A stretch of DNA of 32,827 nucleotides from Candidatus Thermoplasmatota archaeon (GTDB taxonomy: Archaea; Thermoplasmatota; Thermoplasmata; RBG-16-68-12; JAGMCJ01). Positions 1-32,827 of this stretch are shown in pieces (the stretch's first letter is position 1; every line of letters starts with the position of its first letter). The notes under the pieces are model-generated. The model ran no database searches. It was not told the DNA's origin and saw only the letters and a program-made list of their open reading frames with translations. The position numbers were made by a program, and so were the translations under genes. The stretch lies in NCBI GenBank assembly GCA_022848865.1, contig JAJISE010000021.1, positions 1 to 32,827 on the forward strand, written 5' to 3'.

Positions 1-1134
1 GAATGCAGTCAGCTCCGCCGGGAATGTCCCGTTCTGCCAGATAACGTAGACGTAATCGTCCCGGACGTACAGGTCAGGAGCGATGTCCGATCTGCCACCG
101 TCAATGTTAGCAGTCCAATAACCCGTTACGTAGGACCATCCGTGGTCAACCGAAAGCCATTCAACGTCCCAACTGGCTTCACTCGTGTTCCAATGCTGGT
201 ATGCCATGTGCATGAGTTCGTCAGCGCTGTTCTCCATTATTACCGGATGCTCGAGGTCTTCGCCCCTGTGCAACGAGTGCGTCAAGTAACCCATCGACCA
301 GCTGGTTCCACCGTTGTCGGTCCACATGAAGGCAACAGTCCTCGTGGCGTTCTTGACAGCGTATACATCCGCGATCCAGTGGAACCATCCCGGTCTGACA
401 GCTGAGACATCGACGTTGTTGAAGTCTTCTAGCTGCACACCTGGGTAAGGATTCGTCCAGTCCCAGTTTATGTAGTATGTGCCCCAGGTCTGCCCCCCGT
501 CCTGTGACATGATGAAGAACGTATTCTGCTCCCATCCAATCTTGTCCTGCTCGTATGATATGAATACTGTGTTTCCTGCAATCGCGATGGCGGGATTCGT
601 TTCATTGTACGGTCCCGTTGTGGACAACGTGAGATTCCAGGTCTGACCTAGATCAATGGAATAGGAGACATACACATCAGTATCGAGACCATCGTTGTGG
701 GAGAAGACTGCCCATGTGTAGCCATCGATTGGATTGTGGGCAATCCGTGGGGCCGTGTCTTCGCTACTGCCATTCACGTATAAGGGGACCTCTCCGAGGA
801 ATGGCAGCCCCGAGGGAATGGGTTCGTCTCGCGAGAGAACCCTCAGATTCTCCTGTCCAGCTCGAACAGTCTCGACGGGGGGCCCGAAGGTCTGCAACAT
901 ATCTGGGCTCACCTCTCTGCGAGTTTGGCTAGGATCCGACATCGTCGCGATCAGGTTTCCGTTCTCATCCAGGATCCTCTCCGGCAACTCAACATCGCTG
1001 GCTTCGCCATGACCGGCGAAGGAGTGGCTGTAGGGCATTCCAGCCAACCCCAGACAAACCACGGCGATAACAACAGCAATGTACCGCCTTCTCACTCCGG
1101 CTGAGTCCGTACCGATTTCTGCCCCCATCGTCAT
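1..1134 (-). CDS. Secreted sialidase-like (BNR/Asp-box) beta-propeller protein, C-terminus cut by window edge
   Basis: The frame is open from the ATG at 1134 to the first base of the window, so 378 residues are visible and the C-terminus is missing. Residues 1-17 are polar with an RRR triplet, followed by a hydrophobic stretch (about 18-34) that looks like a signal peptide or signal anchor, so export is likely. Two good Asp boxes (S-x-D-x-G-x-T-W) sit at S159-W166 and S210-W217, and a degenerate copy (TDNGGTSW) lies further on. These motifs mark the blades of sialidase/BNR propellers. The spacing fits a propeller, but no sialidase catalytic residues can be assigned, so substrate and enzymatic activity are unknown. 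The ATG at 1134 is preceded by GGAGGAG with 7 bases of spacing; ATG 1128 is the alternative. Confidence 0.8.
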   Translation of the reverse strand, partial: MTMGAEIGTDSAGVRRRYIAVVIAVVCLGLAGMPYSHSFAGHGEASDVELPERILDENGNLIATMSDPSQTRREVSPDMLQTFGPPVETVRAGQENLRVLSRDEPIPSGLPFLGEVPLYVNGSSEDTAPRIAHNPIDGYTWAVFSHNDGLDTDVYVSYSIDLGQTWNLTLSTTGPYNETNPAIAIAGNTVFISYEQDKIGWEQNTFFIMSQDGGQTWGTYYINWDWTNPYPGVQLEDFNNVDVSAVRPGWFHWIADVYAVKNATRTVAFMWTDNGGTSWSMGYLTHSLHRGEDLEHPVIMENSADELMHMAYQHWNTSEASWDVEWLSVDHGWSYVTGYWTANIDGGRSDIAPDLYVRDDYVYVIWQNGTFPAELTAF

Positions 1135-1267
1135 CAGCTATCTCCTCCAATTCCTTCCAGAAGATGGTAGTATTTGAAAACTTTCGTTTAGATTCCCCGA
1201 TGGCATAGTGCCCAACCAGTTGTTCACCTCGAAGACCGAGGAGCCCACACGTCGGCTGCACGAATAA

Positions 1268-1275
1268 CTTTAATA
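1268..1275 (+). promoter_or_regulatory. TATA-like box for the fixX-like gene
   Basis: CTTTAATA is centred about 28 bases before the ATG at 1300. No Shine-Dalgarno site precedes that ATG, so a leaderless transcript is inferred. Confidence 0.5.
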
Positions 1276-1299
1276 CGCTCCGTCACATCGAGACAAGCG

Positions 1300-1614
1300 A
1301 TGGTTGCCCCGCGAAAGCCGACCGCCGAGAAACCGCTCAGCGTCGACGAGCGCCTCGGCCTGGATAGGTTCGAGCCTGACGAGGAACCCTTCATCGAGGT
1401 CGACACCGAGCTCTGCAAGCAGTGCGTGCCCAAACCGTGCCTCTACGTGTGCCCGGCGAAGGTCTACACGTGGGAGGAGGGCGAACTCGTGTACAACATC
1501 GACGGTTGCCTGGAACTCGGGGCGTGCCTGGTTGTGTGCAACAAGATCGGAAGGGGAGCCATCAAGTGGAACTACCCCAGAGGGGGTCATGGAGTACACT
1601 TCAGATTCGGATGA
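1300..1614 (+). CDS. fixX: FixX-like ferredoxin (electron-transfer flavoprotein:quinone oxidoreductase partner) lacking one cluster cysteine
   Basis: A 104-residue ferredoxin of the FixX type, which passes electrons between electron-transfer flavoprotein and its quinone oxidoreductase. The family ending (YPRGGxGVxFRFG) and the KPCLYVCPAKVY segment are well conserved. Cysteines are at 39, 42, 47, 51, 70, 76 and 80. The usual second motif GCLECGTC reads GCLELGAC here, so position 73 is Leu instead of Cys. The cluster expected to use C51, C70, residue 73 and C76 therefore has three cysteines, while the one using C39, C42, C47 and C80 looks complete. No fixA, fixB or fixC gene is nearby, which is unusual. 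The stop overlaps the ribosome site of the downstream alaX gene. Confidence 0.85.
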   Translation: MVAPRKPTAEKPLSVDERLGLDRFEPDEEPFIEVDTELCKQCVPKPCLYVCPAKVYTWEEGELVYNIDGCLELGACLVVCNKIGRGAIKWNYPRGGHGVHFRFG

Positions 1615-1625
1615 GGAGGGGGAGC

Positions 1626-2336
1626 ATGACAGAGATCCTCTACATGAAGGATGCCGAGTCGAACTACATCAGGGAATTCGACGCGAAAATCGTGAAACGG
1701 GGAGAGGACTACGTCGTTCTGGACAGGACGGCCTTCTACGCAGAAGCGGGCGGTCAGCCGACGGACAAGGGCGTTCTCGGATGGGAGGGCGGAGAGAGCT
1801 CGGTCCGGAAGGTCAAGAAGGACAAGGGGACGGTGAGGCACTTCGTGGACCCTGTCCCGGAGGCAGATGATGTTCACGGCAAGCTTGACTGGGAGAGGAG
1901 ATACGCCCTCATGAGGATGCACACCGCCCAGCACGTCGTCTCCGGCGTTGTCTATGAGCTGTTCGAGGCGAGGACCGTCGGCAACCAGATCCACGGGAAC
2001 CGCTCGAGGATAGATTTCCACCCGGTCTCGTTCGAGGAGAACGACCTGAATGTGATAGAGGAGACGTGCAACAACGTCATCTCCAAGGACATACCCGTTT
2101 CCATCTATGAGGAGGACAGGGACGTTCTGGAAGAGAAGATGGGAAAGCAGAGATACATCATGGACCTCATTCCGAAATCAATTCGAAGGTTGCGCGTCAT
2201 CCAGATAGGGGACTTCGACATCTGCCCGTGCGGCGGGACCCATGTGAGGAACACTTCCGAGCTCGGCAAGGTGCACGTACTGGGTAGAAGAAGCAAGGGG
2301 ACTGACAGGGAAAGACTGACCTACGAGCTCGTCTGA
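1626..2336 (+). CDS. alaX: AlaX-type alanyl-tRNA editing hydrolase (medium, AlaX-M-like)
   Basis: Stand-alone trans-editing enzyme expected to remove serine or glycine wrongly attached to tRNA(Ala). It is 236 residues long, the size of AlaX-M. An N-terminal barrel carries the glycine-rich motif AEAGGQPTDKG (39-49), followed by the zinc site H99-x3-H103 (HTAQH) and C202-x3-H206 in CPCGGTH. There is no C-terminal oligomerisation domain, as in AlaX-L. The ATG at 1626 is chosen because GAGGAGG lies just upstream and the homology begins there; the frame stays open further upstream but overlaps fixX. The coupling with the ferredoxin gene is by proximity only (11 bases). Confidence 0.92.
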   Translation: MTEILYMKDAESNYIREFDAKIVKRGEDYVVLDRTAFYAEAGGQPTDKGVLGWEGGESSVRKVKKDKGTVRHFVDPVPEADDVHGKLDWERRYALMRMHTAQHVVSGVVYELFEARTVGNQIHGNRSRIDFHPVSFEENDLNVIEETCNNVISKDIPVSIYEEDRDVLEEKMGKQRYIMDLIPKSIRRLRVIQIGDFDICPCGGTHVRNTSELGKVHVLGRRSKGTDRERLTYELV

Positions 2337-2352
2337 GCGGCTCCTCCTCGAG

Positions 2353-3783
2353 CTACTCTTTGCTCTTTTTCCTCTGAGACAAGTATGCGAACAGAAGCCC
2401 GGCCATCACTATTGTCTCCAGCAGGACTATGCCTATCAGTGCGTTGAGCCATGTTGCGGTCTCGGCGTCCTTTATATCCTGCTGCTCCTGGCTCCGCAGT
2501 TCCTCTGCCATGTGCTCTATCTCGATCTTGTCCTGCAGCATCTCATAGAAGCCGTGCCACTGCACGTAGTCCGGTCCCATCATGAAGGCGCCCATTCTGG
2601 CCCTGCGCCCTTCGTGATGCCACATCTCGTACAGCTTGAACTCGATGGGCTCGTCGAAGCTCTCGTCCGTGAGCAGCCCATCCTCGCGCAACTCGTCCAC
2701 GATCGCCTTCGCTTCCGTGTACTTCTGGTTGTAGATCTCGACAACGACATCCGCCTGCTTGTAGTAGTTGTCCACCCAGGTCGTGGAGTGGCACTGCTCG
2801 CACACGGCCTTCATCCGGTCGCGCTTGACCTCCCAGCTCGTGCCGTCGCTAATGCTGTACCCGAGGCTATTGGCGGTGTTGTCCGTGTGGCGGGAAATCG
2901 CGGACTCGAGCTCCCAGCTCAGCCTTGAACTGATATCATGCGTCACCGGCACTCCTGAGGCGGCCGACATGTGGCATGCGGCACAGGTGGGAGTGCGGAA
3001 GTCCACGCCCGCCTCCCAGTCATCCTCCCCCCAGTTCCAGCTCTCGCCCTCGGCGGCATAGATGTTCCCGTGCTTGGATTCCATGTAGATCTCTATCTGC
3101 GGGTGATCAGGACCCATGTGGCACTGTCCGCAGGTCTCGGGGTGACGTGCTTCCTCGATCGAGAACGTGTGTCGTGAGTGGCAAGCGGAGCAACTCCCCC
3201 TGCTGCCATCCGGGTTGATCCGTCCGATCCCGTTGTTAGGCCATACTCTGAAGTCCTCGGTGGTCTTGCCCGTCATGTTCGTACCGTGACAGGACAGGCA
3301 TCCCCTCAGGGTGCCGGCGTCGATCACCTCTTCGCCCTCGATGATGATGAACCCGCCCTCGATCTGGCTTTCGAGGAATGGCAGCTTCTCCGCAGTGAAC
3401 AGGTACTCGTAGTACACGGCACCGAGCGAGTGAAGGCTCTGTCCGAACTCCTGGGCCTCTGTTGCATGGCACTGCCCGCAATCGTCGGGCGTGACGACGA
3501 CAGCTATCGTGTATCCATTGTGGGATATCGCGTCGGTATCGGAGGCGCTCGCCCCGTGGCAGGTGATGCAGGTGACGTTCTCGTCGGCGTGTTCGCTGCT
3601 TTCCCAGTCATCGATTATGCCCAAAAGCACTCCAGAGCTTTCGTGGCAATCCGCACAAGGATCCGCCCCGACGGAGGCCAGCAATGCGATTACGGTGATG
3701 AGCATCAGGAAGCTCGTCCCGAAGACTATCATTCTCTTGTTGGCCTTCAGTGTCTCAAGGAACTTCGCACTCTGTGACGGCAT
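2353..3783 (-). CDS. Membrane-anchored octaheme cytochrome c, hydroxylamine oxidoreductase (HAO) family
   Basis: A 476-residue protein with eight CxxCH haem sites starting at C43, C72, C102, C162, C198, C218, C267 and C328. The count and spacing fit HAO-type octaheme cytochromes, and the region 387-414 (WHHEGRRAR ... GPDYVQWHGFYE) matches the conserved C-terminal helical part of that family as I know it. A hydrophobic helix at 18-40 and another at about 445-468 imply an outward-facing haem domain anchored at both ends. Family members oxidise hydroxylamine or hydrazine or reduce nitrite/NO. Direction depends on a cross-linking tyrosine to the catalytic haem (fourth site, C162): Y406 and Y413 are the candidates and need an alignment. 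No cytochrome c maturation genes are in the window. Start: ATG 3783 behind GGAGG. Confidence 0.88.
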   Translation of the reverse strand: MPSQSAKFLETLKANKRMIVFGTSFLMLITVIALLASVGADPCADCHESSGVLLGIIDDWESSEHADENVTCITCHGASASDTDAISHNGYTIAVVVTPDDCGQCHATEAQEFGQSLHSLGAVYYEYLFTAEKLPFLESQIEGGFIIIEGEEVIDAGTLRGCLSCHGTNMTGKTTEDFRVWPNNGIGRINPDGSRGSCSACHSRHTFSIEEARHPETCGQCHMGPDHPQIEIYMESKHGNIYAAEGESWNWGEDDWEAGVDFRTPTCAACHMSAASGVPVTHDISSRLSWELESAISRHTDNTANSLGYSISDGTSWEVKRDRMKAVCEQCHSTTWVDNYYKQADVVVEIYNQKYTEAKAIVDELREDGLLTDESFDEPIEFKLYEMWHHEGRRARMGAFMMGPDYVQWHGFYEMLQDKIEIEHMAEELRSQEQQDIKDAETATWLNALIGIVLLETIVMAGLLFAYLSQRKKSKE

Positions 3784-3820
3784 GTCCCCCGCCTCCTGTT
3801 TGCTTGGTATGCGGGGTTTG

Positions 3821-3826
3821 TATAAG
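3821..3826 (-). promoter_or_regulatory. TATA-like box for the octaheme cytochrome gene
   Basis: On the minus strand this reads CTTATA within a locally A/T-rich patch, about 40 bases before the ATG at 3783. That leaves a short leader containing the GGAGG site. The cytochrome may therefore be transcribed separately from the hemerythrin gene upstream. Confidence 0.4.
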
Positions 3827-3858
3827 ATTGTTGTGAAGTGTGCTTCTTGGGGCCGATG

Positions 3859-5073
3859 TCAGAGCAGCCTCTTCGACCCTTCTATCTTCTTGATGTCCGT
3901 GATGTCCTGGGTTACCTCCAGACATCCGATGTAGTCCCCGTTCTTGCCGTGAACAGGGAAGTAGCGTATGAAAATCATCCTGCCCTTGACCTCAATCCAG
4001 AACTCTGCGACATCCCGCTCCCCGCTCTTGAATTCCTCCACGATCTGGTTTACGACATGTACGCTCTTCTCCGGATGACACTTCTGCACTTCTCGACCGA
4101 TGACCGCCTTCGTTCTTGTGAAGATCTTCTCCTTTGGTTCGCTGAAGTAGCGAACCGTGTCCTTGTCATCCACGAACGTTATGTCAAAGGGGAGCGTGTT
4201 GAGAACCGCTTCGACCTGCTCCCTTGAGAGATGGCCCATTCCGAGGTCGATCAACCCCTCCACTTCGACCTTGGGTGCTTCCTCGACCTCCTCGATCGCC
4301 ATCTTGGCGGGCTCTGGAGTGAAACAGCAGTAGCCGAGCTCGTCGAACTGTCGCCTCGTGTCCTTCCACTCGGCGTCGCCCATGACCTGCATCGCGGCCG
4401 GGAAGAGTATGTTGTTCTCCTTGTAGAAGTGACCAGAAAGCATGTCTGCCAGCGATGCTGCGACGTTGCTGAGCCTGCTGACGAACTCCTCGAAGGCCAC
4501 GCCCTCTCGCGTTTCGAGGACCGTGAATAGGCCCTTCTTGATCTCCCTGATCTTGTCGTGCTCGATCCACATCATGGCGGGCGGTTCCTTTATCCCGTGC
4601 TTCTCCAGGTACGGGAAGAGAACGTTCTCCTCGCGCACGTAGTGGCTCTCGGAATCCTGAAGATGATGCGCGATGTGGTCAAGGTGTTTGATCTCGTCAG
4701 CGACCGAGTCGAAGTCTCCCTTCCCCCTCAGGTCCTTGGCGACGATGCCCAGCTCATTGGCGTACTCAAGGAGGATCTTGTGCTCTCCCATGAGGATGCC
4801 TATCGGGTGATCTGGCGGGGCCACGAGCTCTTCCTTATCGCCCGACTCCCTGAGGATGGCGAGGTGGACGTCGCACAGCCCGTGAACCTCATCGGTGGAC
4901 ATGCCTTCCTTGATGATCTCCTCCTCGATCTTGGATATCTCGACCGGCGTCACGTCCTTCAGGAATTCCTTGAACTCCCCCTTCACGACATCGGGATCCT
5001 CTCCCTTGTGCAATCTCCTGATGATGTTCTTCAACACTTCCTTCTTCTCTTCGTCCTTGGACGTGCCATTCAT
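3859..5073 (-). CDS. DUF438 - hemerythrin (HHE) - PAS domain protein
   Basis: A 404-residue cytoplasmic protein in three parts. Residues 1-80 match the helical DUF438 region. Residues 85-225 form a hemerythrin-like four-helix domain with candidate di-iron ligands H89, H98, H130/H133, H144-x3-E148, H172 and H215-x3-E219. Residues 285-395 form a PAS domain ending in VTQDITDIKK. Such proteins are thought to sense or handle O2, NO or iron; there is no DNA-binding or kinase output here. Its position 75 bases upstream of the HAO-family cytochrome, on the same strand, suggests a link to reactive nitrogen species. The start ATG follows AAAGGTGGTGAAG. Confidence 0.88.
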   Translation of the reverse strand: MNGTSKDEEKKEVLKNIIRRLHKGEDPDVVKGEFKEFLKDVTPVEISKIEEEIIKEGMSTDEVHGLCDVHLAILRESGDKEELVAPPDHPIGILMGEHKILLEYANELGIVAKDLRGKGDFDSVADEIKHLDHIAHHLQDSESHYVREENVLFPYLEKHGIKEPPAMMWIEHDKIREIKKGLFTVLETREGVAFEEFVSRLSNVAASLADMLSGHFYKENNILFPAAMQVMGDAEWKDTRRQFDELGYCCFTPEPAKMAIEEVEEAPKVEVEGLIDLGMGHLSREQVEAVLNTLPFDITFVDDKDTVRYFSEPKEKIFTRTKAVIGREVQKCHPEKSVHVVNQIVEEFKSGERDVAEFWIEVKGRMIFIRYFPVHGKNGDYIGCLEVTQDITDIKKIEGSKRLL

Positions 5074-5130
5074 ATCTTCACCACCTTTCTCGGCGACTCG
5101 GTTTTGGCCTGCCCTCAGACATTCACAACG

Positions 5131-5139
5131 CTATATAAA
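5131..5139 (-). promoter_or_regulatory. TATA box for the hemerythrin-PAS gene
   Basis: Reads TTTATATAG on the minus strand, about 60 bases before the ATG at 5073, leaving a leader of roughly 35 bases with a ribosome site. It touches the end of the MJ1316-type gene upstream, so the two genes need not share a transcript. Confidence 0.5.
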
Positions 5140-5140
5140 C

Positions 5141-5386
5141 TCACGGATTCTCCTCTGGGTGCCTCTCGAAGATGATCTCTCCCTCGTACTCGATCCGGAA
5201 AATCTTGTATATCGGAATCCGCGCTTGGATCGTCGTGAAGTACCCCCTCTCGAGCTCGGTTATCTCCGCGCCGCTGATGACCACGTATCCGCTCTCCGCG
5301 CCTCTGTGCTCGTACCAGACCTTGGCCTTGGCGAGGTCCCTGTCATCCCGCCACTTCAGCTCGTTCAGGATCTCCCTGGGAGTCAT
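5141..5386 (-). CDS. MJ1316-type (former DUF504/UPF0248) RNA cyclic-end recognition domain protein
   Basis: An 81-residue single-domain protein of the family now described as MJ1316 RNA cyclic group end recognition domain. Visible family features are the opening TPREILNELKW (2-12), HRG at 27-29, the ISGAEI segment (37-42) and the IPIYKIFRIEYEG strand (57-69). It probably binds RNA ends, but the exact role is not settled. ATG 5386 is chosen because it matches the family start and lies downstream of the minus-strand box at 5431-5438. An ATG at 5413 and a TTG at 5425 would add 9 or 13 residues. It is divergent from gatD. Confidence 0.8.
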   Translation of the reverse strand: MTPREILNELKWRDDRDLAKAKVWYEHRGAESGYVVISGAEITELERGYFTTIQARIPIYKIFRIEYEGEIIFERHPEENP

Positions 5387-5430
5387 CGTCAATGGAATCG
5401 TGGGGAAACGCATAAGCTTTGCCAAAAAGG

Positions 5431-5438
5431 AATTAAGA
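5431..5438. promoter_or_regulatory. gatD: Shared A/T-rich box between the MJ1316-type gene and gatD
   Basis: The plus strand reads AATTAAGA centred about 27 bases before the gatD ATG, which has no ribosome site, so gatD looks leaderless. The minus strand reads TCTTAATT at a workable distance for the divergent gene. One element may serve both directions. Confidence 0.4.
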
Positions 5439-5460
5439 CACGAAGCATTTACGCAGACCG

Positions 5461-6765
5461 ATGGAGTACGAGGGGGTTGTGAAGAGTGTTCTGGACGGCG
5501 CCGGCGCTGTCGTGGGAGACTACATCGAGGTCACCCGGGAGAAGGACTCCTTCAACGGGATAGTGATGCCCCACGTCGAGTTCAGCGGGAACGACATCCT
5601 CACTCTGAAGCTCGACAATGGCTACAACATCGGAATCGAAGTCGACGACCTGTGCAAGGTCCGGCTCGTGCAGAGGAGAGAGGAGGGCAAGAGGGTGGAG
5701 GCGGAATATGTGGCGGACCCTGGCAAGCCAACGGTCTCGATCCTGGGCACAGGTGGGACGATAGCCTCGTACGTCGAGTACAGGACCGGGGCGGTGTTTC
5801 CGGCCGAGAAGGCGAAGGATCTGGTCTTCACCGTTCCGGAGCTTGCGGACTTGTGTAACGTTAGGGCGAAGGTGGTGTATAGCATGTTCAGCGAGAATAT
5901 GACATCGGAGAACTGGAAGAAGCTCGCGGGCGAGGCTGCGGCTGAGCTTGACTCGGGATCGAGCGGCGTGGTCATGCCACACGGGACGGACACGCTCGGC
6001 TACACCGCGGCGGCCCTCTCGTTCATGCTGGACGACCTGAGCGGGCCCGTGATCCTCGTCGGATCGCAGAGGTCATCGGACCGCCCCTCTTCGGACGCGT
6101 TCCTCAACCTGACCTCGTCGGCCAGACTGGCCAAAGAGGATCTGGGTGAGGTGGTTGTCGTGATGCACGGCGAGACCTCGGACAGCCTATGCACCATTCA
6201 CAGGGGCACGAAGGTGAGGAAGATGCACAGCAGCAGAAGGGACGCCTTCATGAGCATCAACCAGAAGCCTCTCGGAAGCGTTCACCAGGACGGCCGAACG
6301 GAGTGGCTGGACGAGCACCGCTCGAGGTCCTCGGGTCCGGTGAAGATCCAGGCTGACATGGAGGACGACGTTGTACTCGTCTATTTCTATCCTGGACTGC
6401 CTGCCCAGCTGTTCAGATCGATGGTGAAGGATGCGAGGGGCGTCGTCATAGCGGGAACGGGTCTCGGTCATGTCTCCTCAAGCCTCTTCCCGGAGGTCGA
6501 GTCCTTGATTCAGGCGGGCACGCCCGTTGTGATGACCACCCAGTGCCTGTACGGAAGGGTCAACATGAACGTCTACTCGGCGGGAAGGGACCTGCTCCTC
6601 GCGGGAGTGATACCGGGCGAGGACATGCTTCCAGAAACAGCGTTCATCAAGCTGATGTGGGTCCTCGGTCAGACAAGCGACGCGGCGAAGATCAAGGAGC
6701 TCATGACGACGAATCTGAGAGGGGAGATAAACCCGGCTATCAAGCTGGAGGAGTACAGTGAATAG
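5461..6765 (+). CDS. gatD: Glutamyl-tRNA(Gln) amidotransferase subunit D (asparaginase-like)
   Basis: Glutaminase subunit of the archaeal GatDE complex, which turns Glu-tRNA(Gln) into Gln-tRNA(Gln); GatD frees ammonia from glutamine or asparagine. The 434-residue length is typical. Residues 1-80 are the N-terminal beta-barrel unique to GatD. The L-asparaginase fold follows, with the catalytic threonine motif GTGGTIAS (96-103) and the second motif HGTDT (174-178), and the conserved GSQRSSDRPSSD segment. The stop codon TAG touches the gatE start, so translation is probably coupled. No glutaminyl-tRNA synthetase is seen in the window, consistent with the indirect route. Confidence 0.96.
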   Translation: MEYEGVVKSVLDGAGAVVGDYIEVTREKDSFNGIVMPHVEFSGNDILTLKLDNGYNIGIEVDDLCKVRLVQRREEGKRVEAEYVADPGKPTVSILGTGGTIASYVEYRTGAVFPAEKAKDLVFTVPELADLCNVRAKVVYSMFSENMTSENWKKLAGEAAAELDSGSSGVVMPHGTDTLGYTAAALSFMLDDLSGPVILVGSQRSSDRPSSDAFLNLTSSARLAKEDLGEVVVVMHGETSDSLCTIHRGTKVRKMHSSRRDAFMSINQKPLGSVHQDGRTEWLDEHRSRSSGPVKIQADMEDDVVLVYFYPGLPAQLFRSMVKDARGVVIAGTGLGHVSSSLFPEVESLIQAGTPVVMTTQCLYGRVNMNVYSAGRDLLLAGVIPGEDMLPETAFIKLMWVLGQTSDAAKIKELMTTNLRGEINPAIKLEEYSE

Positions 6766-8625
6766 ATGGACTACGCCGGTCTCGGATTGAAGGTGGGGCT
6801 GGAGATCCACCAGCAGGTTGACACGAACAAGCTGTTCTGTGATTGTCCTTCCGAGTTGAGAGAGGATACGAGCGGGAGCTTCATGAGGAGGCTGAGGCCG
6901 ACGCAGAGCGAGCTCGGTGAGGTGGACAGGGCCGCGATCGAGGAGGCCCGCAAGAGGCTGAAGTTCATCTACCAGCCGTTGGGAACGACGTGTCTCGTGG
7001 AGGCGGACGAGGAGCCGCCGCACAGGGGGAATGAGGCCGCCATAGACGTCGCGTTGGAGATGGCGCTGCTGCTGGGCGCGAAACCCGTGGACGAGATACA
7101 CTTCATGAGGAAGATCGTCATCGACGGCTCGAACACGGCCGGGTTCCAGAGAAGCGCGCTGGTGGCGATGAACGGACGACTCGAGGTCGGCTCCAAGATG
7201 GTTCCCATACCGCTGATCGGGCTCGAGGAGGACGCCGCCCGCAAGATAGAGCAGAGGGAGGATTCCGTCGTCTACAGGCTGGACCGGCTTGGCATCCCGC
7301 TCGTCGAGATCTCCACAGGACCAGTTATAGAGAGTCCCGAGGAGGCGATGAAGGTCGCACTCAGATTGGGCAGTCTTCTGCGGGCGACGAAGAAGGTCAA
7401 ACGGGGGATTGGAACCATAAGGAACGATCTCAACATCTCCATCGCGGAGGGGGCGCGAGTGGAGGTGAAGGGCGTTCAGGAGCTCAACATGATGTCCGCG
7501 TACGTGGAGAACGAGGTGAAGAGACAGATGTCGCTCCTCGAAGCCCGGGACACGCTCAGGGAGAGAGGGGCGGAGGTGACCAACCAGAAGGCCACGGATC
7601 TGACATCCATCTTCCAGGAAACTGAGTGCGAGACGATCAAAACGAGGATCGAGGCGGGTGGCGTCGTTCTCGGAATCGGGCTTCCCGGGTTCTCCGGGCT
7701 CCTGAGGGACAGGCTCGGACCCGAGCTGAATCGCTACGCCGTTCTGGCGGGCGTCGGCGGGACCTTCCATTCGGATGAGCTTCCCGCATACGGGATCGGG
7801 AAGGAGGTTCCGGATATCAGGAAGACCCTGGGGCTAGAGGATGACGATGCGTTTCTGATCCTGGCGGACAGGAAGAAGGTGGCGGAAGAGGCAGTTGGGC
7901 GGGTGATTGAGCGGGCGAAGGCGGCCGCCGAGGGTGTGCCTGAGGAGACGAGGGACCCCGGCCTGGATGGGACGACTGTCTATTCAAGGCCGCTTCCAGG
8001 GAAGGCTCGCATGTATCCAGAGACTGATGTGCCGCCAATCGCGATATCGGCAGAGCGGCTGAAGAGGATCGAGGCAGGACTTCCAGAGCTTCCAGAGGAC
8101 AAGATGGAGAGGCTCGTCCGAGAGTACGGGGTCCACGAGCAGCAGATCGGAATCATCGTGGAGGAAGGTTACGACGAGCTCTTCGAGGAGCTCGCCAAAG
8201 AGTTCGGGGAGGCCAGAACCGCCGCGTCCATGATATCCAACGTCTTTCCTGAGCTCGAGCGCCAGGGTCACCGCATCGACATGATCTCGGTCCAGACCTT
8301 CAGGGATCTGTTCATCTTCTTGCGCGACGGCACATTCACAAGAGAGGCTCTCCCGGAGGTCCTGCGGACCGTGCTCACCGAGGGCACAACTGTCGAGGCC
8401 GCTCTGCGGAAGCTCGGATTGGAGGCCGCTTCAAAGGAGGATGTCGACGCGATCGTGCGGGACGTTGTGGAGGAGAGACTGGAGTTTGTGAGGGAAAAGG
8501 GAGAGGACGCGGTCGGCCCGCTCATGGGAGTTGTGATGCAGCGCCTCCGCGGAAGGGCGGACGGGAAGCTCGTGAGAAGAATCCTCGCCGAGACGATTGA
8601 AGAGATCGTCGGTGGGGGCAAGTGA
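6766..8625 (+). CDS. gatE: Glutamyl-tRNA(Gln) amidotransferase subunit E
   Basis: Kinase/amidotransferase subunit that phosphorylates Glu-tRNA(Gln) and receives ammonia from GatD. At 619 residues it has the full GatE length. The cradle domain opens with GLEIHQQVDT (11-20) and a CxC (C25, C27). The insertion typical of GatE over bacterial GatB, resembling the AspRS GAD domain, occupies about 275-420. The end is the helical tRNA-binding tail (YqeY-like). The ATG begins on the base after the gatD stop. The gene ends 7 bases from the convergent thioredoxin gene. Confidence 0.96.
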   Translation: MDYAGLGLKVGLEIHQQVDTNKLFCDCPSELREDTSGSFMRRLRPTQSELGEVDRAAIEEARKRLKFIYQPLGTTCLVEADEEPPHRGNEAAIDVALEMALLLGAKPVDEIHFMRKIVIDGSNTAGFQRSALVAMNGRLEVGSKMVPIPLIGLEEDAARKIEQREDSVVYRLDRLGIPLVEISTGPVIESPEEAMKVALRLGSLLRATKKVKRGIGTIRNDLNISIAEGARVEVKGVQELNMMSAYVENEVKRQMSLLEARDTLRERGAEVTNQKATDLTSIFQETECETIKTRIEAGGVVLGIGLPGFSGLLRDRLGPELNRYAVLAGVGGTFHSDELPAYGIGKEVPDIRKTLGLEDDDAFLILADRKKVAEEAVGRVIERAKAAAEGVPEETRDPGLDGTTVYSRPLPGKARMYPETDVPPIAISAERLKRIEAGLPELPEDKMERLVREYGVHEQQIGIIVEEGYDELFEELAKEFGEARTAASMISNVFPELERQGHRIDMISVQTFRDLFIFLRDGTFTREALPEVLRTVLTEGTTVEAALRKLGLEAASKEDVDAIVRDVVEERLEFVREKGEDAVGPLMGVVMQRLRGRADGKLVRRILAETIEEIVGGGK

Positions 8626-8632
8626 GGAGCTG

Positions 8633-8950
8633 TCAGCCCCAGATTTCCCCTATGAGTCCTTTCAGGTCTGATTCGCTCAGACCGACGTGCGGCTTGCCAT
8701 CCCTCCTGGCTGTGACCTTCCCACAGGAGAATGCGATCAGCGTCGGGACTATGTTGATGTCGTACTTGTCCCAGTACTCGCTCTCTTCGTCGCTGATGTC
8801 GATCTCTCCGAAATCCCCGTTGGGGGATGAGGCGAGGTCCTCGAATGAGGGTTTGAACGCTCTGCAGAAAGGGCACCATCTGGCAAAGAAGAGCGTCACG
8901 ATGCTCTCCGACTTCTCAATCGCGGCTTCGGCGTTGTCCACGAGCGTCAT
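8633..8950 (-). CDS. Thioredoxin-fold protein, CPFC active site
   Basis: A 105-residue single-domain thioredoxin-like protein, cytoplasmic as no signal is present. The redox motif is W25-C26-P27-F28-C29, where standard thioredoxin has WCGPC, so its redox potential and partners may differ. The cis-proline site follows at IVPT (P69). It could act as a thiol reductant or glutaredoxin-like protein; a specific partner cannot be named. A TATA-like box lies 26 bases before the ATG, so the transcript is probably leaderless. Confidence 0.88.
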   Translation of the reverse strand: MTLVDNAEAAIEKSESIVTLFFARWCPFCRAFKPSFEDLASSPNGDFGEIDISDEESEYWDKYDINIVPTLIAFSCGKVTARRDGKPHVGLSESDLKGLIGEIWG

Positions 8951-8972
8951 GGAGACCGTCCATGGTCGGCCT

Positions 8973-8980
8973 CTTTAAAG
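8973..8980 (-). promoter_or_regulatory. TATA-like box for the thioredoxin gene
   Basis: The self-complementary CTTTAAAG is centred about 26 bases before the ATG at 8950, the distance expected for a leaderless transcript. Confidence 0.55.
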
Positions 8981-9031
8981 AATGTGATGTCCCGACGACG
9001 GGTTGGCAGATATGATTCCACATCACAAAAG

Positions 9032-9039
9032 CTTTTAAT
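9032..9039 (+). promoter_or_regulatory. TATA-like box for the unrecognised gene at 9071
   Basis: CTTTTAAT predicts initiation near 9062, which is also an in-frame GTG. The RNA would thus be leaderless (GTG start) or have a leader of about nine bases (ATG 9071). Confidence 0.5.
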
Positions 9040-9070
9040 CTGAAATTGGATTCACCTGTGAGTGGTTCTG

Positions 9071-9685
9071 ATGGTTACAAAGAAGAAAGGAAAGGAGAAT
9101 TGGTTCGAGTCCCTGGACAAGGAGCTCGAAGAGCAGACCAAGGAGATAATCGAGAGCTTCGGTGAGCAGAACACTCAGAAACTTGAGGTCAATCGTTCTC
9201 TGATCGAGGACTTCTGGAAGATATGGAAGAGGTTCAACAAAATCAACGTGCACTTCACCATCGAGCCGAGCTACACGGCTTTTGCCCAGTTCGACGAGTT
9301 CCCCTACGGCGGGTGGAAGTGGAGGACCAGCTTCAACGTTGCTGGCGTCAACAGGATCGAGCTCGTGGACAGGACGCAGGACCAGGGAAGGATAGGGGAC
9401 GCCCTACGCGTCTCATACTATGTGGAGAACAACAAGCCCAGCATCCGGATAGACTTCCAGTACTGCGAGGGTGAACACTACTACAAGTACTCGGGCTGGA
9501 AGAGGATATACAGCCAGCACTTGCTCTACGAAGAGCCCCTCGAGAAGGTCGAGATGGGCGATGTCCACGGCGTCTTCAGGGATGTCGTGAAGACATGGTA
9601 TGAGTCCCATCTAAAGAGGAACAGGAGCCTTCTGCTGAACCACTTGAAGAGCAAGTACCCAAGCGTGGAGACGTTCACCCAGTAG
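9071..9685 (+). CDS. Unrecognised soluble protein, 204 residues
   Basis: I cannot place this protein in a family with a known function. It begins with a very polar helix rich in Lys and Glu, then a body rich in Trp, Tyr and Phe (for example FDEFPYGGWKW and CEGEHYYKYSGWKR) and a basic C-terminal helix (SHLKRNRSLLLNHLKSKY). There is no signal peptide, membrane segment or cysteine motif. The aromatic conserved-looking blocks suggest a real, folded protein, and the codon use is like its neighbours. The start is ATG 9071; GTG 9062 in the same frame is possible. Its stop codon directly abuts the stop of the convergent membrane protein gene. Confidence 0.8.
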   Translation: MVTKKKGKENWFESLDKELEEQTKEIIESFGEQNTQKLEVNRSLIEDFWKIWKRFNKINVHFTIEPSYTAFAQFDEFPYGGWKWRTSFNVAGVNRIELVDRTQDQGRIGDALRVSYYVENNKPSIRIDFQYCEGEHYYKYSGWKRIYSQHLLYEEPLEKVEMGDVHGVFRDVVKTWYESHLKRNRSLLLNHLKSKYPSVETFTQ

Positions 9686-11146
9686 CTAGGACGAGAACTC
9701 CAGTTCGTAGACGATGTGCGCCTCTTCGTAGGAGGAGAACACCCACGTGACGTATGTTGATTCCACGGCGATTGGATCCAGTCCGCCGCCCATTGGGTAG
9801 TCCTCCAGAGTTATGGATGCGTCCCAAGTGATGTTGATCGCGTCCAGATACTGGTTCCCCGGCGGGTACTCCTCCTTCCACGCATCGTAGACTCGCAGGA
9901 CCTTGTTACCGTTCCGCTCCTGAAAGAGGGAGACATTGGCGTTCGTGAACCGCAGCGTCATCATCTTCCCGTTGGACCAAACATCCCCGCAACCATGGAC
10001 TTCGGCTCCGATGCTGTGATTGACCTCACTCCAGCCAGCGTAGTCTAGCGCTTCCTTCGCCACGAAGAGACCAAGACTGTGATAGGTGCTCCAATACGGG
10101 CGGTCGTCGAATGTCCTCCATATCGCCTCATAGAGGGGGCTGGATGTATCGCCAAACGCCTTCATTCTCACCTCTACCGTGATGTTGAAGTCTTCGTCTA
10201 TGATTATGTGCAGGTTCAGGGCGTAGCTCTCCGTGTAGTAGATTTCCTCCTCCGAGGGCGGCTCCCCGACCAGGACCCCGTGTGCGGTTGACGGTGCGGC
10301 GCCAAAAGCCAGTAACCAAACGGAGAGGACGATGAGAAAGGCGATGAGAGTGGCGAAGACCCCCTTCCATCCGACGGTCGTGACATCCGGGCTCGGTGGC
10401 CGCTCTCTGGATACGTAGAAGGACGCGAACAGGAATATCAGAAAGGCGACCGTGATGAAGACAAGAAGGTAGCTGAGGACGATGTCGGGGACCAGTCCAT
10501 ATCCGATGATCCCCGCAAGAAGACCGACTGAGAGGTGAGGCAACCAGAACAGGAGGAGGATACGAAACGCCGACCTTCTCGTCCGTAGCGCGAAGTGCTC
10601 CCGAAGGAGATCGAGAGCCTTGCTCGAGATCACGTACGCGAATGCGATGGTGAGTAGGAGACCTGTCGCGACGAACCTGACCGTCCAGAAATGATCGACG
10701 CCGGGGAGGAAGTGGATGGCCTTGATCGAATCCCCACTCTCACCGATGAATGACCCGAGGACCATATACATCATCGAGTGGATGAGGAGGGCCTCAAGAA
10801 GGAGCAGCGCGAACAGCCTGTGGAAGAAGGATTTGAGCCTGGGATATATGAGTAGGAGAATGACGAGGCCCATAACGACCTCCGTGATTATCCCTGCCAT
10901 GAGATAGAGGACCTGAAGCGCTGGAGCCGTGGCATCGGGGATATGCGCGGCCGTGAATCCAAAGCCAGGGGACACGTAGACGGCGTAGAACTGTCCGCCA
11001 ATGAGCTCGGAACTGAGACCGTGACCGAGGACTTCGTGGGAGAGGACCGCCAAGAACCTTGCGACAACGAAGTAAAGGATTGTCAGCAACACGAAGAGCA
11101 TCTTCCCCTGCACGCCGCGAAAGGTCAGACGGTCCTCCTCTTCCAT
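9686..11146 (-). CDS. Polytopic membrane protein with HExxxH motif and large extracytoplasmic domain
   Basis: 486 residues. The first 290 hold about eight hydrophobic helices, beginning at 16-35. At the end of the first helix is SHEVLGHGL (H37, E38, H42), which resembles the zinc motif HELGHGL of M50-like membrane proteases but with one extra residue, giving HExxxH. The following GGQFYAVYVSPGFGF also recalls M50-like proteins. Residues 290-486 form a soluble, probably extracellular domain rich in beta strands with several N-x-S/T sites (for example NVSLF). A protease or a non-catalytic relative are both possible; I cannot tell. TATA box 26 bases upstream, leaderless. Confidence 0.8.
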   Translation of the reverse strand: MEEEDRLTFRGVQGKMLFVLLTILYFVVARFLAVLSHEVLGHGLSSELIGGQFYAVYVSPGFGFTAAHIPDATAPALQVLYLMAGIITEVVMGLVILLLIYPRLKSFFHRLFALLLLEALLIHSMMYMVLGSFIGESGDSIKAIHFLPGVDHFWTVRFVATGLLLTIAFAYVISSKALDLLREHFALRTRRSAFRILLLFWLPHLSVGLLAGIIGYGLVPDIVLSYLLVFITVAFLIFLFASFYVSRERPPSPDVTTVGWKGVFATLIAFLIVLSVWLLAFGAAPSTAHGVLVGEPPSEEEIYYTESYALNLHIIIDEDFNITVEVRMKAFGDTSSPLYEAIWRTFDDRPYWSTYHSLGLFVAKEALDYAGWSEVNHSIGAEVHGCGDVWSNGKMMTLRFTNANVSLFQERNGNKVLRVYDAWKEEYPPGNQYLDAINITWDASITLEDYPMGGGLDPIAVESTYVTWVFSSYEEAHIVYELEFSS

Positions 11147-11167
11147 AGTGATTCGTATCCCAACCCG

Positions 11168-11177
11168 ATATTATAGG
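11168..11177 (-). promoter_or_regulatory. TATA box for the HExxxH membrane protein gene
   Basis: Reads CTATAATATC on the minus strand, centred about 26 bases before the ATG at 11146. No ribosome site is present, so leaderless initiation is inferred. Confidence 0.5.
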
Positions 11178-11180
11178 ATT

Positions 11181-11228
11181 TTGCAGCGCGGTGACAGGGT
11201 CCAGTGTCCATTCTTGCAGCGTGATGAC
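11181..11228. repeat. Pair of 15-base direct repeats in the divergent intergenic region
   Basis: TTGCAGCGCGGTGAC (11181-11195) recurs as TTGCAGCGTGATGAC (11214-11228), 13 of 15 bases equal, with starts 33 bases apart (about three helical turns). The pair lies just upstream of the minus-strand TATA box of the membrane protein gene, where a regulator could bind. It could also be chance. Confidence 0.4.
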
Positions 11229-11296
11229 TTTTGTCTTGTCAAGATATGTCGCATCCGAGTGCTGGCTCCCCAGTTTCACCATGCCCTCCTGTAAAG

Positions 11297-11305
11297 CTTT
11301 TTAAG
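11297..11305 (+). promoter_or_regulatory. TATA-like box for the RPA operon
   Basis: CTTTTTAAG sits about 65 bases before the TTG start at 11365, predicting a leader of nearly 40 bases, which contains AGGGG eight bases before the start. The rest of the region 11147-11364 holds only the direct repeats and the divergent promoter. Confidence 0.45.
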
Positions 11306-11364
11306 TTCCGGGAACGTTCAGTTCTCGGAGGCACTGAAAAGGAAGCCTCTCAGGGGTTGAAAGA

Positions 11365-12681
11365 TTGGAAAAAGAGAATATCGCGCCCCATGTGAAGGAC
11401 ATAACAAGGGCGCTCGGGAACAAAGTGAGCGAAGCGAATATTGAACGTGAGCTGAACAGCTATCTGACAGTGTATAGGGTCCCTTTGGGGACCGCGAAAA
11501 GGAGCATCGTCAAGAAGCATGGAGGCAATCCCTCCCTTCTCTCCCTCGGAGCACAGAAAACGATTGTCGATCTGACTCCGAACGAGTTTAGCGTGGATCT
11601 TCTGGCTAGGGTCGTCAGCGTCAACGAGAGGGAGATCGAGGTCGAAGGGGTATCCAAGACCATCTTGTACGGGATATTCGGGGACAGCACGGGGACTGTG
11701 CCCTTTACGGCCTGGGAAGCTGACGCGATGGACGTGGAGAAGGGCGATGTCGTGAAGATCCAGAACGCGTACACGAAGGAGTTTAGGGGAGAGGTTCAGC
11801 TCAACCTGGGGAACAGAACGTCGGTTGAGAAGGAGTCGCCGGACGCCCTGCCGCCTTATGTACCACCGGAGAGACCGGCGACGTCTGTGGAACTGGGGGA
11901 TTTGCGTGGGGGTATGAGCAACGTCTCGGTCGTCGGGAGGATCATCTCCATCGAGTCGAGAGAAGTGAACGTAGAGGGACAGAAGAAGACGGTGTTCTCG
12001 GGGCTCATAGGCGATTCCACGGGAAAGGCCCAGTTCTCCGCCTGGGCGGACTTCGAGCTCAGGGAGGGCGACGTCGCAAAGATCGACGGAGGCTACTCCA
12101 AGACGTGGAGAGGCATGCCCCAGTTGGGTTTCGATCAAAGGGCGAACGTCGAGATCCTCAAGGATACGGATTTCCCGTCAGCCGAGGACATCATGAGTCC
12201 CGTCAGAAGATGGATCGAAGAGATCGCCGAGAGGGGCGGCGCCGTGGATGCGACTGTGAGAGGAATCCTCATCGATGTAAAGGAAGGGAGCGGCCTGATA
12301 TTCCGATGCCCTGAGTGCAACCGGGTCCTCAGGAAGGGGACATGCAGGATTCACGGAGAGGTCGACGGGACGCCTGATCTGCGCGTGAAGGCAGTCATCG
12401 ATGACGGAAGCGCAGCGCTGACGGCGATACTCGGCAAGGACATCACCGAGGGGCTGCTCGGGAAGAGCTTGAAGGACTGCATGGACACCGCGAAAGAGGC
12501 CATGAGCCACGAGGTCATCAGGGACGAGCTCGCAGACCTGTTGGTCGCTCAGCCGGTCGAGCTCAGGGGAAACGTGACCAGCGACGACTACGGGCTCATG
12601 ATGATATCCGAGTCCGCTGAGGTCTTGGAGATAGACGTGCAAGAAGAGGCGCAGAAGCTGCTATCGGATCTGGAGGAATAG
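11365..12681 (+). CDS. rpa: Replication protein A, three OB folds with zinc finger
   Basis: Archaeal single-stranded DNA-binding protein for replication, recombination and repair, 438 residues. A helical N-terminal region (1-65) precedes OB fold 1 (about 75-155) and OB fold 2 (about 182-265). These share the repeated signature FGDSTGTVPFTAW / IGDSTGKAQFSAW, showing internal duplication. OB fold 3 (about 293-415) carries a zinc finger C315-x2-C318-x8-C327-x2-H330. The start is an uncommon TTG; no in-frame ATG fits, and AGGGG lies eight bases upstream. The next gene, one base away, is its usual archaeal partner. Confidence 0.93.
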   Translation: MEKENIAPHVKDITRALGNKVSEANIERELNSYLTVYRVPLGTAKRSIVKKHGGNPSLLSLGAQKTIVDLTPNEFSVDLLARVVSVNEREIEVEGVSKTILYGIFGDSTGTVPFTAWEADAMDVEKGDVVKIQNAYTKEFRGEVQLNLGNRTSVEKESPDALPPYVPPERPATSVELGDLRGGMSNVSVVGRIISIESREVNVEGQKKTVFSGLIGDSTGKAQFSAWADFELREGDVAKIDGGYSKTWRGMPQLGFDQRANVEILKDTDFPSAEDIMSPVRRWIEEIAERGGAVDATVRGILIDVKEGSGLIFRCPECNRVLRKGTCRIHGEVDGTPDLRVKAVIDDGSAALTAILGKDITEGLLGKSLKDCMDTAKEAMSHEVIRDELADLLVAQPVELRGNVTSDDYGLMMISESAEVLEIDVQEEAQKLLSDLEE

Positions 12682-12682
12682 G

Positions 12683-13534
12683 ATGAGGAGGGAGGTCGCC
12701 TGGAGAGTGTTCGCCAAGGAGTACAGCGATTCGGACTTTCAGTTCTCGGAGGGCGGGGAGCGTTCCCCGTCCTACGTGGTCACCCCGCTGGGCGCCAAGA
12801 TAAACCGGCTGTTCGTCGTTGGCGTGATAACGGACATCGACAACGTCGGGTCGGATGACCAGCCCATGTGGAGGGCTAGACTGTCGGACCCGACCGGCGT
12901 GTACGTACTCTCGGCGGGCCTATATCAGCCCGAGGCTGCTAGGACGCTCTCTGGAATCGAGCCTCCCACCTTCGCCGCCGTCATGGGAAAGACGCGGGTC
13001 TACTCGCCTGAGGAGGGGACATTATACCTCAGCATCCGTCCTGAAATCGTGAGTGTCGCCAACGACGCCGTCAGGAACTACTGGACGCTCGAGTGCTGCA
13101 GGAGCCTGAGAACCCGCCTCGATGCTGTTGCCGAGGCCTTCAAGATGGACCCTCTCACGAAGGAGGGGCTCGTCGCTCTCGGACACAGCGAGAGGATCGC
13201 GGACGGTATCGTGAGGGCGGTTGATCACTACGGAACCGTGGACCTGGACAGGTACAGGCTCATGCTCGTCGACGCGCTCAAGTATCTGCTCCCGGAATCA
13301 CGGCCCGCTCCTCCTGAGGAGAAAGATGAGGAAGAGGAGTCGGAGCTGGACGAGTACGTCCTAGAGCTCATAGGGAAGCTGGACACAGACGGGAAGGGAG
13401 CCGACTGGGAGACCCTGCTCGAAGCGTCGAAGAAGGATGGGGTTCAGAAGGACGACCTGGAACAGACCGTGAACAGCTTGCTCGACAATGGCCGTGCCTA
13501 CGAACCCGTAATTGGTAAGCTGAAGCGGATTTGA
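12683..13534 (+). CDS. RPA-associated protein (COG3390 type)
   Basis: A 283-residue protein with an N-terminal OB-like fold (about 1-115; the GVITDIDNVG strand and LSDPTGVYVLSAG are the recognisable parts), a helical middle, an acidic linker (EEKDEEEESELDE, about 213-225) and a C-terminal winged-helix-like end (about 225-283). In many archaea this gene follows rpa and its product binds RPA, so a role in the RPA complex is inferred. The GGAGG before its ATG lies inside the end of rpa, and the one-base gap implies co-translation. Confidence 0.88.
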   Translation: MRREVAWRVFAKEYSDSDFQFSEGGERSPSYVVTPLGAKINRLFVVGVITDIDNVGSDDQPMWRARLSDPTGVYVLSAGLYQPEAARTLSGIEPPTFAAVMGKTRVYSPEEGTLYLSIRPEIVSVANDAVRNYWTLECCRSLRTRLDAVAEAFKMDPLTKEGLVALGHSERIADGIVRAVDHYGTVDLDRYRLMLVDALKYLLPESRPAPPEEKDEEEESELDEYVLELIGKLDTDGKGADWETLLEASKKDGVQKDDLEQTVNSLLDNGRAYEPVIGKLKRI

Positions 13535-13645
13535 GGTCGCGGTCTCGATACCTTTCGTCCAGGGATCTGACACGCTTTCGCCGTGAGGCTGGTGTTCTGG
13601 TCACAGGTGTGGCCGAGAATGGCAGTCGACAGTAATGCAAAAAGA

Positions 13646-13654
13646 CTTTATTTT
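13646..13654 (+). promoter_or_regulatory. TATA-like box for the KaiC-like pair
   Basis: CTTTATTTT is centred about 25 bases before the ATG at 13675, which has no ribosome site; leaderless transcript inferred. The remainder of 13535-13645 shows no other recognisable feature. Confidence 0.5.
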
Positions 13655-13674
13655 CCTCTCGCTATATCCACTCA

Positions 13675-14571
13675 ATGATTGGGATGCCTCTGCGAATTCC
13701 GCTTTCTCGACAGTCCGAGGAAGAGCTTCAGTATGATCCAGTCGGGGTCAGGAGGATCCCAACAGGCGTCGCGGACTTCGACACGATAATCAAGGGCGGG
13801 CTTCCCTCGGGATCGCTCGTCCTGCTGCTCGGCGACATGGGAGCGGGACAGCAGGAGTACATCTACACGAGCATAGCGAAGCTCGGCATGGTGAAAGGCA
13901 ACCCTCAAACGAGGAAGTACTACCTAGGTCACGCGTGCGACGACGGCGTGCTTCCCGAGAAGGTGGAGTACATCACGTTCTCGAGGTCGAGGGAGGACAT
14001 ACTCAGGGAAGTGGCAACATCCTTCAATCCTCATTTCTACAACGCCCTCAAGAAGTACACGACATTCAGGGATTTCAGCGGACATTACTTCAGGCACACG
14101 ATCGTCCCTTCTAGCTGGACAAGCGGGGAGAACGTCCCGTTCGGCGAGAAGCCTCCGGAACTTCTTGAGTCCGTGGTGGAATTCTTGGACTCCAACGCAA
14201 CGAGGTCCATGGTCGTAATCGACTCGATAACCGACCTCGCGGAGTCGGACATAGTCCACCCGAAGGACTTGATATCGACGATAAAGGGGATGCAGCGGGC
14301 ATCGAAGAGATGGGACGGAATCGTCTATCTGCTGCTCACGAGAGGGATAATGGATGAGAAACACGAGCAGATGCTCATCGACAGCGTCGACGGCGTCATC
14401 GTCTTCGAGTGGAAGAACTACCTCACGAGCAGCAAAAGGCAACGGTACATGTACGTCGGCAAGTTCATGAGCGTCCTGCCCCATCTCGAGATGGAGAAGA
14501 TCGCCCGCTTCCCGACGATGGTGACGAGCAACCACGGGCTGGTCGTCATGTACCAGGAAAGAATAGCGTAG
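13675..14571 (+). CDS. KaiC-like RecA-superfamily protein with degenerate P-loop
   Basis: A 298-residue KaiC/RadA-like domain. The family opening is clear: IPTGVADFDTIIKGGLPSG (28-46) then strand LVLLLGD. The Walker A motif reads GDMGAGQQ (53-60), so the essential lysine and threonine are both glutamine and ATP hydrolysis is unlikely. The Walker B strand is kept (MVVIDS, D183). A region of about 80 residues between these motifs is longer than in the neighbour. The gene directly precedes an intact KaiC-like gene, so it is probably a structural or regulatory partner of it. It begins with a leaderless ATG. Confidence 0.85.
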   Translation: MIGMPLRIPLSRQSEEELQYDPVGVRRIPTGVADFDTIIKGGLPSGSLVLLLGDMGAGQQEYIYTSIAKLGMVKGNPQTRKYYLGHACDDGVLPEKVEYITFSRSREDILREVATSFNPHFYNALKKYTTFRDFSGHYFRHTIVPSSWTSGENVPFGEKPPELLESVVEFLDSNATRSMVVIDSITDLAESDIVHPKDLISTIKGMQRASKRWDGIVYLLLTRGIMDEKHEQMLIDSVDGVIVFEWKNYLTSSKRQRYMYVGKFMSVLPHLEMEKIARFPTMVTSNHGLVVMYQERIA

Positions 14572-14579
14572 GTGGGATT

Positions 14580-15275
14580 GTGGAGCTAATAGGAACAGGC
14601 GTTGAGGGGCTTGACGAGATGCTTGGTGGAGGGATTCCGAGGAACCATATAGTGACCGTCCTCGGCGCGTTCGGAACGGGCAAAACGACGCTCAGCCTCC
14701 AGTTCATCATGGAGGGTCTGACCAAGGGCGAGAAGTGCATATTCATAACCCTCGAGGAGGCCGTTGAATCGATAAAGATGAACGCCCAGTCCTTCGGCTG
14801 GGACCTGCAGAAGTATCAGGACGATGAGACCTTGGCGATAGTCAAGCTCGAGCCTGCTGACGTGAAGACTACGCTCACAAGGGTGAAGAGCGAGCTGCCC
14901 GCGTTCATCAGTAAGTTCAAGGCAGACAGGCTGGCGATAGACTCCATATCTCTGCTGAACATGATGTTCCCAGACGAAGTGAAGAGGAGGACCCAGCTCT
15001 TCGAGCTGTACCGGCAGATCAAGTCGACGGGCGCGACCGCCTTGCTGACGGCGGAGGCTAAGGACGACAATCCTAGGTCATCGAGGGACGGCCTTGTGGA
15101 ATACGTCTCGGACGGCGTCATACTCCTCCTCTTCAACGAACCCGAAGGGTCCAAGGAGACCCAGCTGGTCATCCAGATTGTCAAGGTGAGGAGAAGAAAG
15201 CACTTGAGACAGAAGAAGCCCTACCTCATCACGAGTCACGGCATCGAGGTCCACACAGAGGCGGACGTATTCTAG
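14580..15275 (+). CDS. KaiC-like ATPase (intact P-loop)
   Basis: A 231-residue single KaiC domain with Walker A GAFGTGKTT (29-37), the preceding family motif TGVEGLDEMLGGGIP (6-20), and Walker B in DRLAIDSISLL. A conserved glutamate pair follows the second strand (TLEEAVESI). Single-domain KaiC-like proteins in archaea are signalling ATPases of mostly unknown target; FlaH/ArlH is a relative, but no archaellum genes are present. The GTG at 14580 is chosen because GGTGG precedes it by a short spacer; ATT 14577 is the only near alternative. Its stop shares bases with the convergent aminotransferase stop (CTAG). Confidence 0.88.
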   Translation: MELIGTGVEGLDEMLGGGIPRNHIVTVLGAFGTGKTTLSLQFIMEGLTKGEKCIFITLEEAVESIKMNAQSFGWDLQKYQDDETLAIVKLEPADVKTTLTRVKSELPAFISKFKADRLAIDSISLLNMMFPDEVKRRTQLFELYRQIKSTGATALLTAEAKDDNPRSSRDGLVEYVSDGVILLLFNEPEGSKETQLVIQIVKVRRRKHLRQKKPYLITSHGIEVHTEADVF

Positions 15276-16483
15276 CTCGTCCCCATCTCTTCCTTCAGGA
15301 CGCGGCCCAGGCGCTTGATTCCTTCCTCGACCTCTTCTTCGGTGGGATAGCTGAAGTTGAGGCGCATGCTGTCCCTCCCGCCACTGTCGAACCGGAATGC
15401 CGCGCCGTGCACGTAGGCGACTTTGCGCTCGATCGCTTTGATGACCATCTTCTTCGTGTCCACCCCGGGAGCCGTCGCCCAGGTGAACATCCCTCCGTCT
15501 GGCCGCACCCACTCGACCCCCTCGGGGAAATAGGTCTCCATGGCCTCGAGCATTATGTTCCTCTTCGACCCGTAGATCTTCTTGATCTTCTCGATGTGGG
15601 AGTCCACCAGACCACGATGGAGATACTCATATGCGATGTACTGCGAGAACGTGGAGGTGCACAGATCGGTTGACTGCTTCGCGGTCACGAGGCTGTCCAG
15701 TATCTCCGTGGGCGCGACCGCCCACCCGAGCCTCAGTCCGGGTGCGAGGATCTTGGAGAACGTGCCAAGGTAGAAGACGTGTCCGTCCTCGTTGTCATAG
15801 GCCATCAGCGGGTCGATGTGGTCACCCTCGTACCTCAGTTCCCCGTAGGGGTCGTCCTCAAGGGCCAGGACATCGTACTCCTTCAGGATCTCTATCATCC
15901 TCTTCCTGTTCTCGGCGGGCATCGTGACGCCGGCGGGATTGTGGAATGTGGGGAGAACGTAGATGAACTTGGGCATCTTGCCCTCCTTCCGCTGCTCCTT
16001 CAGTTTCTCCTCGAGTACGTCGAGGTTCATGCCGTCGGCCTCCAGCGGGATCCCGATGAAGTCGGCCTGGAATGCGCCGAACGCATTTATCCCTCCAAGA
16101 TAGGAGGGCAGAGAACATGCGACGAAGTCATGGGCATCCAGAAAGATTTTCGCAATCAAGTCGAGGGCCTGCTGACATCCGTGGGTCACAAGGATGTTCT
16201 CGTGCGTGCACTTCACGCCGAGCTTGTTCATCCTCTTGGCCAGCTCCTTCCTGAGCGGAGCGAGTCCTTCGGTCGTCCCGTACTGGAGCGCAACGCTCCC
16301 CTTTTCATCGAGGACGTCGATCGTTATGTCCTTCACGACATCGATGGGGAAGGCCTCCGGGCAGGGAAGTCCTCCAGCGAAGGAGATAATCTCAGGCTTC
16401 TGCGTGAGCTTCAGTAGCTCCCTTATCTCGGATCTCCTCATCTCGGCGATTCTGCCGGAAAAGAGACTGCTGAATTCAACCAT
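15272..16483 (-). CDS. PLP-dependent aminotransferase, class I (2-aminoadipate/aromatic type)
   Basis: A 403-residue fold-type I aminotransferase of the LysN/aromatic/MocR-related group. Landmarks are SFAGGLPCPEAFP (34-46), YGTTEGLAPLR (68-78), the HNPAG loop (181-185), LEDDPYGELRY (208-218) with the PLP-ring aspartate, and the Schiff-base lysine K244 in GTFSKILAPGLRLGW. Likely substrates are aromatic or branched amino acids or 2-aminoadipate; the sequence alone does not decide. The ATG at 16483 is chosen: GGTGG precedes it, and the open frame further upstream is only antisense to purC. Confidence 0.92.
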   Translation of the reverse strand: MVEFSSLFSGRIAEMRRSEIRELLKLTQKPEIISFAGGLPCPEAFPIDVVKDITIDVLDEKGSVALQYGTTEGLAPLRKELAKRMNKLGVKCTHENILVTHGCQQALDLIAKIFLDAHDFVACSLPSYLGGINAFGAFQADFIGIPLEADGMNLDVLEEKLKEQRKEGKMPKFIYVLPTFHNPAGVTMPAENRKRMIEILKEYDVLALEDDPYGELRYEGDHIDPLMAYDNEDGHVFYLGTFSKILAPGLRLGWAVAPTEILDSLVTAKQSTDLCTSTFSQYIAYEYLHRGLVDSHIEKIKKIYGSKRNIMLEAMETYFPEGVEWVRPDGGMFTWATAPGVDTKKMVIKAIERKVAYVHGAAFRFDSGGRDSMRLNFSYPTEEEVEEGIKRLGRVLKEEMGTS

Positions 16484-16514
16484 TATCCCACCGATTTCGA
16501 GATGAGGTGAGAAG

Positions 16515-16522
16515 CATATATC
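16515..16522 (-). promoter_or_regulatory. TATA box for the aminotransferase gene
   Basis: Reads GATATATG on the minus strand, about 36 bases before the ATG. A leader of about ten bases with GGTGG is expected. Confidence 0.55.
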
Positions 16523-16525
16523 ATT

Positions 16526-16538
16526 TGTTTGACAAACA
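16526..16538. repeat. 13-base perfect palindrome, candidate operator between aminotransferase and purC
   Basis: TGTTTG-A-CAAACA, a perfect inverted repeat with a single central base. It lies immediately upstream of the aminotransferase TATA box and about 20 bases before the purC box, so a dimeric regulator bound here could affect either divergent gene. Confidence 0.45.
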
Positions 16539-16591
16539 GTAGCACTGGCACATGAAGGCATTAAAAACATATACTGGGGGGGGATACCAAA

Positions 16592-17500
16592 GTGGCGATT
16601 CCTGTGAGGCTGCTGCGGAAGGGAAAGGTCAAGGACGTGTACGAAGTGAACGAGGGAGAGCTGGAGTTCCAGTTCTCGGACAGGATCTCGGTCTTTGACG
16701 TTATTGTGCCCACCCGCATTCCCAGGAAGGGAGAGGTCCTCTGCAGGATGGGTGCGCTCTGGTTCAGCGAGCTCAAGGACCTGGGTATCAGAACGCATTT
16801 TCTCGAGCTGAAGGGTCCAGACAGAATGAGGGTGAGGAGGACGAGGGTACCGAAAGAGTACGAGGGGCTTCCTCGATCCAACTACATGATACCGGTCGAG
16901 TGGATAAACAGGCACTACGTGGCGGGCTCGCTCCACAGACGACTGCAGGACGGGGGCATAGCGCCACGCTCCCTGGGATTCGAGACGGATGACGTTCCAG
17001 CTTATGGTGAGATGCTTCCGGTCCCCTTTTTCGAGCAGACGACCAAGTTCGAGAGCCATGACAGGGTCATCGACAGGGAAGAGGCCATGAACCTGAGCGG
17101 AATGACGGAGGACGAGTACAATGAGGTCAGGGACTTGGTCTTCATGATCGACGACCTGATTGAGAACAGAGTCAAGGGTGCGGACCTCACTCACGTGGAC
17201 GGGAAGAAGGAGTTCGCGTTCGACGGGGATCGCAACCTGATGGTGGTAGACACGTTCGGGACGCCGGACGAGGACAGATTCTGGCAGAGGAGCAAGATGG
17301 ACGAGGGCATGTTCATCGAGATGAGCAAGGAGCCCGTGAGGAAGTACTACGAATCGACCGGGTACCTCGACGACCTTACGAGAGCCAGGGACAAGGGCAT
17401 GCCAGATCCGCCGATCCCTCCCCTTCCGGACGAGGAGGTCGAGTCCATATCTGGCCTCTACGCTGACGTCTATGAGCGGATAACTGGAGAACCTCTGTGA
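16592..17500 (+). CDS. purC: SAICAR synthetase (phosphoribosylaminoimidazole-succinocarboxamide synthase)
   Basis: ATP-dependent joining of aspartate to CAIR in purine synthesis. At 302 residues it is the long (fungal-like) form, longer than the roughly 240-residue bacterial enzyme. Visible motifs are GKVKDVYEV (11-19), SVFDVIVP (33-40) with IPRKGEVL, the IPVEWINRHYVAGS segment, and GTPDEDRFW near the C-terminal third. Start is the GTG at 16592; ATTAAAAA about 26-30 bases upstream can serve as its TATA box and a run of G precedes the start. It leads a run of four closely spaced genes (purC, sucC, sucD, FN3-TlpA). purE lies 15 kb away. Confidence 0.95.
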   Translation: MAIPVRLLRKGKVKDVYEVNEGELEFQFSDRISVFDVIVPTRIPRKGEVLCRMGALWFSELKDLGIRTHFLELKGPDRMRVRRTRVPKEYEGLPRSNYMIPVEWINRHYVAGSLHRRLQDGGIAPRSLGFETDDVPAYGEMLPVPFFEQTTKFESHDRVIDREEAMNLSGMTEDEYNEVRDLVFMIDDLIENRVKGADLTHVDGKKEFAFDGDRNLMVVDTFGTPDEDRFWQRSKMDEGMFIEMSKEPVRKYYESTGYLDDLTRARDKGMPDPPIPPLPDEEVESISGLYADVYERITGEPL

Positions 17501-17518
17501 GAACCTGGAGTTGATTGG

Positions 17519-18619
17519 ATGAAGTTCCACGAGTACAAGGCAAAAGAGCTCTTCGGAGACTACGGCATTCCCGTCCCAAGGGGCGTACTTGCCACGAGCG
17601 GGAAGGACATCAAGGGACTGGACTATCCAGTTGTCGTCAAGGCTCAGGTTCTCATCGGCGGGAGAAAGAAGGCCGGCGGCGTGAAGTTCGCGGATTCCCC
17701 TGAGGAAGCTTCCCGAGCGGTCGACGAGATTATCGGGATGGACATCCGCGGATACGAAGTGCGGCAGGTTCTCGTGGAGGAGCGCGCGGAAATCTCGAAG
17801 GAATACTACCTCGGAATCACGATAGACAGGGAGGAGAGGGCCCCGTTGCTGATGACCAGCGCGGAGGGCGGCGTCGAAATCGAGTCCGTTCCAGACGACA
17901 AGATACTCAAGAGGCACATCCCGCCCTTCTCGGTTCTCCCGTCCTACGTGCTGCGGGACGCATCCAAGTTCCTTGGGCTGGCGAAGGAGGAGGGGAAGGC
18001 CTTCTCCGCGATCGCGAGGGCGATGTTCCGCCTCTTCGAGAAGGAGGACGCCGAGCTCGTGGAGATAAACCCGCTCGTGCTCACGTCAAAGGGAGAGTTT
18101 GTTGCGGTGGATGCGAAGCTCACGTCCGACGACAGTGCGCTCTACCGCCACAAGGAGCTCCAGGGTATGGAACAGGACCTCACCCCGCTCGAGAGGGAGG
18201 CCAAGTCCAAGGGGATAGCCTTCATCCAGCTGGACGGAGACATCGGCGTCATCGCCAACGGTGCCGGTCTCACGATGGCCACGCTTGACATGATAAGCCT
18301 CAAGGGAGGCAAGGGTGGGGTCTTCCTCGACCTGGGCGGCACGGACGACCCAGAGAAGGTGAAGGAGGCGTTTCGGCTCATGAAGAAGGCCAAGCCCTCG
18401 GTCATCTTCCTCAACATCTTTGGAGGCATAACTAAGTGCGACTCGGTCGCGCAGGGCGTGAAGGAGGTCCTCGACGAGGAGGGAATCGACGTGGCGGTCG
18501 TCGCAAGGATAAAGGGCGTGAACGAGGACGAGGCAAAGCAGATACTGAGAGACGCTGGATTCGTTGCGGTAAGCTCGTTGGAACGGGCGGCCGAGGAAAC
18601 CGTCCGACTGAGGGGATGA
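17519..18619 (+). CDS. sucC: Succinyl-CoA synthetase (or related acyl-CoA ligase) beta subunit
   Basis: The 366-residue ATP-grasp subunit, opening with [18 protein letters not shown] as in Suc[18 protein letters not shown] (41-57) and VEINPLVL (metal-binding) are conserved, and the C-terminal flavodoxin-like domain contains [10 protein letters not shown]. With the alpha subunit it interconverts succinyl-CoA and succinate with nucleotide phosphorylation. Nucleotide preference (ADP or GDP) cannot be read. Because the pair is separate rather than fused, ADP-forming acetyl-CoA synthetase is less likely. GGAG precedes the ATG; 18 bases separate it from purC. Confidence 0.95.
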
Positions 18620-18621
18620 AG

Positions 18622-19482
18622 ATGTCAATACTCGTCGACGAGAACTCAAGGGTCATCATCCAGGGAATCACCGGCCACCAGGGGATGTTCCACGCCAAGG
18701 CCATGCTCGGCTTTGGGACCAAGGTCGTGGCGGGCGTGACTCCGGGCAAGGCCGGGGAAACGGTCCACGGCGTTCCTGTCTTCGATTCCGTTCACGGGGC
18801 GGTCAAGTCAACGGACGCGGACACGTCCATGATCCTCGTCCCCGCCCCTTTCGCCCTCGATGCCTCCTTCGAGGCGATCGACGCTGGAATAGGACTCATT
18901 GTGATAATCACGGAGAGAATACCATTCCACGATGCGATAAGGATCGTGGCATATGCGAGGCAGAAGGGAACGACCATCATAGGCCCGAACTGCCCAGGAG
19001 TGATATCGCCTGGCAAGTGCAAGGTCGGGATCATGCCGAGCGGCATCTTCGAGCAGGGAACTGTGGGAGTGGTCTCGCGCAGCGGGACGCTCACATATGA
19101 GATAGTCAACGCGATAACCGAGAGCGGTCTCGGTCAGAGCACTTGCGTGGGCATAGGTGGCGATCCTATAATCGGCTCGAACATAGTCGAGGTACTGAAG
19201 ATGTTCGAGGGTGACGAGGAAACTGAGTCCATCGTCATAGTGGGCGAGATTGGCGGGACCGCGGAGGAGAACGCCGCCGAGCACGTCAAAGGGATGAGGA
19301 AGAGCGTCTACGCGTACATCGCGGGCCGCACGGCGCCCCCGGGCAAGAGGATGGGGCACGCCGGTGCCATCATTGCGAGAGGCAAGGGGACCGCGGAGAG
19401 CAAAATCGCCGCGTTGAACGAGGCCGGTGTCGATGTCGCGAAGCACCCCGCGGAGATCGCGGAACTGATCAAAGGAGGATAG
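18622..19482 (+). CDS. sucD: Succinyl-CoA synthetase alpha subunit
   Basis: The 286-residue CoA-binding subunit. [21 protein letters not shown] is the classic SucD opening, [10 protein letters not shown] (121-130) binds CoA, and H246 in RMGHAGAI is the phosphorylated histidine. ATG 18622 gives this family-typical start with GAGGGG six bases upstream. An earlier ATG at 18616 overlaps the sucC stop as ATGA and would add two residues. Its own stop lies just before the FN3-TlpA gene. The long open frame upstream of 18616 runs inside sucC and is rejected. Confidence 0.95.
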
Positions 19483-19494
19483 GTGGGGTTCGGG

Positions 19495-20568
19495 ATGCTG
19501 CCAAGGAAGATCGTCGTCCCGTTTGTGATAGTCATCGTCATTGTTGTGGTCATTTCAGTAATCGCCCTGTCCGGCAATCAGGAACCTGAGGACAACACCC
19601 CTCCTGGCAAGGTGAGCGGGCTGAACGCCATTGACCAGCGGAACGGAAGAATCCTCCTCGTTTGGGATGCCGCGCACGACGATGTGGAGGTCGCATTCTA
19701 CAACGTCTTCAGGGACATGAACAAGTTGGAGAAGAGGCCGTCCGTTCCGATAACCGTCGACGATCCGGGAGACGTTCGGGCCCCCCACGAATACCGAGTC
19801 CAGGCTGTGGACGAATCTGGAAACGAAGGCGACATCTCAGACGCGGTCAACATCTCATCTCTCCCGAGCGATATCATCGCCCCGTCCAAAGTTACGAGCC
19901 TCACGGTTCACACCTACGATAACCAGTTGAATCTCACCTGGGAGGAGGCGTGGGACAACGACAGGGTATCGGGATATCATGTTTACAGGAACGGGAAGGT
20001 CCTCGACTTCCAGCCCTCAAGGCCGCTGTACTACGATTTCAACGTCACGCCGATGCTGATCCACTCGTACCGAGTGAGCGCGGTCGATGCCTCTGGGAAT
20101 GAGGGTCCGCTCTCAGCTGAGACCGAGGGCTATCTCCCGCCAGGAAGAGTAGGACAGATGGCTCTTGATTTCAACCTGACGGACGTATACGACAGGGACT
20201 TCAGCCTGAACGATTTTCTGGGAAAGGTCGTGCTTCTCGACCTCATGACCATCTATTGCGGCGCTTGCACAGACCAGGCATTGGAGCTAGTCGCCGTGTT
20301 CAACAACTACTCTCCAGATGACTTTCAGATGATATCGATTGATATATCTCTGGATGCGGACCCCCAGGACCTCATCATATTCAAGGAATCTTTCGCGGAT
20401 GACTGGTTCTTCGCCGTGGACACAGACAATGTATCCGAGAAGTACAGCACTTGGGGCGTACCCATGGAGATAGTGATTGACAGATCGGGCGAGATCGCCT
20501 ACGTCCATGTTGGTCTCGTCTCCGCCGAGGAGTTGGAGGACGTAATCGACCCCCTCATCACGACCTAG
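19495..20568 (+). CDS. Membrane-anchored fibronectin III - TlpA-type thioredoxin fusion
   Basis: A 357-residue protein with a strongly hydrophobic N-terminal helix (about 6-25, almost all I and V) that acts as a signal anchor. Two fibronectin type III domains follow (about 36-122 and 130-215), each ending in the same motif, YRVQAVDESGNEG and YRVSAVDASGNEG. The last part (about 220-357) is a TlpA/AhpC-like thioredoxin domain with the redox pair C255-G-A-C258 and the cis-proline motif GVP. It is probably an extracytoplasmic thiol oxidoreductase held away from the membrane by the FN3 domains. A CcmG-like role in cytochrome c maturation is possible, given the octaheme cytochrome elsewhere. GTG 19483 is an alternative start. 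Confidence 0.88.
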   Translation: MLPRKIVVPFVIVIVIVVVISVIALSGNQEPEDNTPPGKVSGLNAIDQRNGRILLVWDAAHDDVEVAFYNVFRDMNKLEKRPSVPITVDDPGDVRAPHEYRVQAVDESGNEGDISDAVNISSLPSDIIAPSKVTSLTVHTYDNQLNLTWEEAWDNDRVSGYHVYRNGKVLDFQPSRPLYYDFNVTPMLIHSYRVSAVDASGNEGPLSAETEGYLPPGRVGQMALDFNLTDVYDRDFSLNDFLGKVVLLDLMTIYCGACTDQALELVAVFNNYSPDDFQMISIDISLDADPQDLIIFKESFADDWFFAVDTDNVSEKYSTWGVPMEIVIDRSGEIAYVHVGLVSAEELEDVIDPLITT

Positions 20569-20639
20569 CGGTTTTGCCCGTTGTCCCGCCAGACGGCCCT
20601 GGGATTCCGTTTACTGGCTCGAAACTCAGCGGCAAACGG

Positions 20640-20648
20640 TTATATATC
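20640..20648 (+). promoter_or_regulatory. TATA box for topA
   Basis: TTATATATC is centred 26-27 bases before the GTG start at 20671, with no ribosome site between them; leaderless transcript inferred. 20569-20639 shows nothing else clear. Confidence 0.6.
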
Positions 20649-20670
20649 GAGTCTTTCATGAATCGAGACC

Positions 20671-22944
20671 GTGAGCAAGCTCGTCATATCCGAGAAGAGT
20701 TCCTCGGCACGGAGAATAGCGACCATCCTCTCCAACGGGAAGTCCAAGCGGCAGAGCATCGAGAGAGTCTCCTCGTATCACTTCGAGAGGGACGGTGAGG
20801 ATTACTCCGTGATCGGTCTCAGGGGACACATCGTCGGCATGGACTATCCCGAGGAGCTCAACAGCTGGGCGGAAATCAACCCGAAGGACCTCGTGCGGGC
20901 AAAGCCTGAGAAGAAGATAATCATGAAGTCCATCGCCTCGGCCCTCAAGACCCTAGCGGAGGGAAAGGACGAGGTCATAGTGGCGACGGACTACGACAGA
21001 GAAGGGGAGCTCATAGGGGTGGAGGCCCTCGATATCGTGAAGGAGGTCGCCCCGAAGGCGGAGTTCAAGCGGGCGCGATTCAGCGCTCTGACGAAGGTGG
21101 ACGTCGAGAGAGCGTTCGATGAGCTGACCGAGATAGATTACGCCCTCGCCGAGTCCGCAGAGACGAGGCAGGTAATCGATCTCGCATGGGGGGCGACCCT
21201 CACCAGATTCATCTCTCTCGCATCCGGTCGACTCGGGCGGGAGTTCCTTTCAGTTGGTCGCGTCCAGAGCCCGACATTGGCGCTCATAGTGGACAGGGAG
21301 AAGGAGATCGAACATTTCGAGGCCAAGCCGTTCTGGGACATACGCGCGACTTTCGAGAAGGGTATTGAGTTCACTGGACGGCACTCACACGGTAGATTCT
21401 GGAACAAGGTCGACGCCGAGACCGTCCTGAAGTCTGCCGACGGTGCGAAGACGGGAAAGGTGCAGCTATACGAGGCCAAGGAGGCCCCGGAGAGGCCCCC
21501 CGTTCCGTTCAACACGACCATCTTTCTGATGGAGGCCAACCGCCTCGGGTTCTCGGCCTCCAGGGCGATGAGCGTTGCGGAGACCCTCTACACGAGCGGA
21601 TGGATCAGCTATCCCAGGACGGACAACACCGTCTACCCGCCAACGCTCGGTCTCAAGTTCCTATTGGAGAAGCTCTTGGGTTCCGCCTTCAGCAAGGAGG
21701 CGAAGGAACTCCTCAAGCAGGAGAAGATCGTCCCAACAAGGGGAAAGAGCTTCGCGACGGATCACCCGCCGATACACCCCGTGAGAGGCGCGAAGAAGTC
21801 GAAGATAACCGGCGACAAATGGACTATCTACGAGCTCGTCTGCAGGAGGTTCCTCGCAACGGTGGCGCCCCCCGCGCTGGTCAAGACGTCAAAGGCCGAG
21901 ATCGATGTCAAGAAGGAGGTTTTCGTCTGCGAGGGGCGGGAGATACTTGACCCGGGTTGGAGGAACTACTATCCCTATTATCCAGCCAAGGAGTCCGACC
22001 TGCCGGAGCTGTCCGAGGGGGAGAGCATCAAGCTACTGGGAGTGAACATGGAGGAGGACAAGACCAAACCTCCGCCGAGGTTCTCACAGGGAAAACTCAT
22101 CCAAGAAATGGAGAGGCTAGGTCTCGGCACCAAGAGCACGAGGCACGAGATAATAAAGAAGCTCTACAACAGGAAGTACGTCGAGGGAAAATACCTCACG
22201 CCAACGGTCTCTGCGAGAGCGGTCATAGATGCCCTTGGGGACCACAACGTCGGGATAGAGAAGCCCGAGATGACGAATCTGCTGGAGAAGGATATGCTAG
22301 AGATCGCGAACGGAAGCAAGAGCGGAGGACAGGTCGTCGAAGAATCCCAAGACATCCTCGAAGAGGTCATGGAGACCCTCCAGTCCAACAGAAAGGAGAT
22401 CGGCGGGGAGATCAAGAGGGCTCTCAGGATGCAGAACTACATAGGAGTCTGCAAGTCCTGCGGCGGAGACCTGAATGTGATCAGATCCAGGGCGGGCCAG
22501 AGATTCGTTGGCTGCTCAGGCTTCCCGGAGTGCAAGGTCACGCATCCACTGCCACAGGCGGGGAAGGTAATCCCCACGATGGAGACGTGCGAGGAATGCG
22601 GCTCACCGATGATAGAGATCACAGAACGGGGAGGCAAGGAGAACATTTGCGTTGACGCCAAATGCCCGACGACAAGGGAGAGGAACCTGCTCGGCACGTG
22701 CAGCAAGTGCGGAGGCGACCTCACAATCAGATACTCAAAGAGGGGGAAGAGGTTCGTCGGCTGCTCCAGCTACCCGAAGTGCACCAACTCGTTCCCGCTC
22801 CCACAGAAGGGGTACATCCAACCGACAAAGGAGACATGCGACACGTGCGGATCCCCGATCATCACCGTCCTCATGAGGAACAGGAGAAAATGGACCCTCT
22901 GCGTCAACCCGGACTGTAAAACGAAAAAGTTCAAGCAGGCCTGA
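20671..22944 (+). CDS. topA: DNA topoisomerase I, type IA
   Basis: Relaxes negative supercoils by cutting one strand. 757 residues. The Toprim domain has E8 and the D107-Y-D109-R-E-G-E113 motif. The catalytic tyrosine is Y314 in ISYPRTDN. The core ends near 585 and is followed by four zinc ribbons of two alternating kinds: C-S-C-GGDLNVI with a FVGC-SGFPEC tail, then CEECGSPMIEI, then again CSKCGGDLTI with FVGCSSYPKC, then CDTCGSPIITV. This A-B-A-B order shows a duplication of a two-ribbon unit. The start is GTG at 20671, matching the family opening SKLVISEKSSSARRIA. Confidence 0.96.
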   Translation: MSKLVISEKSSSARRIATILSNGKSKRQSIERVSSYHFERDGEDYSVIGLRGHIVGMDYPEELNSWAEINPKDLVRAKPEKKIIMKSIASALKTLAEGKDEVIVATDYDREGELIGVEALDIVKEVAPKAEFKRARFSALTKVDVERAFDELTEIDYALAESAETRQVIDLAWGATLTRFISLASGRLGREFLSVGRVQSPTLALIVDREKEIEHFEAKPFWDIRATFEKGIEFTGRHSHGRFWNKVDAETVLKSADGAKTGKVQLYEAKEAPERPPVPFNTTIFLMEANRLGFSASRAMSVAETLYTSGWISYPRTDNTVYPPTLGLKFLLEKLLGSAFSKEAKELLKQEKIVPTRGKSFATDHPPIHPVRGAKKSKITGDKWTIYELVCRRFLATVAPPALVKTSKAEIDVKKEVFVCEGREILDPGWRNYYPYYPAKESDLPELSEGESIKLLGVNMEEDKTKPPPRFSQGKLIQEMERLGLGTKSTRHEIIKKLYNRKYVEGKYLTPTVSARAVIDALGDHNVGIEKPEMTNLLEKDMLEIANGSKSGGQVVEESQDILEEVMETLQSNRKEIGGEIKRALRMQNYIGVCKSCGGDLNVIRSRAGQRFVGCSGFPECKVTHPLPQAGKVIPTMETCEECGSPMIEITERGGKENICVDAKCPTTRERNLLGTCSKCGGDLTIRYSKRGKRFVGCSSYPKCTNSFPLPQKGYIQPTKETCDTCGSPIITVLMRNRRKWTLCVNPDCKTKKFKQA

Positions 22945-23094
22945 TTACTGCCTTCTGGGCTCCTTCGCCTTCGGGCGGAGCTCCTTGCTCCCGCACTTCC
23001 TGCATCTGGTTGCTCTCATTGCATTTCGTGCGTAGCACTTCATGCATATCATCTTGGCGAGCGTTCTTGCTTCAGCCTCTGGAAAGCGGGCCAT
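22945..23094 (-). CDS. rpl40e: Large-subunit ribosomal protein eL40
   Basis: A 49-residue ribosomal protein of the large subunit. The sequence starts [20 protein letters not shown] and has the four zinc cysteines C17, C20, C31 and C34 (CMKC and CRKC). The remainder is basic and ends KAKEPRRQ. This is the archaeal and eukaryotic L40e family, absent from bacteria. Its stop codon directly follows the topA stop on the other strand, so the two genes converge without any gap. A TATA-like box lies about 29 bases before the ATG, so it is probably leaderless. Confidence 0.93.
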
Positions 23095-23118
23095 GTACCT
23101 TATCGCATATTCGCTTTC

Positions 23119-23127
23119 CTATTAAAC
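23119..23127 (-). promoter_or_regulatory. TATA-like box for eL40
   Basis: Reads GTTTAATAG on the minus strand, centred about 29 bases before the ATG at 23094. The NAD kinase-like gene on the other strand has only a weak CTTTTTGC (23191-23198) at its leaderless distance. Confidence 0.5.
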
Positions 23128-23220
23128 CCTTGCTCCATCTCAAGCCCAAGAGCCCGTGGCACCAGTGCCGAAGGATGCGCAAGGAGAAGGCTTTTTGCCC
23201 GAATGCCGATTACTCACCGG

Positions 23221-24360
23221 ATGCGGACGATCGGTCTCGTTGTCAATCCCATTGCGGGAATGGGCGGTCGCGTGGGCCTGAAGGGAACGGACGGTGTCCT
23301 CGAGAAGGCGCTGGAGCTGGGCGGAAAGCCCGTTGCGCCAGAGAAGATGTCCAAGTTCCTGGACACGCTCTCCTCCCTGCTGAAGAACGAGAACATCGAT
23401 GGAATCGAGTGGCTCACCTGCGGCGGGTCGATGGGCGCGAGCTACCTTGAGGAGTTCGGCAAGGGGCCCTGGGAATGGGAGGTCGTCTTCAAACCAGGAG
23501 ATCCCACTGCCGCAGAGGACACGAAGGATGCCTGCAGTGTCTTTTCGGAGAGAGATGCGGGGCTCATAGTGTTCTGCGGCGGGGACGGCACCGCCAGAGA
23601 CATCTGGAAGGTCGTCGGGAACGAGATCCCCATGATAGGCATCCCGTCTGGTGTGAAGATGCACTCCGGGGTCTTCGGAATGAATCCAGAAGCCGTGGCA
23701 TTCATCGTGCTGAGGCTCCTCTTGGGCGAGCTGGATGTCGCGGACGGTGAGATCCTCGACCTGGACGAGGAGAGATATCGGGCGGGAGAGTGGCACATCC
23801 GGCTCTTCGGAATCGCGAGCACACCGAACGAGCCCAGCTACGTCCAGGTCGGGAAGATGCACGCCGAAGCTGTTCCAGAGGAAGATATGAAATCCGAGCT
23901 AGCGGAGCACGTCGCCGAGGACATGAGCGAGAACAAGGACACCTTGTACATACTCGGATCGGGCTCCACTGTCGCCGCGATATCCAAGGAGATAGGCGTG
24001 GATTGCTCGCTGCTCGGCGTGGACGCCGTCTATCGGGGTGAGCTCTTGGAGAAGGATCTTAACGAGGATCGGCTCCTTTCTCTCCTCGACCAGTACGAAG
24101 AGGTCAAGCTTGTCCTCACTCCGATAGGCGCCCAGGGCTTCATCCTGGGCAGGGGGAACCTTCAGCTCTCTCCAGCGGTCATCAGGAGAGTGGGCCTCAA
24201 CGATATCGTGATAATCTGTACGCCAGGGAAGCTCAGGAGAACGCCCTTCCTCAGGGTTGACACGGGCGACAGCGACCTGGACCGAGAGTTCAGGGCCAGG
24301 GAATACCTCACGGTCGTGACGGGCTACAGAACGATGAAGCTATGGAAAATCGCGCAATGA
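23221..24360 (+). CDS. ATP-NAD kinase family protein (COG3199 type)
   Basis: A 379-residue protein of the ATP-NAD kinase/diacylglycerol kinase superfamily. The opening IGLVVNPIAGMGGRVGLKGTDG (4-25) and the nucleotide-binding loop FCGGDGTARD (118-127) are diagnostic of COG3199. GIPSGVKMHSGVF follows. Members are longer than classic NAD kinase, and the true substrate has not been settled in general; phosphorylation of NAD or of a related molecule is inferred. The ATG at 23221 is chosen because it gives the family start and is followed by the loop; six more codons upstream are open (TTG/ATG region from 23203). The gene diverges from eL40. Confidence 0.88.
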   Translation: MRTIGLVVNPIAGMGGRVGLKGTDGVLEKALELGGKPVAPEKMSKFLDTLSSLLKNENIDGIEWLTCGGSMGASYLEEFGKGPWEWEVVFKPGDPTAAEDTKDACSVFSERDAGLIVFCGGDGTARDIWKVVGNEIPMIGIPSGVKMHSGVFGMNPEAVAFIVLRLLLGELDVADGEILDLDEERYRAGEWHIRLFGIASTPNEPSYVQVGKMHAEAVPEEDMKSELAEHVAEDMSENKDTLYILGSGSTVAAISKEIGVDCSLLGVDAVYRGELLEKDLNEDRLLSLLDQYEEVKLVLTPIGAQGFILGRGNLQLSPAVIRRVGLNDIVIICTPGKLRRTPFLRVDTGDSDLDREFRAREYLTVVTGYRTMKLWKIAQ

Positions 24361-24417
24361 AAGGGCTTATGAAGGGGAAGGCTATACCACTTTGCCAATA
24401 CTTAGGGGGAGGTCATT

Positions 24418-25476
24418 TTGCAGGAGAAGATGAAGGCCATTGTGAAGGTGCGACCAGAAGAGGGCGGCACGGAGATGCAGGAGGTCCCGGTGCCCAAGCC
24501 AAAGCGCAATGAGGCCCTGATAAAGATGGAAGCCGTCTCCATCTGTGGGACGGATGTGCACATATACGAATGGGATGACTGGGCTTCGAAGAGGATCAAC
24601 GTCCCGCTGATTTACGGTCACGAGTTCTCGGGCGTGATTGAGGAGCTCGGAGCGGACGTGATGGGCTTCGAGAAGGGAGACAGGGTCTCAGGAGAATGCC
24701 ACGTCCACGACAACACGTGTTTCCAGTGCAGAACTGGCAACGCCCACATCTGCGAGAACATGAAGATATTCGGCGTGGATATGACAGGGATATTCGCGGA
24801 GTACTCCGCGCTCCCGGCAGCGAACCTGCTCAAGAGCGGCGATATGCCCGCGAAATTCGTCACGATCCAGGACCCGCTGGGCAACGCCGTTCACACGGTC
24901 TTCACCACAGACGTCCCAGGAAGAAACGTGGCCGTCTTGGGGCTCGGTCCGATCGGGCTCATGTCAGTGGCGGTCTGCAAGACTGTCGGTGCGAGAAAGG
25001 TCTTCGGGATAGGTCGAAAGAACAAGTACAGAATCGAACTCGGGAAGGAATGCGGGGCGGATTTCGCGCTGAGCAGCCTCACGGATGACGTCGAGAAAAT
25101 AGTCGCGGACAACACAGAGGGGCGCGGTGTGGACGTGGTCCTGGAGATGACGGGGAACCCCCACGCCGTCAACCAGGGTCTGGACATGCTCAGGCCGGGC
25201 GGAACGTTGGCACTCCTAGGCGTGTTCTCGGGCCCATGGACGACAGACCTGAACGAGAAAGTGATCTTCAAGTACACGACGATCAAGGGCATCAACGGAC
25301 GGTTGATGTTCGACACCTGGTACAGGATGCGCGGGCTCCTGGAATCGGGGAGCCTGAACCTCGATCCCATAGTCACGCACGAGATGAAGTTCGATCAGTT
25401 CGAGGAGGGCATGGCCGCCATGAGGTCCGGCAACTCCGGCAAGGTCGTCCTGTACATGGACTGGTTCAAACCATAA
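24418..25476 (+). CDS. tdh: L-threonine 3-dehydrogenase
   Basis: Zinc-dependent oxidation of threonine to 2-amino-3-ketobutyrate with NAD. 352 residues; medium-chain dehydrogenase fold. The catalytic zinc site has C43 in SICGTDVHIYEWDDW and H68-E69 in GHE. The Rossmann loop is GLGPIGL. The structural zinc site normally has four cysteines; here C101, C104 and C112 remain but the first position is D98. The TTG start is chosen because GGGGGAGG sits five bases upstream and MQEKM matches the MSEKM start of Pyrococcus enzymes; ATG 24430 is the alternative. It is followed by kbl, 56 bases away. Confidence 0.93.
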   Translation: MQEKMKAIVKVRPEEGGTEMQEVPVPKPKRNEALIKMEAVSICGTDVHIYEWDDWASKRINVPLIYGHEFSGVIEELGADVMGFEKGDRVSGECHVHDNTCFQCRTGNAHICENMKIFGVDMTGIFAEYSALPAANLLKSGDMPAKFVTIQDPLGNAVHTVFTTDVPGRNVAVLGLGPIGLMSVAVCKTVGARKVFGIGRKNKYRIELGKECGADFALSSLTDDVEKIVADNTEGRGVDVVLEMTGNPHAVNQGLDMLRPGGTLALLGVFSGPWTTDLNEKVIFKYTTIKGINGRLMFDTWYRMRGLLESGSLNLDPIVTHEMKFDQFEEGMAAMRSGNSGKVVLYMDWFKP

Positions 25477-25482
25477 GGCAAT

Positions 25483-25490
25483 GATTAATA
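25483..25490 (+). promoter_or_regulatory. Possible internal TATA box for kbl
   Basis: GATTAATA lies in the 56-base gap between tdh and kbl, about 45 bases before the kbl ATG, so kbl could also be transcribed on its own. The real ribosome site GGAGGT is at 25521-25526. Confidence 0.4.
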
Positions 25491-25532
25491 GTGACGAATG
25501 CTTGAAAGGTGAAACCCAAAGGAGGTAAGAAG

Positions 25533-26714
25533 ATGAGAGACCCAAGTGGATTCATGCGGGAGGAATATCAGACACTCGTTGAGAAGGGATTCGACTGGAA
25601 ACTGCGCGTTCTTGAAGGCCCCTCCGCACCGAGATGCCGGGTGGATGGAAAGGACGTGATAATGCTCTGCTCGAACAACTACCTGAATCTGAGCAACCAT
25701 CCGAGACTGAGGCAAGCTGCCAAGGAGGCCATAGACACTCACGGTGCGGGCTCTGGCTCGGTCAGACCCATCGCGGGGAACATGGACCTGCACATCAAGG
25801 TGGAGAAGAAACTCGCCGGTTTCAAGAGGACCGAGTCTTCGCTCATATACCAGACAGGTTTCGCTGCGAATGCAGGGCTTGTGCCGCAGCTGGCCGGGAA
25901 GGGAGATGTCATAATATCGGACGAGCTCAACCACGGCTCCATCATTGATGGCGTCAGGCTCACGAAGTCGGACAGGATGATATTCCCGCACCGCGACATG
26001 GGGGAGCTCGAGAATGTGCTCAAGGAGGCGGACAAGAAGTACAACAAGATACTCATCGTGACGGATGGCGTTTTCTCGATGGATGGCGATATCCAGCACA
26101 TGGACAAGATACAAGACCTTGCCAATGAGGTTGGGGCGATGACCTTTGTCGATGATGCCCACGGAGAGGGCGTCATAGGACCCGACGGAAGGGGAATAGG
26201 AGCTCACTTCGACCTCTCAGGCAAGATTGACGTGGAGATGGGGACGTTCTCCAAAGCATACGGTGTCGTGGGAGGCCTCATCGCGGGATCCCAGGATCTG
26301 GTCAACTTCGCGCTGAACAAGTCTAGAACGTTCCTCTTGTCAGGATCCCACCCACCGCAGGTCGCAGCTGCACAGTACGCCGCAATCGACGTACTCGAGA
26401 CAGAACCAGAGCACGTGAACAACCTGTGGGACAACACGAAGTACTTCAAGAACGAGCTCGACTCGATGGGCTTCGACACTGGTCAGAGCGAGACCCCGAT
26501 AACACCGGTCATGGTGGGCGATTCCCACAAGGCCAAAGCCCTCTCGGAGAGGACTTTCGAGCTGGGTGTATTCGCACTTCCCATCGTGTTCCCGATGGTG
26601 GCAAGGGACAAGGCGAGAATAAGGACTATGATGAACGCCGGGCTCACGAAGGACGATCTCAACGATGCCCTCGCCGCGTTCGAGAAGGCCGGAAAGGAGC
26701 TCGATATCATCTAA
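25533..26714 (+). CDS. kbl: 2-amino-3-ketobutyrate CoA ligase (glycine C-acetyltransferase)
   Basis: Splits 2-amino-3-ketobutyrate with CoA into glycine and acetyl-CoA, completing threonine breakdown started by Tdh. 393 residues; alpha-oxoamine synthase family. Motifs: LCSNNYLNLSNHP (45-57), GAGSGSVRPIAG (71-82), DDAHGEGVIG (207-216) and the PLP lysine K241 in GTFSKAYGVVGG. Related enzymes in the family are 8-amino-7-oxononanoate synthase and serine palmitoyltransferase, but the tdh neighbour fixes the role. ATG 25533 has GGAGGT six bases before it; a GTG at 25509 adds eight residues and is not favoured. Confidence 0.95.
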   Translation: MRDPSGFMREEYQTLVEKGFDWKLRVLEGPSAPRCRVDGKDVIMLCSNNYLNLSNHPRLRQAAKEAIDTHGAGSGSVRPIAGNMDLHIKVEKKLAGFKRTESSLIYQTGFAANAGLVPQLAGKGDVIISDELNHGSIIDGVRLTKSDRMIFPHRDMGELENVLKEADKKYNKILIVTDGVFSMDGDIQHMDKIQDLANEVGAMTFVDDAHGEGVIGPDGRGIGAHFDLSGKIDVEMGTFSKAYGVVGGLIAGSQDLVNFALNKSRTFLLSGSHPPQVAAAQYAAIDVLETEPEHVNNLWDNTKYFKNELDSMGFDTGQSETPITPVMVGDSHKAKALSERTFELGVFALPIVFPMVARDKARIRTMMNAGLTKDDLNDALAAFEKAGKELDII

Positions 26715-26772
26715 CCGCAGACGGCCCGAGAAGACATGTCCGAGATGATGCTGGCCGAGCCAGTTCGAAAGG

Positions 26773-26780
26773 TATTTATA
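26773..26780 (+). promoter_or_regulatory. TATA box for the solute-binding protein gene
   Basis: TATTTATA predicts initiation near 26803 and therefore a leader of about 50 bases, longer than for most other genes here. Confidence 0.55.
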
Positions 26781-26811
26781 GGGTCGACCTCACTACTGAC
26801 TTTCGCCAAAT

Positions 26812-26830
26812 GACCCCCACTTTGGGGGTC
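26812..26830 (+). promoter_or_regulatory. Hairpin in the leader of the solute-binding protein mRNA
   Basis: GACCCCCA-CTT-TGGGGGTC forms a perfect eight-pair, GC-rich stem with a three-base loop. It lies a few bases before the GGAGGAGG ribosome site (26839-26846), between the predicted start of transcription and the start codon. It could affect translation or RNA stability. No T-run follows, so it does not look like a terminator. Confidence 0.5.
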
Positions 26831-26852
26831 CTCTTAATGGAGGAGGACGGTA

Positions 26853-29183
26853 ATGTCTCGAAGGTTTGTGATAGCTGTATTCGCTCTGTTCTTGGCCTTC
26901 ACATGGAGTCTCGTGCAAGATGTCCCACAGGCAACTGCCGAGGACGAACCGCTCGGGGGACTATATGGAGGCGATTTCGTCGTTGCAGTACCGCAGGATG
27001 CGGTCTTCACTCTGGACCCCACCGGGGATCCGGACGAGACGAGCGAGCACATAATCGATCTGCTGTACGACCCTCTTGCTCGGATACATCCAGATACCCT
27101 TCTTCCGATTCCATGGGTGGCGTCGAGCTGGATTGTTGATGAGGCCAACGAGACCGTGCTTGTCACAATGAGAGACGATGTGACGTGGCACGATGGCACA
27201 CCTGTGAGTGCTGATGATGTCATCTACACGTACACCGTCGATTATTCCGTGACCAAGGTGTCGGATGCGCAGGTCTTCTTCAACCTCTCTGCTAGCGATG
27301 ATGATGGTAAGTTCTTGAGCATTGGTTTGACACGTCCCCTCATAAAGAGCGGTGATGTCGAGCGGGTCGAAGGGTGCGGGCCATTTGCGCTTGTCTCACA
27401 GGGCAGCGATGAGGTCGTCGTTGAGGCCTACGACGGGTACTTCGATGGTAGACCCTATCTGGACTCCGTGACCTTTCAGAAGTACGAACGGTTTAGTCAT
27501 GAGACTGATGAAACGGCAGACGACATAATCACAGGAGGACTCGGCCTGATCGGATGGCCCCTGAGCATTGTTGAGAGCTCCGTCCTACTGAACGTGTCGA
27601 ACTCCACGATAATCAACGCGGCATCTGTTGTCCTGAACCCTTCGTTGACGTTTCTCTACGCGGGAATCAACACGCAGAGATTTCCGCTCAATGAGACTGT
27701 CATAAGGAAAGCAATAGCAATGGTCTCTGACAAAGACCTCTGCCTGACACTGGAAAAGAACACTATCATCGCTGACTCGGTCATAAACCCAGCAAACTCA
27801 TTCTGGCTGAACACCAGCGTCCCCAGGTATAGAGTCAAGAACAAGGTAGAGGGCGGAGCGAGTAAGGCGGACCTCGACGCTGTGAAGGTAATGCTGGACG
27901 AGTCTGGATACACGGACCAAGACTCTGATGGTTTTCGAGAATTGCCTAACGGATCGGATTTCAGTTTCGAGATCGTTTATCCTTCGGTGGATATCGATAT
28001 CGCGAAGGATGGAATAACCAGCAAACTTCTGGATAGGCTCCAGACGATAGGACTTGACGCAAGAGGCAGGCCGATGGGTGAATGGTCGGAACTTGAATCT
28101 GAGATTCACTCTGGCAACTTCGATGTCTTCATACATGTTCTCGACGCAAGAAGAGACCCAAGCTTCATGAGAGAACTCCTGCACTCAGCCAGCCCAAACA
28201 ACTACGTGGGATATCAGAACTCCGCTCTCGATGGGATTCTTGAAGACGCTGATGCTGAGATAAGCATGACTGTCAGACAGAGCCTGGTGAGGGATGCCCA
28301 GGGGTGGATCGCAGAGGACAACCCTCTGATTCCACTACTCCACTACGAGGTCCAGGAGGCAGTGAACAAGACGAAGTATACGGGCTGGGTGAACATGGTT
28401 GAGGGCGTGTACAACTTCTGGTCCTTCAGGAGTCTCCACCTCGCGCAGAGTGATCCTCCACGCGTATCAGTAATAATCCTCGCAGACCAGATCAGTTCCG
28501 GTGAGACTTTGAACGTGAGAGTCGAGGTGAGGCACCCAGAGACATTCGAGTCGATGGAAGGAGTCTACATTAACGTCACGGAATCGCTGGACCCCGACAT
28601 GAGCTATGCAGAATACACTGATAGCAATGGTTCTTTCGAGTTCGTATGGACGGCCCCAGCCCTGACTGAGCCTGACACGGCAGTCTTCAGTGCTCGCGCG
28701 ATCATGCCTGGTTTCCCCGAGGGCACGGCAGAGGGTGAGATCACGGTCTATCCAGGAGCTAGAACTCTTCGTGTTGACATGTCAATAAACCCCAAGAGCA
28801 TGCCCTCTGGCGATGCCGCGACCGTCACCATTACGGTCAGAGACGTGCAGACGCTTGCGTTGGTTGAGGGTGCTGAGGTTAGTCTCTGGATAAAACCCGA
28901 AGGGCTTGAGGGAAGCCTGGGCAGCACCTCCGGGACGACTGATGCAAATGGAGCGTTCCAGACCACGTTCATGGCTTCAGTGACCGTTGACACGACCTTC
29001 TTGATTATCGGGGAGGTTTCGAAGACCGGGTATTCTGACGGAGGGGCTCAAACGGCCGTGTTGGTCGACAGGTCGGGAGGGACTGCCCCGCCCATGCCAG
29101 GACTCGATGCCGTTTCGATCATGCTGATGTTGATCGCTGTCACCCTTGGGTACGCCTACGTGAGAAGGACCAGAAGGAACTGA
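26853..29183 (+). CDS. ABC-type family-5 (peptide/nickel) substrate-binding protein with Ig-like domains and C-terminal anchor
   Basis: A 776-residue surface protein. Residues 1-29 are a signal peptide (ATAEDE region near cleavage). Residues about 38-545 are a solute-binding family 5 domain: LYDPLARIHPDTLLPIPW and WHDGTPVSADDVIYTY are typical. Two Ig-like domains follow (about 548-640 and 645-735), then a C-terminal PGL-hydrophobic-RRTRR tail (749-776) that resembles archaeal PGF-CTERM anchors. Family 5 proteins bind peptides, nickel or sugars; the ligand cannot be told. No permease or ATPase genes are adjacent, so it is an orphan or works with a distant transporter. Start: ATG 26853 behind GGAGGAGG. 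Confidence 0.9.
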   Translation: MSRRFVIAVFALFLAFTWSLVQDVPQATAEDEPLGGLYGGDFVVAVPQDAVFTLDPTGDPDETSEHIIDLLYDPLARIHPDTLLPIPWVASSWIVDEANETVLVTMRDDVTWHDGTPVSADDVIYTYTVDYSVTKVSDAQVFFNLSASDDDGKFLSIGLTRPLIKSGDVERVEGCGPFALVSQGSDEVVVEAYDGYFDGRPYLDSVTFQKYERFSHETDETADDIITGGLGLIGWPLSIVESSVLLNVSNSTIINAASVVLNPSLTFLYAGINTQRFPLNETVIRKAIAMVSDKDLCLTLEKNTIIADSVINPANSFWLNTSVPRYRVKNKVEGGASKADLDAVKVMLDESGYTDQDSDGFRELPNGSDFSFEIVYPSVDIDIAKDGITSKLLDRLQTIGLDARGRPMGEWSELESEIHSGNFDVFIHVLDARRDPSFMRELLHSASPNNYVGYQNSALDGILEDADAEISMTVRQSLVRDAQGWIAEDNPLIPLLHYEVQEAVNKTKYTGWVNMVEGVYNFWSFRSLHLAQSDPPRVSVIILADQISSGETLNVRVEVRHPETFESMEGVYINVTESLDPDMSYAEYTDSNGSFEFVWTAPALTEPDTAVFSARAIMPGFPEGTAEGEITVYPGARTLRVDMSINPKSMPSGDAATVTITVRDVQTLALVEGAEVSLWIKPEGLEGSLGSTSGTTDANGAFQTTFMASVTVDTTFLIIGEVSKTGYSDGGAQTAVLVDRSGGTAPPMPGLDAVSIMLMLIAVTLGYAYVRRTRRN

Positions 29184-29224
29184 CCGAAAAGGAAATAATC
29201 CGCCCCGGTTATCAGCGACACGTC

Positions 29225-30466
29225 ATGACTGAAGATGTTTTGCTCAAAGGTGTCAGAAGATTCGAATGGGCGAAGACCCACATGGGGCTGTTGAGTGAGG
29301 TCCGAAAGAGGTTGAAGAAGGAACGTGCGTTCGAGGGGCTCAAGGTCAGCATGGCTCTTCATGTGGAGGCCAAGACAGGGGTCCTGGCATGGACACTGAG
29401 CGAGGCCGGGGCCGATGTGAGACTGGCCTCCTGCAATCCTCTGTCCACGGACGATTCCGTCTCTATGGCCCTGAGAGAGGAGTATGGTCTGGACGTCTTC
29501 GCAAAGAAGTGGGAGACAAGGAACGAGTACTACAGCAACCTGAACTCCGTTCTCGACCTGAAACCGGACTTCCTCATAGATGATGGGGGAGATCTGATCT
29601 TCTTGACCCACACGAAGAGAAAGGAGCTGCTGCGGTCGGTGAAGGGTGCGAACGAGGAGACGACCACCGGAATAATCCGCCTCAGAGCAATGGCTCATTC
29701 CGGAGAACTTGAGTTCCCGGTCATCTCGGTGAACGACGCACACATGAAGTACCTCTTTGACAACAGGTACGGAACAGGCCAGTCGACCTTGGACGGGATA
29801 ATGACGAGCACGAATCTTCTGATAGCGGGGAAGAAATTCGTGGTCTCGGGCTACGGATGGTGCGGCAGAGGCATAGCAATGAGAGCGAAGGGGATGGGAG
29901 CGCACGTCGTGGTGACCGAAGTCAATCCTGTGAGGGCGGTGGAGGCGAAGCTAGACGGCTTCGAAGTCATGCCCATGGAGGAAGCCGTCAGAAGCGCGGA
30001 CTTCATCGTGAGCGCGACCGGGTGCAAGGACGTGTTCACGGGCAAGCACCTCGACATAGTCAAGGACGGATGCATCCTTGCGAATGCTGGGCACTTCGAC
30101 AACGAGATATCGAAGGAGGCCCTCTCGAAGGCCTCCAAGAAGGTCGAGAAGGTCAGGGAGTTCGTGGAGAGATACGACCTAACGAACGGGAAGTCCCTGT
30201 ACCTCCTTGGAGAGGGAAGACTGATCAACCTTGTGGCCGGCCAAGGCCACCCCGTCGAGATCATGGACATGAGCTTCTCCATCCAAGCCCTCGCCCTTGA
30301 GTACCTCTCCAAGAATCACGAGTCGCTTGAAAATGAGGTGTACAATATTCCGAAGGAAATCGATGAGGAGGTTGCCCGCATCAAGCTCAAGACCATGGGA
30401 GTGAAGATAGACAGACTGACGGCCTCTCAAGAGAAGTACCTGACTGACTGGAAAGAGGGCACTTGA
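29225..30466 (+). CDS. ahcY: S-adenosylhomocysteine hydrolase
   Basis: Splits S-adenosylhomocysteine, the by-product of methylation, into adenosine and homocysteine. 413 residues, the short type seen in Thermotoga and archaea. Conserved parts: HVEAKTGVLAWTL (45-57), SCNPLSTDD, DDGGDL, the NAD loop GYGWCGRG, and GQGHPVEIMDMSF. The usual C-terminal KxDHYRY tail of the mesophilic enzyme is missing; the protein ends LTASQEKYLTDWKEGT. A weak A/T-rich box (29191-29200) sits about 29 bases before the ATG, which has no ribosome site. The next gene, 14 bases away, encodes a nucleoside kinase that would use the adenosine. Confidence 0.95.
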   Translation: MTEDVLLKGVRRFEWAKTHMGLLSEVRKRLKKERAFEGLKVSMALHVEAKTGVLAWTLSEAGADVRLASCNPLSTDDSVSMALREEYGLDVFAKKWETRNEYYSNLNSVLDLKPDFLIDDGGDLIFLTHTKRKELLRSVKGANEETTTGIIRLRAMAHSGELEFPVISVNDAHMKYLFDNRYGTGQSTLDGIMTSTNLLIAGKKFVVSGYGWCGRGIAMRAKGMGAHVVVTEVNPVRAVEAKLDGFEVMPMEEAVRSADFIVSATGCKDVFTGKHLDIVKDGCILANAGHFDNEISKEALSKASKKVEKVREFVERYDLTNGKSLYLLGEGRLINLVAGQGHPVEIMDMSFSIQALALEYLSKNHESLENEVYNIPKEIDEEVARIKLKTMGVKIDRLTASQEKYLTDWKEGT

Positions 30467-30480
30467 CGAGGGATGGTAGC

Positions 30481-31395
30481 ATGGCTGAGTTCTTCCTGGG
30501 AGTGTACGGCCACACTGTCCTCGACCACATAATCACGGTTCCACGACTTCCCCCACCCAATACGTCGATCGAGCTTATCGACAGACAGGTCTTCTTCGGC
30601 GGGACCGGTGCCAACATTGCGAGGACCGCCTCATCCCTCGGTGTGAGAACCGCCTTGTCCTCATTCGTGGGGGAGGACTTTCCCGCCGACTACGAAGAGG
30701 CTCTGAGGGCTGCGGACGTAGATATATCGGAACTGGTGAAGGTTGAAGGATACAGCACTCCAGTCGCCTGGATATTCTCGGACCAGGAGCACAATCAGGT
30801 TTGTGTGATAGACCAAGGCCCATATCGGGACTCGGGGACTTTCGACGTCCGTGAGAACACCGTCAGGCACTCCGAGATCGTCCACATATGCACTGGGAGG
30901 CCGGAATACTACATCAAGGTCATCGACCTCGCCCTCGAGCTGGGAAGGAAGGTGAGCTTCGACCCTGCGCAAGAGATCCACTATGTCTACGACAAGGACA
31001 CGTTCAACCAGTTCCTGAGGCGGACGGACCAATTCTTTGCGAATGAGAGCGAGATCAGAACGGCGCTCAAGTTCACTGGATTGCGGAAGATGGAAGAGCT
31101 CGCTGAGATTGTGGACCTTCTCGTCGTCACATTGGGAGAGAAGGGGAGCCTCATTTTCCATGAGGGGGAGAGGCACGAGATTCCGGCGATAAGACCCGAC
31201 AGAACCGAGGAGGCCACGGGTATGGGGGACGCCTACCGGGCGGGCTTCTACGCCGCGTGGAGCAGAGGCATGGATTTCATCAAGTGCGGGTGGGCAGGCT
31301 CGGCGACCGCAAGCTTCGCGATGGAGTCCCGGGGTGGGCAGACGAACGTACCGACATGGGAAGACGTACTTCTGCGCGTGGAAGAGAACCTCTAG
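30481..31395 (+). CDS. PfkB-family nucleoside kinase (MJ0406-like), probably adenosine kinase
   Basis: A 304-residue ribokinase-fold enzyme. GGTGANIARTASSLGV (40-55) binds substrate, and the catalytic motif is GMGDAYRAGF (247-256) with base D250; the usual GAGD reads GMGD. The sequence closely recalls the Methanocaldococcus nucleoside kinase MJ0406, for example VYGHTVLDHI, PNTSIEL, TPVAWIFSD and the ending GGQTNVPTWE. This supports phosphorylation of nucleosides to monophosphates rather than a sugar kinase. Downstream of ahcY it would remove adenosine and pull that reversible reaction forward. ATG 30481 is chosen, behind a GAGGGATGG site; a TTG at 30463 is possible. Confidence 0.88.
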   Translation: MAEFFLGVYGHTVLDHIITVPRLPPPNTSIELIDRQVFFGGTGANIARTASSLGVRTALSSFVGEDFPADYEEALRAADVDISELVKVEGYSTPVAWIFSDQEHNQVCVIDQGPYRDSGTFDVRENTVRHSEIVHICTGRPEYYIKVIDLALELGRKVSFDPAQEIHYVYDKDTFNQFLRRTDQFFANESEIRTALKFTGLRKMEELAEIVDLLVVTLGEKGSLIFHEGERHEIPAIRPDRTEEATGMGDAYRAGFYAAWSRGMDFIKCGWAGSATASFAMESRGGQTNVPTWEDVLLRVEENL

Positions 31396-31467
31396 GAGTT
31401 TCAGAATCCCGTCGGTAAAAGTGCGATTCTGGTGATAGCCAGTACCCACTATGACCCACATAGAAAG

Positions 31468-31475
31468 CTTTATAG
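31468..31475 (+). promoter_or_regulatory. TATA-like box for the RAM-domain gene
   Basis: CTTTATAG lies about 38 bases before the GTG at 31509. The leader of about 11 bases holds GGTGAG. The preceding part of 31396-31467 shows no other feature. Confidence 0.5.
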
Positions 31476-31508
31476 ACGGCGAAAAGCTTACGGTGCTCGG
31501 GTGAGATT

Positions 31509-31742
31509 GTGGCCATAGGTTTCGTCCTGATAAGTACCGCACCCGCGAAGGAGCATGAAGTCTATAATGAGCTCCAGTCGGTCGATGAGATAGTTGAACT
31601 TCACCCGCTCTTCGGGGAATATGACCTGATAGCCAAGATCGAGGCGGAGGACTTCAATGTTCTCGGTCAAGTTGTCGTGGATAAGATCAGATCCATAAGT
31701 GGTGTGATAGACACAAAGACCCTAACGGGAATCAAGTTCTAG
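31509..31742 (+). CDS. Stand-alone Lrp/AsnC C-terminal (RAM) domain protein
   Basis: A 77-residue protein consisting only of the ligand-binding and oligomerising domain of Lrp/AsnC regulators, without the helix-turn-helix. The core pattern is visible: AIGFVLISTAPAKEHEVYNEL, ELHPLFGEYDLIAKIEA and IRSISGVIDTKTLTGIKF. Such small proteins bind amino acids and may pair with a full-length Lrp or act alone as sensors. Start GTG 31509 follows GGTGAG. Eleven bases separate it from a small membrane protein, probably in the same operon. Confidence 0.88.
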   Translation: MAIGFVLISTAPAKEHEVYNELQSVDEIVELHPLFGEYDLIAKIEAEDFNVLGQVVVDKIRSISGVIDTKTLTGIKF

Positions 31743-31753
31743 GAGGACGAAAA

Positions 31754-32074
31754 ATGATAGACATCAGTGCCGGGGAATTCATAACGATATTGATATTCTC
31801 GTTCGCCCTCTTCCTGCTAATAACAGGAGCCTTCACGGCATACTTCGGCAGCGGGAAGAGCAGGAAGATAGGAGCAGGTTTGCTCGCGGGCGGACTCGTG
31901 ATAGGAATTATCTGGGCATACCTTGAGTGGCAACAGAAAAGCGCGTTGGGCGATTTCCTGAGTGTCAACGACCTGGGGAGCCTCATCGTGGGATCCATAT
32001 ATGTTCTGGTCGCGGCTCTAATCGGGGCGGGTTTGGCCATAGGCCTGTTCCTTCTGACCATAATGAAGTCCTAG
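31754..32074 (+). CDS. Small three-helix membrane protein
   Basis: 106 residues with three hydrophobic helices at about 8-30, 40-57 and 76-103, separated by a basic loop (GSGKSRK) and a polar loop (LEWQQKSALGDF). No family is recognised. AGGAGG lies seven bases before the ATG and overlaps the end of the RAM gene, so the two are co-translated. It may be a membrane partner of the RAM sensor, but this rests only on proximity. Confidence 0.78.
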   Translation: MIDISAGEFITILIFSFALFLLITGAFTAYFGSGKSRKIGAGLLAGGLVIGIIWAYLEWQQKSALGDFLSVNDLGSLIVGSIYVLVAALIGAGLAIGLFLLTIMKS

Positions 32075-32084
32075 CCTCAGAAAC

Positions 32085-32091
32085 CCTTATC
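32085..32091 (+). promoter_or_regulatory. TATA-like box for purE
   Basis: CCTTATC predicts initiation near 32114, which is an in-frame GTG; the ATG at 32123 would then have a nine-base leader. Confidence 0.4.
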
Positions 32092-32122
32092 TGTTTTCTC
32101 GTGTCTTCGGGTAGTGAGAACT

Positions 32123-32587
32123 ATGTCTGTCCTCGTGATACTCGGCAGCAAGTCCGACAAGAAGATTGGAGACAAAGCCATCGACATTCTCGCGCAGTTC
32201 GGCGTGAATTCCAAGATGATTGTTGCGTCGGCCCACAGATCGCCCGAGTATCTGCACGATGAGATCGAAAGAAGCGATGCCAAGGTCATTATAGCGGTTG
32301 CCGGTCTTTCTGCGGCGCTCCCTGGTGCCGTTGCTTCGAAGACGATACGCCCTGTCATCGGAGTGCCGGTGAGCGGCAAAATCAGCCTTGACTCCCTCCT
32401 CTCCGTTGTGCAGATGCCCCCTGGGATTCCCGTTGCGGCGGTCGGGCTGGACAGGGGAGAGAACGCGGCCATTCTGGCGGTCGAGATTTTGTCGATATCC
32501 GACGATCAGCTGAGAGAGAAGCTGGAGAAGCACAGAAAGAGGCTGAAGGAGTGGACAATCGAGGATTCCAAGTCAATCGGTGATTAG
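32123..32587 (+). CDS. purE: PurE, phosphoribosylaminoimidazole carboxylase/mutase, with class II-like active site
   Basis: Purine synthesis step that carboxylates AIR (class II) or rearranges N5-CAIR (class I). 154 residues. GSKSD (8-12), SAHRSPEYL (36-44) and SLLSVVQMPPGIPVA (91-105) are typical of the family. In class I the second site reads AGGAAHLPG; here it is AGLSAALPG (60-68), so the histidine at 65 is alanine, as in the CO2-using class II enzymes. This suggests that no PurK partner is needed, and no purK gene is seen beside it. The GMP synthase ATPase subunit gene follows at once. Start is ATG 32123, or GTG 32114. Confidence 0.92.
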   Translation: MSVLVILGSKSDKKIGDKAIDILAQFGVNSKMIVASAHRSPEYLHDEIERSDAKVIIAVAGLSAALPGAVASKTIRPVIGVPVSGKISLDSLLSVVQMPPGIPVAAVGLDRGENAAILAVEILSISDDQLREKLEKHRKRLKEWTIEDSKSIGD

Positions 32588-32827
32588 TTGTTCGATCCGG
32601 AGGAGTTCATCGAAAAGCAGGCCGAGGACCTGGCGGCAGAGGTGGATGGGAAGGCCATAATAGGCGTCTCTGGGGGCGTGGACAGCATGGTCGCCGCAAT
32701 CCTCATGGACCGCGCGATAGGCGAGCGGCTTTTCGCGGTTTACGTCAACAATGGGTTCATGCGCAAGAACGAGGACGCTGAGGTCGGCAAGGCTTTCGAC
32801 GCGACCGGGGTGAAGTACAGAATCGTG
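32588..32827 (+). CDS. guaA: GMP synthase ATP-pyrophosphatase subunit (GuaA-B), 3' end cut by window edge
   Basis: 80 codons are visible and the frame is open at the window end. The P-loop of ATP pyrophosphatases, SGGVDS, is at 33-38 (GVSGGVDSMVAA). The following VYVNNGFMRKNEDAEV matches the VDTGLLR region of GMP synthase, so XMP amination is the likely reaction. In archaea this subunit is separate from the glutaminase; no glutaminase gene is in view. The start is a TTG on the base after the purE stop, and MFDPEEFIEK fits the usual start of the archaeal subunit. Confidence 0.93.
   Translation, partial: MFDPEEFIEKQAEDLAAEVDGKAIIGVSGGVDSMVAAILMDRAIGERLFAVYVNNGFMRKNEDAEVGKAFDATGVKYRIV

Follow-up and report, generated by a model that had tools for sequence, protein, structure and literature searches.

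In the window, by which we mean the whole stretch of 32,827 nucleotides that was analysed, the minus strand encodes an octahaem cytochrome c of the hydroxylamine oxidoreductase (HAO) family. Family membership is secure, and on balance we favour, by a small step, a reductase held at the cell surface, with nitrite, NO or hydroxylamine as putative substrate. The source genome was examined by family searches and in single stretches. The features concerned are:

2353..3783, minus strand: octahaem cytochrome c of the HAO family, 476 amino acids with eight CxxCH motifs, assigned by profile, PDB sequence and fold matches
3286..3300, minus strand: fourth CxxCH (C162-H166), at the position of HAO's catalytic haem 4 in the alignment; C162, C165 and H166 are invariant
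3103..3108, minus strand: D226-H227, counterpart in the alignment of the HAO-family catalytic Asp-His pair, invariant in 35 sequences
2554..2559, minus strand: W409-H410; W409 stands in the column of the HDH/HAO-type cross-linking Tyr and is invariant, H410 nearly so
3676..3732, minus strand: N-terminal hydrophobic helix from hydropathy (amino acids 18-36), signal anchor or signal peptide
2386..2442, minus strand: C-terminal membrane helix (amino acids 448-466), with a positively charged tail behind it
3859..5073, minus strand, as the octahaem gene: DUF438-hemerythrin-PAS protein, 75 bp upstream; adjacency kept in the congeneric genomes L007 and L008
1300..1614, plus strand: FixX-like ferredoxin, beside an ETF-QO/ETF set in the sister genome L007

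Profile and PDB matches, congeners and dN/dS values establish that the octahaem gene is real and not a chance reading frame. Read from 3783 to 2353 with the stop codon included, the minus strand gives an ORF of 476 amino acids; the plus-strand frame is broken. Exactly eight CxxCH motifs start at C43, C72, C102, C162, C198, C218, C267 and C328. This confirms the count and the position of C162 as the fourth site in the original prediction, which gave no strand. The gene is present in one copy in the 2.03-Mb source genome. In two congeneric genomes (L007 and L008) the gene order is unchanged and the octahaem is 95-97% identical; nucleotide comparison with these congeners yielded a dN/dS of ∼0.08-0.2, corresponding to purifying selection. 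Within the order, 6 of 37 genomes carry the gene. Contamination of the bin is an unlikely source, because the gene order is shared by the two congeners and six of the seven CcmE-bearing genomes of the order also have the octahaem.

The assignment to the HAO family, as predicted originally, was supported consistently by profile, sequence and predicted fold. Pfam PF13447 matched with an E value of 4e-32 and 111.9 bits against a curated cut-off of 21.9, the best stretch covering residues 196-375 only. The NCBIfam HDH model scored 81.5 bits, below its cut-off of 900. In a sequence search, HAO-family chains of the PDB matched at E values between 3e-50 and 8e-15, among them 4qo5 (3e-50), 6h5l (4e-28), the nitrite-reducing Kuenenia HAOr (Kustc0458), and 4fas/1fgj (1e-23). 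An AlphaFold model (pLDDT 71, built without haems) retrieved 11 structures at E < 0.001, all of the HAO family, with 4qo5 in first place and TM scores of 0.5-0.67. 4qo5 is IhOCC, the membrane-associated octahaem of Ignicoccus hospitalis (Parey et al. 2016). A closer kinship to NrfA or other multihaem families had been named as a finding that would overturn the assignment, and only weak matches were found there. NrfA, ONR and MccA matched partially in sequence (E 4e-8 or weaker vs 4e-78 for 4qo5), and the fold search with the model gave no significant match to NrfA or MccA (E > 1). An identity as NrfA, ONR, OTR or MccA is ruled out by sequence and fold.

C162, earlier presumed to bind the catalytic haem, indeed aligns with catalytic haem 4 of HAO. 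The HAO Asp-His pair is kept as well: D226-H227 follows the sixth haem site, as in the aligned anammox HAO-family sequences. In oxidative HAO and HDH, a Tyr from one subunit forms a cross-link with haem 4 of its neighbour. In the alignment no cross-linking Tyr was found in the source octahaem. Y406 and Y413, which had been put forward as candidates, both lie outside the column, and the aligned residue is W409; Y413 is invariant and located about one helical turn from the site. In this column HDH-like anammox sequences have Tyr, HAOr-like sequences Trp, one reductive-type sequence His and Ignicoccus Phe; the source octahaem and its family have Trp. Trp is also found in a second, more distant HAO-like octahaem (L118), which is encoded on the same contig as the first in the Bathyarchaeota genome G332. 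The column was assigned from the alignment and the published His/Tyr rule (PMC12758564), not from a structure; because the only match of the 6h5l C-terminal fragment was to itself, the anammox loci were used to place the column. A shift by one residue is possible, which would bring H410 into the column and would likewise leave it without Tyr. In the octahaem's family H389 and M401 deviate from the HAO pattern, and given these residues the axial ligands of one haem may be changed. Oxidative HAO-family enzymes are reported to carry the cross-linking Tyr, and those without it are regarded as reductive (PMC12758564). Since the source octahaem is a family member that lacks this Tyr and has W409 as in Kuenenia HAOr, which reduces nitrite to NO (PMC12485887), its sequence argues for a reductive enzyme.

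The protein had been described as anchored at both ends on the outer membrane face. The C-terminal anchor and the outer-face placement are retained; the N-terminal helix is clear, but may be either an anchor or a cleaved signal peptide. The C-terminal membrane helix is present in all full-length archaeal members (15/15) and in none of the bacterial relatives (0/64). The octahaem of one Methanosarcinales (L014) carries a PGF-CTERM signal near the cut-off, which would fit a surface location.

Relatives of the octahaem occur in Thermoplasmatota, Bathyarchaeota and Methanosarcinales/ANME at 56-71% identity, and in many bacterial phyla at roughly 34-44%. In the tree, the archaeal sequences (Thermoplasmatota, Bathyarchaeota, Methanosarcinales) form one clade with a support of 100/99. 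This clade, the bacterial relatives and IhOCC are split from anammox HAO, HDH and HAOr, again with 100/99, in a tree that has several long branches and unsure deeper joins. HAO-family octahaems in archaea are not new, examples being those of Ignicoccus and Ferroglobus. A cluster of 11 archaeal sequences has been known since 2015 (PMC4429474). Literature searches covering Thermoplasmata and Bathyarchaeota found nothing on the C-terminally anchored archaeal branch. The octahaem belongs to a branch of a known family that has been little described, and does not represent a new type of enzyme.

Among known systems, IhOCC is the best match in sequence and fold; it is archaeal, has eight haems, falls into the same large tree clade and lacks the cross-linking Tyr. 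However, identity is only ∼27%, Asp-Val replaces Asp-His, the column contains Phe instead of Trp, and IhOCC stands outside the clade of the other archaeal sequences. HAOr shares the Trp, the Asp-His pair and the fold with the source octahaem, but HAOr-like sequences are separated from it by a long, fully supported branch, and HAOr is soluble with Kustc0457 as redox partner (PMC12485887). The reverse-HURM pathway of Nautilia combines Nap, a reductive HaoA and Hcp (PMC3701875). HaoA of this pathway (Nautilia, Campylobacter) resembles the octahaem in its proposed chemistry, and Nap and Hcp are encoded beside octahaem relatives; such a gene set was not found in the source genome. Nitrosomonas HAO (1fgj) and anammox hydrazine dehydrogenase (6hif) have the family, the fourth haem and the Asp-His pair in common with the octahaem, but possess a cross-linking Tyr of their own where the latter has Trp.

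The housekeeping context ascribed to the gene was only partly right, as the adjacent upstream gene encodes the DUF438-hemerythrin-PAS protein. This gene is probably co-transcribed with the octahaem gene, its product being a probable partner or sensor. A DUF438-hemerythrin homologue also adjoins the octahaem in three Myxococcota/Deltaproteobacteria loci (L029, L039, L086); a literature search for DUF438 with hemerythrin found nothing on point. Hcp adjoins relatives in three related Bathyarchaeota (L011-L013) and one Bacillota (L025), the latter also with RIC. NapA together with NapD lies beside a relative in one Deltaproteobacterium (L048), a NapA-like gene in one Gemmatimonadota (L084), and a flavodiiron gene in one Methanosarcinales (L014) and one Deltaproteobacterium (L086); these neighbour counts stem from few independent lineages. 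By a rough, uncomputed estimate, the chance of meeting a single-copy gene within 6.5 kb is far below 1% per genome. Among the bacterial relatives, the majority lack an adjoining nitrogen-oxide gene and have an unknown membrane protein there instead, which speaks against the nitrogen-oxide reading. In 48 bacterial loci (e.g. L049:9295-10104) a conserved protein of ∼270 amino acids with ∼8 membrane helices is encoded directly downstream of the octahaem. It had no Pfam match and is a probable membrane partner of the bacterial octahaem branch.

No maturation gene was found within the window. Haem attachment had been expected to be encoded elsewhere, and contig C24 carries CcmA, B, C, E and F (system I). 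The same contig encodes a second octahaem, a thioredoxin-like protein, and an undecahaem cytochrome together with cytochrome b6 and its small partner. Within the order, CcmE and CcmC/CcmF-type genes accompany the octahaem in all six genomes that carry it. The genome search proposed originally for maturation genes and quinol partners yielded the Ccm set and, as a possible quinol partner, a cytochrome b6-undecahaem module. Here (L106:13668-15695), the genes for cytochrome b6 and a small second subunit come after that for the undecahaem cytochrome; similar sets are present in related genomes (L108, L109, L110), and a function as quinol-to-cytochrome module is possible. The second octahaem (L107:2020-3807), near the Ccm set, matched 6i5b best in the PDB (E 3e-35) and NrfA weakly, and gave no HAO match. 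In the source genome no haem-copper oxidase, nitrate reductase or Hcp was found; among molybdopterin enzymes the search found just a formate dehydrogenase, and among prismane proteins just a CO dehydrogenase. As the genome assembly reaches 96% completeness, these absences are not final.

We infer the direction, substrate, electron donor and physiological role of the octahaem as follows. The protein would be exported, its eight haems attached by the system I machinery, and held on the outer face by the C-terminal helix and perhaps also by the N-terminal one. Electrons of the membrane pool would reach the haem wire, probably via the cytochrome b6-undecahaem module, and pass to haem 4 (C162), taken as five-coordinate. 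With D226-H227 as presumed proton donors and no Tyr cross-link, nitrite, NO or hydroxylamine would there be reduced towards hydroxylamine or ammonium, in detoxification or respiration. A point against this reading is that neither a nitrate reductase nor Hcp of its own is apparent in the genome; nitrite would have to be supplied externally. For the DUF438-hemerythrin-PAS protein, a role in sensing or repairing nitrosative damage is possible.

It is less probable that the octahaem is an electron conduit or a terminal reductase for metal oxides, humics or a syntrophic partner, in which haem 4 would have no part in nitrogen-oxide chemistry. The protein is anchored and multihaem, the genome encodes more multihaem cytochromes besides the cytochrome b6-undecahaem module, and several relatives stem from methanogens and ANME, where multihaem cytochromes have been proposed to export electrons (PMC11024163, PMC10542353). 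However, invariance of the Asp-His pair and the haem-4 site in 35 divergent sequences goes beyond the needs of a wire, and nitrogen-oxide genes recur beside relatives. More doubtful still is a role in reducing sulfur oxyanions (tetrathionate, sulfite) with the HAO fold. For HAO-family proteins outside the nitrogen-cycle clade, including related Desulfobacterota octahaems, activity on sulfur species has been proposed (PMC9213671), which counts against the nitrogen-oxide reading; many anoxic sediments also contain little nitrite. Against a sulfur role stand the weak sequence matches to MccA and NrfA/ONR, their non-significant fold matches and the lack of recognised sulfur genes among the conserved neighbours. 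An oxidative, nitrifier- or anammox-like hydroxylamine/hydrazine dehydrogenase, although in keeping with family membership, the Asp-His pair and the nearby invariant Y413, is rejected as highly improbable given Trp instead of Tyr in the cross-link column, a clade apart from anammox HAO, HDH and HAOr (100/99) and no haem-copper oxidase found in the genome.

The proposed reduction of nitrite, NO or hydroxylamine can be extended to the whole branch only tentatively. The archaea-specific, C-terminally anchored HAO branch might be a surface reductase of these compounds in anaerobic archaea (Thermoplasmatota, Bathyarchaeota, methanogens, ANME), giving an unrecognised nitrogen-oxide respiration or defence; some such archaea would be without known nitrogen-oxide reductases. 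If nitrogen oxides are reduced, methanogens, ANME and uncultured Thermoplasmatota and Bathyarchaeota gain a cell-surface reaction, not assigned to them before, from nitrite or NO to hydroxylamine or ammonium. Carriers include named species with strain designations, Methanococcoides vulcani and Methanolobus profundi, in which direct testing may be possible. The octahaem also helps to place HAO-family proteins beyond the nitrification and anammox clades, where function is largely unknown.

Two further observations concern the gene surroundings. A relation of the FixX-like ferredoxin to the octahaem is putative; in the sister genome (L007:4291-8537) apparent ETF-QO, ETF and acyl-CoA dehydrogenase genes follow this ferredoxin. 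In one Methanosarcinales (L014:2792-4660) and one Methanoperedenaceae (L021:5967-7862), the octahaem is preceded on its strand by a gene for CO dehydrogenase, whose end lies 25-87 bp upstream.
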